DNA of 64,000 nucleotides from Curtobacterium sp. VKM Ac-1376 (GTDB taxonomy: Bacteria > Actinomycetota > Actinomycetes > Actinomycetales > Microbacteriaceae): NCBI RefSeq assembly GCF_015351025.1, contig NZ_JADKRV010000008.1, positions 1-64,000 of the forward strand, given 5' to 3'. The notes below the pieces were generated by a model. That model did no database searches. It was not told the DNA's origin and saw nothing but the letters and a program-made list of their open reading frames with translations. The translations under genes and the position numbers were made by a program. Numbering within the stretch: position 1 is the stretch's first letter; each line of letters opens with the position of its first letter. Shown here piece after piece: positions 1 through 64,000 of this stretch.

Positions 1-399
1 CTGCTCGACGGCGACGTCGCCGGTGGCATCGCCGCCGCCCTGCCCGGCTCGACGATCGACATGTGCGTCGGTGTCGGGGGCACACCGGAGGGCATCATCA
101 CGGCGTGCGCGATCAAGGCGCTCGGCGGGGTGCTCCTCGGCAAGCTCCAGCCGAAGGACGACGAGGAGCGCGAGCGCGCCGTCGCCGCCGGCCACGACCT
201 GGACAAGGTCCTCGACCAGGACGACCTGGTCACGGGCGACAACACCTTCTTCGTCGCGACGGGGGTCACCGACGGTGTCCTGGTCGACGGCGTCCGTCGC
301 TCGCGCGGTGTGATCCACACGGACTCGCTCGTGCTGCGGTCCCGCTCGAACACCATCCGCCGGATCCAGGCGGACCACCGTGCGGAGAAGTGGTTCTAG
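1..399 (+). CDS. glpX: Fructose-1,6-bisphosphatase class II, 3' end only
   Basis: Only the C-terminal 132 residues lie in the window; the frame is open from base 1. The enzyme removes the 1-phosphate of fructose-1,6-bisphosphate in gluconeogenesis in the cytoplasm. The stretch GVGGTPEGIITACAIKALGG followed by the G-D-N-T-F-F-V-A-T-G-V-T-D-G segment is the conserved C-terminal signature of GlpX-type phosphatases, and the ending (R-S-R-S-N-T-I-R-R-I) is typical of the family. It converges on rmuC with a 4-nt gap between stop codons, so no independent terminator fits between them. Confidence 0.9.
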   Translation: MLDGDVAGGIAAALPGSTIDMCVGVGGTPEGIITACAIKALGGVLLGKLQPKDDEERERAVAAGHDLDKVLDQDDLVTGDNTFFVATGVTDGVLVDGVRRSRGVIHTDSLVLRSRSNTIRRIQADHRAEKWF

Positions 400-403
400 G
401 CCG

Positions 404-1666
404 CTAGTCGTCGTCGACCGCGCCGACGAGCTCGGGCGCCGTGAGCAGCCGCGGTTCGTCCTCGATCGATGACGGGTCGGCGATGACCTTCGACTCGTCG
501 AGCAGGGACAGCCGACGGGCACTGGGCAGCACCTGGCGTTCGAGCGACCCCACGAAGCGGTTGTAGTCGACGACCGAACCGCGGATCGAGCGGCCGAGCT
601 TGTCGACGTGTCCCGCCATGGTCGACAGCCGGCCGTAGAGCTCGCGGGAGACCTTGAAGAGCTCGTGCGCCTCTTGCGAGACGACGTCCTGCTGCCACGA
701 GAACGCCACGGTCTTGAGCACCGACCAAAGGGTCACAGGTGAGGCGAGCGCGATGCGCTTGCGGAAGGCGTGGTCGAGCAGACCGGGATCGGCGGCCAGG
801 GCGCTCGAGATGAGTGACTCGGACGGGATGAAGGCGACGGTGAGCTCGGGGGAGGCGTCGTACCCGGTCCAGTACTCCCGTGCGGCCAGGGCGTCGACGT
901 GCGCCCGGAGCGCCTTGACGTGCTGCGCGATGAGCTGGTCACGTCGAGCTGCCTCGGCGCCGGTGGCCGACGCCGGGATCTCGGCGGCCTGCAGGTAGGC
1001 GCTGAAGGGCACCTTGGCGTCGACGGCGATGGTCTTGCCACCGGGCAGGTGCACCACCATGTCCGGGCGCGCGGTCCCGACGGCGGTGGTGACGGAGGAC
1101 TGCACGTCGAAGTCGACCCGCTCGAGCAAGCCCGCTGCCTCGACCACGTTGCGCAGCTGGGTCTCGCCCCAGACCCCGCGCGTGCTGTTCGACGACAGGG
1201 CGCTCGCCAGGGTGTCGGCGGTGGCCCGAAGGCGTTCCTCGGACTCGGCGGCCGATCGCAGCTGGGCCGACAGCGCGCCGTACTGCTCGCTCCGGGCCTG
1301 CTCGAGCTCGGCGATCTTCGTGCGCATCACGTCGAGGGTCTGCGCCACCGGGCTGAGGGCCGACAGCACCTTCGACTCGTTCTGGTTCCGCGCGGCATCC
1401 ACGCCGTGCATGCGCTGCACCAGGTGTTCGAGTTCGGCGGACCGCCGTTCGAGCGAGTCGACCTGGCGGCGGTACTGCGTGTCCTGCGCGTCGAGCCGTT
1501 CCTCGGCGTCGTGCCGGACTGCGTCGAGCTGTCCGCGGAGCGCCTCGGCCGTCGCACGGGACGAGGCGGCGTCGATGCCGGCGCGCGAGCGGGCGAGCGA
1601 CCAGGCGACGACCGCACCGACGGCGATACCGATCACGAGACCGATGACCAGGGCGAGGATCTGCAT
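404..1666 (-). CDS. rmuC: DNA recombination protein RmuC
   Basis: 420 residues. RmuC-family proteins are predicted nuclease-like factors that limit inversions and aberrant recombination at repeats. The N-terminus is one membrane segment (residues about 3-25, LALVIGLVIGIAVGAVVAW), then about 120 residues of Glu/Arg/Gln-rich coiled coil, then the conserved RmuC domain (about 150-370) with R-G-V-W-G-E-x-Q-L, the A-V-D-A-K-V-P segment and F-I-P-S-E. The Asp/Lys of the A-V-D-A-K motif resembles the PD-(D/E)xK nuclease core. Length and layout match the family. It is convergent with glpX and divergent from iolC; the 167-bp gap to iolC holds the inositol promoter. Confidence 0.9.
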   Translation of the reverse strand: MQILALVIGLVIGIAVGAVVAWSLARSRAGIDAASSRATAEALRGQLDAVRHDAEERLDAQDTQYRRQVDSLERRSAELEHLVQRMHGVDAARNQNESKVLSALSPVAQTLDVMRTKIAELEQARSEQYGALSAQLRSAAESEERLRATADTLASALSSNSTRGVWGETQLRNVVEAAGLLERVDFDVQSSVTTAVGTARPDMVVHLPGGKTIAVDAKVPFSAYLQAAEIPASATGAEAARRDQLIAQHVKALRAHVDALAAREYWTGYDASPELTVAFIPSESLISSALAADPGLLDHAFRKRIALASPVTLWSVLKTVAFSWQQDVVSQEAHELFKVSRELYGRLSTMAGHVDKLGRSIRGSVVDYNRFVGSLERQVLPSARRLSLLDESKVIADPSSIEDEPRLLTAPELVGAVDDD

Positions 1667-1753
1667 GTCGTGACCTTGGCAGGACCCACCGACACCGCGC
1701 CTCCCGGCACTCCGACGCGACCCACGGGACCAGCGGGAGAACCCCCGAAACCC

Positions 1754-1787
1754 ATGTCATGACATTAGGGCAAACAGGGTGTACAGT
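1754..1787 (+). promoter_or_regulatory. iolC promoter with IolR-like operator over the -35 box
   Basis: A perfect 12-bp palindrome ATGTCATGACAT lies at 1754-1765. Its core TGTCATGACA fits the C. glutamicum IolR consensus as I remember it (KGWCHTRACA). The last six bases before its end, ATGACA (1759-1764), stand exactly 17 nt upstream of TACAGT (1782-1787), a plausible -10. Repressor bound here would cover the -35 box. The promoter fires into the nine-gene inositol operon. Confidence 0.65.
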
Positions 1788-1833
1788 CGTGATCGTCCGC
1801 CGATGAAGCCGCACGGAAGGTCCACCGCGTCGC

Positions 1834-2844
1834 ATGACGAACCAAGCTCCCCACGCCTACGACGTGATCACGATGGGACGCGTCAGCGTCGACATCTACC
1901 CGCAGCAGACCGGCCCGCTCGAGGACGTCTCGACCTTCTCGAAGTCCGTCGGCGGCAGTGCCACGAACGTCGCGATCGCAGCTGCCCGGCACGGAGCCGA
2001 CGCCGCGGTGATCACCCGGACGGGCAACGACCCGTTCGGCCGCTACATCGCCCGCACCCTGCCGGAGTTCGGCGTCGCGAACGCCTTCGTCGAGACGGTC
2101 GAGGGCCTGAACACGTCCGTCGCCTTCTGCGAGATCTTCCCGCCGGACGACTTCCCGCTCTACTTCTACCGGGCCCCGAAGGCGCCGGACCTGATGATCA
2201 CGGCGAAGTCCCTGCCGTTGCACGAGATCGAGCGGGCGAAGATCTTCTGGACCACGGTGACCGGCCTGAGCGAAGAGCCGAGCCGACAGGCGCACCACGT
2301 GGCATTGAGGGCGCGGAGCGAAGCGACGCTTGCCCGAGGGATGCACACCGTGCTCGACCTGGACTACCGGTCGATGTTCTGGTCGAGCCCCGAGGCCGCG
2401 ACGCGCGAGGTCGCCGTCGCTCTCGAGCACGCCACCGTCGCCGTCGGCAACCGTGAGGAGTGCGAGGTCGCCGTCGGTGAGACCGACCCGGTCCGTGCCG
2501 CCGACGCGCTGCTCGAGCGCGGGGTCGAGATCGCCATCGTCAAGCAGGGGCCGAAGGGCGTCCTGGCGAAGACCCGCGACGAGTTCGTCGAGTTCCGGCC
2601 GCACCACATCGACGTCGTGAACGGGCTCGGATCGGGCGACGGCTTCGGCGGCGCGCTCACCCACGGCCTGCTGCAGGGCTGGAGCCTCGAACGGATCCTG
2701 GCCTTCTGCAACGCCGCCGGCGCCATCGTCGCGACGCGGTTCGAGTGCTCGACGGCGATGCCGACGAGCGACGAGATCGAGCAGTTCCTGACCGACAACC
2801 CAGCCGAGGGCACGACCAGCACCGAGGAGAAGACCCATGCCTGA
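1834..2844 (+). CDS. iolC: 5-dehydro-2-deoxygluconokinase
   Basis: 336 residues, PfkB/ribokinase family. Phosphorylates 5-dehydro-2-deoxy-D-gluconate in cytoplasmic myo-inositol catabolism. The N-terminal PfkB signature is seen as G-G-S-A-T-N-V-A-I-A-A-A-R-H-G and the C-terminal one as N-G-L-G-S-G-D-G-F-G-G-A, where Asp269 is the catalytic base. The ATG at 1834 gives the usual N-terminus (D-V-I-T-M-G-R-V-S-V-D); a GGAAGG lies 13 nt upstream, so the ribosome site is poorly spaced. First gene of the operon; its end overlaps the next gene by 8 bp. Confidence 0.93.
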   Translation: MTNQAPHAYDVITMGRVSVDIYPQQTGPLEDVSTFSKSVGGSATNVAIAAARHGADAAVITRTGNDPFGRYIARTLPEFGVANAFVETVEGLNTSVAFCEIFPPDDFPLYFYRAPKAPDLMITAKSLPLHEIERAKIFWTTVTGLSEEPSRQAHHVALRARSEATLARGMHTVLDLDYRSMFWSSPEAATREVAVALEHATVAVGNREECEVAVGETDPVRAADALLERGVEIAIVKQGPKGVLAKTRDEFVEFRPHHIDVVNGLGSGDGFGGALTHGLLQGWSLERILAFCNAAGAIVATRFECSTAMPTSDEIEQFLTDNPAEGTTSTEEKTHA

Positions 2845-3826
2845 GCTCAGCCCCGCTGACTTCCAGCGCCTCCGCGACATCCGTGCCGGCCAGCCCGACC
2901 TGGTGCGTGCCACGCTCGACGCCCGCCGCAAGCGCTCCCTGCTCGCCGACGACGGCAAGCTCTTCATCGTCGCCGCCGACCACCCCGCACGCGGCGCCCT
3001 GGCGGTGCGCGACGACGAGTCCGCGATGGCCGACCGCTACGACCTGCTCGAGCGGCTCGTCACCGCGCTCGGTCGCCCTGGGGTCGACGGAGTGCTCGGC
3101 ACGCCCGACATCCTCGAGGACCTGGCACTGCTCGGTGCCCTCGACGGCAAGGTCGTCGTCGGGTCGATGAACCGCGGTGGGCTGCGCGGTGCCACGTTCG
3201 AGATGGACGACCGGTACACGGCGTACTCGGCGCAGGCCATCAAGGACTCCGGGCTCGACTTCGCCAAGCTGCTGGTGCGCATCGCCCTGGAGGACTCGGG
3301 CACCGCACCGACGCTCGAGGCCACGGCCCGCGCGGTCAGCGAGGCCGCGGCGCTCCAGCTGCCGATCATGCTCGAGCCGTTCATGTCCGAGTGGCGGGAC
3401 GGCCGGGTCGTGAACGACCTGTCCGCCGACGCCGTGATCACCTCGATGGCGATCGCTGCCGGCCTCGGCGAGTCCAGCGCCTACAGCTGGCTCAAGATCC
3501 CCGTCGTCGACGACATGGAGCGCGTGATGGCCGCGACGACGCTGCCGACGCTGCTGCTCGGCGGCGACCCCGCTTCGCGGCCCCTTGAGACGTACGCGAA
3601 GTGGGCTGACGCCCTGGCCCTCCCCGGCGTCCGCGGCCTGGTCGTGGGACGCACACTGCTCTACCCATCGGACGGCGACGTCGCCGCCGCCGTGGACGTG
3701 GCCGCCGGTCTCGTCCACAGCCAGGAGGCCCGGGGCGGGTTCTCCACAGATGCCCACGACCCAGCCGCACGGCGCGCGGGCGCCACCACCATGGACTCGT
3801 CCATCCCGGAAGGAAGCAACGCATGA
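2837..3826 (+). CDS. Cgl0159-type (beta/alpha)8 aldolase, likely inositol aldolase step
   Basis: 329 residues. Reads as a DeoC/LacD-like TIM barrel of the Cgl0159 family found in actinobacterial inositol clusters, where no classical IolJ is present. Motifs include A-A-D-H-P-A-R-G-A near the start and S-W-L-K-I-P-V-V with Lys220 as a possible Schiff-base lysine (inference from related aldolases). The expected role is cleavage of 2-deoxy-5-keto-gluconate-6-phosphate to DHAP and malonate semialdehyde; this follows from position between the kinase (iolC) and the semialdehyde dehydrogenase (mmsA), with 8-bp and 4-bp overlaps. The last 35 residues (Gly/Ala/Asp-rich) are a variable tail. Confidence 0.8.
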   Translation: MPELSPADFQRLRDIRAGQPDLVRATLDARRKRSLLADDGKLFIVAADHPARGALAVRDDESAMADRYDLLERLVTALGRPGVDGVLGTPDILEDLALLGALDGKVVVGSMNRGGLRGATFEMDDRYTAYSAQAIKDSGLDFAKLLVRIALEDSGTAPTLEATARAVSEAAALQLPIMLEPFMSEWRDGRVVNDLSADAVITSMAIAAGLGESSAYSWLKIPVVDDMERVMAATTLPTLLLGGDPASRPLETYAKWADALALPGVRGLVVGRTLLYPSDGDVAAAVDVAAGLVHSQEARGGFSTDAHDPAARRAGATTMDSSIPEGSNA

Positions 3827-5334
3827 CGCTCACCGACACGACCACCACCACCGTCGGGCACTGGATCGACGGCAAGCGCGTCGAATCGGCGTCGGGCAAC
3901 ACCGCCCCCGTGTACGACCCGGCGCTCGGCGTCGTGTCCAAGCAGGTCGCGCTGGCCGACGAGTCCGAGATCCAGGCGGCCATCGGGAGCGCCAAGGCGG
4001 CGTTCCCCGGGTGGAGCAACCTGTCGCTGGCCAAGCGCCAGGCGATCCTGTTCTCGTTCCGCGAGATCCTGAACCGCGACAAGGCCGAGCTGGCCGAGAT
4101 CATCACGAGCGAGCACGGCAAGGTCATCGACGACGCCCTGGGTGAGATCGCCCGTGGGCAAGAGGTCGTGGAGCTCGCCACCAACATCCCGAGCCTGATG
4201 AAGGGCGAGTTCTCCGATCAGGTCTCGACCGGCATCGACGTCTACTCGATCCGCCAGCCGCTCGGCGTCGTGGGCATCATCAGCCCGTTCAACTTCCCGG
4301 CGATGGTGCCGCTCTGGTTCCTGCCGATCGCGATCGCCGCGGGCAACACCGTCGTGCTGAAGCCGAGCGAGAAGGACCCGTCGGCCGCCATCTGGCTGGC
4401 GGAGAAGTTCAAGGAGGCCGGCCTGCCCGACGGCGTGTTCAACGTGCTGAACGGCGACAAGCTCTCCGTCGACGGCCTGCTCACCAGCCCCGACGTCGAG
4501 TCGATCTCGTTCGTCGGCTCCACGCCCATCGCGCAGTACGTCTACGAGACCGGCACGAAGCACGGCAAGCGCGTGCAGGCCCTCGGCGGCGCGAAGAACC
4601 ACATGCTGGTGCTGCCGGACGCCGACCTCGACCTGGTCGCCGACAACGCCATCAACGCCGGCTTCGGCTCGGCCGGTGAGCGCTGCATGGCGATCTCGGT
4701 CGTCGTCGCCGTCGAGCCGGTGGCGGACGAGCTCATCCAGAAGATCACGGAGCGCGCGGCGACCCTGCGCATCGGCGACGGTCGTCGCGGGTGCGACATG
4801 GGGCCGCTCGTCACGAAGCAGCACCGTGACAAGGTCGCCTCGTACATCGAGGTCGCAGAGCAGGACGGTGCGGTGGTTGTGGTGGACGGCCGCACCGTCC
4901 GACCCGACGGCGACGAGAACGGCTTCTGGCTGGGCCCGACGCTGATCGACCAGGTGCCCACCACCAGCCGCGTCTACACCGAGGAGATCTTCGGCCCGGT
5001 GCTGAGCGTCGTCCGCGTCGCCACCTACGAAGAGGGCCTCGAGCTCATCAACTCCGGCGCGTACGGCAACGGCACCGCCATCTTCACGAACGACGGTGGC
5101 GCCGCCCGCCGGTTCCAGCGTGACGTGCAGGTCGGCATGATCGGCATCAACGTCCCGATCCCGGTGCCCGTCGCCTACTACTCGTTCGGTGGCTGGAAGA
5201 ACTCGCTGTTCGGCGATCACAAGGCGTACGGCGCCGACGGCGTGAGCTTCTTCACCCGTCAGAAGGCGATCACGAGCCGCTGGCTCGACCCGTCGCACGG
5301 CGGCATCAACCTCGGCTTCCCGTCGAACAACTGA
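3823..5334 (+). CDS. mmsA: Methylmalonate/malonate-semialdehyde dehydrogenase (CoA-acylating)
   Basis: 503 residues, aldehyde dehydrogenase superfamily, MmsA/IolA type. Converts malonate semialdehyde plus CoA and NAD to acetyl-CoA and CO2, the last step of inositol breakdown. Visible landmarks: S-P-F-N-F-P-A-M-V-P-L-W-F near residue 150, V-L-K-P-S-E-K-D-P-S, F-V-G-S-T-P-I-A cofactor loop, and the catalytic Cys288 in G-S-A-G-E-R-C-M-A-I-S, which is diagnostic for this subfamily. The start overlaps the upstream gene by 4 bp with GGAAGGAAGC just before it. iolB follows 8 nt downstream. Confidence 0.93.
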   Translation: MTLTDTTTTTVGHWIDGKRVESASGNTAPVYDPALGVVSKQVALADESEIQAAIGSAKAAFPGWSNLSLAKRQAILFSFREILNRDKAELAEIITSEHGKVIDDALGEIARGQEVVELATNIPSLMKGEFSDQVSTGIDVYSIRQPLGVVGIISPFNFPAMVPLWFLPIAIAAGNTVVLKPSEKDPSAAIWLAEKFKEAGLPDGVFNVLNGDKLSVDGLLTSPDVESISFVGSTPIAQYVYETGTKHGKRVQALGGAKNHMLVLPDADLDLVADNAINAGFGSAGERCMAISVVVAVEPVADELIQKITERAATLRIGDGRRGCDMGPLVTKQHRDKVASYIEVAEQDGAVVVVDGRTVRPDGDENGFWLGPTLIDQVPTTSRVYTEEIFGPVLSVVRVATYEEGLELINSGAYGNGTAIFTNDGGAARRFQRDVQVGMIGINVPIPVPVAYYSFGGWKNSLFGDHKAYGADGVSFFTRQKAITSRWLDPSHGGINLGFPSNN

Positions 5335-5342
5335 CGCGCAGC

Positions 5343-6281
5343 ATGGCGAACGAACAGCACCAGCACCAGCACGACCAGTGGTTCATCCCGGCGGGCTCCC
5401 GGCCCGAGGCGGGCTGGACCGACGTGGTCGACGGTCGCATCGAGGGGTGGGCGCACACCGGTCTCCGGACGGGCGCGCTGACCGACGGGGGCGAGCTGCG
5501 CCTCCCGGCCGACGCCGTGGAGCGCATCGTCGTGCCGCTCGCCGGGTCGTTCCACGTGGCCTACTCGGGCGCCGCCGGTGACGGCGAGCAGGTCCTGCAG
5601 GGGCGGGGGAGCGTCTTCGACGGCCCCACCGACGTCCTGTACCTGGGCTCCGGCTCCGCGGCCAGCATCACCGGCAACGGTCGGTTCGCCGTCGCCGAGG
5701 CGCCCACCGACACCGTCAAGCCGACCACGTACGTGGCCCGGCCGGACGTGCCGGTGGAGCTCCGCGGCGCCGGGCAGTCGAGCCGCCAGGTGCACAACTT
5801 CGGCACCCCGGCCGCGCTCGACGCCGTCAAGTTCATCGTGTGCGAGGTCATCACGCCGGCCGGCAACTGGTCGTCGTACCCGCCGCACAAGCACGACACG
5901 AACGTGCCCGGCTCCGAGTCCAACCTCGAGGAGATCTACTACTACCAGTCGGCGGTGTCCCGCGGCCTCGAGCAGATCGGGCCGGAGGCCGCCGACCCCT
6001 TCGCGCTGCACCGCACGTACGCGTCGGACGGCCGAGCGATCGACGAGTTCCGCCAGGTCCGGACCGGTGACATCGCCCTGGTGCCGTACGGCTGGCACGG
6101 CCCGGCCGTCGCCGCTCCGGGCTACGACATGTACTACCTGAACGTGATGGCCGGGCCCGACCCGGAGCGCGTCTGGAACATCACCGACGACCCCGCCCAC
6201 GGCTGGGTCCGGCAGGCGTGGGCGAGCGAGCAGCTCGACCCGCGACTGCCCTATGCGCACGAGCAGAAGGAGGACGCGTGA
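5343..6281 (+). CDS. iolB: 5-deoxy-glucuronate isomerase
   Basis: 312 residues, KduI/IolB bicupin family (usual length about 270-300). Isomerises 5-deoxy-D-glucuronate to 5-dehydro-2-deoxy-D-gluconate. The metal-binding cupin histidines are visible in Y-P-P-H-K-H-D-T, followed by E-E-I-Y-Y-Y-Q; P-Y-G-W-H-G-P in the C-terminal half is also characteristic. The N-terminus is unusually His/Gln-rich (N-E-Q-H-Q-H-Q-H-D-Q-W). Fifth step enzyme of the cluster, 8 nt after mmsA and overlapping iolD by 4 bp. Confidence 0.92.
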   Translation: MANEQHQHQHDQWFIPAGSRPEAGWTDVVDGRIEGWAHTGLRTGALTDGGELRLPADAVERIVVPLAGSFHVAYSGAAGDGEQVLQGRGSVFDGPTDVLYLGSGSAASITGNGRFAVAEAPTDTVKPTTYVARPDVPVELRGAGQSSRQVHNFGTPAALDAVKFIVCEVITPAGNWSSYPPHKHDTNVPGSESNLEEIYYYQSAVSRGLEQIGPEAADPFALHRTYASDGRAIDEFRQVRTGDIALVPYGWHGPAVAAPGYDMYYLNVMAGPDPERVWNITDDPAHGWVRQAWASEQLDPRLPYAHEQKEDA

Positions 6282-8206
6282 CCACCACCACGCGCCAGGC
6301 CGGCGAGACCCGCCGGATGACCGTCGGCCAGGCACTCGTCGAGTTCCTCGCCAACCAGTGGACCGTCGACGGCGACGTCCGCGAACGCACCATCCCGGGG
6401 ATCTTCGGCATCTTCGGGCACGGCAACGTCGCCGGTGTCGGTCAGGCGATCAAGCAGCTCCACGTCGAGCAGCCCGGCCTGTTGCCGTACCACCAGGCCC
6501 GCAACGAGCAGGCGATGGTGCACGAGGCCGTCGGCTTCGCCCGGATGCACCGCCGCCGCGCGACCTACGCGTCGACGGCCTCCGTCGGTCCAGGTGCGGC
6601 GAACATGCTGACCGGCGCCGCGCTCGCGACGACGAACCGGCTGCCGGCCCTGCTGCTGCCGTCGGACACCTTCGCCACGCGCACCACCGACCCGGTACTC
6701 CAGCAGATCGAGTTGCCGCACGACACGTCGTTGCAGGTCACCGACGCCTTCCGACCGCTGTCCCGCTACTTCGACCGCGTCGAGCGGCCGGAGCAGCTGT
6801 TCTCGATCGCCCTCGCGGCGATGCGGGTGCTCACCGACCCGGCCGAGACCGGTGCCGTGACGATCGCCCTGCCCGAGGACGTCCAGGCGGAAGAGTTCGA
6901 CGTCCCCGTCGCGTTCTTGCAGCCACGCGAGTGGCACATCCGTCGCCCCCTGCCCGAGCGCGGCCCACTCGAGCGTGCGGTGGCCGCGATCCGCGCCGGC
7001 AAGCGCCCGGTCATCGTGGCCGGCGGCGGGGTGCTCTACTCGGACGCCGCTGACGAGCTCCGCGCGTTCGTCGAGGCCACCGGCATCCCCGTCGGCACCT
7101 CGCAGGCCGGTGGCGGCTCCCTGGTCTGGGACCACCCGCAGTACCTGGGCGGGATCGGTGCGACCGGCACCGCGGCGGCGAACGCGATCGCTGCCCAGGC
7201 CGACGTCGTCATCGGCATCGGCACCCGGTACAGCGACTTCACGACGGCGTCGCGCACCGCGTTCCAGAACCCGGACGTCACGTTCGTCAACGTCAACGTC
7301 GCCGCGTTCGACGCCTACAAGCACGGCTCGCAGCTGCCGCTGATCGCGGACGCCCGGGAGGCGCTGGTCGCCCTGACCGAGTCGCTCACCTCGGACACTG
7401 CGTACGTCGTCGAGCCCGGCTACGCGTCCGAGATCGCCTCGCTGAAAGCGGCGTGGGACGCTGCGGTCGACGGCGCGTTCGCGCCGTCCGGCGCGGATCT
7501 GCCCGGCCAGCCGGAGATCATCGGGGCAGTGCAGTCGGTCTCCGACCCGCGCGACGTCGTGATCCAGGCGGCGGGGTCGCTGCCCGGCGACCTGCACAAG
7601 CTCTGGCGAGTGCGCGACGAGCTCGGGTACCACGTCGAGTACGCGTTCTCGTGCATGGGCTACGAGATCGCCGGCGGCATCGGCGTCCGTCGGGGTGCGC
7701 CGGACCGCGACGCCATCGTGATGGTCGGCGACGGCAGCTACCTCATGCTGCACACCGAGCTCGTCACCGCCGTGGCCGAGGGCATCAAGATCATCGTCGT
7801 GCTCATCCAGAACCACGGGTACGCGTCGATCGGGCACCTGTCCGAGACCGTCGGCTCCGAGCGCTTCGGCACGAAGTACCGCTACCTCGACGAGACCGAG
7901 TCGTTCGAGAACGGGGAGCCGCTCCCCGTCGACCTCGCCGCCAACGCCCGCTCGTACGGCGTCGACGTCATCGAGGTGCAGCCCGGCCCGGACAGCATCG
8001 AGGACCTGAAGGCCGCGCTGCGTCAGGCGAAGGCGAACGACCACACGACCCTGGTGCACATCAACTCCGACCCGCTGGTCTACGCCCCCGAGGGTGACGG
8101 CTGGTGGGACGTGCCGGTCGCGCAGACCTCCACCCTCCCCAGCACCCAGGCCGCCCGCGCCGAGTACGAGCAGCAGGTCGCCGCACAGCGTCCGCTGCTC
8201 GGCTGA
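6278..8206 (+). CDS. iolD: 3D-(3,5/4)-trihydroxycyclohexane-1,2-dione acylhydrolase
   Basis: 642 residues from GTG 6278, a thiamine-diphosphate enzyme that opens the cyclohexane ring of the diketo inositol intermediate. The TPP-binding motif appears as G-D-G-S-Y-L-M-L-H followed about 25 residues later by Q-N-H-G-Y-A-S-I-G, and the N-terminal Pyr domain carries G-I-F-G-I-F-G-H-G-N-V and the catalytic Glu region H-E-A-V-G-F-A. I chose the GTG that gives a GTGA overlap with iolB; an open frame 20 codons further upstream would run deep into iolB and lacks similarity. Length agrees with the family. Confidence 0.93.
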   Translation: MTTTTRQAGETRRMTVGQALVEFLANQWTVDGDVRERTIPGIFGIFGHGNVAGVGQAIKQLHVEQPGLLPYHQARNEQAMVHEAVGFARMHRRRATYASTASVGPGAANMLTGAALATTNRLPALLLPSDTFATRTTDPVLQQIELPHDTSLQVTDAFRPLSRYFDRVERPEQLFSIALAAMRVLTDPAETGAVTIALPEDVQAEEFDVPVAFLQPREWHIRRPLPERGPLERAVAAIRAGKRPVIVAGGGVLYSDAADELRAFVEATGIPVGTSQAGGGSLVWDHPQYLGGIGATGTAAANAIAAQADVVIGIGTRYSDFTTASRTAFQNPDVTFVNVNVAAFDAYKHGSQLPLIADAREALVALTESLTSDTAYVVEPGYASEIASLKAAWDAAVDGAFAPSGADLPGQPEIIGAVQSVSDPRDVVIQAAGSLPGDLHKLWRVRDELGYHVEYAFSCMGYEIAGGIGVRRGAPDRDAIVMVGDGSYLMLHTELVTAVAEGIKIIVVLIQNHGYASIGHLSETVGSERFGTKYRYLDETESFENGEPLPVDLAANARSYGVDVIEVQPGPDSIEDLKAALRQAKANDHTTLVHINSDPLVYAPEGDGWWDVPVAQTSTLPSTQAARAEYEQQVAAQRPLLG

Positions 8207-8239
8207 ACCGTTCACGAGACAGAAAGCGACAGCGACGTC

Positions 8240-9193
8240 ATGACCGACACCGCCACCCCCATCGGCAGCCCCGCCACCGACGCGGCGTCCGCCTCGATCC
8301 GCATCGGCACCGCCCCCGACTCGTGGGGCGTCTGGTTCCCGGACGACCCGAAGCAGGTGCCGTGGCAGCGGTTCCTCGACGAGGCGTCCGCCGCCGGGTA
8401 CGAGTGGATCGAGCTCGGCCCGTACGGCTACCTGCCGACCGACCCGTCACAGCTGTCCGACGAGCTCGAGTCCCGCGGGCTCAAGCTGTCGGCGGGCACG
8501 GTGTTCACGGGATTCCACAAGGGCGAGGACCAGTTCCAGCGTGCATGGGACCAGGCCGTCGCCGTGGCGGGCCTGGCCGCGAAGCTCGGGGCCCAGCACC
8601 TGGTGACGATCCCCGACCTGTGGCGCTCGGACGCCACGGAAGAGGTGCTCGAGGCGCGCACGCTCACCGACGAGCAGTGGGAGCGCCTCGGCAAGGGCCA
8701 CGACCAGCTCGGCAAGGCCCTGCTCGAGGAGTTCGGCGTCCACCAGCAGTTCCACACCCACGCGGACAGCCACGTCGGTACCTACAAGGAGACCGTGCGG
8801 TTCCTCGAGGTGACGAACCCCGAGTACACAAACCTCTGCCTCGACACCGGCCACTTCGCGTACTACGGCGGCGACAACCTCAAGCTCATCGCCGCCCACC
8901 CGGAGCGCATCGGCTACCTGCACCTCAAGCAGGTCGACACCGACCTGCTGTTCGACGTGCTGAAGAACGACGTGCCGTTCGCCACCGCCGTGTCGCAGGG
9001 CATCATGACCGAGCCGCCGCACGGCACCCCGGAGCTCGCCCCGATCATCGAGGCGGTCGCGGCGATCAACCCGGAGATCTTCGGCATCGTGGAGCAGGAC
9101 ATGTACGGCTGCTCCGTCGACGCTCCCGGCCCGATCGCCGAGCGCACCTTCCAGCACATCTTCGGCTCCACGTCCGCCGCACGCGCCTCCTGA
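8240..9193 (+). CDS. iolE: Myo-inosose-2 dehydratase
   Basis: 317 residues, xylose-isomerase-like TIM barrel. Dehydrates scyllo-inosose (2-keto-myo-inositol) to 3D-(3,5/4)-trihydroxycyclohexane-1,2-dione, the substrate of IolD. Family marks: I-G-T-A-P-D-S-W-G-V-W-F at the N-terminus, H-T-H-A-D-S-H-V-G-T, L-C-L-D-T-G-H-F-A-Y-Y-G-G-D and Y-L-H-L-K-Q-V-D with metal-binding His/Asp/Glu. It follows iolD by 33 nt; the ribosome site (AGAAAGCGACAGCG) is weak. Confidence 0.92.
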   Translation: MTDTATPIGSPATDAASASIRIGTAPDSWGVWFPDDPKQVPWQRFLDEASAAGYEWIELGPYGYLPTDPSQLSDELESRGLKLSAGTVFTGFHKGEDQFQRAWDQAVAVAGLAAKLGAQHLVTIPDLWRSDATEEVLEARTLTDEQWERLGKGHDQLGKALLEEFGVHQQFHTHADSHVGTYKETVRFLEVTNPEYTNLCLDTGHFAYYGGDNLKLIAAHPERIGYLHLKQVDTDLLFDVLKNDVPFATAVSQGIMTEPPHGTPELAPIIEAVAAINPEIFGIVEQDMYGCSVDAPGPIAERTFQHIFGSTSAARAS

Positions 9194-9235
9194 CGCGCCG
9201 TCCAGCAGCGTCATCAACCCCAGGAGAACATCACC

Positions 9236-10309
9236 ATGACCACCACGCAGAACCTCCGCGTCGCCGTCGTCGGCGCCGGCATGATGGGCGCCGACCACGT
9301 CCGACGCATCACCGCCAAGATCTCGAACGCCGACGTCGTCGCCGTCGTCGAGCCGGACCAGGCCCGTGCCGCCGCGGCCGCCGCCCTGGCACCGGGCGCG
9401 ATCACCGCCGCGTCCTTCGACGAAGCGCTCGAGCAGACGGAGATCGACGGCGTCATCATCGCGACGCCCGGCTTCCTGCACGAGCCGATCCTGGTCACGG
9501 CCCTCGAGCGCGGGCTCACCGTGCTGTGCGAGAAGCCGCTCACGACCAGCGCCGAGGACTCCCTGCGCATCGTCGAGCTCGAGCAGCAGCACGCCGCCCG
9601 CCCGGTGATCCAGGTCGGCTTCATGCGCCGCTTCGACAGGGGCTACCAGGAACTCAAGGCCCTGCGCGAGTCCGGGGCCAACGGCGCCCTGCTCGCCCTG
9701 CACCACGCGCACCGCAACCCGACGACCCCGCCGAACTTCAGCGAGTCGATGCTCATCCACGACTCGGTGATCCACGAGATCGACATCATCCCGTTCCTGA
9801 CCGGCGAACCCATCACCAGCGTCGAGGTGAAGAAGCCGCGCAAGAACTCCCTCGCGCCGGCGGACCTGCCCGAGCCGCAGTTCGTCCTGTTCACCACCGA
9901 GTCCGGCACCATGGCGATCGTCGAGATCAACGTGAACGCCCAGTTCGGTTACCAGGTGACCACCGACGCCGTGTTCGAGTCCGGTGTCGCGTACATCGGC
10001 CGCGACACCTCGCTGTCCCTCGCCGCCGCCGGTGCGACCTCGCAGGGTGTGACCCCGTCGTTCAAGGAGCGCTTCGGTGCGGCCTACGACGAAGAGGTGC
10101 AGCGCTGGGTCGACGCAGCGCGGCTCGGCGGCATCGACGGCCCGAGCGCCTGGGACGGCTACACCGCGTCCGTCGTCGCCGAGGTCGCCGTCCGTGCGCA
10201 GCAGTCCGGTGCGCACGAGACCGTCGAGTACGCGGTCACGAAGCCGGCGTTCTACGACGTGACGTCCGACGCAGCAGCGGGTGCTGCCGCCGCGCTCGCC
10301 GGGGCCTGA
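9236..10309 (+). CDS. iolG: Inositol 2-dehydrogenase (Gfo/Idh/MocA family)
   Basis: 357 residues. NAD-dependent oxidation of myo-inositol to 2-keto-myo-inositol, the entry reaction. The Rossmann fold starts V-V-G-A-G-M-M-G-A-D-H-V; E-K-P-L-T-T holds the conserved catalytic lysine, and H-D-S-V-I-H-E-I-D the Asp/His pair typical of inositol dehydrogenases. A good ribosome site CAGGAGAA stands 9 nt before ATG 9236. A second Gfo/Idh protein at 12484 is a clear paralogue with a different N-terminus, so substrate assignment rests on position inside the operon. Confidence 0.88.
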   Translation: MTTTQNLRVAVVGAGMMGADHVRRITAKISNADVVAVVEPDQARAAAAAALAPGAITAASFDEALEQTEIDGVIIATPGFLHEPILVTALERGLTVLCEKPLTTSAEDSLRIVELEQQHAARPVIQVGFMRRFDRGYQELKALRESGANGALLALHHAHRNPTTPPNFSESMLIHDSVIHEIDIIPFLTGEPITSVEVKKPRKNSLAPADLPEPQFVLFTTESGTMAIVEINVNAQFGYQVTTDAVFESGVAYIGRDTSLSLAAAGATSQGVTPSFKERFGAAYDEEVQRWVDAARLGGIDGPSAWDGYTASVVAEVAVRAQQSGAHETVEYAVTKPAFYDVTSDAAAGAAAALAGA

Positions 10310-10312
10310 TCG

Positions 10313-11182
10313 ATGCCGAAGATCGCCCTCGACCCGACCCCGTTCCACCACGACCTGTCACTGCTCGAGTTCCCGCGCAAGGTGGCGGACCTCGGCTACG
10401 AGTACCTGCAGCTGACGCCCCACAAGGACTTCATCCCCTTCTACCGGCACCCCAAGGCCGACGACGACCTGGTCGACGCGTTCGCCGCGGCCTGCCGTGA
10501 CGCCGGGGTCCAGGTCGCGAGCGTCCTGCCCGTCCTCCGCTGGTCGGGGCCGGACGCGGATGCGCGCGAAGCCGCGGTGCGGAAGTGGAAGCGGGTCATC
10601 GAGATCACGAAGCGCCTCGGCGTGGACACCATCAACACGGAGTTCTCCGGCCGCCCCGAACGCGCCGAGGAATCCGAGGACCGGTTCTACCGGTCGATGG
10701 AGGAACTGCTGCCGATCATCGAGGGCGCGGACATCCGGGTGCTCATCGATCCCCACCCCGACGACTTCGTCGAGGACGGGCTCGAGGCGCTCCGGGTCAT
10801 CCGCGGCCTGAACTCGAAGCACATCGGGTTCGTCTACGTCGCCTGCCACACGTTCCACTACGGCGGGAACATGGACGAGATCATCGACGCCGCCGGTGAC
10901 TCGCTGCAGCTCGTCCACGTCGCCGACGCGTACGACCACCGTCGCTCGCACGGCCTCCGCTACATCACCAACCCGCCCGGCAATCCGGTCCGCGTGCACC
11001 AGCACCTGCCGATCGGCCAGGCCGATGTCGACTTCGACGCGTTCTGGGCGGCGCTCGACCGGGTCGGTTTCTCGGCACGCGAGGACACCGTCGCAGTCTC
11101 CAGCGTCTTCGCCGAGGACGAGAACGCCGACGCGGTGTCGCGGTTCCAGCTCGACACGATCACGAAGGGACTCCACCGATGA
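10313..11182 (+). CDS. iolH: IolH-like sugar phosphate isomerase/epimerase
   Basis: 289 residues, AP-endonuclease-2/xylose-isomerase-like TIM barrel. The family's exact reaction in inositol clusters is unsettled; in Bacillus it is called IolH. Visible: D-P-T-P-F-H near the start, L-I-D-P-H-P-D-D, C-H-T-F-H-Y-G-G-N-M-D and L-V-H-V-A-D, giving metal ligands His, Asp and Glu of the fold. It begins 3 nt after iolG and overlaps the transaldolase gene by 4 bp (ATGA), so it is translationally coupled within the operon. Confidence 0.85.
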   Translation: MPKIALDPTPFHHDLSLLEFPRKVADLGYEYLQLTPHKDFIPFYRHPKADDDLVDAFAAACRDAGVQVASVLPVLRWSGPDADAREAAVRKWKRVIEITKRLGVDTINTEFSGRPERAEESEDRFYRSMEELLPIIEGADIRVLIDPHPDDFVEDGLEALRVIRGLNSKHIGFVYVACHTFHYGGNMDEIIDAAGDSLQLVHVADAYDHRRSHGLRYITNPPGNPVRVHQHLPIGQADVDFDAFWAALDRVGFSAREDTVAVSSVFAEDENADAVSRFQLDTITKGLHR

Positions 11183-12291
11183 GCACCACCCTCGAGACTC
11201 CGGCGTCCACGGACGCCGACACCCGTCCCGTCACCCTGCAGGCCGCGGAGCAGACCCCGACCGCCCTGTGGAACGACTCCGCCGATCCGCGCGAGCTGTC
11301 GACCGCCATCCACGAGTACGGCGCCGTCGGGGCAACTTGCAACCCGGTGATCGCGTACACCTGCATCCAGCAGGACCCGGACACCTGGGTGCCGCGCATC
11401 CGCGAGATCGCCGCCGAGTACCCGACGGCGGGGGAGTCCTGGATCGGCTGGAAGGCCGTCGAGGAGCTCTCCATCGCCGCCGCGGCGCAGCTGCTGCCCG
11501 CGTTCGAGGCGTCCGGCGGCCGGAACGGTCGACTGTCCATGCAGACCGACCCCCGGTTCCACCGCGACGCCGACGCGCTCGTCGAGCAGGCCGTCCGGTT
11601 CTCGCAGCTCGCACCGAACATCATCGTGAAGATCCCCGCCACGAAGGTCGGCATCGCCGCGATCGAGGAGGCCGCCTACCGCGGTGTCTCGATCAACGCG
11701 ACGGTGTCGTTCACGGTGCCGCAGGTCGTCGCCGTGGGCGAGGCCATCGAGCGGGCACTCGACCGCCGTGCTGCCGAGGGCAAGCCCGAGCAGGAGTTCG
11801 GGCACGTCGTCACCCTGATGGCCGGGCGCTTCGACGACTGGCTGAAGACCGTCGTGAAGCGCGACCACGTGATGGTCGACCCTGGCATCCTCGAGTGGGC
11901 CGGTGTCGCCGCGGTGAAGAACGCCTACCGCGTCTTCCAGGAGCGCGGGTTCCGTTCGCGCGTGCTGGTCGCCGCGTTCCGCAACGCACTGCAGTGGTCG
12001 GAGTTCCAGGGCGGTGACCTGGTGGTGTCGCCGCCGTTCCAGTGGACGAAGGACATCAACGACAACGCGTTCCCCTTCCGTCCGCACGCCATCGACGACG
12101 AGGTCCCCGTGCACGTGATCGAGGCGCTGCGGGCCGCGACGCCGGAGTTCGCCCGCGGCTACGACGTGGACGGCATGACGATCGACGAGTTCGACCGCTT
12201 CGGTGCGACCGTGACGACGCTGCGGCAGTTCCTGGACGCGGACGCCAAGCTCGACGCGCTGGTCCGCGACATCATGGTCCCCGCGGTCTGA
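11179..12291 (+). CDS. Transaldolase-family protein in the inositol operon
   Basis: 370 residues, transaldolase TIM barrel. Lys151 in I-I-V-K-I-P-A-T-K is the expected Schiff-base lysine, and G-A-T-C-N-P-V-I-A replaces the usual T-S-N-P-x-I-F of house-keeping transaldolases; V-S-I-N-A-T-V-S-F-T is conserved. The diverged substrate loop and position as last gene of the operon suggest a dedicated role, perhaps recycling DHAP or glyceraldehyde-3-phosphate from inositol, but no substrate can be named. A strong hairpin terminator follows at 12353. Confidence 0.78.
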   Translation: MSTTLETPASTDADTRPVTLQAAEQTPTALWNDSADPRELSTAIHEYGAVGATCNPVIAYTCIQQDPDTWVPRIREIAAEYPTAGESWIGWKAVEELSIAAAAQLLPAFEASGGRNGRLSMQTDPRFHRDADALVEQAVRFSQLAPNIIVKIPATKVGIAAIEEAAYRGVSINATVSFTVPQVVAVGEAIERALDRRAAEGKPEQEFGHVVTLMAGRFDDWLKTVVKRDHVMVDPGILEWAGVAAVKNAYRVFQERGFRSRVLVAAFRNALQWSEFQGGDLVVSPPFQWTKDINDNAFPFRPHAIDDEVPVHVIEALRAATPEFARGYDVDGMTIDEFDRFGATVTTLRQFLDADAKLDALVRDIMVPAV

Positions 12292-12352
12292 GCCGCGGTC
12301 CGATCCGCGGTCGGAACCACGGGTCGCGCCCCGCGCGCTGACGCACCAGCCT

Positions 12353-12393
12353 GGAGGCCCGGTGCCGGTCCCCGAGACCGGCACCGGGCCTCC
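12353..12393 (+). terminator. Hairpin terminator after the inositol operon
   Basis: Stem of 18 bp (12353-12370 with 12376-12393) beginning GGAGGCCCGGTGCC, five-base loop, no U tract. The same GGAGGCCCGG core recurs after other genes in the window. The rest of the 192-bp gap to the next gene holds only the promoter at 12407-12439. Confidence 0.75.
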
Positions 12394-12406
12394 ATGCGGT
12401 GGGTCA

Positions 12407-12439
12407 TGTGCTGACAAAGGGAGCCGCATCGGTTAGGCT
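12407..12439 (+). promoter_or_regulatory. Promoter with candidate IolR site before the Gfo/Idh gene
   Basis: CTGACA (12411-12416) and TAGGCT (12434-12439) are 17 nt apart, a good vegetative promoter. TGTGCTGACA (12407-12416) differs from the remembered IolR consensus at one position and covers the -35 box, so control together with iolC is plausible. AAGGAG at 12472-12477 serves ATG 12484. Confidence 0.55.
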
Positions 12440-12483
12440 CGTTGGCGCGCTCCAATGCGCCCACCTGAACGAAGGAGTTCTCC

Positions 12484-13677
12484 ATGGACAGCATCGGTGT
12501 CGGTCTCATCTCGGTCGGCTGGATGGGGCGGCTGCACTCGCGTGCCTACCGCGCACTGCCTGATCACTTCCCGGAGCTCGGCGTCCAGCCGCGGCTCGTC
12601 GTCGCGGCCGACCCGATCGAGGCCGCGCGCGACCAGGCGGTGACGCGACTCGGCTACGAGCGTGCCGTCGCCGACTACCGCGAGGTCCTCGCCGACCCGT
12701 CGGTCGACGTCGTGTCGATCTGTTCCCCGAACTTCCTGCACCGCGAGATGGCCGTCGCCGCGGCCGAGGCGGGCAAGCCCTTCTGGATCGAGAAGCCGAT
12801 GGGTCGGTACGCCAGCGACTCCCGCTCCATCCACCAGGCCGTGCAGCGCGCCGGGGTCATCACGAGCGTCGGCTTCAACTACCGGCACGCCCCGGCGATC
12901 GAGCGCGCTCGTGAACTGGTCCGCAGCGGGCGACTCGGCCGGATCACGAATGTGCGCGGGTCGTTGCTCGCCGACTACTCGTCGGACCCGGCGGCCCCGC
13001 TGACCTGGCGCTTCGAGCGTGAGCGTGCCGGATCGGGTGTGCTCGGCGACCTGCTGTCGCACGGACTCGACCTGGCGCAGTACGTGGTCGGGCGGATCGC
13101 CTCGGTCAGTGCGCTCGCCGAGACGTTCATCGAGTCGCGACCCCGGCCGGGTACCGGCATCGTCGACCGCAGTGCGGCGGCGACGGGCGAACTGGGTGCC
13201 GTCGAGAACGAGGACTACGCCGCGCTGCTGTTCAGGTTCGAGGACGGTGCGGTCGGCACGATGGACTCGAGTCGGGTGATGCGCGGGCCGCACGCGGAGT
13301 ACACGCTCGAGATCTACGGCACCCGCGGGTCCGTCCGGTGGGACTTCCAGCGCCTGAACGAGCTCGAGGTGTACCTGGACGGGCAGGAAATCGACGGGTA
13401 CGCGACGCACTACGTCGCTGCGGGCGACGGCGAGTTCGCGCGGTTCCAGCCCGGGGCCGGGACGGCCATGGGGTACGACGACCTGAAGACCATCGAGGCG
13501 GCGCAGTTCATCGCCAGTGTGCGGCGCGGGGAGCAGCTCGCGCCCTCGGTCGCCGACGGCCTGGCTGCCGCATCCATCGTCGAGGCGGCCGAGGCGTCCC
13601 TGGTCGACGGTGCCTGGCACGAGGTCGCGCGTGTGGACGGTCCGCTCACGTACGGGGAGCCGACGCCGAGGATCTAG
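12484..13677 (+). CDS. Gfo/Idh/MocA-family oxidoreductase
   Basis: 397 residues, NAD(P)-dependent sugar or inositol dehydrogenase fold. Rossmann motif V-G-L-I-S-V-G-W-M-G-R-L-H-S near residue 5, E-K-P-M-G-R with the conserved lysine, and G-D-L-L-S-H-G-L-D-L with the Asp/His region. Substrate unknown; members in inositol clusters often act on scyllo-inositol or other isomers (inference). It has its own promoter after the operon terminator, so it forms a separate transcription unit, and its gap to the tautomerase gene contains a further putative promoter. Confidence 0.85.
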   Translation: MDSIGVGLISVGWMGRLHSRAYRALPDHFPELGVQPRLVVAADPIEAARDQAVTRLGYERAVADYREVLADPSVDVVSICSPNFLHREMAVAAAEAGKPFWIEKPMGRYASDSRSIHQAVQRAGVITSVGFNYRHAPAIERARELVRSGRLGRITNVRGSLLADYSSDPAAPLTWRFERERAGSGVLGDLLSHGLDLAQYVVGRIASVSALAETFIESRPRPGTGIVDRSAAATGELGAVENEDYAALLFRFEDGAVGTMDSSRVMRGPHAEYTLEIYGTRGSVRWDFQRLNELEVYLDGQEIDGYATHYVAAGDGEFARFQPGAGTAMGYDDLKTIEAAQFIASVRRGEQLAPSVADGLAAASIVEAAEASLVDGAWHEVARVDGPLTYGEPTPRI

Positions 13678-13695
13678 ACACGACCGGGCGCCTTC

Positions 13696-13716
13696 TTGTT
13701 AGTATGTAAGGACAAA
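13696..13716 (+). promoter_or_regulatory. Candidate GntR/IolR-type site before the tautomerase
   Basis: The AT-rich patch TTGTTAGTATGTAAGGACAA stands out in GC-rich DNA. Its minus-strand reading TGTCCTTACA (13705-13714) matches the remembered IolR consensus at nine of ten positions. It may overlap the -10 region. A good AGGAGG follows before ATG 13740. Confidence 0.4.
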
Positions 13717-13739
13717 GTCCGAGCAACCAGGAGGCACCC

Positions 13740-14147
13740 ATGCCGCTCGTCCGTATCGACCTCGCCACCGGCCGCACGCCGGAGGCCGTCCGTGGCATCG
13801 CCGACGCCATCCACCAGGCCATCGTCGACGTGTACGGGATCCCCGTGCGCGACCGGTTCCAGGTCATCACCGAGCACCCGGCGCAGCAGATCATCGCCGA
13901 GGACGCGGGGCTCGGGTTCGAGCGCACCGAGGGGGTCATCGTCATCCAGGTGTTCACGCAGCGCGGGCGGACCGACGAGGCGAAGGCGGCGCTGTACCGG
14001 GCGATCCACGATGCCCTCGCGGCGATCGGGGTCGCGTCCGAGGACGTCTTCATCGGCTACGTGGAGAACGGGCCGCAGGACTGGTCGTTCGGCTTCGGGC
14101 GCGCCCAGTACGTGACGGGCGAGCTCGGCGTGCCTGCGCTGGGGTGA
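13740..14147 (+). CDS. Tautomerase-family protein
   Basis: 135 residues, tautomerase/MIF fold built from two 4-oxalocrotonate-tautomerase-like halves. Pro2 (M-P-L-V-R-I-D-L), which becomes the N-terminal catalytic proline after Met removal, is present, followed by G-R-T-P-E-A-V-R-G-I-A-D-A-I-H-Q-A and the second-half signature G-Y-V-E-N-G-P-Q-D-W-S-F-G. Such enzymes interconvert keto and enol forms. Sitting between the inositol genes and their presumed regulator, and behind an IolR-like site, it may process a keto-inositol intermediate, but this is inference. Ribosome site CCAGGAGG fixes the start. Confidence 0.85.
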   Translation: MPLVRIDLATGRTPEAVRGIADAIHQAIVDVYGIPVRDRFQVITEHPAQQIIAEDAGLGFERTEGVIVIQVFTQRGRTDEAKAALYRAIHDALAAIGVASEDVFIGYVENGPQDWSFGFGRAQYVTGELGVPALG

Positions 14148-14168
14148 CGCGCTGCCGGCCGGCTGGCC

Positions 14169-14325
14169 GGTCACAACACCCCGCTCAGTTCCGCCGAGTA
14201 GGCGCAATCTGTCGGTTGCCGGGCGTCAGAGCGGCACTTCGTGACCACTCGGCGCACCCACGACGGCAAGTTGTGACCCCTCCGGGAGCGACCCCGAGCG
14301 ACCCGAGCGACCCCGAGCCGCCCCG
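14169..14325. repeat. Palindromic intergenic element plus short tandem repeats
   Basis: The 202-bp gap between the tautomerase and the regulator holds no gene. GGTCACAAC (14169-14177) and GTTGTGACC (14270-14278) are inverted arms flanking a further C-G-T-G-A-C-C copy; GAGCGACCC is then repeated three to four times (14285-14325). The arms resemble those at 33482-33528 and inside the repeats at 56450. Confidence 0.55.
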
Positions 14326-14349
14326 GGTGACAGAACGTGACCGGTCGGC

Positions 14350-15108
14350 CTACTTGTCGACGAGCGTGACCTCGAACGAGTACCGGTCGGGGCGGTAGCA
14401 GTGCACGCCGTACTCGACCGCGCGACCCGAGGCGTCGTACGCGGTTCGGCTCATCGTCAGCACCGGGTCGCCGTCCTCGATCTCGAGCAGGCCGGCCTCT
14501 TCGTCGGTCACCGCGCGCGCACCGATCCGCTGCTTGGCCACCCGCATCGTGACCCCTCGGCCCCGGAGCAGCTGGTACAGCCCGTGCGCCTGCAGATCGT
14601 CGTCGGTCAGGTCGAGGAACTCCGGCGGCAGGTAGTTCTCGAGGATCGCCATCGGGACGTCCTCAGCGAACCGCACGCGGCGGATGTGCGCGACGACCGT
14701 GCCGGGCTCGAGGCTGAGCGCCGCCGCGACATCGGCCGGCGCCGGGACGTCGTTGCGCTCGAGGAGCTTGGTCGCGGGGGCCTGTGCGCCCTGCGCCAGG
14801 TCGTCGTACAGGCTCGTCAGCTCGACCTTGCGCGTCACCGGCCCGTGCACGACCTGCGTCCCGATGCCGCGACGGCGCACGAGCAGGCCCTTGTCGACGA
14901 GGTCCTGGATCGCACGGCGGATCGTCGGGCGCGACAGGCCCAGACGCTCACCGAGGGCGATCTCGTTCTCGAGCCGGGCGCCGGGTGGCATCGCGCCGGA
15001 GCGGATCGACTCCTCGATGCGCGAGGCGACCTGGAAGTAGAGGGGCATGGGACCCGACCGGTCCAGGTCCATGAACAGGTCGGACGGCAGCTGGCCTTCG
15101 TTGGTCAT
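14350..15108 (-). CDS. iolR: GntR-family regulator of inositol genes (probable IolR)
   Basis: 252 residues, HutC-type GntR protein: N-terminal winged helix-turn-helix (about 20-90; Y-F-Q-V-A-S-R-I-E-E-S-I, L-G-L-S-R-P-T-I-R-R-A-I-Q-D-L) and a C-terminal UTRA effector domain (about 105-245, ending E-Y-G-V-H-C-Y-R-P-D-R-Y-S-F-E). It probably represses the inositol operon until an inositol intermediate binds. Support: it borders the cluster and a near-perfect inverted repeat with the same core as the iolC operator lies 46 bp upstream of its start. GntR regulators called IolR do this job in corynebacteria. RBS GAAGGACC precedes the ATG. Confidence 0.78.
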   Translation of the reverse strand: MTNEGQLPSDLFMDLDRSGPMPLYFQVASRIEESIRSGAMPPGARLENEIALGERLGLSRPTIRRAIQDLVDKGLLVRRRGIGTQVVHGPVTRKVELTSLYDDLAQGAQAPATKLLERNDVPAPADVAAALSLEPGTVVAHIRRVRFAEDVPMAILENYLPPEFLDLTDDDLQAHGLYQLLRGRGVTMRVAKQRIGARAVTDEEAGLLEIEDGDPVLTMSRTAYDASGRAVEYGVHCYRPDRYSFEVTLVDK

Positions 15109-15153
15109 CGCGGTCCTTCACACGTGCGGGATGCCGGCGTCGGTGCCGACAGC

Positions 15154-15167
15154 ATTGTCGTGACAAT
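15154..15167 (-). promoter_or_regulatory. Operator upstream of the GntR gene
   Basis: ATTGTCGTGACAAT is an inverted repeat (ATTGTC / GACAAT, 2-bp centre). Its core TGTCGTGACA differs by one base from the site at the iolC promoter, suggesting autoregulation. The -10/-35 boxes of the minus-strand promoter are not clear. Confidence 0.6.
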
Positions 15168-15212
15168 ACCACCGGGAATGTGCAGCCCCGGCCCTACCCG
15201 ACGGGTGTTGGC

Positions 15213-15878
15213 TCAGTCGGCGAACACCATCGGCCGGTTCGACAGCCGCGGCTGGTTCGCGGCCTTCGGCTTCTCGGCACGAGCGTGCACCGGGGCGATC
15301 GTCACCCGGGTGACCGCGCCGAGTGCCTCGACGGTCTCGACGCCGTGGTGCCCGGCGGCGTGCACGACGATCGCAGCGCAGGCCTCGGCGTCGGCGGCGG
15401 CGTCGTGGTGCTGGAACCCCTCGAACCCTGCGGCCATCGCGGCGACCGGCAGCCGGTACGAGTCGAGCGTGTAGGTCTTGCGGGCGACCGCCAGTGAGCA
15501 CAGCGAGTGGTGCTCGGCCAGGTCGATGCCCGTCGCGGAGCAGCCGCCGGCGATGACGCCCATGTCGAACCGGGCGTTGTGCGCCACCAGCACGTCACCC
15601 TCGGCGAAGGCCACCAGGTCGGGGTACTGCTGTTCCCAGGTCTTCGCGTGCGTGACGTCCTCGGCGACGATGCCGTGGATCCGGGTGTTCCACTCGAGGA
15701 AGGCGTCGTGCCCGAGCGGCGGGCGGATGAACCACGACGCCCGATCGACGACCCGGCCGGCGCGGACCTTCACGAGCCCGACGGAGCAGGCGCTGGCGGG
15801 CGAGCTGTTGGCGGTCTCGAAGTCGATCGCGGTGAAGTTCAACGGCACGGTCCCGATCGTCGCACGGGGTGCCGACAT
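15213..15878 (-). CDS. DEDDh 3'-5' exonuclease (DnaQ-like)
   Basis: 221 residues, RNase T/DNA polymerase III epsilon fold. Exo I appears as A-I-D-F-E-T-A-N (Asp, Glu ligands), Exo II as L-V-A-H-N-A-R-F-D, and Exo III as H-H-D-A-A-A-D-A (His, Asp), so all DEDDh residues are present. The C-terminal 40 residues are Pro/Arg/Lys-rich. The stand-alone form suggests proofreading or repair trimming rather than the replicative subunit. Start could be ATG at 15878 or a GTG 10 codons later; no clear ribosome site decides. Divergent from the next gene by about 40 bp. Confidence 0.85.
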   Translation of the reverse strand: MSAPRATIGTVPLNFTAIDFETANSSPASACSVGLVKVRAGRVVDRASWFIRPPLGHDAFLEWNTRIHGIVAEDVTHAKTWEQQYPDLVAFAEGDVLVAHNARFDMGVIAGGCSATGIDLAEHHSLCSLAVARKTYTLDSYRLPVAAMAAGFEGFQHHDAAADAEACAAIVVHAAGHHGVETVEALGAVTRVTIAPVHARAEKPKAANQPRLSNRPMVFAD

Positions 15879-15919
15879 CGCCGGAAGCCCGTTCGGCGTT
15901 GCGGCCGTACGGTTGTCCG

Positions 15920-16468
15920 ATGGGGAACGAGGTCGACGGACGTCCGCGAGTGCTGCTGCTCGCCGGCTCCGGCTACGGTCAGCAGGCGCCGCTGCTCTGG
16001 TGGTCGCGGGAAATCGCCGTCGTGGCCGGGTGCGAGGTCATCGCGCCCGGGTGGCAGGTCGACGACACTGCCGGCGCCGATCCGGTGGGGTTCGTCGGGG
16101 CCGCCGTCGCGGCCGAGCTGGGGGGCCAGCTGCCCGACCTCGTCGTCGCGAAGTCGTTCGGTTGCTTCGCGCTGCCGTGGGCGATCCGCCACGAGGTGCC
16201 CGGCGTCTGGCTGACGCCGGTCCTCACCCACGACGACGTCGCGGCAGCGCTCCCCGCGGCGACCGACGCGCACGACGCGATCGGGGGTGGCGACGACCCG
16301 CTGTGGCGGCCGGAACGGGCGTCGGGAACCGCTGCGCGCCTCCAGACGGTGGCGGGAGCCGATCACTCGCTGCATGTGCCGGGGGACTGGCGGCGGTCGC
16401 AACGGTCGCAGGCCGACGTCTTCGACGTCGTGGAGCGCCGCATCGCGGCCTTGCGTGCGGGGCGATGA
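15920..16468 (+). CDS. Small alpha/beta-hydrolase-like protein
   Basis: 182 residues from ATG 15920. Reads L-L-L-A-G-S-G-Y-G near the N-terminus, a nucleophile-elbow-like V-A-K-S-F-G-C-F-A where Ser is in the expected place, and a late G-A-D-H-S-L-H-V-P with the histidine, giving the Ser-His layout of short alpha/beta hydrolases. Function unknown. I used 15920 instead of an in-frame ATG 17 codons earlier because TACGGT (15908-15913) stands 6 nt before it, the leaderless spacing seen elsewhere here, and because the earlier start would overlap the exonuclease gene. Confidence 0.7.
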   Translation: MGNEVDGRPRVLLLAGSGYGQQAPLLWWSREIAVVAGCEVIAPGWQVDDTAGADPVGFVGAAVAAELGGQLPDLVVAKSFGCFALPWAIRHEVPGVWLTPVLTHDDVAAALPAATDAHDAIGGGDDPLWRPERASGTAARLQTVAGADHSLHVPGDWRRSQRSQADVFDVVERRIAALRAGR

Positions 16469-16526
16469 CGGCAGCCTGGAGGCCCGGGTCGGCTCCGGCA
16501 GGCCGCCGCCGGTAGGCTGTGCTCCC

Positions 16527-17600
16527 GTGGCTCTCACCATCGGAATCGTCGGTCTCCCGAACGTCGGCAAGTCGACCCTGTTCAACGCCCTGACCAAGAA
16601 CCAGGTCCTCGCCGCGAACTACCCCTTCGCGACCATCGAGCCGAACGTCGGGGTGGTGAACCTCCCGGATTCGCGGCTCGACAAGCTCGCGGAGCTCTTC
16701 CACTCGGAGAAGACCGTGCCGGCGCCGGTGTCGTTCGTCGACATCGCGGGCATCGTCAAGGGTGCGAGCGAGGGCGAGGGGCTCGGCAACAAGTTCCTCG
16801 CGAACATCCGCGAAGCCGACGCCATCGCGCAGGTCGTCCGTGGCTTCACGGACGCCGACGTCGTGCACGTCGCGAACAAGGTCTCCCCGAAGGACGACCT
16901 CGAGGTCATCAACACCGAGTTGATCCTCGCCGACATGGAGACCATCGACAAGGCGCTCCCGCGGTACGAGAAGATGGTGAAGCTCAAGCAGACCGAGCCG
17001 GTCGTGCTCGAGACCGCTCGCGAGGCCCGTGCCGCGCTCGAGCAGGGGACGCTGCTGTCCGCGACCAAGATCGACCTGTCGCCGATCTCCGAGCTCGGGC
17101 TCCTGTCCGCCAAGCCCTTCATCTTCGTGTTCAACGTCGACGAGGCGATCCTGACCGACGAGTCCCGCAAGGCCGAACTGGCCGCGCTCGTCGCCCCCGC
17201 GCAGGCCGTGTTCCTCGACGCCCAGGTCGAGTCCGAGCTCATCGACCTCGACCCCGAGGACGCCGCCGAGCTGCTCGAGTCGACCGGTCAGACCGAGTCG
17301 GGCCTCGACCAGCTCGCCCGCATCGGGTTCGACACCCTCGGGCTGCAGACCTACCTGACGGCCGGCCCGAAGGAAGCCCGTGCGTGGACGATCGGCAAGG
17401 GGTGGAAGGCTCCCCAGGCTGCCGGCGTCATCCACACCGACTTCGAGAAGGGCTTCATCAAGGCCGAGGTCATCTCGTTCGAGGACCTGGTCGCCACCGG
17501 CTCCATCGCCGAGGCCCGCGCTGCCGGCAAGGCCCGGATCGAGGGCAAGGACTACGTCATGCAGGACGGCGACGTGGTGGAGTTCCGCTTCAACAACTGA
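16527..17600 (+). CDS. ychF: Redox-regulated ATPase/GTPase YchF (OLA1 family)
   Basis: 357 residues from GTG 16527. P-loop G-L-P-N-V-G-K-S-T-L-F-N-A-L-T (residues about 8-22), switch region N-Y-P-F-A-T-I-E-P-N-V-G and G3 D-I-A-G-I-V-K-G-A-S-E-G-E-G-L, then a coiled-coil insert and the C-terminal TGS domain (R-A-W-T-I-G-K-G to V-V-E-F-R-F-N-N). YchF proteins bind ribosomes and hydrolyse ATP. Length is exactly usual. TAGGCT at 16513-16518 is 8 nt before the start codon with no ribosome site, so the mRNA is probably leaderless. Confidence 0.95.
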   Translation: MALTIGIVGLPNVGKSTLFNALTKNQVLAANYPFATIEPNVGVVNLPDSRLDKLAELFHSEKTVPAPVSFVDIAGIVKGASEGEGLGNKFLANIREADAIAQVVRGFTDADVVHVANKVSPKDDLEVINTELILADMETIDKALPRYEKMVKLKQTEPVVLETAREARAALEQGTLLSATKIDLSPISELGLLSAKPFIFVFNVDEAILTDESRKAELAALVAPAQAVFLDAQVESELIDLDPEDAAELLESTGQTESGLDQLARIGFDTLGLQTYLTAGPKEARAWTIGKGWKAPQAAGVIHTDFEKGFIKAEVISFEDLVATGSIAEARAAGKARIEGKDYVMQDGDVVEFRFNN

Positions 17601-17630
17601 TCTTCCAGCGCTGTGCGCCAGGTTGAGCGC

Positions 17631-18020
17631 ATGACGAACGCGCAGGCAGGGTGGTACGACGACGGCTCCGGCGCCATGCGGTGGTGGGACGGTTCCGCGT
17701 GGACGGAGCAGGTGCAAGCTCAGGCTCCCCCGATGTCGGGCGTCGGCGGGGTGATCGGCCGGATCCAGGCCGAAGCCGCTTCGGGCGGCCAGCCGCGTCC
17801 GGCGCAGAACGGCATGAGCTACGTCGTGCTGCAGGTGGTGCTCAAGGAGAAGTTCTTCGGCACGGGTTCGGGCAACCTCACGGAGCTCGAGAAGGCGATC
17901 AACGCCCAGGCGGCCCTCGGGTACCGGCTGCACACGATCACGACGGCTTCGTCCGGCAGCACGGGCTTCGGCGGCGGCGACCGGGTGCAGGCCACCATGG
18001 TGTTCGAGCGCCTGAACTGA
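17631..18020 (+). CDS. DUF2510 domain-containing protein
   Basis: 129 residues. The N-terminus holds a DUF2510 motif: A-G-W-Y-D-D-G-S-G-A-M-R-W-W-D-G-S-A-W-T-E, a Trp-rich repeat common in actinobacterial membrane and secreted proteins. The rest is a compact domain (S-Y-V-V-L-Q-V-V-L-K-E-K-F-F-G to M-V-F-E-R-L-N) resembling DUF4177-like proteins. No signal peptide or membrane segment, so probably cytoplasmic; function unknown. ATG 17631 puts the motif at the N-terminus. A large palindrome and a strong terminator follow. Confidence 0.75.
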   Translation: MTNAQAGWYDDGSGAMRWWDGSAWTEQVQAQAPPMSGVGGVIGRIQAEAASGGQPRPAQNGMSYVVLQVVLKEKFFGTGSGNLTELEKAINAQAALGYRLHTITTASSGSTGFGGGDRVQATMVFERLN

Positions 18021-18035
18021 CGCGACGCCACGAAC

Positions 18036-18098
18036 GGTGCGAGGTTCCGTGAACGGTGCGACGACCGCTGCCTCGCACGATTCACGGAACCTCGCACC
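18036..18098. repeat. 63-bp nested palindrome
   Basis: Perfect 18-bp arms (18036-18053, beginning GGTGCGAGGTTCC, and 18081-18098) enclose a 27-nt loop with a second short stem GTGCGA / TCGCAC. It precedes an independent terminator and may be a mobile palindromic element. Confidence 0.65.
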
Positions 18099-18124
18099 GG
18101 AGTGCCGAGCGAGCCACGCCGCCG

Positions 18125-18175
18125 CACCAACGACGAAGCGCCGCCGGGAAACCCGGCGGCGCTTCGTCGTTGGTG
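18125..18175. terminator. Bidirectional terminator
   Basis: A perfect 24-bp stem (18125-18148 with 18152-18175; centre G-C-C-G-G-G AAA C-C-C-G-G-C) lies between the convergent DUF2510 gene and the 95-residue gene. It is one of the strongest hairpins in the window. Confidence 0.9.
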
Positions 18176-18185
18176 GTGTTTGAGC

Positions 18186-18473
18186 CTAGGCCGCGAGGGC
18201 CATCTCGCCCGCCTGCACGGACTGGGCCTGCAGCAGGGTGCGGCTGGCCTCGCCCGCCCAGGAGCGGCCCGGCACGGTCCAGCCGGCCTCGCCGACGGCG
18301 TCGAGACGGGTGCCCCGGGTGATGAAGGTCCCCAGGTCGTCGGCCGCGATGCGGACGAGGTACTCGCGCTGCGAGCGGTCGTCACGCACCGGGAACTCGG
18401 CGATGCGGTCGGGGGTGATCGTCGGGGCCGCAAGAGCGGTCCCGAACACGGTGATTCGTTCGTTGCTGGTCAT
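18186..18473 (-). CDS. Conserved-looking small protein, function unknown
   Basis: 95 residues. M-T-S-N-E-R-I-T-V-F-G-T-A-L-A-A-P leads into F-P-V-R-D-D-R-S-Q-R-E-Y-L-V-R-I-A-A-D-D-L and ends S-V-Q-A-G-E-M-A-L-A-A. The beta-strand-rich opening vaguely recalls a truncated single-strand-binding OB fold but key aromatic residues cannot be confirmed; treat as hypothetical. ATG 18473 is chosen over an in-frame ATG seven codons upstream because AGGAAG stands 10 nt before it. The 272 bp between this gene and the next hold no supported feature. Confidence 0.55.
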   Translation of the reverse strand: MTSNERITVFGTALAAPTITPDRIAEFPVRDDRSQREYLVRIAADDLGTFITRGTRLDAVGEAGWTVPGRSWAGEASRTLLQAQSVQAGEMALAA

Positions 18474-18745
18474 GGTGCTGTACTTCCTGGTCATTCGGCC
18501 CCAGGGCGACTCGGTGTCGGCGGACGTCTCAGTCCGGCGCGACGCATCGAGTGCGGGGCGCGCACGTCGCGTTTCAACGTGCAGCTCGTCCGATCGGATC
18601 GAGCGGTGTCTCGAGTGGAATGCGACTCGGGTGAGTCGGTGTCGAGAGGTTGGTGTGCGCGAGTCAGATGGGTTCGCTGCAGTGCACCAACCAGAGACTA
18701 TACGCGCACCCTGTCGAGAAGTCCAGCGTGCGACCGAACCGAGCG

Positions 18746-19357
18746 TCAGGATGCCAGGAACGTCTCCCAACGGTCCCCGCCCGCGGCGACGTTGCTCGAA
18801 GCGGCGATCCGCGCGGCGGCGGAGGCCGGCTTCCGGTCAGCCTGCGCGTGGATCAGCCCGTCGAACGAGGCGGAGAAGTCCAGACGGGGCAGTGCCGCAG
18901 CCACCGCACGCAGGTCCGCCGTCGACCACCGGTCGAAGCCGACACCGGAGACGTCGAGCGAGGTCGCGACCTCGAGCAGGTGCCCCTCGGCGTCGAGCGC
19001 CGGGTCGACGGAGGTCCACATGTGCCGTTCGATGATCTCCCCGACGCGACGAGCACGCGTGGCGTCCCAGCCGGCACCGATCGCGAAGACGGAGCCGACG
19101 GCGCCGCCGGCCTCCTCGAAGGGCACCTGGTGCGCGTCGAACGACGGGGTGACGCCGAGGTCGTGGAGCATCGTCGCGACGAAGAGCAGCTCGGGGTCCG
19201 GCTCGAGGTCGACCGTCGGAGCGAGCAGGACCGCCCAGACCCACGAGCGCAGGCAGTGGTTGACCAGCGCCGGCGATGACCAGGCCCGCACGACGTCCAG
19301 TGCGCGCGCAGCGACGGGGGAGGGCGGGGTGAGCAGGGCTGCGACGTCGACCGACAT
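18746..19357 (-). CDS. HD-domain phosphohydrolase-like protein
   Basis: 203 residues. The HD motif reads F-V-A-T-M-L-H-D-L-G-V with an upstream His (L-V-N-H-C-L-R-S-W) and a later I-I-E-R-H-M-W, giving the His, His-Asp and His metal ligands of HD-superfamily hydrolases. Related proteins act as cyanamide hydratase-like enzymes; substrate here is unknown. Start ATG 19357 has TACTGT 6 nt upstream (19364-19369), the leaderless arrangement seen for neighbours. Followed on the minus strand by an unannotated 270-bp gap. Confidence 0.75.
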   Translation of the reverse strand: MSVDVAALLTPPSPVAARALDVVRAWSSPALVNHCLRSWVWAVLLAPTVDLEPDPELLFVATMLHDLGVTPSFDAHQVPFEEAGGAVGSVFAIGAGWDATRARRVGEIIERHMWTSVDPALDAEGHLLEVATSLDVSGVGFDRWSTADLRAVAAALPRLDFSASFDGLIHAQADRKPASAAARIAASSNVAAGGDRWETFLAS

Positions 19358-19446
19358 GGCACGACAGTAGTGGCAGGGACGAGCCGCGCCGGACTGGTTC
19401 GCGTCCCTTGAACAGGCATACGTTTCAAAGGGCCTGACCACAAGCA

Positions 19447-19486
19447 GACGGGAGGCGCGGCACCAGCTGGTGCCGCGCCTCCCGTC
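19447..19486 (-). terminator. 40-bp perfect palindromic terminator
   Basis: A perfect palindrome centred between 19466 and 19467 (half begins GACGGGAGGCGCGG). It lies 11 nt beyond the stop of the minus-strand PEP-mutase-family gene and shares the GGGAGGC start of the window's terminator family. Confidence 0.8.
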
Positions 19487-19497
19487 CGTCTCCTGGT

Positions 19498-20274
19498 TCA
19501 GTTCAGGGTCGGGGTGTCCTCCGGCACGACGCCGTCGGCGTACAGGTCGGTCGCCAGGTCACGGAGCGCGCGCAGCGCGACCCGCTGTGTGAGCGGGCCG
19601 TACGAGATGCGGGCGACGCCGAGCGCCTCGTACTCGGCGGCGGGCAGGGCGCCGGGCAGACCGATCACCGACAGCTTGCCGCGGCCGAGACCGGCGACGA
19701 GCCGCTCGACCACGGAGCGCTCGATCGCGCCGGGCACGAAGACCAGGGCGGCGCCGTTGTCCAGGAACGCCTTGCCGCGGGCGATGGCGTCCTCGATGCT
19801 CTCGTCGATCGGGCGCTCGCCGCCGCGCACGATCGCGTCGGTGCGGGCGTTCAGCTGGAAGTCGACGCCCTCGGCCTGCGCGGCAGCGGTGATCGCGGCG
19901 ACGCGGGCGACCGCCTCGTCGAAGGGACGCAGCCGGTCCTCGACGTTGGCGCCCACGATGCCGGAACCGATGGCGCGGCGGATCGTCTCGGCGGGGTCCT
20001 CGTAGCCGTCGTCCAGGTCCGCGGTGACCGGCAGGTCGGTGGCGGCGGCGACGATCGCTGCCCCGGACAGGGCGAGGTCGAGGGGCATGCCGCCGTCCTC
20101 GTACCCGTAGGACGCGGCGATCGAGTGCCCGGCGGTGGCGATCGCCTTCGTGCCGGGCAGGTCGCTGACGACCTTGGCGGTGATCGCGTCCCACACGTTC
20201 ACGACGCGGAGGATCTCGGGGGCCTCGTGCAGCTGCTTGAGGGTGACGGCCTTGTCGGCGGTGCTCGTGCTCAT
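19498..20274 (-). CDS. Isocitrate lyase/PEP mutase family enzyme
   Basis: 258 residues, alpha/beta barrel of the ICL/PEPM superfamily. N-V-W-D-A-I-T-A, A-T-A-G-H-S-I-A-A-S-Y-G-Y, the metal-binding D-L-D-D-G-Y motif, G-A-N-V-E-D and F-Q-L-N-A-R-T-D-A are all visible. The signature K-K-C-G-H of isocitrate lyase is absent, so this is a PEP-mutase/carboxyphosphonoenolpyruvate-like C-C lyase of unknown substrate. ATG 20274 has TACTGT 7 nt upstream, supporting a leaderless start; an extension of 151 codons upstream would overlap the divergent aminotransferase gene and shows no similarity. Confidence 0.8.
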   Translation of the reverse strand: MSTSTADKAVTLKQLHEAPEILRVVNVWDAITAKVVSDLPGTKAIATAGHSIAASYGYEDGGMPLDLALSGAAIVAAATDLPVTADLDDGYEDPAETIRRAIGSGIVGANVEDRLRPFDEAVARVAAITAAAQAEGVDFQLNARTDAIVRGGERPIDESIEDAIARGKAFLDNGAALVFVPGAIERSVVERLVAGLGRGKLSVIGLPGALPAAEYEALGVARISYGPLTQRVALRALRDLATDLYADGVVPEDTPTLN

Positions 20275-20386
20275 GCTGCCGACAGTAGGCCGACGGGGCG
20301 GCCCCCGGCCGCGAGCCCGCCCGAAGACGACGTGGGATGACGTCGGGACTCGCGCCGAGCCTCCAGGCGGGGGCATGCTGGGACGC

Positions 20387-21574
20387 ATGGCGAGCGACGA
20401 GCAGGACCCGGTCGGCACGCTCCGCGGGGTCCGGACGAGCATCAAGTGGACGCGGTACGCGCCCGACGTGCTGCCCCTGTTCGTCGCCGAGATGGACCAC
20501 GACGTCGCGCCGGAGATCCGGCAGGCCCTGATCGAACGGGTCTCGCAGTCCGACCTCGGGTACCTCGACGGCCCCGGGCCGCTCGCGCCGGCGTTCGCGC
20601 AGTTCGCGCTGGACCGCTGGGGCTGGCAGATCGACCCGTCACGCATCCACCTGGCCACCGACGTCAGCGTGGGGATCGTCGAGTCGCTCCGGCTTGCACT
20701 GCCCGACGGCGGCCGCGTCGCGATCACCCCGCCGGTGTACCCGCCGTTCTTCGAGCTCGTCGACGAGGCCCGATGTCAGGTGGTCGAGGTCCCGCTGCTC
20801 GAGCAGTGGGGGCAGTACCGGCTCGACCTCGAGGGGCTCGAGCGGGCGTTCGCCGGCGGGGTCGGCGTCTTCCTGCTCTGCAACCCGCACAACCCCGTGG
20901 GGCTCGTGCACGACCGGGCCGACCTCGTCGCGATCGCAGAACTGGCCGCGAAGTACGACGTCCTCGTCATCAGCGACGAGATCCACGCGCCCCTGACCCA
21001 CCCCGGCGTGCAGTTCACCCCGTTCGCCGCCGTCGCCGAACCGCTCGGGGCCCGGAGCGTGTGCGTGACCAGCGCCAGCAAGGGGTGGAACCTCGCCGGG
21101 GTGAAGTGCTCGGTCATCGTCGCCGGCGATCCCCGGACCGCCGCGCTCCTCGACACCCTGTGGGAGGAGGTCGCCTGCCGCACGAGCATCCTCGGGCTGC
21201 ACGCGAACCTGGCGGCGTTCACGCTCGCGACGGACTGGCTCGACGACGTGGTCGCCCGGATCGTGGCCAACGACCGGCTGCTCGCGAAGCTCCTCGCCGA
21301 GCACCTGCCCGGTGTGGTCTACACGCGGCCCCGAGCTGGGTACCTGGCGTGGCTCGACTTCCGGGGGATCGGCCTCGGCGACGACCCGGCCGTGCCGCTG
21401 CGTGAGAACGCCTACGTCGCACTGAACTCCGGGCTCGGCTTCGGGTCCGAGGGACGCGGGTTCGTCCGCCTCAACCTGGCGTGCTCACCGGAGACCCTGC
21501 GCGAGGCCGTGTTCCGGATCGCCTCGGCGTACCCGTCGAGTGCGCAGGAGGGGCTGGTCTGGCACGTCGCCTGA
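20387..21574 (+). CDS. MalY/PatB-type PLP aminotransferase (cystathionine beta-lyase-like)
   Basis: 395 residues, fold type I. F-V-A-E-M-D-H-D-V-A-P and G-Y-L-D-G-P near the N-terminus, C-N-P-H-N-P-V-G, I-S-D-E-I-H-A-P-L and S-A-S-K-G-W-N-L-A-G with the PLP lysine at residue 232 are the MalY/PatB signature. Members cleave cystathionine or similar C-S bonds and may transaminate. ATG 20387 is preferred to the ATG 12 nt earlier and to an open frame extending 84 codons upstream into the divergent gene, because the family begins just before the T-S-I-K-W segment. Confidence 0.87.
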   Translation: MASDEQDPVGTLRGVRTSIKWTRYAPDVLPLFVAEMDHDVAPEIRQALIERVSQSDLGYLDGPGPLAPAFAQFALDRWGWQIDPSRIHLATDVSVGIVESLRLALPDGGRVAITPPVYPPFFELVDEARCQVVEVPLLEQWGQYRLDLEGLERAFAGGVGVFLLCNPHNPVGLVHDRADLVAIAELAAKYDVLVISDEIHAPLTHPGVQFTPFAAVAEPLGARSVCVTSASKGWNLAGVKCSVIVAGDPRTAALLDTLWEEVACRTSILGLHANLAAFTLATDWLDDVVARIVANDRLLAKLLAEHLPGVVYTRPRAGYLAWLDFRGIGLGDDPAVPLRENAYVALNSGLGFGSEGRGFVRLNLACSPETLREAVFRIASAYPSSAQEGLVWHVA

Positions 21575-21615
21575 CCGGCGCGTGCCGGTGACGCGGCCCG
21601 GAGGCCCGCGTCGGC

Positions 21616-22212
21616 TCAGGCCGGTCGGGGCGCTTCGATGAGGTGGCGCGTCGAGTGCGCTAGGAACGGTCCGTCCTGCTGGATCAGCTCGTGCAGGTCC
21701 AGCAGACAGTCGCGGTTCCGCTCGACGGTGAAGTCCGGCTCACATCAGAGCACCTTGCGGAGCAGGTAGTCCACCGCGGCGACGTCGTGGATCTCGATCA
21801 GGGTCCGCGCGGTCCGCAGTTGGACGACCCCGAGTCCGGCGGCGCGTGCTGCGTCGGCCTCGTCGTCGTGGTGCCCTCCGCGCCGCTCGGGGGGGGGGGG
21901 GCTTCGGGCCGAGGAAGAACTCGATCAGCTCGAAGACGCTCGCGGGTCCGACGTGCTGCGCGGAGTACGTGCCACCGGGAGCGAGGACCCGGACGATCTT
22001 GTCCCAGTAAATCGCAGCTGGGTCTCGGCTCGTCACGAGGGCGAAGGCGCCGTCGGCGAAGGGCAGCGGCGGCTCGTCCTGATCGACGACGACGACCAGG
22101 CCGCGGGGGTGCAGGAGTCGTTTGGTAGTCGCGACGTTCGGTGGCAAGGACTCCGTCGCCACCGTGGTGGCTGGGAACGTCGGCGCTTCGGCGAGGACCT
22201 CCTCACGCCGAC
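21616..22212 (-). pseudogene. Truncated, frameshifted SAM-dependent methyltransferase
   Basis: Minus-strand remnants of a class I methyltransferase: E-V-L-A-E-A-P (about 22200), P-P-N-V-A-T-T-K-R-L-L, P-F-A-D-G-A-F-A-L-V-T-S-R and V-L-A-P-G-G-T-Y, then a C13 tract (plus-strand G13 at 21889-21901) shifts the frame. In the next frame the gene resumes G-G-H-H-D-D-E-A-D-A-A-R, meets a TGA at 21745-21747 and continues D-F-T-V-E-R-N-R-D to H-S-T-R-H-L-I-E-A and a stop at 21616. The motif I region (L-D-x-G-T-G-G-G) is missing, so the 5' end was cut off near 22212 where the lower-GC island starts. Three lesions make this a dead gene. Confidence 0.85.
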
Positions 22213-22297
22213 GACGAGCGGAACACCAGCTGCCTACTGACCGTAACCCAGGAGCGGAACACCCATACCTGAGTTTGTGAATATCGCACACCAACGG

Positions 22298-22326
22298 TTG
22301 ACATGTTGGGTACTACGTTCCAGGCT
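22298..22326 (+). promoter_or_regulatory. Promoter of the YcaO island
   Basis: TTGACA (22298-22303), 17 nt, CAGGCT (22321-22326). The perfect -35 box and ideal spacing make this one of the best vegetative promoters in the window. Transcription would start near 22333, leaving about 90 nt of leader before the small ORF at 22424. Confidence 0.65.
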
Positions 22327-22423
22327 GATCGAAGTCACGCATGCTTCAGCGAACGAATGTCTCTGTTGCCGGCGCTGGCCCACGAGGGATGCGCCCGCGT
22401 GGTGAACCGAGAAGGAGAGTCTG

Positions 22424-22507
22424 ATGAAAACGACCATTTTGGCGCCCAGGACCAACAACACGTTCGTTGGTCGGCAGGCGAAGAACAGCTACGGGCCCTC
22501 GCAGTAA
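22424..22507 (+). CDS. 27-residue peptide, candidate precursor
   Basis: M-K-T-T-I-L-A-P-R-T-N-N-T-F-V-G-R-Q-A-K-N-S-Y-G-P-S-Q, stop TAA. A strong ribosome site GAAGGAGAG stands 6 nt before the ATG, and the TTGACA promoter lies about 100 nt upstream. It ends 25 nt before the YcaO reading frame. Position, size and signals fit a ribosomally made peptide precursor, but it has no cysteine and only a few Ser/Thr to serve as cyclisation sites, so the role is uncertain; it could also be a leader peptide. The ORF is too short for usual gene finders. Confidence 0.45.
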   Translation: MKTTILAPRTNNTFVGRQAKNSYGPSQ

Positions 22508-22532
22508 ATCTGGAAATTGAGCGCGAGCGGGC

Positions 22533-24051
22533 GTGCCGAAGGCGGGCTTCGCGACGATCGGTTTGATCGAGAAAGACTGGTCGACCGGATGCCCCGAGTG
22601 CTTGCGATCCCGAGTCCGCGGGATCGATTACTTCTACCACGGTCTCGCGGCTGAAACTTTCGACGCTGATTTTGCTCGGGAGGTCGTGGCGCTCATGTAC
22701 CGCGAATACGGCGTCGCGGTTGCTCTTACCGAAGCGTACGACCCGCAGAACTGGTCGGTGATGCTGCCCGTGCCCTTCTGCTCAGTGTGTGGCGGGATCG
22801 ACCGACAGATCGACCGTGTCGCGTTCTGGAGCGCTTCCGGCACGATCTCAAGCGATCGTCCGGTCGGCGAGTCGACCGCGGGGTTTCGAAATACATCTCC
22901 CGACGAGTTCGTCGGCCGCAATCGGGCTGCGATCGGGTTTGCTTCAGCAATCGGAAATCCGGTCGCAGTTGAAACCGCGTTGGCTTGCTCGCTGGTGAAC
23001 GGCCCAATCCTCATGTCGGACGATCCGGCACGGCATGAGGTCGCCGGGGAAGGGTCCCTCGCTGGAGCAGAGCGTTGCGAGTTGTCTTGGGGAAGGGCTT
23101 GAACGCTACTTCACTGCGCGGCCGTTCCGAGACCGCTCGCTCGTGGCCACGCGCGAGCAGCTCGGGTCGGAGGCAGTGGATCCGTAGGTTGTGTTCGGCT
23201 TCCCAGCAATCGATGACACCGATGGGGTGCAGCGGTACCGACCTGACCTCTCCATCGAATGGGTCAGAAGCGAGGACCTGGTTTCGGGAGCTACGAAGTG
23301 GTTCCCAGCGAACCTCGTCTTCTGCCCGTACATGCCGCCGCCAGGAGCGTCGACGATATCGACGGGTAGCACCAACGGCGCGGCGTGTGGCGCGACGCGT
23401 CAGGATGCCACCCTCCAGGCTTTGCTCGAGTTGGTCGAGCGAGACGCGTTTTGGTACTACTCACGGACGGGTTTCGCTCCCTTGGGCATTCCGGAGTCGC
23501 AGGTGCCCGCCGACGTCCTCGAAGCCATGCGCCGGTACCGAGGCGTATTCCACGTGCAGCTTCTGGTGAACCCATTCGACCTTCCCGTGGTGCAGGTGGC
23601 CTACGAGTCAAACGGGCATGAGGCCTCAGCGACTGCTCGAGGCACTGGAGTGACTGGCTCACTTGAGCTGAGCATTCGTCGTGCGTTCACGGAATGCATC
23701 CAGATGCTCGAGTCGCTCTCGAGCGGTCAAGCCGTTGGAGAGTGTGTCACTGACATGCGGCGATTGTGGTTCACGGGTGAGGCTCGCGACGCTTTCCCCC
23801 AGTTCTTCGAAGCGGTGGACACGGCGGCAGAGGTCGAAACCGACACGTCGGATTTCAAAGCTTCTGGGGAACTGTTGTCGCACATCGTCGGTCGAGCGCG
23901 GACAGGGTTTGGACGTCTACGCCGTTTGGCTTGGGCAGGCCAGACGTTCGGATTGGAGTACGGGATCATCATCTCGGGAGTGTTGTACATGGCGATCGCT
24001 CTTCTCGTCGGTTCTGGCGAGGGCTGGCGGCGGATCGAAGTGAAGGAATAA
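22533..24051 (+). pseudogene. YcaO-domain azoline cyclodehydratase, broken
   Basis: Fragments of a fused leader-binding/zinc region and YcaO domain, as in linear azol(in)e peptide clusters. Frame 1 (22533-23046) holds G-C-P-E-C and F-C-S-V-C-G-G, a likely tetrathiolate zinc site. After one extra G near 23046-23049 the next frame reads G-K-G-P-S-L-E-Q-S-V-A-S-C-L-G-E-G-L-E-R, the classic YcaO ATP-binding motif, meets TAG at 23185, and continues with G-S-T-N-G-A-A-C-G-A-T and L-L-E-L-V-E-R-D-A-F-W. Near 23900 the frame shifts again (E-R-G-Q-G-L-D-V-Y-A-V-W-L) and once more near 23935 (P-D-V-R-I-G-V). At least four lesions; clearly lower GC than flanks. The TOMM assignment is from the YcaO motifs; the zinc region call is inference. 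Confidence 0.75.
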
Positions 24052-24053
24052 TC

Positions 24054-24587
24054 GTGAACGGAAGACCTGCGGCAGAATGGCGGCCGATCTTCGCTGCTCT
24101 TGCCAATGACGACATGCGACGCGTGTACTCGGAGGTGGTGCTTGAGCGCGCGCCGATTGTGGACCCGACGGTTCAGCAGTCGGCACGGACCCGACGAGCG
24201 CTGGAGGCGCTGCGTCGCATCGGGCTCATCGAAGAGGAAGACGGCGTGTTGGTCGCGCGCAGCGATCCCTTCTCCAACGCGCTGCGCACCCAGGCTCCCG
24301 ACAGACCGGACGGCATCGGCCGGTTCTTGCGTGACGGGAGGATCGTGCAGTATCCGGCGCGCCCGTCAGATCGGATGGAGATCCTGCGGTGGGTGGCCGA
24401 CCAGGCGCTGGAAGAGGGGGAGACGCTCAGCGAACAAGCGGTCAACGCGCGGCTCAGCGCGTTCCATGACGACCCTGCGACACTCCGCCGGTACCTGGTC
24501 GACGCCGGGCTCGTCGATCGAGACCGTGCCGGAAGTGCGTACAAGCGCATGCCCACGGTGTGCGCGACAAGGAAGAGGCGACGGTGA
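24054..24587 (+). CDS. DUF2087 domain protein with N-terminal winged-helix
   Basis: 177 residues from GTG 24054 (AAGGAAT 6 nt upstream). The N-terminal 75 residues (I-F-A-A-L-A-N-D-D-M-R-R-V-Y, A-L-E-A-L-R-R-I-G-L-I) read as an ArsR-like helix-turn-helix. The C-terminal half is DUF2087: F-L-R-D-G-R-I-V-Q-Y-P-A-R, L-S-E-Q-A-V-N-A-R-L, then D-D-P-A-T-L-R-R-Y-L-V-D-A-G-L-V-D-R. Probably a transcriptional regulator. The frame is open back to 23931 because the decayed YcaO region runs into it. Intact, unlike the gene before it, and coupled to the next gene by a GTGA overlap. Confidence 0.78.
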   Translation: MNGRPAAEWRPIFAALANDDMRRVYSEVVLERAPIVDPTVQQSARTRRALEALRRIGLIEEEDGVLVARSDPFSNALRTQAPDRPDGIGRFLRDGRIVQYPARPSDRMEILRWVADQALEEGETLSEQAVNARLSAFHDDPATLRRYLVDAGLVDRDRAGSAYKRMPTVCATRKRRR

Positions 24588-24796
24588 GTCGTCACGTCGT
24601 ACGTGCTGAACGCGGCGGGAAGTACTGGGTCATCTCGATCGACGGCATAGTCCGAACGCAGGCGAAGCGCGAGCGCGAGATCGAGGTCATGGCCCGAGAC
24701 TGGCTCGCGTTGATGAACGAGCGCGATCCTGAGTCGTTCGAGCTCGAGATAGATGTGACGCCCGCGCGTGCCGCAGGAGGTCGCTTCTCCCGCTGA
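24584..24796 (+). CDS. Small HicB-like protein
   Basis: 70 residues: G-G-K-Y-W-V-I-S-I-D-G-I-V-R-T-Q-A, then R-E-I-E-V-M-A-R-D-W-L-A-L-M and F-E-L-E-I-D-V. The beta-beta-beta-alpha-beta pattern resembles the partial RNase H-like fold of HicB-type antitoxins, but no HicA toxin is next to it. GTG start overlaps the DUF2087 stop by 4 bp. A relative of similar size and pattern (24827, minus strand) converges on it. Confidence 0.55.
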   Translation: MSRHVVRAERGGKYWVISIDGIVRTQAKREREIEVMARDWLALMNERDPESFELEIDVTPARAAGGRFSR

Positions 24797-24826
24797 GGTC
24801 GCCTCGTAGTCCCGTGAGCGCTGAGG

Positions 24827-25012
24827 TCAGGCCACGTACTGGTTGCGGCCGACGACGCGGATGCGCAGATCGTCGTCGCGGTCCATCGCGAGGAGCTCGC
24901 GGGCCACGAACCCGACGGACGGCCACCGGGACACCTCGGTCACCATGAAGCCGTCGATGAACACCTGCCACGCGCCGGCCTCGCGGACGGCCTGCACCTC
25001 GTACGTCGCCAT
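24827..25012 (-). CDS. Small HicB-like protein, convergent paralogue
   Basis: 61 residues: A-G-A-W-Q-V-F-I-D-G-F-M-V-T-E-V-S, G-F-V-A-R-E-L-L-A-M and L-R-I-R-V-V. The layout parallels the 70-residue protein at 24584 (W-x-V/I-x-I-D-G, then a helix ending A-R-x-L-L/A-A-M, then a strand), so the two are probably related. Function unknown. It seems to mark the right edge of the lower-GC stretch. Confidence 0.5.
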   Translation of the reverse strand: MATYEVQAVREAGAWQVFIDGFMVTEVSRWPSVGFVARELLAMDRDDDLRIRVVGRNQYVA

Positions 25013-25039
25013 GCCGCGAGCGTACCGGGACCGGGCCGC

Positions 25040-25090
25040 CGTCAGTGCAGGTCGAACGTCAGTGCAGGTTCAACGTCAGTGCAGGTCGAG
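25040..25090. repeat. Three 17-bp tandem repeats at the end of the GNAT gene
   Basis: Units start at 25040, 25057 and 25074 (CGTCAGTGCAGGT plus four variable bases). The third unit is the last codons and stop (D-L-H-stop) of the acetyltransferase, so its coding tail has been copied twice downstream. Confidence 0.8.
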
Positions 25091-25564
25091 GGTCATGTGC
25101 ACGTCGGCGCGGACGTAGGGGCTCGGGATGAGTTCGTCCTCGCGCAGGTGCCGGAACCCGAACGACTCGTACAGGTGCACGGCGCTGGCGAGCTGCGCGT
25201 TGCTCTCCAGGTCGATGCGGCGTGCGCCGAGCTCGCGGGCCCGGTCGAGCGCCGCGGTGATGAGCTTCCGACCGGTGCCGTGGCCCTGGTGGTCGGGGGA
25301 GACGGCCATCTTCACGAGCTCGAACACGCCGGGGGTGGTGGGCACGACCCCGATGCACCCGATGACCCGGTCGTCGAGCCGGGCGACCAGGACGGCCCCG
25401 CCGCGCTCGACGACGCGTCCGACGGGGTCGCCGAGGAACACACGGTCCTCGTCCTCGAGCGTGAAGAACCTCGTGATCCACGCTTCGTTCAGCGCGCGGA
25501 AGGCGTCGGCGTCTGCGGGGGTGGCGAGGTCGGCGATGGTGACGGTGGAGGTCGCTTGGGGCAT
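25076..25564 (-). CDS. GNAT-family N-acetyltransferase
   Basis: 162 residues. Acetyl-CoA-binding motif A reads K-M-A-V-S-P-D-H-Q-G-H-G-T-G-R-K-L-I, close to the Q/RxxGxG/A consensus, followed by L-E-S-N-A-Q-L-A-S-A-V-H-L-Y-E-S-F-G-F, the usual motif B ending. Acceptor substrate unknown; many such proteins acetylate amino groups of small molecules. Divergent from the LysR gene with 68 bp between starts, so the regulator may act on it (inference). Confidence 0.85.
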   Translation of the reverse strand: MPQATSTVTIADLATPADADAFRALNEAWITRFFTLEDEDRVFLGDPVGRVVERGGAVLVARLDDRVIGCIGVVPTTPGVFELVKMAVSPDHQGHGTGRKLITAALDRARELGARRIDLESNAQLASAVHLYESFGFRHLREDELIPSPYVRADVHMTLDLH

Positions 25565-25632
25565 GCATCCATCCTCAGGTCACGATGGTGTCGCGTCCAA
25601 TACTCGTTCCCGCTGATCGATACGCTGGATGC

Positions 25633-26517
25633 ATGGATCGTGCACCGGACGTCGACCTCCGCCAGCTGCGGGCGTTCCTCGCGGTCGCTGACGAGCTGCA
25701 CTTCGGACGGGCGGCCGAGCGGCTCCGGATCGCCCAGCCCGCGCTGTCCCAGCAGATCCGCCGCACGGAGCGCGAACTCGGCGTCGACCTGTTCGTCCGG
25801 ACGAGCCGCAGCGTCGCCCTCACGGCCGCCGGCCAGGTGCTGCGGGGGCGTGCACGGTCGTTGCTCGGGCAGGTGCGCCGCGACCTCGACGAGACGGTCC
25901 GGGTGGGGCGGGGTGAGGCCGGCCGGCTCGACGTCGGGTTCGTCGTCTCCGCGCTGCCCCTCGGGCCGATCGAGCGCGTGCAGGCGTTCCGTGAGCGGTA
26001 CCCGCTGGTCCGGGTCGACCTGACCGAGGGCTACTCGTCGACGCTGCTCGCCCGGATCGTCCGGGGCGAGCTCGACCTGGCCGTCGTGCGCGACCCCGAT
26101 CCCGATCCTGCTGTCCGACTGCTGCCGTTCCGCTCCGAAGCGTTCGTCGCGGCCGTTCCACGCGGGCACCGCCTCGCTGATCGCACCACCATCCGGGGGC
26201 CGGAACTCGTCGACGAGCCGTTCGTGTTCTTCCCGGCGATCGCTGGTGCCCTGGCGACCGAACGGAACCTGGCGCCGGTCATCTCGGGAGGCCGTCGCCC
26301 GGTGATCGTGCAGGAGGCCACGACCTGGGCGACCGTGCTGCACCTGGTCGGCGTCGGCCTCGGGGTGACGGTCGTGCCCGAGAGCGCCGCGCTCGCCGCA
26401 CCGGAGACGGTGACGCTCCTGCCGCTCGAGGGCAGCGAGCACCGCAGCGAGCTTGCGTGGGCCATGCGCACCGACGACGACCGCGAGATCCTGCGCAACT
26501 TCGTCGCCGCGGACTGA
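25633..26517 (+). CDS. LysR-family transcriptional regulator
   Basis: 294 residues from ATG 25633. N-terminal helix-turn-helix (about 1-60): L-R-Q-L-R-A-F-L-A-V-A-D-E-L-H-F-G-R-A-A-(E) and A-Q-P-A-L-S-Q-Q-I-R-R; the remainder is the periplasmic-binding-like effector domain (L-D-V-G-F-V-V-S-A, G-V-G-L-G-V-T-V-V-P). TACGCT (25621-25626) lies 6 nt before the start, suggesting a leaderless mRNA and deciding against an in-frame GTG 16 codons upstream. Likely target: the divergent GNAT gene. Confidence 0.9.
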   Translation: MDRAPDVDLRQLRAFLAVADELHFGRAAERLRIAQPALSQQIRRTERELGVDLFVRTSRSVALTAAGQVLRGRARSLLGQVRRDLDETVRVGRGEAGRLDVGFVVSALPLGPIERVQAFRERYPLVRVDLTEGYSSTLLARIVRGELDLAVVRDPDPDPAVRLLPFRSEAFVAAVPRGHRLADRTTIRGPELVDEPFVFFPAIAGALATERNLAPVISGGRRPVIVQEATTWATVLHLVGVGLGVTVVPESAALAAPETVTLLPLEGSEHRSELAWAMRTDDDREILRNFVAAD

Positions 26518-26563
26518 CCGAGCGGACCGCGTGCGCGAACGGGAGCCGGGCGGGCGTCCTCGC

Positions 26564-26818
26564 TCAGCCGAGCGACAGGACGGGCGCCCGGTGGTCGCCG
26601 AGCTCGTCGACGTGCCACGGCCTCGCCCCGCGCAGCGTCAGCCCGAGCTGCACGAGCACGAACCCGACGTGCGGTTCGACGTCCGGGTCCCACGGCCCCT
26701 CGACACCCAGGCCGAACGCGCCGAGTTCGTCGTCGGCCTCGTCGCGCAGCGTCAGCCGCCAGAGTCCGTCACCGAGTTCCTCGACGACGGCCCAGCGGGC
26801 GTTGCCGAAGCGGCTCAC
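26564..26818 (-). CDS. 84-residue hypothetical protein coupled to the FBP gene
   Basis: From GTG 26818, overlapping the upstream stop by 4 bp (GTGA). Sequence features: S-R-F-G-N-A-R-W-A-V-V-E-E-L-G-D-G-L-W-R, then L-G-A-F-G-L-G-V-E-G-P-W-D and H-V-D-E-L-G-D-H. Acidic, soluble, no recognised family. Strict overlap and codon use like its neighbours support it as real. The tail codes S-L-G before the stop. Confidence 0.55.
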   Translation of the reverse strand: MSRFGNARWAVVEELGDGLWRLTLRDEADDELGAFGLGVEGPWDPDVEPHVGFVLVQLGLTLRGARPWHVDELGDHRAPVLSLG

Positions 26819-27297
26819 GCCGACTTCATGATGTCCGCGGTGAAGTTCTGCACGCGCTGGAGCAGCGAGGCGCCGCGCATCGCGATGGTCGCTGGTGGGT
26901 TCAGGTGCGGCGGTGCGGTGCGGATGAGCATCGAGCACCCGAGGTCCTCGCAGATGTAGGTGCCGATCGTGTTGCCGTTGCGTCCGGACTCCCCGGCGCG
27001 GGCGGCCGAGAACAGCCGCACCTGCGTCGCGGGCTGCGGCGAATGGCAGAACGAGCACATCGCGGCGATGCCGGGGCGCAGGGAGCCACCGGCGGAACGG
27101 ACGACGATGCCCACGGGCCGGTCGTCGATCCAGGACACGATGTACCCGCGGCGGGCGGCCTGCGGGTCGCGCCAGCCCAGGAACTCGCGCTCGTCCCACA
27201 GCATCTCGTGCAGGCCGGGGATCGGCAGCTGGGCGAGTTCGTCGGCGGTGGCGTTGACGAACGAGGATCGGATGTCGGCTTCGGTCAGTGGCTTCAC
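26815..27297 (-). CDS. FBP-domain (EF-G-binding, FusB/FusC-like) zinc protein
   Basis: 160 residues. The C-terminal half carries a four-cysteine treble-clef zinc site: M-C-S-F-C-H-S-P-Q and Y-I-C-E-D-L-G-C-S-M, with G-N-T-I-G-T-Y between, as in actinobacterial FBP-domain proteins related to fusidic-acid-resistance factors that bind EF-G. N-terminus M-K-P-L-T-E-A-D-I-R-S-S-F-V-N is typical. TAGGGT (27307-27312, minus strand) lies 9 nt before GTG 27297. Role in ribosome recycling is inferred from the family. Confidence 0.82.
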   Translation of the reverse strand: MKPLTEADIRSSFVNATADELAQLPIPGLHEMLWDEREFLGWRDPQAARRGYIVSWIDDRPVGIVVRSAGGSLRPGIAAMCSFCHSPQPATQVRLFSAARAGESGRNGNTIGTYICEDLGCSMLIRTAPPHLNPPATIAMRGASLLQRVQNFTADIMKSA

Positions 27298-27381
27298 GGT
27301 CCGCTCACCCTATGCCTCGCCCCCGACACGGTGGGTTCAGGACAGCCGCGTGGGCGACGGCGCGGTCTCGGATCGCCGCGT

Positions 27382-28119
27382 TCAGGACAGCCTGGAGGCG
27401 CGGATCGCCCCGAGCGCGCTGCTCCCGTCCGCCACCAGGACCGCCCGGCGCAGGGCGTCGCGGCCGACGCGTCGGGCCGCCGCGTCGTCCGCGGCGAACT
27501 CCACGAGCACGCGCGTCGACCGCACCATGGCGCGCGCACCGGGCACCCACGGGACCGCACGCTCGATGGATTCCGCGACCGCGACCGCAGCCGCGTGGTG
27601 CTGGGTCAGGTGGGCGCGTTCGTGGGCGACCACGGCCTCCAGTTCGTCGGTGCGCAACCGGTCTGCCAGGCCGGTGCTCACGAGCACGCCGCCGCTCCGG
27701 CCCGGCACGGCGCACGCCAGTGCGTGGTCGGCCTCGACGACGGCGACCGGGGTGCCGTCGATCTCGCGGTGCGGGGCGACGCCGGACCGCATCGCCTGGC
27801 GGACGGCCTCGTGCTCGGGGCCGGGGCGGACCCGCACGGCGACGACGAACGCGATCACTCCGAGCACCGCGACCCAGACGTTGAAGCCGTGCGTGGGGGA
27901 GCCGTCGCCGCCGAACAGCTCGGTGACCGGACGGTCGGCGAGGACGACGAGGGCTATCCCGGCGATGAACCCGACGACGCCGAGCAGCACCGCGACCGAC
28001 CAGCAGACCAGGGCCGTGCGCGGCAGGTCGATCGTCCAGGCGGAGCGGGTCAGGACCCGGGGCGCGAACCCGACCACCGCCAGGGCGAGGACGATGAGCG
28101 CGATGCCGGCGACGACCAC
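27382..28119 (-). CDS. M56-family membrane metallopeptidase (BlaR1-like)
   Basis: 245 residues. Three N-terminal membrane segments (about 2-18, 38-62, 82-97), then the zinc-protease motif V-V-A-H-E-R-A-H-L-T-Q-H-H, and a short soluble tail. It lacks the penicillin-binding sensor domain of true BlaR1. It follows a BlaI-type repressor by 13 nt, the standard pairing in which the protease triggers loss of the repressor. GTG 28119 has no good ribosome site. Confidence 0.85.
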   Translation of the reverse strand: MVVAGIALIVLALAVVGFAPRVLTRSAWTIDLPRTALVCWSVAVLLGVVGFIAGIALVVLADRPVTELFGGDGSPTHGFNVWVAVLGVIAFVVAVRVRPGPEHEAVRQAMRSGVAPHREIDGTPVAVVEADHALACAVPGRSGGVLVSTGLADRLRTDELEAVVAHERAHLTQHHAAAVAVAESIERAVPWVPGARAMVRSTRVLVEFAADDAAARRVGRDALRRAVLVADGSSALGAIRASRLS

Positions 28120-28132
28120 GGTCCGCAGCCGG

Positions 28133-28507
28133 TCAGGAGCGGGCGCGGGCGTCGAGGGCGCGGCGCAGGGCCTCGAGGTCGTCCGAGGCGAGCGAGCCGG
28201 TGAACTGCAGCAACGCGGCCTCGCGGTCGGCCGAGGCGGCGAGTGCGCTCGACATCAGGGATGCGGTCTGTTCGTCGCGGCTGTGCACGGCGCGGAACGT
28301 CAGCGGAGCGTCGTCGTGCTGCTCTCGTTCCACCTGGCCCTTGCGGCCGAGGCGGTCGAGCACGGTGAGCACGGTCGTCAGCGCGGGGCGGGGCTCCGGG
28401 AACGCGTCGAGCACCTGGCGTGCGGTGAGCCCGGCGTCGGCGGACCGGAGTGCCTCGAGCACCGCCTGCTCCAGCTGCCCGCGGGGGCGCGATCGTTGTC
28501 CGGCCAT
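28133..28507 (-). CDS. BlaI/MecI/CopY-family repressor
   Basis: 124 residues. Winged helix read from L-E-Q-A-V-L-E-A-L-R-S-A, L-T-A-R-Q-V-L-D-A-F and T-T-V-L-T-V-L-D-R-L-G-R-K-G-Q-V-E-R, the family signature, plus a helical dimerisation tail. TAGAAT (28514-28519, minus strand) stands exactly 6 nt before the ATG, so this promoter is probably leaderless. Forms an operon with the M56 protease. Target genes beyond autoregulation are not visible in the window. Confidence 0.9.
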   Translation of the reverse strand: MAGQRSRPRGQLEQAVLEALRSADAGLTARQVLDAFPEPRPALTTVLTVLDRLGRKGQVEREQHDDAPLTFRAVHSRDEQTASLMSSALAASADREAALLQFTGSLASDDLEALRRALDARARS

Positions 28508-28568
28508 CCCCGCATTCTACGAGATGTCGAAGACCGGCCCACGACACACGCCCGTAACGCGGTCTCGG

Positions 28569-28574
28569 TATGCT
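28569..28574 (+). promoter_or_regulatory. -10 box of the glycine cleavage operon
   Basis: TATGCT just upstream of the riboswitch; transcription would start near 28581, about 30 nt before the first aptamer. No convincing -35 box. Confidence 0.5.
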
Positions 28575-28607
28575 CTGGGCGGACAACTGAACACACCGGC
28601 CGCTCAT

Positions 28608-28850
28608 CCGTCGCGGGAGACGCCGTGCACGTGCCCCCGGGTACGTCGTGCCTTCGGGTACACCGTGCCCCCGGGCGCACGCACGGCACCGAAGGAGCAA
28701 TCCCCCCGTCAATCTCTCAGGTCCCACACCGCAGCGGACAGGCCACTCTGAAAAGCAGACGCTCGGTCGTCTCGCCCACGGTGAAAGCCGCCGGACCTCA
28801 CGGGCCGCGGTGAAACTCTCAGGCCCATGACAGAGGGGGAGTTCCACCCG
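28608..28850 (+). ncRNA. Tandem glycine riboswitch
   Basis: Two glycine aptamers before gcvT. First: GCGGGAGACG ... CACCGAAGGAGCAA ... AATCTCTCAGGTC ... GGACAG ... CTCTGAAAAGC. Second (from about 28762): CACGGTGAAAGCC ... GCGGTGAAACTCTCAGGCC ... GACAGAGGGGGA. The A-A-G-G-x-G-C-A-A, CTCTCAGG and GACAGAG blocks are the conserved glycine-binding core. Arm GCCGTGC (28622-28628) / GCACGGC (28681-28687) in aptamer 1 is enlarged to 66 nt and built from three 17-nt repeats starting at 28631, 28648 and 28665. Glycine binding normally turns gcv expression on. No separate terminator hairpin is evident. Confidence 0.9.
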
Positions 28851-28892
28851 GCGATCGTCGCCGGGCCCTGCCGATGCCAGGAGAACTCCGCC

Positions 28893-30038
28893 ATGAGTCC
28901 GTCCCCAACGCCCGCTCCGGGTCAGCGTTCGTCGCCCCTCGAAGCCGTGCACGACGCCGCCGGTGCGACCTTCACCGACTTCGCCGGGTACCGCATGCCC
29001 GTGCGCTACTCGTCCGACCTCGCCGAGCACCACGCCGTCCGCCAGGCCGCCGGTGTGTTCGACCTGTCGCACATGGCCGAGATCGGGGTGACCGGCCCCG
29101 ACGCCGTCGCGTTCCTCGACCACGCGCTCGCCGGGTCCTTCGGTGCGATGCCCGTCGGCCGCGCCAAGTACTCCCTGCTGCTCGCCGAGGACGGCGGGAT
29201 CCTCGACGACCTGGTCGTCTACCGCACGGACGACGACGTCTTCCTCGTCGTCGCGAACGCCTCGAACCGTGACGTCGCGGTGTCCGCGCTCACCGCACGG
29301 GCCGAGGGCTTGGACGTCGAGGTCTCCGACGACTCCGACACCACGGCACTCGTCGCGATCCAGGGCCCCGCGGCGGCCGGCACGCTCGACGCGCTCGTCG
29401 TCGCCGACCGTCTGCAGCCCGAGACCCCGCTCGACGAGCTCGGCTACTACCGCGTCCTGCACGCCCTGTTCGACGGCGCCGACGTGCTCGTCGCACGCAC
29501 CGGCTACACCGGCGAGGACGGCTTCGAGGTCTACAGCGACCCGGACACCGCGCCCGTCCTCTGGGACGCCCTGCTCGAGGCCGGAGCCGACCGCGGGGTC
29601 GTCCCCGCCGGGCTCGCGGCCCGCGACACCCTGCGGCTCGAGGCCGGCATGCCGCTGTACGGGCACGAGCTCGGCACCGACGTCCGTCCGGCCCAGGCCG
29701 GCCTCGGCCGCGTCGTCGCCAAGGACGGCGACTTCGTCGGAGCGGCCGGTGTCACCCCCTCCGAGGACGCCCGCGTGCTCGTCGGTCTGGTGACCGAGGG
29801 CCGCCGTGCTCCACGGGCCGGCTACGACGTCGTGCTCGACGGGACGGTCGTCGGCACCGTGACCTCGGGCGCGCTCTCGCCGACGCTCGGACACCCCGTC
29901 GCGATGGCCTTCGTCGACCCGGCAGCGCTCGCCGCCGTGTCGGACGGGGCACAGGTCCTCCACATCGACGTCCGCGGGACGGCCGTCCCCAGCACCGTCT
30001 CCGCGTTCCCCTTCTACCGCCGCGCCTCGAAAGGCTGA
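28893..30038 (+). CDS. gcvT: Glycine cleavage system aminomethyltransferase (T protein)
   Basis: 381 residues from ATG 28893 (AGGAGAA 9 nt upstream). Transfers the methylene group from aminomethyl-lipoyl-H protein to tetrahydrofolate, releasing ammonia. Family marks: [21 protein letters not shown] (the catalytic Asp lies nearby), [11 protein letters not shown] and [19 protein letters not shown]. First gene of the gcv operon, 4 nt before gcvH. An in-frame ATG further upstream lies inside the riboswitch. Confidence 0.94.
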
Positions 30039-30042
30039 TGTC

Positions 30043-30416
30043 ATGACCGACCAGACCGCACTCCAGTACACGGCCGACCACGAGTGGCTGCTCGTCGAGG
30101 GCGACACCGTCACCGTCGGCATCACCGACCACGCGGCCGAGCAGCTCGGCGACGTCGTCTACGTCGAGCTCCCCGCCGTCGGCACCGCCACCACGGCCGG
30201 CGAGCAGATCGGCGAGATCGAGTCGACCAAGAGCGTCGGCGAGCTCTTCGCGCCGATCGAGGGCGAGGTCATCGCGGTGAACGACGCCGTCGTCGACACC
30301 CCTGACACCGTCAACCAGGACCCGTTCGGAGCCGGCTGGCTCGTGAAGATCAGGGTCGACGGCACGTCCTTCCCCGAGGACCTGATGGACCACGACGCCT
30401 ACCGGGCCTCCATCGC

Positions 30417-30420
<4 letters not shown>
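30043..30420 (+). CDS. gcvH: Glycine cleavage system H protein
   Basis: 125 residues. Lipoyl carrier that shuttles the aminomethyl group among P, T and L proteins. The lipoylated residue is Lys63 in [16 protein letters not shown] near the start and G-D-V-V-Y-V-E-L-P are standard. Sits 4 nt after gcvT and overlaps gcvP by 4 bp (ATGA). The lipoamide dehydrogenase (L protein) is not in the window. Confidence 0.95.
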
Positions 30421-33338
<2,918 letters not shown>

Positions 33339-33481
33339 TCCCGACGGGCGCCGGCGCCCCGTCGCGCTCGTCGCCCCGCGCCTCGTGCCCCGTCCGGTCC
33401 TCCGGCGGGGCACGGTGGCGTCCGGAGGGATCGGGCGGCCGGTGTGCGATCACGTTCGGTCGGCGTCGGCCGGTATCGACT

Positions 33482-33528
33482 GGTCACGAACCGTCGCCCA
33501 GGCCAGTGCCGAGCGACTGTTCGTGACC
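33482..33528. repeat. Palindromic intergenic element
   Basis: In the 516-bp gap after gcvP, GGTCACGAAC (33482-33491) and GTTCGTGACC (33519-33528) are perfect inverted arms, with an inner GTCGC/GCGAC stem. The arms match those near 14169 and 56450. No gene is supported in 33339-33700. Confidence 0.6.
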
Positions 33529-33695
33529 GCTCAACGGCGGACGCACGGCAGGCCGTGACCGCCGGCAGGGCGCCTGAAGCATCTACCCCTGAGCGATGCT
33601 CGGCCGATCCCCGACTTGCACAGAAGTGTGCCGGAGTGCAACGGATTTCATGCGGCTGCAACAAAAACGCACCCTTCACCCGCAGGCGCGCGAAT

Positions 33696-33788
33696 CTTGC
33701 ATCGTCTCGCAACGATCGTGCAAGTTGGTTACCGGCGTGTAACCGTTCGCCCCAGGGTTTGGACGGCACTGTTCACCTTGCCTACAGT
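33696..33788 (+). promoter_or_regulatory. Promoter region of the first peptide transporter
   Basis: TTGGAC (33759-33764), 18 nt, TACAGT (33783-33788) is a plausible promoter. Upstream lie two inverted repeats: CTTGC-ATCGT with ACGAT-C-GCAAG-like arms (33696-33724) and GGTTAC-6 nt-GTAACC (33727-33744), well placed as regulator sites. AGGAGG at 33845-33850 follows. Confidence 0.55.
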
Positions 33789-33854
33789 GCAGATGTCAAA
33801 CGCGCCCGGGTGACACCGCTGTGCCCTTGCGCGTCCCATGCACCAGGAGGAACC

Positions 33855-35480
33855 TTGATCAAGAAGCGCGCCGGGCTTTCCGCCCTCGCCGTGCTCGGGG
33901 CCACAGCACTCGCCCTGACCGCCTGCTCCAGCAACAGCTCCGACGGGGGTGACTCGGGCTCGGCGAACGCGTCCGGGATCGTCACCACGAACGGCAGCGA
34001 GCCGCAGAACCCGCTGATCCCGTCGAACACCACCGAGACCGGTGGCGGCAAGATCATCGACTCGCTCTTCGAAGGCCTCGTCTCGTACGACGCCGACGGC
34101 AAGCCGGTCAACGAGGTCGCGAAGAGCATCGACACCGATGACTCGAAGACCTTCGACATCACGCTGAACACGAACTACACCTTCACGAACGGCGAGAAGG
34201 TCACCGCCGAGTCCTTCACCAAGGCGTGGGACTGGGCTGCACAGAAGTCCAACGCCCAGGGCGCCAGCTACTTCTTCGAGAACATCGAGGGCTACGACGC
34301 CGACAAGGACTCGGAGCTGACCGGCCTCAAGGTCGTCGACGACGACGAGTTCACCGTGACGCTGAAGTCGGCGCAGTCCGACTTCCCGCTGTCGCTCGGC
34401 TACTCGGCGTTCGTGCCGCTGCCGTCCTCGTTCTACGACGACACCAAGGCGTTCGGTGAGAACCCGATCGGCAACGGTCCGTACAAGCTCGACGGCAAGG
34501 ATGCCTGGACCCACAACCAGTCCATCAAGCTCGTCACCAACAAGGACTACGAGGGCAAGCGCAAGCCGAAGAACGGTGGTCTCACGATCACGTTCTACTC
34601 CTCGCAGGACACCGCGTACTCCGACGCGCAGGGCGGCAACCTCGACGTCCTCGACGCCGTGCCGGACAGCGCGTTCAAGACGTACAAGTCGGACTTCCCG
34701 GACTCGAACGTCAACCAGCCGGCCGCCATCTTCCAGGCGATCTACCTGCCGTACTACCTCGACCACTGGAAGGGCGAGGAAGGCACGCTGCGCCGTGAGG
34801 CCATCTCGATGGCCATCAACCGCGAGCAGATCACCGACAAGATCTTCGACGGCACGCGCACCCCGGCGAAGGACTTCACGTCGCCGGTGATCGCGGGTTG
34901 GAACGACGACCTCGAGGGTTCGGACGTCCTGGACTACGACCAGGACGAGGCCAAGAAGCTCTGGGCCCAGGCCGACAAGATCTCGAAGTACGACGACACG
35001 CTCACCATCACGTACAACGCGGATGGTGGCCACGAGGCCTGGGTGACCGCGGTCACGAACTCGATCTCGAACACGCTCGGCATCAAGGCCGAGGGCAACG
35101 CGATCCCGACGTTCCAGGAAGCACTGGACCTCCAGACGAACGACAAGCTCACGGGCGGTAGCCGCACCGGTTGGCAGGCCGACTACCCGTCGCTGTACAA
35201 CTTCCTCGGCCCGACCATGGGCGAGGGCTCGTCGAACAACTACTCGCGGTACGACTCCAAGGAGTACAACGAGCTGCTCGCTGAGGGCCGTTCGGCCGCG
35301 ACCGTCGAAGAGGGCAACAAGGCCTTCGACCAGGCACAGGAGCTCCTGTTCAAGGACCTGCCCGAGATCCCGCTCTGGTACTCCAACGTGACCGGTGTCT
35401 GGAACGCGGACAACGTGTCCAACGTGAAGTTCGGTTGGAACTCGGTGCCGCTGTACTACGACATCGAGGTCAAGAACTGA
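33855..35480 (+). CDS. Peptide ABC transporter substrate-binding lipoprotein (DppA/OppA family)
   Basis: 541 residues from TTG 33855. Signal peptide with lipobox L-T-A-C (Cys24), then a low-complexity Ser/Gly linker and an SBP family 5 body: Y-T-F-T-N-G-E-K-V-T-A-E-S-F-T-K-A-W-D and N-P-I-G-N-G-P-Y-K-L are typical. Binds oligopeptides outside the membrane and hands them to the permease encoded next. AGGAGG four nt before the TTG and the immediate signal peptide fix this start; the frame is open 137 codons further upstream but that part is non-coding promoter. A hairpin after the gene likely sets its excess over the permease. Confidence 0.9.
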   Translation: MIKKRAGLSALAVLGATALALTACSSNSSDGGDSGSANASGIVTTNGSEPQNPLIPSNTTETGGGKIIDSLFEGLVSYDADGKPVNEVAKSIDTDDSKTFDITLNTNYTFTNGEKVTAESFTKAWDWAAQKSNAQGASYFFENIEGYDADKDSELTGLKVVDDDEFTVTLKSAQSDFPLSLGYSAFVPLPSSFYDDTKAFGENPIGNGPYKLDGKDAWTHNQSIKLVTNKDYEGKRKPKNGGLTITFYSSQDTAYSDAQGGNLDVLDAVPDSAFKTYKSDFPDSNVNQPAAIFQAIYLPYYLDHWKGEEGTLRREAISMAINREQITDKIFDGTRTPAKDFTSPVIAGWNDDLEGSDVLDYDQDEAKKLWAQADKISKYDDTLTITYNADGGHEAWVTAVTNSISNTLGIKAEGNAIPTFQEALDLQTNDKLTGGSRTGWQADYPSLYNFLGPTMGEGSSNNYSRYDSKEYNELLAEGRSAATVEEGNKAFDQAQELLFKDLPEIPLWYSNVTGVWNADNVSNVKFGWNSVPLYYDIEVKN

Positions 35481-35535
35481 TCTAGGTCTCCCAGAGACCA
35501 AAGCGCGAGCAGGTATCCTGCCTCGCGACCACCGG

Positions 35536-35574
35536 ACGGGGGTTCGGGGACCACTTCGGTCCCCGAACCCCCGT
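35536..35574 (+). terminator. Attenuating hairpin between SBP and permease genes
   Basis: Perfect 17-bp stem (35536-35552 with 35558-35574, starting ACGGGGGTTCGGGG), five-base loop. Lies inside the transporter operon, so it probably stabilises SBP mRNA or partly terminates it. No other feature is seen in the 221-bp gap. Confidence 0.7.
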
Positions 35575-35701
35575 ACCACGGTGACAACACCCCCACATCG
35601 CGGGCGCCCTCCCGCACCGGACATCCGTGCCGACCCTCGGACCGTCCACCCCTCACCACAATGAACCTGATCGACATCGCTCCGGACCGGGCAGTGATCT
35701 G

Positions 35702-36631
35702 ATGCTCTGGTACCTCGGCAAGCGCCTCCTGCAACTCATCCCCGTGTTCTTCGGGGCCACGTTCCTCATCTACTTCATGGTCTTCTCGCTGCCCGGCGAC
35801 CCGATCGCCGCGCTGTTCGGCGACCGTCAGCCGTCGCCGCAGGTCATCGAGACGCTCCGGCAGCAGTACAACCTCGACAAGCCGTTCATCGTGCAGTACC
35901 TGCTCTGGATCGGCGGCGTGTTCCGTGGTGACCTCGGCCTGACGTACTCGGGTCAGCCGGTCAGCTCGCAGCTCGCCCAGGCCTTCCCGATCACGGCGCG
36001 CCTGGCCATCCTCGCGCTCGTGTTCGAGGCGGTCGCCGGCATCGTCGTCGGCGTCATCGCCGGCCTCCGCAAGGGCAAGCTGTTCGACGCCAGCGCGCTC
36101 GTCGTGTCGCTCCTGCTCATCTCGGTGCCGACCTTCGTCGTCGGGTTCGTGCTGCAGTACGTGTTCGGCATCAAGCTCGGGCTGTTCCGTGTGACCGTCT
36201 CCGGCGAAGCGCCGTGGGACGAACTCGTCCTGCCGGCGATCGTGCTCGCGTCCGTGTCGTTCGCCTACATCGTCCGGCTCACCCGCGCGAGCGTGGCGGA
36301 GAACACCACCGCGGACTTCGTGCGGACCGCGACCGCGAAGGGCCTGCCCCGTCGGCGCGTCGTCGGTGTGCACATCTTCCGCAACTCGCTCATCCCCGTG
36401 GTGACCTACCTGGGTGTCGACATCGGCAACCTGATGGTCGGCGCGATCGTCACCGAGGGCATCTTCAACATCCATGGTGTGGGTGGCACGGTGTTCCAGG
36501 CCGTCAAGCTCGGCGAGGGCCCGACCGTGGTCTCCTTCGTCGCCGTGATGGTCATCATCTTCATGCTCGCCAACCTCCTGGTCGACCTGCTCTACGCCGT
36601 CCTGGACCCGAGGATCCGCTATGCCAAGTAA
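35702..36631 (+). CDS. Peptide ABC transporter permease (DppB type)
   Basis: 309 residues from ATG 35702 (W-Y-L-G-K-R-L-L-Q-L-I-P-V-F-F-G-A-T-F-L). About six membrane helices, periplasmic loop with D-P-I-A-A-L-F-G-D, and the cytoplasmic E-A-A-like loop R-T-A-T-A-K-G-L-P-R-R-R-V-V-G that docks on the ATPase. An upstream in-frame start at 35627 is rejected since the family starts with the first helix. Overlaps the next gene by 11 bp. Confidence 0.92.
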   Translation: MLWYLGKRLLQLIPVFFGATFLIYFMVFSLPGDPIAALFGDRQPSPQVIETLRQQYNLDKPFIVQYLLWIGGVFRGDLGLTYSGQPVSSQLAQAFPITARLAILALVFEAVAGIVVGVIAGLRKGKLFDASALVVSLLLISVPTFVVGFVLQYVFGIKLGLFRVTVSGEAPWDELVLPAIVLASVSFAYIVRLTRASVAENTTADFVRTATAKGLPRRRVVGVHIFRNSLIPVVTYLGVDIGNLMVGAIVTEGIFNIHGVGGTVFQAVKLGEGPTVVSFVAVMVIIFMLANLLVDLLYAVLDPRIRYAK

Positions 36632-37571
36632 CGCCGCATCCCGTTCGGCGACGCACTACGTCGCCCCGATCGAGGAGACCCCGCTCCAGGCGGTCGACCA
36701 GGTCAACGAGGACGAGAAGACCCGTTCCCTGTGGACCGACGCGTGGGAGTCCATGCGCGGCCGTCCGACGTTCTGGATCTCGTCGGTCCTGATCCTGCTG
36801 ATCGTCGTCGTCGCGATCTTCCCCGGACTCTTCGCGCACGTCGACCCGCGGGCCGCGAACCTCGACTACAGCGACGAGGGGCCGCGAGCCGGGCACATCC
36901 TCGGCTTCACCCGTCAGGGTTCCGACGTCTACGCCCGCGTGATCTGGGGCGCCCAGAACTCGCTGATCGTCGGCATCGTGGCGACGATCCTGGTGTCGAT
37001 CGTCGGCATCGTGATCGGTGCGCTGGCCGGTTTCTACGGCGGCTGGCTGGACACGATCGTGTCCCGCATCGGTGACATCTTCTTCTCGATCCCCACCGTC
37101 CTCGGTGCGATCGTGATCATGTCGGTGATCCCGGCGCGCAACGCCATCACGGTGTCGCTCGTGCTCGCCGCGTTCGCGTGGCCGCAGATCGCGCGCATCA
37201 TGCGCGGTGCGGTCCTCAGCGCGAAGCAGGCGGACTACGTCATGGCGTCGGCCGCCCTGGGCGTCAATCGGTTCAAGACGCTCGTCCGGCACGTCATCCC
37301 GAACTCGCTGGCGCCGGTCATCGTCGTCGCGACCGTGTCCCTCGGCACGTTCATCGTGGCGGAGGCGACGCTGTCGTTCCTCGGTATCGGACTGCCGCCG
37401 TCGGCGCTCAGCTGGGGCCTCGACATCGGGACCGCCCAGACGTCGATCCGCACCAACCCGTCGACGATCTTCTGGCCGTCGGCCGCCCTGTCCATCACCG
37501 TGCTCGCGTTCCTGCTCCTCGGTGACGTGGTGCGCGACGCACTCGACCCGAAGGCGAGGGCTCGCCGATGA
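36621..37571 (+). CDS. Peptide ABC transporter permease (DppC type)
   Basis: 316 residues. N-terminal cytoplasmic region about 45 residues, first helix F-W-I-S-S-V-L-I-L-L-I-V-V-V-A-I-F, then the five-helix BPD domain with the EAA loop Y-V-M-A-S-A-A-L-G-V-N-R-F. Partner of the DppB-type protein. Overlaps its neighbours by 11 bp and 4 bp, showing one operon. Confidence 0.92.
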   Translation: MPSNAASRSATHYVAPIEETPLQAVDQVNEDEKTRSLWTDAWESMRGRPTFWISSVLILLIVVVAIFPGLFAHVDPRAANLDYSDEGPRAGHILGFTRQGSDVYARVIWGAQNSLIVGIVATILVSIVGIVIGALAGFYGGWLDTIVSRIGDIFFSIPTVLGAIVIMSVIPARNAITVSLVLAAFAWPQIARIMRGAVLSAKQADYVMASAALGVNRFKTLVRHVIPNSLAPVIVVATVSLGTFIVAEATLSFLGIGLPPSALSWGLDIGTAQTSIRTNPSTIFWPSAALSITVLAFLLLGDVVRDALDPKARARR

Positions 37572-39310
37572 GCGAGACACTGACCCAGCCGAGCAACAGC
37601 CGTACCGGCGGTTCCGGCGCCCCGCTGCTCGAGATCACCGATCTGCAGGTCGGTTTCAAGACCCAGAGCGGTCTCGTGCAGGCCGTCCGCGGTGTGAACC
37701 TCACGCTCGAGCAGGGCGAGCGTCTGGCCATCGTCGGCGAGTCCGGGTCCGGAAAGTCGACGAGCGCCCAGGCGATCATCAAGCTGCTGCCCGGTACCGG
37801 CGAGGTCACCGGCGGGTCGATCAAGTTCAACGGGCGCGAGCTCGTCGGGCTGAGCGACAAGGAGATGTCGGAGATCCGTGGGAAGGAGATCGGCTACGTC
37901 CCCCAGGACCCGATGTCGAACCTCAACCCGCTGTGGTCGATCGGCTTCCAGGTGGAAGAGGCCATCCGTGCGAACGGCATGGCCACCGGCAAGGCCGCGG
38001 TCCGCGACCGTGCGGTCGAGGTCCTGAAGGAAGCCGGTCTCGGCGACGCATCGACCCGCCTGAAGCAGTACCCGCACGAGTTCTCCGGCGGCATGCGGCA
38101 GCGCGTGCTCATCGGCATCGGTCTGTCGAGCCGCCCGCAGCTGCTCATCGCCGACGAGCCGACGAGTGCGCTCGACGTCACCGTCCAGCGCGTCATCCTC
38201 GACCACCTCGAGACCTTGACGCGCGACTTCGGCACCTCGGTGCTGTTCATCACGCACGACCTCGGGCTCGCCGCCGAGCGTGCCGAGAAGCTCGTCGTGA
38301 TGTACAAGGGCCAGGTCGTCGAGGCTGGTCCCTCGAAGGAGATCCTGGCGAACCCGCAGCACCCGTACACGCAGCGCCTCGTCGCGGCGGCACCGTCGCT
38401 GGCCAGCCGTCGCATCCAGTCGAAGGTGCAGCACCAGCGGGTCGACATCGCCGACGCCGGCAACGACGACGCCGAGCTGATCGCCCGGGCACAGGAGCGC
38501 GAGCACCGCCCGGCCGAGGACCTCATCGTGGTGAAGAACCTCGAGAAGGTCTACAAGCTGCGCGGCAAGAGCCTCGCCACGCGTGAACTCAAGGCCGTCG
38601 ACGACGTGTCGTTCTCGATCCAGAAGGGCACCACCACGGCGCTCGTCGGCGAGTCCGGTTCGGGCAAGTCGACCGTCGCGAAGCTCGTCCTGCAGCTCGA
38701 GAGCATCACGAGCGGCACCGTGCAGTTCGACGGCATCGACATCGGCGCGCTGAAGGGCAAGGACCTCTTCGACTTCCGCCGCCGCGTGCAGCCGGTGTTC
38801 CAGGACCCGTACGGCTCCCTGGACCCGATGTACAACGTCGGGAACACGATCGCCGAGCCGCTCGCCACGCACAGGGTGGGCGACAAGGCCTCCCGTCGAG
38901 CTCGCGTGCTCGAACTGCTCGATCAGGTCGCGCTGCCGAAGTCGATGGTGAACCGCTACCCGAACGAGCTGTCCGGTGGCCAGCGGCAGCGCATCGCCGT
39001 GGCCCGCGCGCTCGCGCTCAAGCCGGAGGTCATCGTCCTCGACGAGGCCGTCTCCGCGCTCGACGTGCTCGTGCAGGGACAGATCCTCGACCTGCTCACC
39101 GAGCTGCAGACCGAGCTCGGCCTGACGTACCTGTTCATCACGCACGACCTCGCGGTCGTCCGCCTCGTCGCGGACAACGTGTGCGTCATGCGCCGCGGGC
39201 AGATCGTCGAGAAGGCGACGACCGACGAGGTCTTCGCCGCCCCGAAGGAGCAGTACACGAAGGACCTCCTGGCCGCCATCCCCGGCGCCGGGTTCGAGTT
39301 CGGACGCTGA
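37568..39310 (+). CDS. Peptide ABC transporter fused ATPase (DppD-DppF)
   Basis: 580 residues, two nucleotide-binding domains in one chain. NBD1: Walker [13 protein letters not shown], signature F-S-G-G-M-R-Q-R, Walker B L-L-I-A-D-E-P-T. NBD2: [28 protein letters not shown]. Each is followed by the oligopeptide-type C-terminal region (N-P-Q-H-P-Y-T-Q, P-K-E-Q-Y-T-K-D-L-L-A-A-I-P). The canonical DEPxSALD is DEAVSALD in NBD2, a small variation. Confidence 0.93.
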   Translation: MSETLTQPSNSRTGGSGAPLLEITDLQVGFKTQSGLVQAVRGVNLTLEQGERLAIVGESGSGKSTSAQAIIKLLPGTGEVTGGSIKFNGRELVGLSDKEMSEIRGKEIGYVPQDPMSNLNPLWSIGFQVEEAIRANGMATGKAAVRDRAVEVLKEAGLGDASTRLKQYPHEFSGGMRQRVLIGIGLSSRPQLLIADEPTSALDVTVQRVILDHLETLTRDFGTSVLFITHDLGLAAERAEKLVVMYKGQVVEAGPSKEILANPQHPYTQRLVAAAPSLASRRIQSKVQHQRVDIADAGNDDAELIARAQEREHRPAEDLIVVKNLEKVYKLRGKSLATRELKAVDDVSFSIQKGTTTALVGESGSGKSTVAKLVLQLESITSGTVQFDGIDIGALKGKDLFDFRRRVQPVFQDPYGSLDPMYNVGNTIAEPLATHRVGDKASRRARVLELLDQVALPKSMVNRYPNELSGGQRQRIAVARALALKPEVIVLDEAVSALDVLVQGQILDLLTELQTELGLTYLFITHDLAVVRLVADNVCVMRRGQIVEKATTDEVFAAPKEQYTKDLLAAIPGAGFEFGR

Positions 39311-39879
39311 TCCACCTGGACACGAACGAGGCCGGACGTCCCGTCGTCCTCCGCGCTGGTCGCGGGGGCGCGGTGGCGTCCGGCCTCGTCGCAGTCCTGG
39401 GCCTCTTCCTGCTCGGCGACGCCTCGGTCCGGGGCAGCTGGGACGTCGTGCTCCGCGCTGCCGGCCCGATCGCCGTGCTGGTCTGGGCCCTCTGGGTGCT
39501 CAGCTACCGCCCGTGCATCGTGGTCGACGACCGCACGGTCAACGTCATCAACCCGCTCCGCCGCACCGTCGTGCCGTGGCACGCGGTCGCCGACGTCCGG
39601 CTCCGCTGGCAGATCGTGATCGAGACGGTCGCCGGCCGGAAGGTGCAGTGCTGGGGCGGCCCGTCGTTGCCTCGCCCGAAGCCCGCTCGCCGCGGCGAGC
39701 AGGCCGTGCTGCCCCAGCCCGACGAGATGACCGTGCTGCTCGACCGGTGGTCCGAGCGCCGCGCTGCCGCCGCCGACGGCGACGTCGTGCGCGGCTGGGA
39801 CACGCCGGCCCTGGTGGTCGGCGCGGCCACGCTGGCGCTCCTCGTCGTGTCGCTGCTCAGCCTGTGGCTCGGAGCCTGA
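39306..39879 (+). CDS. PH-domain-like membrane protein (bPH2 type)
   Basis: About 190 residues; start uncertain. Two adjacent hydrophobic helices (V-A-S-G-L-V-A-V-L-G-L-F-L-L-G and I-A-V-L-V-W-A-L-W-V-L-S), then a small beta-rich domain I-V-V-D-D-R-T-V-N-V-I-N-P-L-R-R-T-V-V-P-W, and one more helix at the C-terminus. The pattern helices-plus-R-P-I-E/V-V matches actinobacterial PH domain proteins. No ATG or GTG lies close; a CTG at 39306 would overlap the ATPase stop, while GTG 39373 would cut off N-terminal residues that look coding. Function unknown; a similar protein is at 46141. Confidence 0.65.
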
Positions 39880-39903
39880 CGCGGCTCTCGATCACGACGA
39901 CAC

Positions 39904-39952
39904 GGCGGACGGGAGGCCCGGCGCACGAGGTGCGCCGGGCCTCCCGTCCGCC
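39904..39952. terminator. Bidirectional hairpin between two transporter operons
   Basis: Perfect 23-bp stem (39904-39926 with 39930-39952), loop GAG, containing GGGAGGCCCGG. It lies between convergent transcription units and can end both. Confidence 0.88.
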
Positions 39953-39984
39953 TGCTGGTCACGTCCACGGCGTGACCGGCGTCG

Positions 39985-42156
39985 TCAGACGACCGCGCCC
40001 ACCCGCTCCGTGAGCAGGTGCTCCTGGTCGGTCTGGATGCAGGCGACGCCTCGGCCGTGCACGGGCTCGAGGCCCGGGTCGATCGTGCGGCACTGCTCCT
40101 GCCGGCCCTCGTCGAGGAGCTGGTAGAGCGGGCAGCGCGTGCGGAAGCGGCAGCCGTCGATGCGCTCCGTGGGGGAGGGCAGGTCGCCCTCGAGCAGGAT
40201 GCGCCCGCGAGCTGCTTCGGCCATCGGGTCCGGCACCGGGACCGCTGACAGCAGGGCTCGCGTGTACGGGTGCTGCGGGTCCGAGAAGACCGCGTCCCCG
40301 TCGCCGTACTCGACGATGCGGCCGAGGTACATGACCGCGACGTCGTCGGCGATGTGCCGGACCACGGACAGGTCGTGCGCCACGAACAGGTAGGACAGTC
40401 CGAGGCGGTGCTTCAGGTCCTCGAGCAGGTTGATCACACCGGCCTGCACCGAGACGTCGAGGGCGGAGACGGGCTCGTCGAGCACCAGGATCTTGGGCTC
40501 GACGATCAACGCGCGGGCGATGCCGATGCGCTGCCGTTGGCCGCCGGAGAACTCGTGCGGGTACCGGTCGATGTAGCTCGGCTCGAGCCCGACCAGCTCG
40601 AGGGCCTCGCGCACACGGCGTCGGATCTCGTCCTTCGGCACACCGTGCACGGTGAGGGGCTCGCCGATCACCGAGCCGATGTCGAGCCGAGGGTCGATCG
40701 ACGCCATCGGGTCCTGGAACACGACCTGGATGTCGCGCCGCAGCGCCAGGCGGTCCTTCTTCGAGAGCGAGGCGGTGTCGACGCCGTTCACCCGGATGGT
40801 GCCCTGCTGGGCGCCGGCGAGCTCGAGGATCTCCATGATGGTGGTCGTCTTGCCGCAGCCGGACTCGCCGACCAGGCCGAGCACCTGCCCGCGCTTCAGG
40901 GTCAGGGAGACACCGTCGACCGCGTGGACCTCGCCGATCTGCCGGCGGAACAGCGCGCCCTTGGTGAGCGGGAACGTCTTGACCACGTCCTGCAGCTCGA
41001 GCACGACGTCGTCGCCGTGGTCGACGGCCGCCTCGGGGACGTCCTCGGGGCGGGGGAAGATCTCCGAGCGCTCGAGGGTGCCCGCGGCGATCTCGTCCCG
41101 GCGGATGCACGCGGCGGTGTGGTCGACGATGACCGCCGGGGCCGAGACGGCCGCGCCGGTCGCGATGTCACCGACGGCGGCGTCGCCGGCGTTGGTGATC
41201 GCGCCGGTGCTCGCGCGCGTGATGGTCGGCGCGATGAGTGCGGGCTCGCCGTCGCGGCAGGCGTCGATGACGGCGGGGCAGCGGTCGGCGAACGGACAGC
41301 CGGTCGGCTTCTGCGTGAGCAGCGGCGGGCGGCCCTCGAGCGGGACGAGCCGTTCGGTCCGCGCGGCGGTCATGTTCGGCATCGATCGGAGTAGCCCGAT
41401 CGTGTACGGCATCACCGGCTCGCGGAACAGCGGCTCGACGGGTGCCGTCTCGACGATCCGGCCGGCGTACATCACGGCGACGCGGTCGGCGTTCCCGGCG
41501 ACGACGCCCAGGTCGTGTGTGATGAGCACCACGGCGGCACCGGTCATGTCCTTCGCGGTCTGCAGCACGTCGAGGATCTGCGCCTGGATCGTGACGTCGA
41601 GCGCGGTCGTCGGCTCGTCGGCGATGATCAGCTTCGGGTCGTTCGCGATGGCGATCGCGATCATCGCGCGCTGTCGCATGCCGCCGGAGAACTCGTGCGG
41701 GAACGCGTCGAGGCGCCGGGCTGGGTTCGGGATCCCGACGATGCGCAGCAGTTCCTCGGCGCGGGTGCGGGCAGCGTGCTGGGTGAGGGAGCGGTCGTGC
41801 AGGCGCAGCCCCTCGATGATCTGCTGGCTGATCGTGTACACCGGCGTCAGGGCGGACAGCGGGTCCTGGAACACCATCGCGATGTCACGGCCGCGCAGCC
41901 GGGACATCTCGCGGTCGTTCCTGCCGACGAGCTCCTGGCCGTCGAACCGGATGCTGCCCTGCACCTGGGCGGACGACGGCAGCAGCCCCATCACGGCCAT
42001 CGAGGACACCGACTTGCCGGAACCCGACTCGCCCACGATGCCGAGGAACTCACCGGGTGCCACCGCGTAGTCCACCCCGCGGACGGCGTAGACGGGCTTG
42101 GTCTTCGGGTTGAACGTGACCGAGAGGTCGGAGACGGTCAGCAGCGGCTCAGTCAC
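39985..42156 (-). CDS. Peptide ABC transporter fused ATPase (second system)
   Basis: 723 residues, two ATP-binding domains. NBD1: [35 protein letters not shown]2: [32 protein letters not shown]. The 80-residue linker includes a Cys-bearing G-C-P-F-A-D-R-C-P segment, and the C-terminus repeats it (F-R-T-R-C-P-L-Y), typical iron-sulfur-like Cys clusters of the Opp/Dpp ATPase C-terminal region. Longer than the first system's ATPase. Overlaps the permease gene by 8 bp. Confidence 0.93.
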
Positions 42157-43087
42157 GGTTGGCTCCGGAGGTGGGGTCGATGGCGTCGCGCAGGGCGTCG
42201 CCGAGCAGGCTGGTCGAGAGCACGGTCGCGACGAGCGTCGCGGCGGGCAGGACGAAGAGCCACGGGCGGGTGACGGCGGACTGGCTGCCGGCGGCGAGCA
42301 GGGTGCCGAGCGACACGTCGGGCACCTGGATGCCGAAGCCGAAGAAGCTCAGCGAGCTCTCCGCCAGGATCGCGGCACCGACTCCCAGCGTGGCGTCGAT
42401 GATGAGCAGCGACGCGACGTTCGGCAGGATGTGCCGCCGGATGATCGTGAACGCCGGGACGCCCATGAACCGGGCGGCCTTGACGTAGTCGCGTTCGCGC
42501 AGCGACATCGTCTGGCCGCGGATCACACGCGCCATCACCATCCAGCTGAACACCGCGAGTCCGACGATCAGCGCGACCCAGGTCAGGTCCTTGAACACCG
42601 GGCTGAGCAGGACGAGCGCGTAGAACGACGGGATCACGAGCAGCAGGTCGATGACCCAGACGAGCAGACGGTCGGTGGTGCCGCCGAAGTAGCCGGCGAT
42701 CGCGCCGACGATGCCGGCGATGAGCGTGGCGGCAGGGCCGGCGATGAGCCCGATGAGCAGGGACTTCTGCAGGCCGACGAGGGTCTGCGCGTAGATGTCC
42801 TGCCCGATGTCGTTCGTGCCGAACCAGTGCGCGGCGCTCGGCGGCATGCCGAACGCGAGCCCGTCGGAGTCGACGGCGTTCCAGTGGTACAGGTACGGGC
42901 CGAGGAACGCCCAGAGGATGATGAGCAGCAGGACGCTGCCGCCGATCCGCGCGCGCCAGGTGCCGAACACCTTGCGCCAGAGCGGGGTGCGGCCGCCCTT
43001 GGCCTCGATGACGTGCGCCGGGACGCCGGCGTCGCCGTCGCCCGGGTCACCGGCGGTGGTCGTGGTCGTGGGGTCGAGAACAGACAC
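42149..43087 (-). CDS. Peptide ABC transporter permease (DppC type, second system)
   Basis: 312 residues. N-terminal cytoplasmic segment rich in Thr/Asp ([13 protein letters not shown]), first helix [13 protein letters not shown], then the BPD domain with EAA loop [13 protein letters not shown]. Lies 3 nt after the DppB-type gene and overlaps the ATPase gene; one operon of three genes on the minus strand. Confidence 0.92.
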
Positions 43088-43090
43088 GGG

Positions 43091-44071
43091 TCACACCCTC
43101 ACTCGCGGGTCGAGCGCGGCGTACAGCAGGTCCGCGAGGGTCCCTGCGATGAGCACGAGGATCGCCGTGAAGAGGATCGTGCCCGAGGCCGCGTTGATGT
43201 CGTTGTTGCTGATGCTCTGGACGAAGTACTCGCCCATGCCGTGCCAGCTGAAGACCAGCTCGGTGATGCTCGCACCCGTCAGGATCAGGCCGAACGAGTA
43301 CGCGAAGAAGGTCGACATCGGGATGAGGGCGACGCGGACGCCGTGGCGCATGATCGCGGACCCGCGGGTGCGACCCTTCGATCGCGCGGTGCGGATGAAG
43401 TCGTTCGACAGCACGTCGAGCATCGCGGAGCGCTGGTACCGCGAGTAGGTGGCCACGGCGCCGATGGTCAGCGAGACCGTCGGTAACAGCAGGTGCACGA
43501 GGCGGTCGCCGAGGACCGGGAAGAACCCGCTCACCCCCGGCGTGTACTCACCGGTGAACCGGATCACCTGCGTCCCGACGCCCTGGTTGAGCGAGGTCGC
43601 GAGGATCATGAGCACGACCGCGATGACGAAGGTCGGGGTGGCGAGCACCGCGAACGACAGGTAGGTCGAGACCTGGTCCGAGGTGCGGTACTGCCGGACG
43701 GCGTTCCAGACGCCCAGCAGCACGCCGAGGACCGCGCCGAGCAGGGTGCCGATGACGAGCAGCCGCAGGCTCGTGCCGGACCGGGCGATGATGTCGGCCG
43801 TCACCTCGGTGCCGCGGGTGCTCATGCCGAGCGAGCCGTGTGTCACCAGGCCGACCCACCAGTCCCACGTGCGGACGATGAGCGGGGTGTCCGGATCGGC
43901 CCCGAGCTTCCGCAGGGACGCCTCGATGGTGCCCTGCGGCACCGCCGGGTTGCGCCCGAGGAACCGGGCGGCCGGGTTGAGCGTGCTGCTGGCGAGGATG
44001 TACCCGAGCGTGGTCGCCACGATCGTCAGGACGACGTAGTTGACGATCCGCTTTGCGATGAAGGCGAGCAT
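43091..44071 (-). CDS. Peptide ABC transporter permease (DppB type, second system)
   Basis: 326 residues. First helix I-V-N-Y-V-V-L-T-I-V-A-T-T-L-G-Y, long periplasmic loop with N-P-A-A-R-F-L-G-R-N-P-A, EAA loop F-I-R-T-A-R-S-K-G-R-T-R-G. First gene of the minus-strand operon; its start faces the SBP gene at 44327 across 255 bp that hold only promoters. Confidence 0.92.
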   Translation of the reverse strand: MLAFIAKRIVNYVVLTIVATTLGYILASSTLNPAARFLGRNPAVPQGTIEASLRKLGADPDTPLIVRTWDWWVGLVTHGSLGMSTRGTEVTADIIARSGTSLRLLVIGTLLGAVLGVLLGVWNAVRQYRTSDQVSTYLSFAVLATPTFVIAVVLMILATSLNQGVGTQVIRFTGEYTPGVSGFFPVLGDRLVHLLLPTVSLTIGAVATYSRYQRSAMLDVLSNDFIRTARSKGRTRGSAIMRHGVRVALIPMSTFFAYSFGLILTGASITELVFSWHGMGEYFVQSISNNDINAASGTILFTAILVLIAGTLADLLYAALDPRVRV

Positions 44072-44217
44072 GTACTTCGTGACCTCTGGGTGCGGCCGTC
44101 CGTCCGGACGGCGTTGTCGGTGGCGACAGGCTAGCCGTTCGAGCGACTGGGTGGGACAACGGAAGTGACGCTATGCAACATTCGTTACGAGCGTGTTTCG
44201 ATTCGTCGCACGGACCC

Positions 44218-44245
44218 TTGTGCAGCCTTCGGATGTGGCTAGGGT
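44218..44245 (+). promoter_or_regulatory. Promoter of the second SBP gene
   Basis: TTGTGC (44218-44223), 16 nt, TAGGGT (44240-44245). The ribosome site AAAGGGAA precedes ATG 44327. The divergent promoter for the permease operon must lie in the same 255-bp gap but I cannot place its boxes. Confidence 0.5.
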
Positions 44246-44326
44246 TCTCAACCAACAGACGCGACGGCGGGGGCCGTCGCGGTCCAGCGCGATCTGCGCG
44301 AACCACAACGAAAGGGAATCCTCGCC

Positions 44327-46045
44327 ATGCGAAAGAGGATCAAGGGCATCGCCGTCCTCGCCACCGCTGCGGCTGCCGCCGTCGTGCTGGCGGGCTGCTC
44401 CGGGGGCGGAACTGCGGGCAACAGCAGCTCCCCGGTCGCCGAGTCGTCGCTGAAGTCGACCGGCTGGACCGCCGCGGACCGCGCGGACGTGCAGGACGGT
44501 GGGTCGATCACCCTGCCGATCGACTCGGCTCCGGCCAACTTCCAGATCAACAACCTCGACTCCGGGACCGTCGACGACCAGGCGATCTCCGGGACCTACC
44601 TGCCGAGCTTCATCCAGTTCAAGGAGAACGGCGAGTGGGAGGCGAACAAGGACTACGTCGACTCCATCGAGCTGACGAAGGACTCGCCCCAGACCGTCGA
44701 GATCACGATCAACCCGAAGGCGGTGTGGTCCGACGGCACCCCGATCACCGAGAAGGACGTCGCCGCCAACTGGAAGGCGCTGAACGGCACGAACGAGGAC
44801 TTCGCGCCGCTCGCCACCAACGTGTGGGAGGACGTGAAGTCGGTCGAGCAGGGCGACGACGAGCGCGACGTCATCGTCACGTTCTCGAAGACGAACGCCG
44901 ACTGGCCGTCCGTGTTCACGTCGATCTACCCGTACTGGGCCGTCGACACCCCCGAGCACTTCAACACCGCCTGGGCCAAGGGTCCGTACGCCGCGGACGG
45001 CAAGACCTACGTCTCCGGCGGTCCGTACACCGTGGAGTCCTTCGACGCCAACGGCGGTGTGCTCACGTTCGAGAAGAACCCGAAGTGGTGGGGGGACGAG
45101 GGCAAGCTCGACACGATCGTGTTCAAGACGGTGTCACGTGACGGCGTCGCCCAGGCCTACGCCAACAAGGAGTTCGACGCGTTCAACCTGAACGGCAGCG
45201 CGGACAACTTCAAGACCGCCAACTCGCGGTCGGACTCGAAGATCGAGCGTTCGCTCGGCACGACGCAGCGTCAGATCACGCTGAACGGCACCGCCGACGT
45301 CTTCAAGGACCAGGACGTCCGTCAGGCGTTCGCGCAGGCGATCAACCGCAAGGTCCTCGCCCAGGCGATCCTGTCACCGGTGAAGAGCCCGGGTGACGTG
45401 CTCAACAACCTCGTCTACCTGCCCGGCCAGGAGGGCTACACGGACGACGTGTCTAGCGTCTACGGCTACGACACGGCCAAGGCGAAGAAGAAGCTCGAGG
45501 ACGCCGGCTACGAGATCGGCTCGGACGGCTACGCGACCAAGGGCGGCACGACGCTCGAGGTCCGGTTCGTGATCCCGTCGGACAACCCGAACTCGGCGAA
45601 CATCGCCCAGCTCGTGCAGCAGCAGACGAAGCAGGCCGGCTTCAAGGTCACGATCGACACCGTGCCGACCGACGACTTCTTCACGAAGTACATCACCACC
45701 GACGGCCGTGACTTCGACGCCACGTACTTCGCATGGCAGGGCACGCCGTTCCCGATCTCGTCGCTGAAGTCGATCTACTACCCCGCCGACGCCGGGCAGA
45801 ACTACACCGGGGTGACGGACGACTCGCTCGGTGCGGCGTGGGACAAGGCGAACGCCGAGCTCGACGCCGACGCCCGTACCGAGGACGCGCAGGAGATCGA
45901 CGAGAAGATCGTCAAGGTCGCCGGCACGATCCCGCTGTTCGCCGAGCCGTACGCCTGGGGTGTCCGCAAGGACCTGGTGAACTACGGTCCGGCGCAGTTC
46001 CAGCAGTACTCCGTCAAGTGGCAGGACGTCGGCTACACGAAGTAG
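44327..46045 (+). CDS. Peptide ABC transporter substrate-binding lipoprotein (second system)
   Basis: 572 residues. Signal peptide ends in lipobox L-A-G-C (Cys24), followed by a Gly/Ser linker. Body is SBP family 5: K-A-V-W-S-D-G-T-P-I-T-E-K-D-V, S-G-G-P-Y-T-V-E-S-F and I-N-R-K-V-L-A-Q-A-I-L. Divergent from the matching permease/ATPase operon. Sequence differs clearly from the SBP at 33855, so the two systems probably import different peptides. Terminated by the hairpin at 46065. Confidence 0.92.
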   Translation: MRKRIKGIAVLATAAAAAVVLAGCSGGGTAGNSSSPVAESSLKSTGWTAADRADVQDGGSITLPIDSAPANFQINNLDSGTVDDQAISGTYLPSFIQFKENGEWEANKDYVDSIELTKDSPQTVEITINPKAVWSDGTPITEKDVAANWKALNGTNEDFAPLATNVWEDVKSVEQGDDERDVIVTFSKTNADWPSVFTSIYPYWAVDTPEHFNTAWAKGPYAADGKTYVSGGPYTVESFDANGGVLTFEKNPKWWGDEGKLDTIVFKTVSRDGVAQAYANKEFDAFNLNGSADNFKTANSRSDSKIERSLGTTQRQITLNGTADVFKDQDVRQAFAQAINRKVLAQAILSPVKSPGDVLNNLVYLPGQEGYTDDVSSVYGYDTAKAKKKLEDAGYEIGSDGYATKGGTTLEVRFVIPSDNPNSANIAQLVQQQTKQAGFKVTIDTVPTDDFFTKYITTDGRDFDATYFAWQGTPFPISSLKSIYYPADAGQNYTGVTDDSLGAAWDKANAELDADARTEDAQEIDEKIVKVAGTIPLFAEPYAWGVRKDLVNYGPAQFQQYSVKWQDVGYTK

Positions 46046-46064
46046 TCGCAGCACCGATCACGAG

Positions 46065-46100
46065 CCACACCCCCGACGTCGCACGACGTCGGGGGTGTGG
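46065..46100. terminator. Bidirectional terminator
   Basis: Perfect 17-bp stem (46065-46081 with 46084-46100; CCACACCCCCGACGTCG), 2-base loop, between convergent genes. Confidence 0.85.
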
Positions 46101-46140
46101 TTCTGCGTCGGCGCACGCGGGCGGCCGCGGCGCCCCGGTC

Positions 46141-46692
46141 CTACAGCCGTGCCGCCGCCGTCGACGCCGCGAACCCGAGCACGATCATCGCCAGGATCGT
46201 CCACCCGTGGGTTCTGTGGGTGATCGGCGCAGCGACGACGCTCGCGGGGGGCGGGCCGTCCTGCGGCGCCGGGGTGGGCACGCGGGCCAGCATGCGCGCG
46301 GCCGCGGCGCCCACGTCGAGGTGATCCGCGCCTCCCGGCCGGTCACCGGTGCGCGCGTCGAGCCGCGCGGTCGGACGGGTTGCGATCCAGACGCGGCGCA
46401 CGCCCTCGCTCGTGACCACCTCGATGCCGTACTTGGTCCGGACCTCGGTGACCCGCGACCAGGTGTAGGTGCTCGTCCGCCGGACGTCCACGATGCGCAG
46501 GTGCTCGGGCATCAGCTCGATGCGTGGGCGCCACAGCGCGGCCCACGCGACGAACGCGATGCAGATGCTCGGGACGACTGCGAGCCAGGGGGAGCCGCCG
46601 CCGACCAGCGCGAGCGGCACGAGCACGGCGGCGGCGGCCCAGAGGACGAGGGCGAGGCGACGAAGACCCGGGGCGACGATGGTGGTGTGCAC
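46141..46692 (-). CDS. PH-like membrane protein
   Basis: 183 residues from GTG 46692. Two N-terminal helices (L-A-L-V-L-W-A-A-A-A-V-L-V-P-L and W-L-A-V-V-P-S-I-C-I-A-F-V-A-W), then R-P-R-I-E-L-M-P-E-H-L-R-I-V-D-V-R-R-T, a bacterial PH-type strand pattern, a Pro-rich stretch and a C-terminal helix (I-L-A-M-I-V-L-G-F-A-A-S). Architecture is like the protein at 39306. TACCCT (46699-46704, minus strand) 6 nt before the start indicates a leaderless mRNA and settles the start against a longer frame reaching 47196. Confidence 0.68.
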   Translation of the reverse strand: MHTTIVAPGLRRLALVLWAAAAVLVPLALVGGGSPWLAVVPSICIAFVAWAALWRPRIELMPEHLRIVDVRRTSTYTWSRVTEVRTKYGIEVVTSEGVRRVWIATRPTARLDARTGDRPGGADHLDVGAAAARMLARVPTPAPQDGPPPASVVAAPITHRTHGWTILAMIVLGFAASTAAARL

Positions 46693-46709
46693 CGGACGAG
46701 GGTACGAGA

Positions 46710-46788
46710 TGCCTCCCCGGAGACGCCCGGGGAGCGGGTGTGACACACCGGCGCGTATCTCCGGACGACCCGATTCTCCGGGGAGGCA
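46710..46788. repeat. 14-bp inverted repeat downstream of the peroxiredoxin gene
   Basis: TGCCTCCCCGGAGA (46710-46723) and its exact complement (46775-46788), 51 nt apart, in the 194-bp gap. Possibly the terminator of the peroxiredoxin gene; nothing else is seen there. Confidence 0.6.
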
Positions 46789-46886
46789 GATCCTGGTCGG
46801 ACCGCTCGTGCCGTCCATGGTCGTCGGCCCCGGTTCGGGTGTCAACACCTCACGTCGAACTGTCCAGCGGACCCCCACGCGGGGCT

Positions 46887-47366
46887 CTAGGAGACGAGCA
46901 ATTCGATCTGCTCGCGGATGGTCTCGGCCTTCGGGAACCGGAGTCCGACCAGGCCGACGTGCCGCCAGCGCACCACGCCGTCGGGGCCGATGACGAAGAC
47001 GGATCGTCGCAGGCCGATCCCCGGCGCCCGCACCCCGTAGGCGCGGACGACCGAGCCCGCGGTGTCGCTCAGCAGCGGGAAGGCGAGCGAGGAGTCGCGG
47101 GCGAAGGTCTCGTGCGAGTCGAGGGCCTGCGGGCTGATGCCCCACACGGTCGCGCCGAGGTCGGTGAAGTCGTCGAGCTCCGCCTGGTAGCTGCACAGCT
47201 GAGCGGTGCAGACCGCCGTCGCGTCAGCCGGGTAGAAGGCGAGCACCACCGTCCGGCCGATCTCGGCGGACAGGTCGTACTCGTCGTCGGTGCGGACGCC
47301 GTCGCGGACGATCATCCCCGGCAGGGTGAACGACGGGGCGGACTCGCCGATCGCGGGGATGCTCAT
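46887..47366 (-). CDS. Peroxiredoxin, BCP/PrxQ-like
   Basis: 159 residues. Thioredoxin-fold peroxidase reducing hydroperoxides. Peroxidatic Cys53 in Y-P-A-D-A-T-A-V-C-T-A-Q-L-C, with a second Cys58 five positions later, the PrxQ spacing for an intramolecular disulfide. F-P-L-L-S-D and the Arg near the C-terminal half are present. Starts at ATG 47366, with TAGCGT (47374-47379, minus) 7 nt upstream, another leaderless arrangement. Confidence 0.88.
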   Translation of the reverse strand: MSIPAIGESAPSFTLPGMIVRDGVRTDDEYDLSAEIGRTVVLAFYPADATAVCTAQLCSYQAELDDFTDLGATVWGISPQALDSHETFARDSSLAFPLLSDTAGSVVRAYGVRAPGIGLRRSVFVIGPDGVVRWRHVGLVGLRFPKAETIREQIELLVS

Positions 47367-47442
47367 GGGTCTCACGCTAGGGGTGCGGCGCGGTGGTTGC
47401 CCCTCGGCACGCTGTGGGCAGACTGTGTATGCGCTCCGTGGC

Positions 47443-48192
47443 CTACGAGAACAGCTGGGGGAACGCGTTCGCCACCCAGGGGTAGCCTACGAACACGGCG
47501 GCGTCCAGCAGGCAGTGCGTGACGATCAAGGGCATCAGACGCCCCCACCTGGTGTAGATCCAGCCGAACACGACGCCCATCACGGCGTTCCCGACGAACG
47601 CGCCGAAGCCCTGGTACAGGTGGTAGCTCCCGCGCAGCAGGGCGGTCGACAGGATCATCTGCCAGCGGCCCCAGCCGAGGTCGCCGAGCCGGGCGTACAG
47701 GTACCCGATGACGATCACTTCCTCTTGCAGGCCCGAACGGATCGCGGACAGCAGCAGGACCGGGATCGTCCACCAGTACGAGTTGAAGGCAGCGGGGTCG
47801 ACGGCGACCGTGATGCCGAGGGCCCGACCGGTGAAGTACAGGGCGAGGCCCGGGATCCCGATGCACAGGGCGATGAGCGCCGGGCCACCGAGGTCGGGCT
47901 TCGCACGGAAGCGGTCGATGCCGAGCCGTCCCAGGTGCGGGCGCGACGTGCTCCACAGCAGGAAGCAGACGAGAGCGACCGGGGCCAGGTCGACCGCGAT
48001 GCCGAGCAGCTGTCGCGCCAGGTCGACGTACTCCACCGTCGTCGACGAGGTGTTCAGCGCCGTGGACTGCTCGCCGAGCGGGGTGGTCTGCGACAGATCG
48101 TCGATGATCTGCAGGATCGAGTACAGCGCGCTGGCACCGAGCGAGAGCAGCAGGACGATCGTGATCTCGACCCACGTTCGCCGTCGGCTCAT
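47443..48192 (-). CDS. CPBP-family intramembrane metalloprotease
   Basis: 249 residues, about seven membrane segments. Abi/CPBP motifs: L-Q-E-E-V-I-V-I-G-Y-L-Y-A-R-L (motif 1, EExxx...R), G-S-Y-H-L-Y-Q-G (motif 2) and I-V-T-H-C-L-L-D-A-A (motif 3). Prenyl-type endopeptidase or unknown membrane protease. ATG 48192 has CAGGAG upstream; an open frame extending 105 codons further crosses the typA promoter and is rejected. Confidence 0.85.
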   Translation of the reverse strand: MSRRRTWVEITIVLLLSLGASALYSILQIIDDLSQTTPLGEQSTALNTSSTTVEYVDLARQLLGIAVDLAPVALVCFLLWSTSRPHLGRLGIDRFRAKPDLGGPALIALCIGIPGLALYFTGRALGITVAVDPAAFNSYWWTIPVLLLSAIRSGLQEEVIVIGYLYARLGDLGWGRWQMILSTALLRGSYHLYQGFGAFVGNAVMGVVFGWIYTRWGRLMPLIVTHCLLDAAVFVGYPWVANAFPQLFS

Positions 48193-48313
48193 CGTCAGTA
48201 CTCCTGTCTGTTGCGAACTACCGGTAGACTGGCGTGTCGGGCGTTCTGCCCACGGGTGCGGTGCTGAGAAATCACTGGCCCGACACTCTCCCAGAAATTG
48301 AAGGATGTCCTGT

Positions 48314-50236
48314 ATGGCGCTCGCCACCCGGTCCGACCTGCGCAACGTCGCCATCGTGGCACACGTCGACCACGGCAAGACCACCCTCGTTGACGCGATG
48401 CTCACGCAGACGAACTCGTTCGACGCCCACTTCGAGGGCGAAGACCGCATGATGGACTCGAACGACCTCGAGCGCGAGAAGGGCATCACGATCCTCGCGA
48501 AGAACACCTCGGTGCTCTACAACGGGAAGCACGCGACCGAGTTCGGCTCGGACGGCCCCATCACCATCAACGTGATCGACACCCCCGGCCACGCCGACTT
48601 CGGTGGTGAGGTCGAGCGCGGCCTCTCCATGGTCGACGGTGTCGTCCTGCTCGTCGACGCGTCCGAGGGTCCGCTGCCCCAGACCCGCTTCGTGCTCCGC
48701 AAGGCGCTCGCCGCGAAGCTCCCGGTGATCCTGCTCGTCAACAAGACGGACCGCCCCGACTCCCGCATCGACGAGGTCGTCTCCGAGTCGCAGGACCTGC
48801 TGCTCGGCCTGGCCTCCGACCTGTCGGACGAGGTCGACGACCTCGACCTCGACGCGATCCTCGACGTCCCCGTGGTCTACGCCTCGGGCCGCAACGGCGC
48901 CGCGTCGCGCAACAAGCCGAACGACGGCGAGCTGCCGGACAACGACGACCTCGAGCCCCTGTTCGAGGCCATCCTGCAGCACGTGCCCGCGCCGAAGTAC
49001 GACGACGAGCACCCGCTGCAGGCCCACGTCACGAACCTCGACGCGTCGCCGTTCCTCGGTCGCCTCGCGCTGCTGCGCATCTTCCACGGCACGATGAAGA
49101 AGGGCCAGACGGTCGCGTGGGTCAAGCACGACGGCACCGTCGTCAACGCCCGCATCACCGAGCTCCTCATCACGAAGGCCCTCGACCGGTACCCCGCCGA
49201 GTCCGCCGGCCCCGGTGACATCGTCGCAGTTGCCGGCTTCGACACCATCACCATCGGTGAGACCCTGACCGACCCCGAGGACGTCCGCCCGCTGCCGACC
49301 ATCACGGTCGACGACCCGGCGATCTCGATGACGATCGGCACGAACACCAGCCCGCTCGTCGGCAAGGTCAAGGGCCACAAGCTCACCGCCCGCATGGTCA
49401 AGGAGCGCCTCGACCGCGAGCTCATCGGCAACGTCTCGCTCAAGGTCCTCGACATCGGTCGTCCCGACGCCTGGGAGGTCCAGGGCCGTGGAGAGCTCGC
49501 GCTCGCCATCCTGGTCGAGCAGATGCGTCGCGAGGGCTTCGAGCTCACCGTCGGCAAGCCGCAGGTCGTCACGAAGCGTGACGAGAACGGCAAGCTGCAG
49601 GAGCCGTACGAGCACATGACGATCGACACGCCGGAGGAGTACCTCGGCGCGATCACGCAGCTCATGGCCGCTCGCAAGGGCCGCATGGAGAACATGACGA
49701 ACCACGGCACCGGCTGGGTGCGCATGGAGTTCATCGTCCCGTCGCGCGGCCTGATCGGCTTCCGCACGTCCTTCCTGACGGAGACCCGCGGTACCGGCAT
49801 CGCCAACGCGATCTTCCACGGCTACGACGACTGGGCCGGTGCGATCCAGACCCGCATCAACGGCTCGATCGTGTCCGACCGTTCCGGTGTGGTCACGCCC
49901 TTCGCCATCACGAACCTGCAGGAGCGGATGACGTTCTTCGTCAACCCCACCGAAGAGGTCTACGAGGGCATGGTCATCGGCGAGAACTCGCGCGCCGACG
50001 ACATGGACGTGAACATCACCAAGGAGAAGAAGCTCACGAACATGCGGTCGGCCAACGCCGACACGTTCGAGTCGATGACCCCGTCGCGGCAGCTCTCGCT
50101 CGAGGAGTGCCTCGAGTTCGCCCGTGAGGACGAGTGCGTCGAGGTCACCCCGGCCGTCGTGCGCATCCGCAAGGTCGAGCTCGACGCGTCGGCCCGCCAG
50201 CGCTCGTACGCGCGCCTGAAGCGTCAGGACGCGTAA
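48314..50236 (+). CDS. typA: Translational GTPase TypA/BipA
   Basis: 640 residues. EF-G-like ribosome-binding GTPase. G1 A-H-V-D-H-G-K-T-T-L-V-D-A-M-L, switch region R-M-M-D-S-N-D-L-E-R-E-K-G-I-T-I, G3 D-T-P-G-H-A-D-F-G-G-E-V, G4 N-K-T-D. C-terminal T-R-G-T-G-I-A-N and N-I-T-K-E-K-K-L-T-N-M-R-S are BipA-specific. ATG 48314 (AAGGA 8 nt upstream) is preferred over ATG 48305. Confidence 0.95.
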   Translation: MALATRSDLRNVAIVAHVDHGKTTLVDAMLTQTNSFDAHFEGEDRMMDSNDLEREKGITILAKNTSVLYNGKHATEFGSDGPITINVIDTPGHADFGGEVERGLSMVDGVVLLVDASEGPLPQTRFVLRKALAAKLPVILLVNKTDRPDSRIDEVVSESQDLLLGLASDLSDEVDDLDLDAILDVPVVYASGRNGAASRNKPNDGELPDNDDLEPLFEAILQHVPAPKYDDEHPLQAHVTNLDASPFLGRLALLRIFHGTMKKGQTVAWVKHDGTVVNARITELLITKALDRYPAESAGPGDIVAVAGFDTITIGETLTDPEDVRPLPTITVDDPAISMTIGTNTSPLVGKVKGHKLTARMVKERLDRELIGNVSLKVLDIGRPDAWEVQGRGELALAILVEQMRREGFELTVGKPQVVTKRDENGKLQEPYEHMTIDTPEEYLGAITQLMAARKGRMENMTNHGTGWVRMEFIVPSRGLIGFRTSFLTETRGTGIANAIFHGYDDWAGAIQTRINGSIVSDRSGVVTPFAITNLQERMTFFVNPTEEVYEGMVIGENSRADDMDVNITKEKKLTNMRSANADTFESMTPSRQLSLEECLEFAREDECVEVTPAVVRIRKVELDASARQRSYARLKRQDA

Positions 50237-50267
50237 ACCAAGGCCTGGAGGCCCGTCCTCCGTCCGA

Positions 50268-50300
50268 CGGCCCGGTCACCTCGAGCAGGTGGCCGGGCCG
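50268..50300 (+). terminator. Hairpin terminator after typA
   Basis: 14-bp stem with one G-U pair (50268-50281, CGGCCCGGTCACCT; 50287-50300), five-base loop. It overlaps the upstream region of the M20 gene, so read-through into it may be limited. Confidence 0.65.
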
Positions 50301-50323
50301 TTCGCGGTTGTACCGTGGGGAGC

Positions 50324-51517
50324 GTGACTCTCGACCTCCTCTCGATCTACCAGGACCTGCACGCCCACCCGGAGCTCGGCTTCCGGGAGCACCGCACCGC
50401 CGGTGTCATCGCCCGGGAGCTCGCCGAGATCGGCGGGATCGAGGTGACGACGGGCGTCGGCGGGACCGGTGTCGTCGGCGTCGTGACGAACGGCGAGGGA
50501 CCCGTGGTCTGGCTCCGCGCCGACATGGACGGTCTGCCCGTGCAGGAGCGGACCGGGCTGCCGTACGCCAGTGAGCACGTCGGCACCGACGACGAGGGCA
50601 AGGACGTCCCGACGATGCACGCGTGCGGGCACGACATCCACGTCACGTGGCTGCTCGGCGCGCTCGAGCGCCTGGTCGCCACCACGGCTGACTGGCGCGG
50701 CACCGTCGTCGCCGTCTTCCAGCCCGCCGAAGAGGTCATCTCCGGTGCCCGCGCCATGGTCGAGGACGGCCTGGTCGAGCGGTTCCCGAAGCCGGACGTC
50801 GTGCTCGGGCAGCACTCGGCCCCGGCGCCGGTCGGCATCGTCGCGGTCGGCACCGGCCCGGTGATGGCGTCGAGCGACCGGCTGACCGTGACGTTCAACG
50901 GCCGCGGCGCGCACGGTTCGGCGCCGCAGGCCTCGCTCGACCCGATCGTCACGGCCGCGTCGGCCGTCGTGCGGCTGCAGACCGTCGTCGCGCGCGAGGT
51001 CTCGCCGAGCGATGCCGGGGTCGTCACGGTGGGCAGCTTCCACGCGGGCACCCGCGCGAACATCATCCCCGACCAGGCCGTCATCGAGATCTCCACGCGC
51101 GCCCGCAACGAGGAGACCCGCCAGCGCATCATCGCCTCGATCGAGCGCATCGTCCGGGCCGAGAGCACGGCCGGCGGGCTGCCCGAGCCGACGATCGCCC
51201 GTGCCCCCGGCGCGGAGGTCACCGTGAACGAGGCCGAGGCCGCCGCCACCGTGCTCGAGGCGATCCGAGCCGAGGTCCCGGATGCACGCGACCTGGAGAT
51301 CGGACTCGCCATGGCCTCGGAGGACGTCGGGCAGCTCGCGACCGCCGCCGGTGCGCCGCTCGTGTACTGGTTCACGGGCATCACCGACCCGGAGCGCTTC
51401 CGCCGGGGCGAGGACATCCCGAGCAACCACTCGCCCTTCTACGCGCCGAAGGCCGAGACCGCGATCCCGGTCGGCGTCGACGCCCTGGTGGCCGCGACGC
51501 GCGCGTACGTCGCCTGA
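50324..51517 (+). CDS. M20-family amidohydrolase
   Basis: 397 residues from GTG 50324. M20D metallopeptidase: W-L-R-A-D-M-D-G-L-P-V, H-A-C-G-H-D-I-H-V-T (zinc ligands), P-A-E-E-V-I-S-G-A and G-A-H-G-S-A-P-Q. Such proteins hydrolyse N-acyl amino acids, hippurate or amidated auxins. TACCGT (50311-50316) 7 nt before the GTG again suggests leaderless expression; an in-frame ATG three codons upstream is less likely. Confidence 0.88.
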   Translation: MTLDLLSIYQDLHAHPELGFREHRTAGVIARELAEIGGIEVTTGVGGTGVVGVVTNGEGPVVWLRADMDGLPVQERTGLPYASEHVGTDDEGKDVPTMHACGHDIHVTWLLGALERLVATTADWRGTVVAVFQPAEEVISGARAMVEDGLVERFPKPDVVLGQHSAPAPVGIVAVGTGPVMASSDRLTVTFNGRGAHGSAPQASLDPIVTAASAVVRLQTVVAREVSPSDAGVVTVGSFHAGTRANIIPDQAVIEISTRARNEETRQRIIASIERIVRAESTAGGLPEPTIARAPGAEVTVNEAEAAATVLEAIRAEVPDARDLEIGLAMASEDVGQLATAAGAPLVYWFTGITDPERFRRGEDIPSNHSPFYAPKAETAIPVGVDALVAATRAYVA

Positions 51518-51532
51518 CACGTTCGTCGGGAA

Positions 51533-51610
51533 GGAGGCCCGGGGCGGTCCCGCCGCGCACGTGACCGCCCCGGGGACGGCACGTTCACAGCCAACTCGCG
51601 CCGGGCCTCC
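51533..51610 (+). terminator. Nested hairpins after the amidohydrolase gene
   Basis: Outer arms GGAGGCCCGG (51533-51542) and its complement (51601-51610) enclose an inner 9-bp stem GGGGCGGTC / GACCGCCCC (51541-51571). Member of the GGAGGCCCGG hairpin family. Confidence 0.6.
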
Positions 51611-51634
51611 CGGCTCGTCCGTTACGGTCGCGCC

Positions 51635-52183
51635 ATGCGTTCCCTCCGTACCCCGCTGATCGCCGCCGTCGCTGCCGGCATCGCCCTGGCCGGACTCACC
51701 GGCTGTTCCACCCAGACCGTGCAGCAGGCCACCGACCTCGGGTCATCCGTCGCGTCGAACGTGGCCGACGGGGTCGCCGGCATCGACGGCAAGGCGATCC
51801 AGGACGGCATGTCCTCGGCCGCGGGCGGCATCGACGGCGCGCTCGACACGGCGCTCAAGGGCGTCGACGTGACCTCCGACGGCAAGGTGCCGGACGGATT
51901 CCCGTCGGCCGACGTCCCGCTCGTCGACGGCACCGTGCTCGGCGGGGGAGCGGGCCCGAACGGCTCCGGGTGGGTCGCGCAGGTCCGGGCGGCCTCGGTC
52001 GACGACTTCCAGGCCGCCGTGCAGCAGCTCACCGACGCCGGGTACACCGAGTCGGCCAAACGTGCGGACTCGTCGAGTGCGTTCGGCATGTTCCGGAGCG
52101 ACGCGTACCGCGTGGTGCTGACCTTCTCGGAGACCAAGGACAGCGGCGGCGTCACGGCGACCTACATCGTCACGCCCCGCTAG
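51635..52183 (+). CDS. Small lipoprotein, function unknown
   Basis: 182 residues. Lipobox L-T-G-C (Cys24) after a typical signal peptide. The mature part has G-S-S-V-A-S-N-V-A-D-G-V-A-G-I-D-G-K and a C-terminal domain with F-Q-A-A-V-Q-Q-L-T-D-A-G-Y-T-E and a final beta strand (G-V-T-A-T-Y-I-V). Surface protein, role unknown. TACGGT (51623-51628) 6 nt before the ATG suggests a leaderless mRNA. Confidence 0.75.
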   Translation: MRSLRTPLIAAVAAGIALAGLTGCSTQTVQQATDLGSSVASNVADGVAGIDGKAIQDGMSSAAGGIDGALDTALKGVDVTSDGKVPDGFPSADVPLVDGTVLGGGAGPNGSGWVAQVRAASVDDFQAAVQQLTDAGYTESAKRADSSSAFGMFRSDAYRVVLTFSETKDSGGVTATYIVTPR

Positions 52184-52202
52184 TCCCGTACCCTGGGGGA
52201 CG

Positions 52203-53387
52203 ATGTCGAAGGCCCCCGCCACGCGCCCCGAGCGCGTCCTGATCGTGCACGCCCACCCCGACGACGAGACGCTCTCGTCGGGCGGGACCATCGCGACCCT
52301 GCTCGAGCGCGGCGCCGAGGTGACCGTGCTCACCGCGACCCGGGGCGAGCGCGGCGAGATGCTCACGGAACAGTTGGCCCCGCTCGCGGGCGACCCCGCG
52401 CGGGTGGCGCGGCACCGGGAGACCGAGATCGCCGCAGCCCTCGCCGCCCTCGGCGGGCCGCAGCACCTGTGGCTCGGCGGGCGCGGTGCTCGGCGGACCG
52501 ACCTGCCGGAGCGTCGCTACGTCGACTCCGGCATGCAGTGGGGCCCGGACGGGCGGGCGACCGCCGCGGACGCCGCCCCGGCCGACTCGCTGACGGCGGC
52601 CGACCTGGGCGAGGTCGTGGACGACGTCCGCGCCGCGATCCGCTCCACCGGTGCCGACGCCGTGATCAGCTACGCCGACGACGGGGGCTACGGGCACCCC
52701 GACCACGTGCGGATGCACCACGCGGCGCAGTACGCGGCCCGTGCCGAAGAAGTCCCGTTCTCGATGATCGTCGACCCCGCCAGCGGCCAGGCCGACGTGA
52801 CGGTCGACGTCCTGCCGGTCCGGGCGAAGGTGCGTGCGGCCGTCGAGCAGTACCGCTCCCAGGTCGCCGTCGACCCCGTGGACCCCGCCGACCCCGCGGC
52901 CCTGTCGTGGGTCATGCCGCACGGCGTCCGGCAGCATGCCCCGGCGGTCGAGGCGTTCCGGCACGACGCGGCCCCGCAGCCGGCGGCGCCGCAGACCTAC
53001 GCCGAGATGTCCGGCCAGGGCAAGGTCGCGGCGGTCGTCGTCTCGCTGCTGCTCGGGCTGCTCGCAGGCGGGCTCGGGACGGTCACGCACCAGCAGACGA
53101 TCGGCGCGTTCCCGGTCGGGCTCGTCGTCACCACCCTCATCGTGCTCGGCCTGACCGTGGGCGTGCGGCTCGTCTACCGCTCGCGGGCGATGGTCGCCGC
53201 GATCGGCATCGGGATCCTCGTCGCGACGCAGGTGCTCGTGTCGGTCGGCGGGGAGAGCTCGCCGCTCGTCCTGGCCAACGCCGCCGGGTACGTGTGGACC
53301 TTCGCCCCCGCGGTCATCGCCGCCCTGGTCCTCGCGTGGCCGGACCTGTCGGGGCTGCGGTCCCGGACGGCCCCGGGCCGCGGGTAG
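52203..53387 (+). CDS. PIG-L deacetylase with C-terminal membrane domain
   Basis: 394 residues, two parts. Residues 10-about 270: PIG-L/LmbE deacetylase with the zinc motif H-A-H-P-D-D-E-T-L (His18, Asp21) and G-Y-G-H-P-D-H-V-R-M-H; MshB of mycothiol synthesis and other sugar N-deacetylases have this fold. Residues about 280-380: four hydrophobic helices (V-V-V-S-L-L-L-G-L-L-A-G-G-L-G onwards), not part of MshB. TACCCT (52189-52194) 8 nt upstream. With no other mycothiol gene here, the substrate is open; membrane anchoring suggests a lipid- or wall-linked GlcNAc. Confidence 0.83.
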   Translation: MSKAPATRPERVLIVHAHPDDETLSSGGTIATLLERGAEVTVLTATRGERGEMLTEQLAPLAGDPARVARHRETEIAAALAALGGPQHLWLGGRGARRTDLPERRYVDSGMQWGPDGRATAADAAPADSLTAADLGEVVDDVRAAIRSTGADAVISYADDGGYGHPDHVRMHHAAQYAARAEEVPFSMIVDPASGQADVTVDVLPVRAKVRAAVEQYRSQVAVDPVDPADPAALSWVMPHGVRQHAPAVEAFRHDAAPQPAAPQTYAEMSGQGKVAAVVVSLLLGLLAGGLGTVTHQQTIGAFPVGLVVTTLIVLGLTVGVRLVYRSRAMVAAIGIGILVATQVLVSVGGESSPLVLANAAGYVWTFAPAVIAALVLAWPDLSGLRSRTAPGRG

Positions 53388-53422
53388 ACTCGAACCCGCT
53401 CGTCGAAGGGAGCACCCGAACC

Positions 53423-53740
53423 GTGACCTACGTGATCGCCCAGCCGTGTGTCGACGTCAAGGACCGCGCCTGCATCGACGAATGCCCGGTCGACTGCATC
53501 TACGAGGGTGACCGTTCCCTCTACATCCACCCCGACGAGTGCGTCGACTGTGGTGCTTGCGAGCCGGTCTGCCCCGTCGAGGCCATCTACTACGAGGACG
53601 ACCTGCCCGAGCAGTGGGCCGACTACTACAAGGCGAACGTGGAGTTCTTCGAGGACATCGGTTCGCCCGGCGGCGCCGCGAAGGTCGGCGTGATCCACAA
53701 GGACCACCCCGTCGTCGCGGCCGAGCCCGTCCGCGGCTGA
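53423..53740 (+). CDS. fdxA: 7Fe ferredoxin
   Basis: 105 residues. Electron carrier with one [3Fe-4S] and one [4Fe-4S] cluster: Cys9, Cys17, Cys21, Cys25 in C-V-D-V-K-D-R-A-C-I-D-E-C-P-V-D-C and Cys40, Cys43, Cys46, Cys50 in C-V-D-C-G-A-C-E-P-V-C-P. The spacing is that of FdxA-type ferredoxins. TAGACT at 53386 region is a plausible -10, and GAAGGGAG precedes the GTG start. dapC starts 11 nt after the stop, the usual actinobacterial order. Confidence 0.93.
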   Translation: MTYVIAQPCVDVKDRACIDECPVDCIYEGDRSLYIHPDECVDCGACEPVCPVEAIYYEDDLPEQWADYYKANVEFFEDIGSPGGAAKVGVIHKDHPVVAAEPVRG

Positions 53741-53751
53741 CCGGACCCCTC

Positions 53752-54870
53752 GTGGCGCTCGACCTCCCCGACTTCCCCTGGGACCAGCTCGTCCCGTTCA
53801 AGCAGCGCGCCGGGGCGTGCGAGGGCGGCATCGTCGACCTCAGTGTCGGATCGCCCGTCGACCCCACGCCAGAGGTCGTCCGCACCGCCCTGGCCACCGC
53901 GACCGACGCGCACGCCTACCCGCAGGTCGCCGGCACTCCGGCGCTCCGGCAGGCGATCGCGGACTGGTACGGCCGGCGGCACGGCGTCGCGCTGACCGAG
54001 GCGAACGCGCTGCCGACGATCGGCTCGAAGGAGTTCATCGCGGGCCTGGCGCTCTGGCTCGGCATCGGCCCCGGTGACACCGTGGTGTTCCCGGCCGCCG
54101 CGTACCCGACGTACGAGCTCGGCGCCGCGCTGGTCCGGGCCGACGCGCTCGCCTCGGACGATCCCGCCGAATGGCCGTCCACCACGAAGCTGGTCTGGCT
54201 GAACTCGCCGGGCAACCCCGACGGGCGTGTGCTGTCGATCGACGAACTCCGGGCCGCGGTGTCCCGTGCTCGCGAGCTCGGGGCGGTCATCGTCGGTGAC
54301 GAGTGCTACGCCGAGCTCGGATGGGACCCGCAGTACGCGACCACCCCGACGCCCACGATCCTCGACCCCCGGGTCGTCGGCGACTCGCTCGACGGCGTGC
54401 TGAGCGTCTACTCGCTGTCGAAGCAGTCGAACCTCGCCGGCTACCGCGCGGCCTTCGTCGCCGGTGATGCTGCGATCCTGGCCGACGTCCTGGCCGTCCG
54501 GAAGCACGCGGGGCTCATGCCGCCGCTGCCCGTCCAGCAGGCGATGATCGTCGCGCTGCAGGACCAGACGCACGTGCAGCAGCAGAAGGCCCGGTACCGG
54601 GCGCGGCGGAACATGCTCAGACGGGCACTCGAGGACGCCGGCTTCCGCGTCGACCACAGCGAGGCCGGGCTCTACCTCTGGGCCACCCGGGGCGAACCGG
54701 CGTTCGACACCGTCGCCTGGCTCGCTGACCGCGGGATCCTCGTCGCACCGGGCACGTTCTACGGCGCGGCCGGCGGCGAGCACGTCCGCGTGGCCTTGAC
54801 GGCGACCGACGAGCGCATCGCCGCGGCGTCCCAGCGCCTGGCGAGCAGCCGTCGACTCGGCACCGCGTAG
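53752..54870 (+). CDS. dapC: Succinyldiaminopimelate transaminase
   Basis: 372 residues from GTG 53752. Converts N-succinyl-2-amino-6-ketopimelate to N-succinyl-LL-diaminopimelate in lysine and peptidoglycan precursor synthesis. PLP lysine 224 in V-Y-S-L-S-K-Q-S-N-L-A-G-Y-R; L-N-S-P-G-N-P-D-G and G-D-E-C-Y-A-E are typical. dapD and dapE lie 3-4 kb downstream, completing the succinylase branch. A longer frame starting inside fdxA is rejected. Confidence 0.9.
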   Translation: MALDLPDFPWDQLVPFKQRAGACEGGIVDLSVGSPVDPTPEVVRTALATATDAHAYPQVAGTPALRQAIADWYGRRHGVALTEANALPTIGSKEFIAGLALWLGIGPGDTVVFPAAAYPTYELGAALVRADALASDDPAEWPSTTKLVWLNSPGNPDGRVLSIDELRAAVSRARELGAVIVGDECYAELGWDPQYATTPTPTILDPRVVGDSLDGVLSVYSLSKQSNLAGYRAAFVAGDAAILADVLAVRKHAGLMPPLPVQQAMIVALQDQTHVQQQKARYRARRNMLRRALEDAGFRVDHSEAGLYLWATRGEPAFDTVAWLADRGILVAPGTFYGAAGGEHVRVALTATDERIAAASQRLASSRRLGTA

Positions 54871-54974
54871 CACGGACACGACCGCGTCGGGCAGGTCCCG
54901 CAATCCGTGGGACCCACCAAATCATCACCGCCGATGTGTGCACGAGCGACAGGTGCCGCGATTAGGCTGTCCTC

Positions 54975-56333
54975 GTGACTGACACTGCCAATGACGCTCA
55001 GAAGACGGCCACACCGCCCACCACGCCCGTCCCCGTGAGCCCTGCTGCCGAGCAGCAGGGCGCGACCGCGACGCTGACGTTCCCGGGTGGCACGGCGGAG
55101 TTCCCGATCCTGCAGAGCGTCGACGGCGCGTCCGCGATCGACATCTCGACCTTCAAGAAGCAGACCGGGATGAACACGCTCGACTACGGGTTCGTGAACA
55201 CCGGCGCGACGAAGAGCGCGATCACCTACATCGACGGCGACCAGGGGATCTTGCGCTACCGCGGCTACCCGATCGACCAGGTCGCCGCGAACTGCACCTT
55301 CCTCGAGGTCGCCTGGCTCCTGATCTACGGCGAGCTGCCGACCCCCACCGAGCTCGAGCAGTTCGACGCCCGCATCCGTCGGCACACCCTGCTGCACGAA
55401 GACCTCCGTCGCCTGTTCGACGCCCTGCCGCACTCGGCGCACCCGATGTCGGTCCTGTCGAGCGCCGTCAGCGCCCTGTCCACGTACTACGAGGCCGACA
55501 TGGACGTCGACGACCCCGAGAAGGTCGAGCTGCAGACCGTCCGCCTGCTCGCCAAGCTCCCGGTCATCGCCGCGTACGCCCACAAGAAGGCCATCGGGCA
55601 GGCGTTCCTGTACCCGGACAACTCGCTGTCGTTCGTCGACAACTTCCTGCGGCTGAACTTCGGCACCATGGCGGAGACCTACCAGCCGAACCCGGTGCTC
55701 TCGAAGGCGCTCGAGCGGCTGCTCATCCTGCACGAGGACCACGAGCAGAACGCCTCGACCTCCACGGTGCGAATGGTCGGTTCGACGAAGGCCAACATGT
55801 TCGCGTCGATCTCGGCCGGCATCAACGCCCTGTACGGCCCCCTGCACGGCGGCGCGAACGAGGCCGTGCTCGAGATGCTCCAGCAGATCAAGGACTCGGG
55901 CGAGCCCGTCACGCGCTTCGTCGAGCGGGTGAAGAACAAGGAGCAGGGCGTCAAGCTCATGGGCTTCGGACACCGCGTCTACAAGAACTACGACCCGCGT
56001 GCGAAGCTCGTCAAGGAGTCCGCGCACGAGGTCCTCGAGTCCCTCGGTGTGCAGGACGACCTGCTCGACATCGCGATGGAGCTCGAGCAGATCGCGCTCG
56101 AGGACGAGTACTTCGTCAGCCGCAAGCTCTACCCGAACGTCGACTTCTACACCGGCATCATCTACAAGGCGATGGGCTTCCCGCCGCGGATGTTCACCGT
56201 CCTGTTCGCAATCGGTCGTCTGCCGGGCTGGATCGCCCAGTGGCGCGAGCTGAACAACGACCCGCTCAACAAGATCGGTCGCCCGCAGCAGCTCTACGTG
56301 GGCGCGCCCGAGCGCGACGTCCCCGAGCGCTGA
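54975..56333 (+). CDS. gltA: Citrate synthase
   Basis: 452 residues from GTG 54975. Condenses acetyl-CoA and oxaloacetate to citrate. Catalytic His291 in G-P-L-H-G-G-A-N-E-A and His333 in M-G-F-G-H-R-V-Y-K-N-Y-D-P; the Asp is in Y-P-N-V-D-F-Y-T-G. Type II length with an N-terminal Thr/Pro/Ala extension of about 25 residues. TAGGCT (54963-54968) 6 nt before the GTG: leaderless. Terminator at 56341. Confidence 0.95.
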   Translation: MTDTANDAQKTATPPTTPVPVSPAAEQQGATATLTFPGGTAEFPILQSVDGASAIDISTFKKQTGMNTLDYGFVNTGATKSAITYIDGDQGILRYRGYPIDQVAANCTFLEVAWLLIYGELPTPTELEQFDARIRRHTLLHEDLRRLFDALPHSAHPMSVLSSAVSALSTYYEADMDVDDPEKVELQTVRLLAKLPVIAAYAHKKAIGQAFLYPDNSLSFVDNFLRLNFGTMAETYQPNPVLSKALERLLILHEDHEQNASTSTVRMVGSTKANMFASISAGINALYGPLHGGANEAVLEMLQQIKDSGEPVTRFVERVKNKEQGVKLMGFGHRVYKNYDPRAKLVKESAHEVLESLGVQDDLLDIAMELEQIALEDEYFVSRKLYPNVDFYTGIIYKAMGFPPRMFTVLFAIGRLPGWIAQWRELNNDPLNKIGRPQQLYVGAPERDVPER

Positions 56334-56340
56334 CCGACTC

Positions 56341-56380
56341 CGAGCGCCCCGCCCCACGGTTCCGTGGCGCGGGGCGCTCG
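56341..56380 (+). terminator. Terminator of gltA
   Basis: 19-bp stem with one mismatch (56341-56359 and 56362-56380, starting CGAGCGCCCCGC), loop TT, 8 nt after the stop codon. Confidence 0.85.
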
Positions 56381-56414
56381 TGTGTGTGCGTCGGTCGGCA
56401 TTCCGCCCGCTCGC

Positions 56415-56808
56415 GGGGAGGAGGGACGCGCCGCTCGCCTCCGCCGAGTGGTCGCGAACTGTCGTCCGGCGGGTGTCGAAACGACGGTTCGTGCGCCCTC
56501 GGCGCCCGTGGACGGTGTGTCGTGACCGCTCGCGGGGGCGGGGCACTGGACGCGACGGTCTGGAGGCCCGGTGCCGGTCTCGTGGGCACCGGGCCTCCCG
56601 TGCGTGCGTCGTCCGGCACGGGGAGGCGGGACGCGCCGCTCACCTCCGCCGAGTGGTTGTGAGCTGTCGTCCGGCGGGTGTCGAACCGACGGTTCGTGCG
56701 CCCTCGGCGCCCGTGGACGGTGTGTCGTGACCGCTGGCGGGGCGGGGCACTGGACGCGACGGTCTGGAGGCCCGGTACCGGTCTCGTGGACCGGCACCGG
56801 GCCTCCAG
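56415..56808. repeat. Tandem duplication of a 205-bp intergenic element
   Basis: Copy 1 spans 56415-56599 and copy 2 56620-56808 (period 205). By my alignment they differ at about eight bases plus one single-base and one 4-base indel. Each holds a GTGG-T-C-G/T-G arm with TGTCGTGACCGC later and ends in a hairpin GGAGGCCCGGT...ACCGGGCCTCC (56562-56598; 56764-56808). No gene is supported in 56381-56816; the last hairpin may terminate the minus-strand 58-residue gene. Confidence 0.85.
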
Positions 56809-56816
56809 GCGCCGTT

Positions 56817-56993
56817 TCAGGGCCGCTTCCGGTGATGCCGGATCGCGGTCCCGGTGATCAGGATCGCGGCGAAGAGCGCCACCGTCCCCAGAGCATTGCT
56901 CGTCCACAGTCCTGCCGTCGCCGGTGAGGTCGTGATGACGACGCCGAACGCCACCAGGCAGATGCTGATGACGGTCGCGACGAGTACCTGCAT
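56817..56993 (-). CDS. 58-residue two-helix membrane protein
   Basis: M-Q-V-L-V-A-T-V-I-S-I-C-L-V-A-F-G-V-V-I-T then a short loop and L-G-T-V-A-L-F-A-A-I-L-I-T-G-T-A, ending in a basic tail R-H-H-R-K-R-P. ATG 56993 has GGAG 8 nt upstream; a GTG 11 codons earlier overlaps the previous gene's stop. Twenty-five nt after the secreted protein gene, so probably cotranscribed. Size, two helices and basic tail resemble small immunity proteins; function unproven. Confidence 0.65.
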   Translation of the reverse strand: MQVLVATVISICLVAFGVVITTSPATAGLWTSNALGTVALFAAILITGTAIRHHRKRP

Positions 56994-57018
56994 CAGCTGA
57001 CTCCGATCGGCCGGGGCG

Positions 57019-57573
57019 TCACACACATCGAGGGTTCCGTGCGCCGTTGAAGGGGTAGACGCGGAGCGACTTCGATCCGCATCGGATCCCGTTGGTGGTC
57101 ACCGCCCAGGTTGCGGCGGCGATGATCGCGCCGGCCACCACGCAGAACGTTCCGGCACTGATGGCGCAGACACCCGCGCCCAGAGCCCAGCCAGCACCGC
57201 TGATGATCGCGGACTGATCAGTCGCGTTGAAGGAGACGTAGGTTCCGTACTTGTCGCTGCCCGCCCCGAGACGAGCTCGAGGATCGCCCTGCGCGATGTC
57301 CAACGAGAAGCCGTCTCCGAGCTCGATGGTGGTCGTGCGCGCGCCGTCACGCCCGATCCGCTCGTCGATGACGTACCCGCCGGCGCGGGCTTCAGCAACA
57401 GCGACGTCGAGTTGCTCTGGTGTGACGTCCGTCAGCGGTTGCGCCGTCGATGGACCGGCCGTGCTGCTGGGCGCGGAGCGGTCGACTGCGTGCGCGGACG
57501 GTGCGACGAGCACGCTCGACACGATGATCGCGACGGTTGCCCCGAGCGTGACGCCGGTGGTGCGAAGTGGCAT
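57019..57573 (-). CDS. Secreted Gly/Ala-rich protein with four cysteines (candidate bacteriocin)
   Basis: 184 residues. Sec signal peptide with A-H-A cleavage site near residue 29; a propeptide-like region (Asp/Glu, about 30-105); then a C-terminal region with Y-G-T-Y-V-S-F-N-A-T, a strongly hydrophobic Gly/Ala core (G-A-G-W-A-L-G-A-G-V-C-A-I-S-A-G-T-F-C) and a basic tail N-G-I-R-C-G-S-K-S-L-R-V-Y-P. Cysteines at G-V-C, T-F-C, I-R-C and P-R-C could form two disulfides. No family recognised. The layout (signal, pro-segment, amphipathic or hydrophobic core, paired small membrane protein) resembles secreted class II-like bacteriocins, but this is inference. GGGGAG precedes ATG 57573. Confidence 0.7.
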   Translation of the reverse strand: MPLRTTGVTLGATVAIIVSSVLVAPSAHAVDRSAPSSTAGPSTAQPLTDVTPEQLDVAVAEARAGGYVIDERIGRDGARTTTIELGDGFSLDIAQGDPRARLGAGSDKYGTYVSFNATDQSAIISGAGWALGAGVCAISAGTFCVVAGAIIAAATWAVTTNGIRCGSKSLRVYPFNGARNPRCV

Positions 57574-57681
57574 GTACTCCCCTTGGCTCGTTGCGCCGCG
57601 GCGGTGCGGCAATGGCCACACCGTACCGAGGCGAAACGTGATGTGCAAGAGAAGAAATATCAGCGGGGGCGCTGTGCGGCG

Positions 57682-58647
57682 CTACGCGTGCAGCGCGGTG
57701 TTCAGCTGGATGCCCTCGCCCTTGCGCTGCAGTGCCTCGACGGCGCCGCTGACGCTGTTGCGGCGGAACAGGATGTTCGGGGTGCCGGAGAGCTCGGCGG
57801 CCTTGACGGTCTTCGGGGTGCCGTCGGGGTTCGGTGCCGCGCCGACCAGCACCACCTTCGTGCCGGCCGTGACGTAGAGGCCGGCCTCGATGACGGAGTC
57901 GTCGCCGAGCGAGATGCCGAGGCCCGCGTTCGCACCGAGGAGCGCCCGCTCACCGAGGGAGACACGGTGCGTGCCGCCGCCGGACAGCGTGCCCATGATC
58001 GAGGCGCCGCCGCCGATGTCGGTGCCGTGGCCGACGATCACACCCTGCGAGACGCGGCCCTCGATCATCGCGTCGCCGAGGGTGCCGGCGTTGAAGTTCA
58101 CGAAGCCCTCGTGCATGACGGTCGTGCCGGGGGCCAGGTGCGCGCCGAGGCGGACCCGGTTCGCGTCACCGATCCGGACGCGGTCCGGCACGACGTAGTC
58201 GACCAGACGGGGGAACTTGTCGATCGCGTGCACGGCGATGCCGGCGCGCTGCAGTGCGGGGCGCAGGCGCGTGAGCGACTCCGGGTGGACCGGGCCGGCG
58301 TTCGTCCAGGCGACGATCGGCAGGTGGCCGAAGACGCCGTCGAGGGAGATCTCGTTCGGTCGGACGTGCAGGTGGCTCAGCAGGTGCAGGCGGAGGTACG
58401 CGTCCGGGGTGCTCGTCGGGCTCGCGTCGATCGCGATCTCGGTGGTGACGGCCTCGATCCGGACCTCGCGGCGGGGGTCGTCACCGACGTGCGCCCGCAG
58501 CTCGGCGGGGAACACGGCGTCGGAGGGCAGCGCGCCGAGGTGCGTCTCGGGGTACCAGGTGTCGAGCGTCGTGCCGTCGGCGGAGATCGTCGCGAGGCCG
58601 TGGCCCCAGGCGTGGGTCGGGCGGTCGGTGGCAGTCGTGTCGGTCAC
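57682..58647 (-). CDS. dapD: 2,3,4,5-tetrahydropyridine-2,6-dicarboxylate N-succinyltransferase
   Basis: 321 residues from GTG 58647. Actinobacterial DapD, a left-handed beta-helix enzyme: hexapeptide-repeat rungs [18 protein letters not shown] and [14 protein letters not shown], catalytic Glu in [10 protein letters not shown]. Uses succinyl-CoA. TACCCT (58654-58659, minus strand) 6 nt before the GTG: leaderless. Divergent from dapE with 127 bp between starts, so both may share regulation. Confidence 0.92.
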
Positions 58648-58774
58648 GGCACCAGGGTACCGAGCGCGCGTCGACGGGCACCGTCCGTCCGGACTGCCGG
58701 ACTGCCGGGGTGGTCGGGTTGCCGACCGTCCGGACTGCCCGAGTGGTGCGAGGGGCGGCCGGTAGGCTGCCCGC

Positions 58775-59857
58775 ATGCCGGAGCCCCTCGACCTCACCGC
58801 CTCGTCCATCGACATCACCCGTGCCATCTGCGACATCGAGTCGGTGTCCGGCAACGAGCAGGCCCTGGCCGACGCGATCGAGGCCGTGCTCGCACCGCTG
58901 CCGCACCTCGAGGTGATCCGCGACGGTGACGCCGTCGTCGCGCGCACGAACCTCGGCCGTGACCGCCGGGTCGTCATCGCCGGGCACATCGACACCGTCC
59001 CGCTCAACGACAACCTGCCGACCGAGTTCCGCACCACGGAGGACGGCACCGAGATCCTCTGGGGGCGTGGCACCGTCGACATGAAGGCCGGCTGCGCGGT
59101 GCAGCTGAAGCTCGCGTACGACCTGGTCGACCCCTCGGTCGACGTCACGTGGGTCTGGTACGACCACGAGGAGGTCAGCGACGCGCTGAACGGCCTCGGT
59201 CGTCTGGCCCGCACCCGTCCGGAGCTGCTGGCAGCGGACTTCGCGATCCTGGGCGAGCCGTCCGGTGCGCAGATCGAAGGCGGCTGCAACGGCAACCTCC
59301 GCGCCGAGATCCGCACCTTCGGCAAGCGCTCGCACAGTGCACGCAGCTGGATCGGCGACAACGCGATCCACAAGACCGCACCGATCCTGGCGACCCTGGC
59401 CGCGTACGAGCCGCGCACCGTCACGGTGGACGGGCTCGAGTACCGCGAGGGCCTGAACGCCGTCGGCATCAGCGGGGGCATCGCGGGCAACATCATCCCG
59501 GACGAGGCGATGGTGCACGTGAACTACCGCTTCGCTCCGTCGCGCTCCGCCGACGAGGCCGTCGCCCACATCCGCGAACTCTTCGACGGCTACGACGTGA
59601 CCATCGTCGACCTGGCAGCCGGTGCCCGACCGGGCCTCGACGCCCCGCTCGCGCAGGACTTCGTGGCGGCGGTCGGTGGCCCGGAGCCGCGTCCGAAGTA
59701 CGGCTGGACCGACGTGGCCCGTTTCTCGGCACTCGGGGTGCCCGCGGTCAACTACGGGCCGGGTGAACCCGTCTACGCGCACCACGACGACGAGCAGGTC
59801 CCGGTCGCGCAGATCACCGCGGTCGAGGCCGGCCTCCGTCGGTGGCTGACGGCCTGA
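58775..59857 (+). CDS. dapE: Succinyl-diaminopimelate desuccinylase
   Basis: 360 residues. Zinc M20A peptidase: [10 protein letters not shown] (metal His and Asp), [15 protein letters not shown] (catalytic and metal Glu), and a final H-H-D-D-E-Q-V. Releases succinate to give LL-diaminopimelate. TAGGCT (58763-58768) 6 nt before ATG 58775: leaderless. The next gene's start overlaps by 16 bp. Confidence 0.93.
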
Positions 59858-61086
59858 CGACGGCGGGGGCCACGCGGAGGACCCCTGCTCGGAACCGCTG
59901 GCGCGCCCGCTACCGGGTCGTGCCGTGGTGGGTGCGCATCACGGTCGTCTACGTGCTGGCCCGGCTCGTCACCGGGACCATGATGCTCACGTTCGCCGGC
60001 GTGCAGGCGGCGAACTCGTTCACCGCCCAGAGCCCGGGCTACCTGTCGTTCGCGTCGATCTGGGACGGCGCCTGGTACCGGGTGATCGCCACCGGCGGGT
60101 ACCCGTCAACGCTGCCGGTCGACGACGCCGGGCACGTGACCGAGAACGCGTGGGCGTTCATGCCCGCGTACCCGTCCCTGGTGCGCGGGCTCATGCTGCT
60201 CACCGGGGCGTCGTTCGAGTTCGTCGCGGTGTCCGTGTCGCTGCTCGCGGGTCTCGGCGCCGCGCTCGTGTTCCGGCGCTTGGTGGGCCGGTTCCTCGAC
60301 CCGGCGCGTGCGACCTTCGCGACCGTGCTGTTCTGCGTCGCACCGGTGTCGGCGATGTTCCAGGTGGCGTACGCCGAGTCGATGGGGCTGTTCCTGCTGC
60401 TCGTGGCGCTGCTGCTCATGGTCGACCGTCGGTGGTGGGCGATGCTGCCGGTCGTGCTCCTGCTCGGCATGACCCGGCCGACGGGACTCGCCTTCGCACT
60501 GCTGGTGGTGCTGTTCGTCGGTGCCTGGGCGATCCGGCCCGCATGGGTGCGCTCGTCCGAACCCCTGACCCTCCGTCGGCTCGTGCCGCCCGGTGTGGTG
60601 GCCGTCGTGTCAGGACTCGTCGGCCTGGCCTGGCCGGCGATCGCATGGGCGGTCACCGGCGTGCCGAAGGCGTACACCGACACCGAGCTGGCTTGGCGCT
60701 CGTCGTACATCGGCTGGAACGACCTCGTGCCCTTCGCGCCGTGGATGCAGGGGTTCGGATGGTGGTTCGGGCAGCCGGCCGGTGCGGTGCTCCTCGCCGT
60801 GGTCCTCATCGGCTTCGCCGCGTTCGTGTGCATGCCCGCCGCACGCCGGATCGGGATCGAGCTGCGGCTCTGGGGTGTGGCGTACCTGGTGTACCTGCTC
60901 GCGGTGTTCTTCCCACAGTCGAGCACCTGGCGCATCCTCGTGCCGATCGCACCGCTGCTCGGCATCGTCGCCCTCCCGCGGTCGCGGGTGTACCGGGTCG
61001 CGGTGGTGGTCGTGTTCGTCGGGCTGCAGTGGGTCTGGCTCTACTTCACGTGGTGGATCGACGGCTACGACTGGACCCCGCCGTGA
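59842..61086 (+). CDS. GT-C mannosyltransferase-like membrane protein (PIG-V type)
   Basis: 414 residues, about nine or ten membrane helices. The first loop reads [18 protein letters not shown], matching the catalytic Asp motif of PIG-V/GPI mannosyltransferase-2-like GT-C enzymes, which use polyprenyl-phosphate sugars. T-R-P-T-G-L-A and [10 protein letters not shown] are further conserved positions. Probably builds a cell-envelope glycan; substrate unknown. GTG 59842 overlaps dapE, so it is likely cotranscribed. Confidence 0.8.
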
Positions 61087-61193
61087 CCGCCCCAGGGCGT
61101 CCGCGGTCGGCAACGCCGCGTTCTGCGGAGCAACAGGACGGCACATCCGACACCCCCAACCTGGGCGGTTTCGCAGTTGCCCCCTCGATACGG

Positions 61194-61199
61194 GATAAT
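61194..61199 (+). promoter_or_regulatory. -10 box before the DUF3117 gene
   Basis: GATAAT in an AT-richer patch; ribosome site AAAGGGG before ATG 61234. Confidence 0.45.
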
Positions 61200-61233
61200 G
61201 GGACAGCATTTACTGCACGAAAGGGGACATCTG

Positions 61234-61404
61234 ATGGCAGCCATGAAGCCGAGGACCGGTGACGGGCCGATGGAGGCTGTTAAGGAGGGTCGACTCATCA
61301 TCGTGCGGGTTCCGCTCGAAGGTGGAGGCCGCCTGGTCGTCTCGGTCAACGACGCCGAGGCCAAGGAACTCCACGACGCACTCGCTGAGGTCGTCTCGGC
61401 CTAG
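61234..61404 (+). CDS. DUF3117 domain-containing protein
   Basis: 56 residues: M-A-A-M-K-P-R-T-G-D-G-P-M-E-A-V-K-E-G-R then V-P-L-E-G-G-G-R-L-V-V-S-V. Highly conserved actinobacterial protein of unknown function (M-K-P-R-T-G-D-G-P is the family start). Here the later residues S-V-N-D-A-E-A-K-E-L vary from the commoner E-L-T-P-E-E. Stand-alone gene, own promoter and terminator. Confidence 0.92.
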   Translation: MAAMKPRTGDGPMEAVKEGRLIIVRVPLEGGGRLVVSVNDAEAKELHDALAEVVSA

Positions 61405-61420
61405 TACGTCGAAGCACCGA

Positions 61421-61458
61421 ACGGAAGGCCCGGAGCGTGTACGCTCCGGGCCTTCCGT
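61421..61458 (+). terminator. Terminator of the DUF3117 gene
   Basis: Perfect 18-bp stem (61421-61438 and 61441-61458, starting ACGGAAGGCCCGG), loop GT. Confidence 0.88.
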
Positions 61459-61526
61459 CTGTCCGCCGACGATCCCGCGGCGGGAGCATCCGCGGCGCTG
61501 TCGGTCGGCTCCGGCAGGATGGGGCC

Positions 61527-62255
61527 GTGCCGAGGACCCACCTGCCCATCCGACGCGTCGAGGAGTACCGCGACCCGGACCCGATGCCGCGCGACGAGTG
61601 GCCGGCTACGCTCCCGCCGATCCGGCAGCTGCTCGACGACGGCCTCGAGCTGGACCCGGTGACGGTGTTCGTCGGGGACAACGGTGTCGGCAAGTCGACT
61701 CTGGTCGAGGCCATCGCGCTCGCGTTCGGGATGTCCCCGGAAGGCGGCTCGACCGGGGCGAACCACTCGACCCGCCCGTCCGAATCGGACCTGTGGCAGC
61801 ACATCGTCCTGCGACGTGACTTCGGTGCACCTCGCGGTGGCTTCTTCCTGCGTGCTGAGACCATGCACGGCTTCTTCACCTACCTCGAGGAGCACCCGAA
61901 CCGCAGCCGGCCCGAGCCGGTGTTCCACGAGCGCAGCCACGGCGAGGCGTTCCTGGACTTCGTCATCGACCGGGCGCGCTGGCCCGGGCTCTGGATCCTC
62001 GACGAGCCGGAGTCCGCCCTGTCGTTCTCGGGCTGTCTCACCCTGATCGCACTGTTGCGCTCGATCGTCGAGAGCGGCGTCGGCCAGGTCGTGCTCTCGA
62101 CCCACTCACCCGTGCTCGCCGCGTTCCCGGGCGCGACGATCCACGAGGTCGGCGAGTGGGGCCTGCGGCGCACCGAGTGGCGCGACCTCGACCTGGTGCG
62201 GAACGAGCGTGCGTTCCTCGAGTCGCCCGAGCGGTACCTGCGGCACCTGGACTGA
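61527..62255 (+). CDS. Small AAA-type ATPase
   Basis: 242 residues. ABC/SMC-like ATP-binding fold without coiled-coil insertion: Walker A V-G-D-N-G-V-G-K-S-T-L-V-E-A-I, Walker B L-W-I-L-D-E-P-E-S-A-L and D-loop/H-loop L-S-T-H-S-P-V-L. Members are predicted ATP-binding proteins of unknown role. GTG 61527 with a weak CAGGAT box 6 nt upstream; an in-frame ATG 30 codons earlier overlaps the terminator hairpin and is rejected. Confidence 0.8.
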   Translation: MPRTHLPIRRVEEYRDPDPMPRDEWPATLPPIRQLLDDGLELDPVTVFVGDNGVGKSTLVEAIALAFGMSPEGGSTGANHSTRPSESDLWQHIVLRRDFGAPRGGFFLRAETMHGFFTYLEEHPNRSRPEPVFHERSHGEAFLDFVIDRARWPGLWILDEPESALSFSGCLTLIALLRSIVESGVGQVVLSTHSPVLAAFPGATIHEVGEWGLRRTEWRDLDLVRNERAFLESPERYLRHLD

Positions 62256-62265
62256 CCCTGGCCTG

Positions 62266-62288
62266 CTTTCGATTCTTTCGAATAGAGT
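62266..62288 (+). promoter_or_regulatory. Toxin-antitoxin promoter with direct repeats
   Basis: CTTTCGA occurs twice (62266-62272, 62275-62281) immediately before the -10 box TAGAGT (62283-62288), which is 6 nt from ATG 62295. Probable operator for the antitoxin. Confidence 0.5.
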
Positions 62289-62294
62289 GCTCCC

Positions 62295-62801
62295 ATGACC
62301 ATCACCGACCCCGCTGACCGGCGCGCGTCGTCGCGCACGTACTTCCCGGGCGATGACCGGGAAGACCTCGTCGGACTCGCGCAGCTGCTCCACGAGATGG
62401 ATCGAGACACTCTGGTCGGTGGCATGGCTGAACTGCGTGCACCGGACGGTCGGGTGCGCACGATCCCGAACGAGGTGTTCGAGGTGCTCGAGCAGGTCGC
62501 CGACGCACTGGCGAGCGGCAGTGGCGTCACGGTTGCGCGGAACGACACCCAGATGACCACGCAGCAGGCTGCGGACTTCCTCGGTGTCTCGCGCCCGACG
62601 CTCGTGAAGTACCTCGAGGACGGGTCGATCTCCTTCGAGCGACGTGGGCGCCATCGACGGGTCCTGCTGCGTGACCTCGTGTCGTTCCAGGAACACTTCC
62701 GCATCCGACGTCGGGCTGCCCTGCGCGCGGCGGCACGGGACGGGCAGGCGCTCGAACGCGAGCAGCAGCGCCAGCAGCACGACGGGCGTGCGGAGACCTG
62801 A
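62295..62801 (+). CDS. HTH (excisionase-type) antitoxin
   Basis: 168 residues. A helix-turn-helix of the MerR/excisionase type at about 94-140: M-T-T-Q-Q-A-A-D-F-L-G-V-S-R-P-T-L-V-K-Y then G-R-H-R-R-V-L-L-R-D-L. The N-terminal half (E-D-L-V-G-L-A-Q-L-L, I-P-N-E-V-F-E-V-L) is helical. Proteins of this form precede PIN toxins and repress the pair. Two bases separate it from the toxin gene. Leaderless promoter as described for 62266. Confidence 0.83.
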   Translation: MTITDPADRRASSRTYFPGDDREDLVGLAQLLHEMDRDTLVGGMAELRAPDGRVRTIPNEVFEVLEQVADALASGSGVTVARNDTQMTTQQAADFLGVSRPTLVKYLEDGSISFERRGRHRRVLLRDLVSFQEHFRIRRRAALRAAARDGQALEREQQRQQHDGRAET

Positions 62802-62803
62802 CG

Positions 62804-63352
62804 GTGGCGTTCCCGGCCTTCTTCGACGCCTGCGCCATCTACGGGATCACCCTCTCCGATCTCTTCCTCCGGCTCGCCGACGAGGGCGTCTTCCGCCCCC
62901 TGTGGTCGGACAGCGTGCTCGACGAAGTCCGTCGGAACACCATCCGCGGCGGGGTCGACGCCGCGGGGATCGATCGCCGCCTGACGATGATGCGGACCTA
63001 CTTCCCGGATGCACTCGTCACCGGGCACGAGGACCTGATCGCCGGGCTCACCTGTGATCCGAAGGACCGGCACGTCCTGGCGGCGGCCGTCCGTGCGGGT
63101 GCCGACGTCCTCGTCACCTTCAACCTCCGGGACTTCCCACGCACTTCGCTCGCGGCGCTCGACATCGAGGCCGTGCATCCGGACGACTTCCTGCTCGACC
63201 AGCTCGACCTGTTCCCGGGGATCGTGACACGCGTGCTGCGGGAGATTGCCGAGGACTACGTCGACCCGCCGCAGACCGTCGCCGACGTCCTCGACACCCT
63301 CCGTCGGGCGGGTGCTCCACGATTCGCGGTGGACGTCCGACGGTACCTCTGA
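62804..63352 (+). CDS. PIN-domain toxin (ribonuclease)
   Basis: 182 residues from GTG 62804. PIN fold of the PIN_3 type: Asp8 in F-F-D-A-C-A-I-Y, Glu in L-D-E-V-R-R-N, then D-P-K-D-R-H-V-L-A-A-A with Asp ligands and L-V-T-F-N-L-R-D-F-P. Expected magnesium-dependent RNase neutralised by the HTH protein before it. Length and motif set agree with VapC-like chromosomal toxins. Confidence 0.85.
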   Translation: MAFPAFFDACAIYGITLSDLFLRLADEGVFRPLWSDSVLDEVRRNTIRGGVDAAGIDRRLTMMRTYFPDALVTGHEDLIAGLTCDPKDRHVLAAAVRAGADVLVTFNLRDFPRTSLAALDIEAVHPDDFLLDQLDLFPGIVTRVLREIAEDYVDPPQTVADVLDTLRRAGAPRFAVDVRRYL

Positions 63353-63355
63353 CGG

Positions 63356-63988
63356 CTAGTCGGTGACCTTCGTCAGCTGCAGCAGCCCGTCACCGGCCGG
63401 GGACAGCGCGCTGCGCACGGCACCCGAGGTCGACACCTCGGTCAGGAGCAGCCGGAAGTCCGTCGTCGCGCGGTCACGCTTCACCGGGTCCGCCACGCGT
63501 CCGCGCCACAGGGCGTGCGGCACCAGGACGGTGCCGCCCAGCCGGGCGAGCCGCAGCCCGTGCTCGACGTACTCGATGACGTGCTCTGGGTCGGCGTCGA
63601 CGAGCACGACGTCGTAGGACGCCTCGTTCATCCGGGGGAGCACCTGGTTCGCGCGGCCCGGGATCAGCCGGATCCGAGCGGGCGCGGTGCCGGCGCTGAT
63701 GTAGGCGTCGCGGGCGAACTGCTGGTGGTCGACCTCGACGTCGATCGTCGTCAGGGTCGCGTCGGGTGCGCCGCCGAGCAGGTACAGGCCGGAGACTCCC
63801 AGGCCGGTCCCGATCTCGATGATGCTCGAGGCCCGGGACGCCGCCGCGATGACACCGATCTGCGCACCGATCGCGGGCGAGACCGCTTCGACCCCGAGCT
63901 CCAGGGAGTGCTCACGAGCACGGGCGATCGCCTCGGTCTCCGAGACGATGTCCTCGGCGAACTTCCAGTTCGACTCTTTCTCTGACAC
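63356..63988 (-). CDS. O-methyltransferase (SAM-dependent, Rv1220c-like)
   Basis: 210 residues from GTG 63988. Class I methyltransferase of the O-methyltransferase type 3 family: I-I-E-I-G-T-G-L-G-V-S-G (motif I), T-T-I-D-V-E (Asp after strand 2) and V-V-L-V-D-A-D-P-E-H (metal-binding region). N-terminus S-E-K-E-S-N-W-K-F-A-E-D-I is typical for actinobacterial homologues, which decides against the GTG two codons upstream. Substrate unknown. Its promoter lies beyond the window end. It ends 3 nt from the PIN toxin stop (convergent). Confidence 0.85.
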   Translation of the reverse strand: MSEKESNWKFAEDIVSETEAIARAREHSLELGVEAVSPAIGAQIGVIAAASRASSIIEIGTGLGVSGLYLLGGAPDATLTTIDVEVDHQQFARDAYISAGTAPARIRLIPGRANQVLPRMNEASYDVVLVDADPEHVIEYVEHGLRLARLGGTVLVPHALWRGRVADPVKRDRATTDFRLLLTEVSTSGAVRSALSPAGDGLLQLTKVTD

Positions 63989-64000
63989 GCACACTCCGTT

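Follow-up and report, generated by a model that had tools for sequence, protein, structure and literature searches.

Pieces of a YcaO protein lie in one short region of the Curtobacterium sp. VKM Ac-1376 genome (3.77 Mb in 61 contigs), and the question raised by this locus is which kind of peptide-modifying system they come from and how they came to be broken. The window (the whole stretch of DNA analysed, 64,000 nucleotides) corresponds to bases 1–64000 of contig C60. A sequence-only reading had taken the region for a decayed azoline-peptide (TOMM/LAP) locus inserted into a methyltransferase gene. From the observed anatomy, homology, clade membership and decay it is read here, with considerable confidence, as a recently decayed small RiPP module whose YcaO belongs to a clade apart from the azoline formers, a non-azoline chemistry centred on Gln being favoured. 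The features of the window are collected in Table 1.

Table 1. Features of the decayed module and its surroundings (positions are those of the window)
Feature	Position	Strand	Remark
Methyltransferase 3' remnant	21740..22206	-	5' end lost at island start
Low-GC island with decayed RiPP module	22207..24564	+	Gap in homology to L064
Promoter element TTGACA-17-CAGGCT	22298..22326	+	Common to G026 as TTGACA-17-CAGACT
Ribosome-binding site AAGGAG	22412..22417	+	Read from sequence; 6 bases before precursor ATG
Intact precursor gene, 27 residues, 84 bases, MKTTILAPRTNNTFVGRQAKNSYGPSQ	22424..22507	+	Likeness to G026
YcaO synthetase remnant, first part with CxxC pairs	22533..23046	+	L014 homology from window 22542
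YcaO catalytic part, other frame	23047..23910	+	PF02624; TAG at 23185-23187; C-terminal tail missing
MFS exporter C-terminal remnant, 38 residues	23926..24039	+	Residues 336-373 of L014's 374, E=2.5e-5
Intact DUF2087 gene, 177 aa	24054..24587	+	PF09860 78.7 bits, cut-off 22.4
Shortened neighbour gene, outside module, right edge	24560..24796	+	78 aa vs 126 aa in L064

Island, insertion site and decay

The G+C content of the island is 0.624 compared with 0.71–0.74 in windows at 19000–21999 and 25000–27499, in line with the lower GC already noticed from the letters. Its start at the point where a methyltransferase lost its 5' end was likewise borne out by comparison with locus L064 of genome G042, to which the remnant is 87.8% identical in nucleotides over window 21500–22206 and in which the methyltransferase gene is intact (261 aa) and continues beyond the window's remnant. 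Homology to L064 ends at ~22206 and restarts at ~24565. After the methyltransferase in L064 come a HicA-like gene (sub-threshold at 23.3 bits, cut-off 27) and then a small gene with sub-threshold Pfam matches only, and the gap thus shows that the island took the place of the methyltransferase 5' end and the HicA-like gene. The remnant itself scores 18 bits against Methyltransf_11, below the cut-off of 21.2. A run of about 11 G lies within it at 21889–21901, where the frame is lost relative to L064; this is either an assembly error or slippage.

Twenty same-genus loci were compared around the conserved aminotransferase and LysR genes. The methyltransferase is present in two of them (L064 and L074), and the neighbour gene at the right edge, whose window copy has no Pfam match, is matched at >60% identity in five (tblastn). 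As for an intact cluster at the same site in related strains, which the earlier reading had looked to, the cluster does exist intact in a relative (G026, below), whereas none of the 20 site loci holds YcaO or DUF2087 pieces there by tblastn. This comparison, the L064 homology gap and the comparison with G026 agree with the earlier view that the region was acquired and then broken. We read the neighbourhood as one of apparently high gene turnover. Between the island edges no direct repeat of at least 8 bases and no inverted repeat of more than 8 bases was found, so no insertion mechanism is named; nor were relatives found among phage records and viral contigs, and hence no sign of phage carriage. 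Elsewhere in the window, tandem glycine riboswitch aptamers at 28604–28843 are ordinary, and a tRNA predicted by ARAGORN at 33093–33170, with a two-base unreadable anticodon, is probably spurious.

When fragment 23191–24051 was searched against 66 same-genus genomes, six matched, own genome included, and G026 was the best match. The gene order of its locus (L014) is precursor MKSSLLAPKSNAVFAGRQAKNSYGPSQ, YcaO synthetase of 590 aa, MFS protein of 374 aa and DUF2087 protein of 177 aa. The precursor and DUF2087 genes of the window had been omitted from the sequence-only reading. The precursors of window and G026 are identical in their final 12 residues and at 19 of 27 positions overall, with synonymous differences between their codons (pS 0.54, dN/dS 0.19). 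The promoter proposed from the sequence alone is present, and the same kind of element (TTGACA-17-CAGACT) sits ahead of the G026 precursor gene; TTGACA occurs three times in the 64 kb on both strands, and a stricter promoter scan (at least four of six bases per hexamer) found no promoter at the position of the element.

The first part of the synthetase, from which an N-terminal portion is missing, has 59% amino acid identity to L014 over 167 codons and ends at the frame change that had been placed near 23046. In the catalytic part the YcaO domain, for which a profile search had been proposed, matched PF02624 at 23047–23790 with 151.1 bits (cut-off 25.7). The one TAG within it is also confirmed, and identity to L014 is 69% before and 66% after this codon. 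The GKG, EGLERY and ELVERD motifs are all present, as are two CxxC pairs, in which three of the four Cys do not vary among the 10 relatives of alignment A2 and the remaining one occurs in 9 of them. What had been proposed as frameshifts near 23900 and 23935 is more plausibly the junction of two genes, the residues at 23926–24039 being the C-terminus of an exporter; the transporter that had seemed to be absent belongs to the intact cluster and survives in the window as a remnant. The window DUF2087 protein is 52% identical to its 177 aa homologue in L014 (dN/dS 0.35) and, by analogy, is likely a regulator of the module.

Relative to G026, the window lacks ~200 bp (~67 codons) near the 5' end of the synthetase gene as well as the last residues of the synthetase (at least 50) and the first ~335 residues of the exporter. 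The precursor, the promoter element and the DUF2087 gene were kept intact. The sequence-only reading had allowed that the gene might be live if the apparent shifts were sequencing errors. Such an error could account for the frame change and, separately, for the TAG, the assembly is in 61 contigs, and an 11-base G run lies nearby (~21890). Losses of ~0.2 kb and ~1.2 kb spread over two genes are, however, hard to ascribe to sequencing error, and an intact synthetase in the cell is scarcely credible. Values of dN/dS between window pieces and G026 were 0.10–0.35 where computable, which suggests that selection acted on these pieces through most of their past and that decay came late. The survivors might instead have been retained as useful, for example for protection against producing neighbours: the DUF2087 gene, the promoter and the precursor are intact while the synthetase and exporter are ruined. 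The same picture is expected from recent decay alone, the more usual immunity factor, the exporter, is lost, and BtmL, a characterised DUF2087 protein, is a transcriptional modulator (PMC7113386), so that retention for immunity or regulation is considered unlikely. Recent decay is the preferred reading, and the window shows a module in the course of loss in which regulator and precursor outlast the synthetase.

The G026 module lies on the opposite side of a small conserved gene compared with the window. A single acquisition in the genus ancestor is disfavoured, as synonymous difference between window and G026 is 0.54–0.79 in the module and 0.34–0.43 in the flanking aminotransferase, GNAT and LysR genes (the small gene, with 7 codons aligned, was left out of the comparison). 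In the control pair L016/L017, at another site, the values were 0.49 for the module and 0.40. The higher module difference and the opposite positions favour two separate insertions, a case weakened by saturation and lower GC3. L016 and L017 adjoin the same oxidoreductase gene in opposite orientations, a second site with turnover. A second decaying member was found in G057 (L015, 8952–10430), where an in-frame loss takes GGKG and most of the ExxER region from the synthetase while its LFM tail, the precursor and the exporter are all kept.

A family of thirteen loci

Synthetases of the window's kind were found in 13 loci: the window, L014 (G026), L015 (G057), L016 (G062), L017 (G041), L051 (G188), L083 (G1252), L054 (G752), L011 (Salinibacterium soli), L013 (Actinomyces haliotis), L012 (a Bathymodiolus gill symbiont) and two plasmid loci, L055 (Enterococcus faecium pGR17, CP033377) and L049 (Levilactobacillus brevis pBRV479). 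The hosts thus comprise Actinomycetota, Bacilli plasmids and a gammaproteobacterial-type symbiont. The Bacilli members are distant (20% identity to L014), and the E. faecium synthetase is annotated as hypothetical. PF02624 was above cut-off in the window and in L014, and in alignment A2 (10 relatives, L015 being left out for want of GGKG) the GGKG, ExxER and QxxxExxER motifs are invariant.

An upstream precursor-like gene, with a predicted start codon, is present in 12 of the 13 loci; one was looked for in L049 and not found. Precursors of intact members are 26–43 residues long. Seven of the 12 (window, L014, L011, L054, L013, L012, L055) carry a Q[AS]K[NQS][SA]Y core (K type) and five (L015, L016, L017, L051, L083) a TRQAGGY core, the spacing of the two types differing by one residue. 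In K-type precursors the core falls within the C-terminal half, and in L015–L017 it lies 17–18 residues in, ahead of a C-terminal extension; L051 and L083 both carry tandem cores, TRQAGGYT-TRQAGGYT. L083, the thirteenth locus, was read only after the motif had been seen, and fitted. Gln, Tyr and a small residue after Gln occur in all 12 cores.

An MFS gene lies directly downstream in 11 of the 13 loci (recognised by reading in L015 and L083), in L049 one gene later, after an arginase-family gene, and in the window as the remnant. DUF2087 genes are near in 8 of the 12 loci tested, a set from which L083 was left out: they were identified by Pfam in the window, L014, L016 and L055, by tblastn in L011 and L054 and by reading in L015 and L017, and were not found in L012, L013, L049 or L051. 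Two more genes, both hypothetical, accompany the pGR17 module (L055/L057); Lant_dehydr_N weakly matches one of them (24 bits, cut-off 28), which may point to added dehydration chemistry. On pBRV479 the YcaO, the arginase-family protein and the MFS gene are flanked by two IS30 copies; the arginase-family protein may be a peptide arginase that modifies Arg.

Judging from the low match counts, the module is rare and its distribution patchy. Strong matches (E at most 1e-40) were obtained in 4 of 398 genomes of the bacterial-family sample (next match 2.2e-23), 2 of 396 of the order sample and 1 of 394 of the class sample (own genome only), these overlapping samples each including the own genome, and in 2/28, 1/3 and 1/27 genomes of three member genera. 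Within the genus, five of 66 genomes have members, own genome included, and a sixth, G054, matched weakly (1.7e-6). A degenerate DNA pattern of the core, run over 60 genomes, found only the window's own precursor; its reversed control gave 4 matches, so the pattern is too unspecific for counting members. The core strings RQAGGYG, RQAKNSY, QSKNSYG, RQSKQSY, QSKSSYTG and RQAGGYTT were absent from 5.39 million open papers, a search that did not extend to subscription papers and supplements. The family appears to be a small, hitherto undescribed YcaO RiPP module, missed by curated models and with precursors mostly too short to be called as genes.

Clade and predicted chemistry

The assignment of the locus to azoline peptides (TOMM/LAP) was not supported. 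Such a locus, in which the YcaO would close Ser or Thr into oxazolines, accounts for the YcaO and CxxC features; the window and G026 cores have two Ser each, and a weak TIGR03882 match (21.2 bits, cut-off 36.9) was obtained for window part 22533–23102. The 12 precursor cores, however, have no Cys, Ser or Thr in common: six of the seven K-type precursors have Ser before Tyr, and all five of the RQAGGY type have Thr two residues before Gln. With a hydroxyl nearly fixed in each type, one precursor type may still yield azolines. All eight synthetases scanned fell below the cut-offs of both TOMM models, with 82.1–174.3 bits on TIGR03604 (cut-off 219.25); on TIGR03882 L014 alone matched (16.5 bits), with the CxxC pairs conserved. 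No dehydrogenase was recognised when the intact loci were read by eye.

The synthetase tails and the tree point the same way. Each of the 12 synthetases that retain their tail has LFM, LFT or LFS at its end, and none has the PxP that stands in the last nine residues of 24 of 26 other YcaOs from the bacterial-family search; the window synthetase has lost its LFM. Enzymes with a PxPxP tail form imidazolines in daptides (PMC12338566), and the tail therefore indicates kinship without proving chemistry. A maximum-likelihood tree (39 rows) places 11 synthetases together with window fragment 23191–23910 on one side of a 100/100 branch, and the fragment pairs with L014 (support 100/98), the window row filling 32% of columns, several rows being of unusual composition and L083 being left out. 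The two core types track the main split among actinobacterial members. By its place in this clade, its intact precursor and its MFS remnant the window is a member of the LF[MTS] modules, and an azoline origin of the locus is distinctly unlikely.

A second YcaO of the own genome, on contig C23, is intact (253.4 bits against PF02624) and exceeds the cut-offs of TIGR03604 (260.6 bits) and TIGR03882. It is PxP-tailed and belongs to a separate intact azole-type cluster (L003, G000:C23, 2971–13695) with a fused Lant_dehydr_C and SagB-type dehydrogenase and, recognised by reading, an ABC-type permease and a large LanB-like protein. It was ruled out as parent of the remnant. A Helicobacter plasmid YcaO was set aside, as a SagB dehydrogenase and an ABC transporter adjoin it, and it corresponds to the published helicobactins.

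YcaO enzymes act by activating backbone amides, and new branches have tended to bring new chemistry. In the scheme favoured for the LF[MTS] clade, every biochemical step of which is a prediction, the zinc-bearing N-terminal part of the fused synthetase would bind the 26–43 residue precursor, and the YcaO domain would use ATP to activate a backbone amide within the Q[AS]K[NQS][SA]Y or TRQAGGY motif. From its conserved ATP-site motifs and Cys pairs the enzyme would bind a leader, use ATP and modify the backbone, and the same motifs together with core conservation suggest ATP-driven amide activation. Since Gln and Tyr, besides the small residue after Gln, are alone in being common to all cores, a Gln-centred, non-azoline chemistry is favoured in which the invariant Gln would take part, its side-chain amide perhaps being the nucleophile. 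Judging from the tandem cores, the unit acted on would be TRQAGGYT within the chain. The MFS protein, by its pairing with the synthetase gene, would export the product, and the DUF2087 protein may tune expression as BtmL does in bottromycin. The module would have entered beside the methyltransferase gene; with its synthetase and exporter then destroyed, no product is expected in the window's strain. An AlphaFold2 model of the Salinibacterium soli synthetase, made from a three-row alignment, was poor (mean pLDDT 43.5).

In place of a Gln-based ring, the YcaO may make a thioamide or a macrocyclic amidine of the kind known from thioviridamide-type peptides or bottromycin. Neither product needs Cys, Ser or Thr, the two Bacilli members (L055 and L049), which also exceed the cut-off of TIGR00702, the generic YcaO model, have their highest score on TIGR03266, a model for McrA thioamidation, and DUF2087 is also encoded in the bottromycin cluster. 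Against this, reading of the ORFs next to the intact synthetases revealed neither a TfuA gene nor a protease, and the tandem internal cores of L051 and L083 speak against use of a free N-terminus; this alternative is possible, though on the doubtful side. With similar reserve, it is only tentatively suggested that the LF[MTS] clade is a RiPP class with unprecedented YcaO chemistry, an ATP-driven ring formed through the side-chain amide of the invariant Gln on precursors of ~26–43 residues.

The broken copy is ordinary in itself, and the interest lies in the family, a seemingly new YcaO branch with very short precursors, an invariant Gln-to-Tyr core, no common heterocyclisable residue and an LF[MTS] tail. 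As the pathway seems to consist of one precursor, one enzyme and one exporter, it would be easy to test.

Comparison with known systems

The family resembles TOMM/LAP systems in having a fused synthetase, with a YcaO and a putative leader-binding part, beside a short precursor gene, and differs in its LF[MTS] in place of PxP tail, its MFS exporter, its scores below the curated cut-offs and its lack of a family-wide Cys, Ser or Thr. The trifolitoxin core has Arg-Gln beside small residues, carries a Cys and works with TfuA; the Arg-Gln likeness is one of description, and the Cys and TfuA set it apart. The bottromycin precursor begins with its core and continues as a follower peptide, and the pathway uses two stand-alone YcaOs, whereas neither an N-terminal core with follower nor a pair of stand-alone YcaOs was seen in the family. 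The likeness here lies in the DUF2087 gene of the cluster, found in 8 of 12 family loci, whose bottromycin protein BtmL raises transcription of the precursor gene (PMC7113386).

Streptamidine-type amidine RiPPs are likewise actinobacterial YcaO RiPPs with cores poor in Cys, Ser and Thr. They have stand-alone YcaOs and precursors of 31–89 residues sharing ALV, and the model cluster encodes ABC transporters, a hydrolase and a dehydrogenase (PMC8442711). By contrast, ALV is absent from the 12 precursors on reading, and export would be by an MFS protein. Mobilisin, also actinobacterial, pairs a fused cyclodehydratase with a short peptide that has few Cys, Ser and Thr, and is described with B, C and D proteins, hence with a dehydrogenase (PMC4603692). 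Its likeness to the family and its difference are both by description.

For the spyrimidone peptide-nucleobase hybrids, a YcaO complex is said to form a ring through an Asn side-chain amide, reportedly needing a dehydrogenase and both Asn and His in the precursor. This Asn-derived ring would be a precedent that makes a ring through the Gln amide of the present family conceivable.
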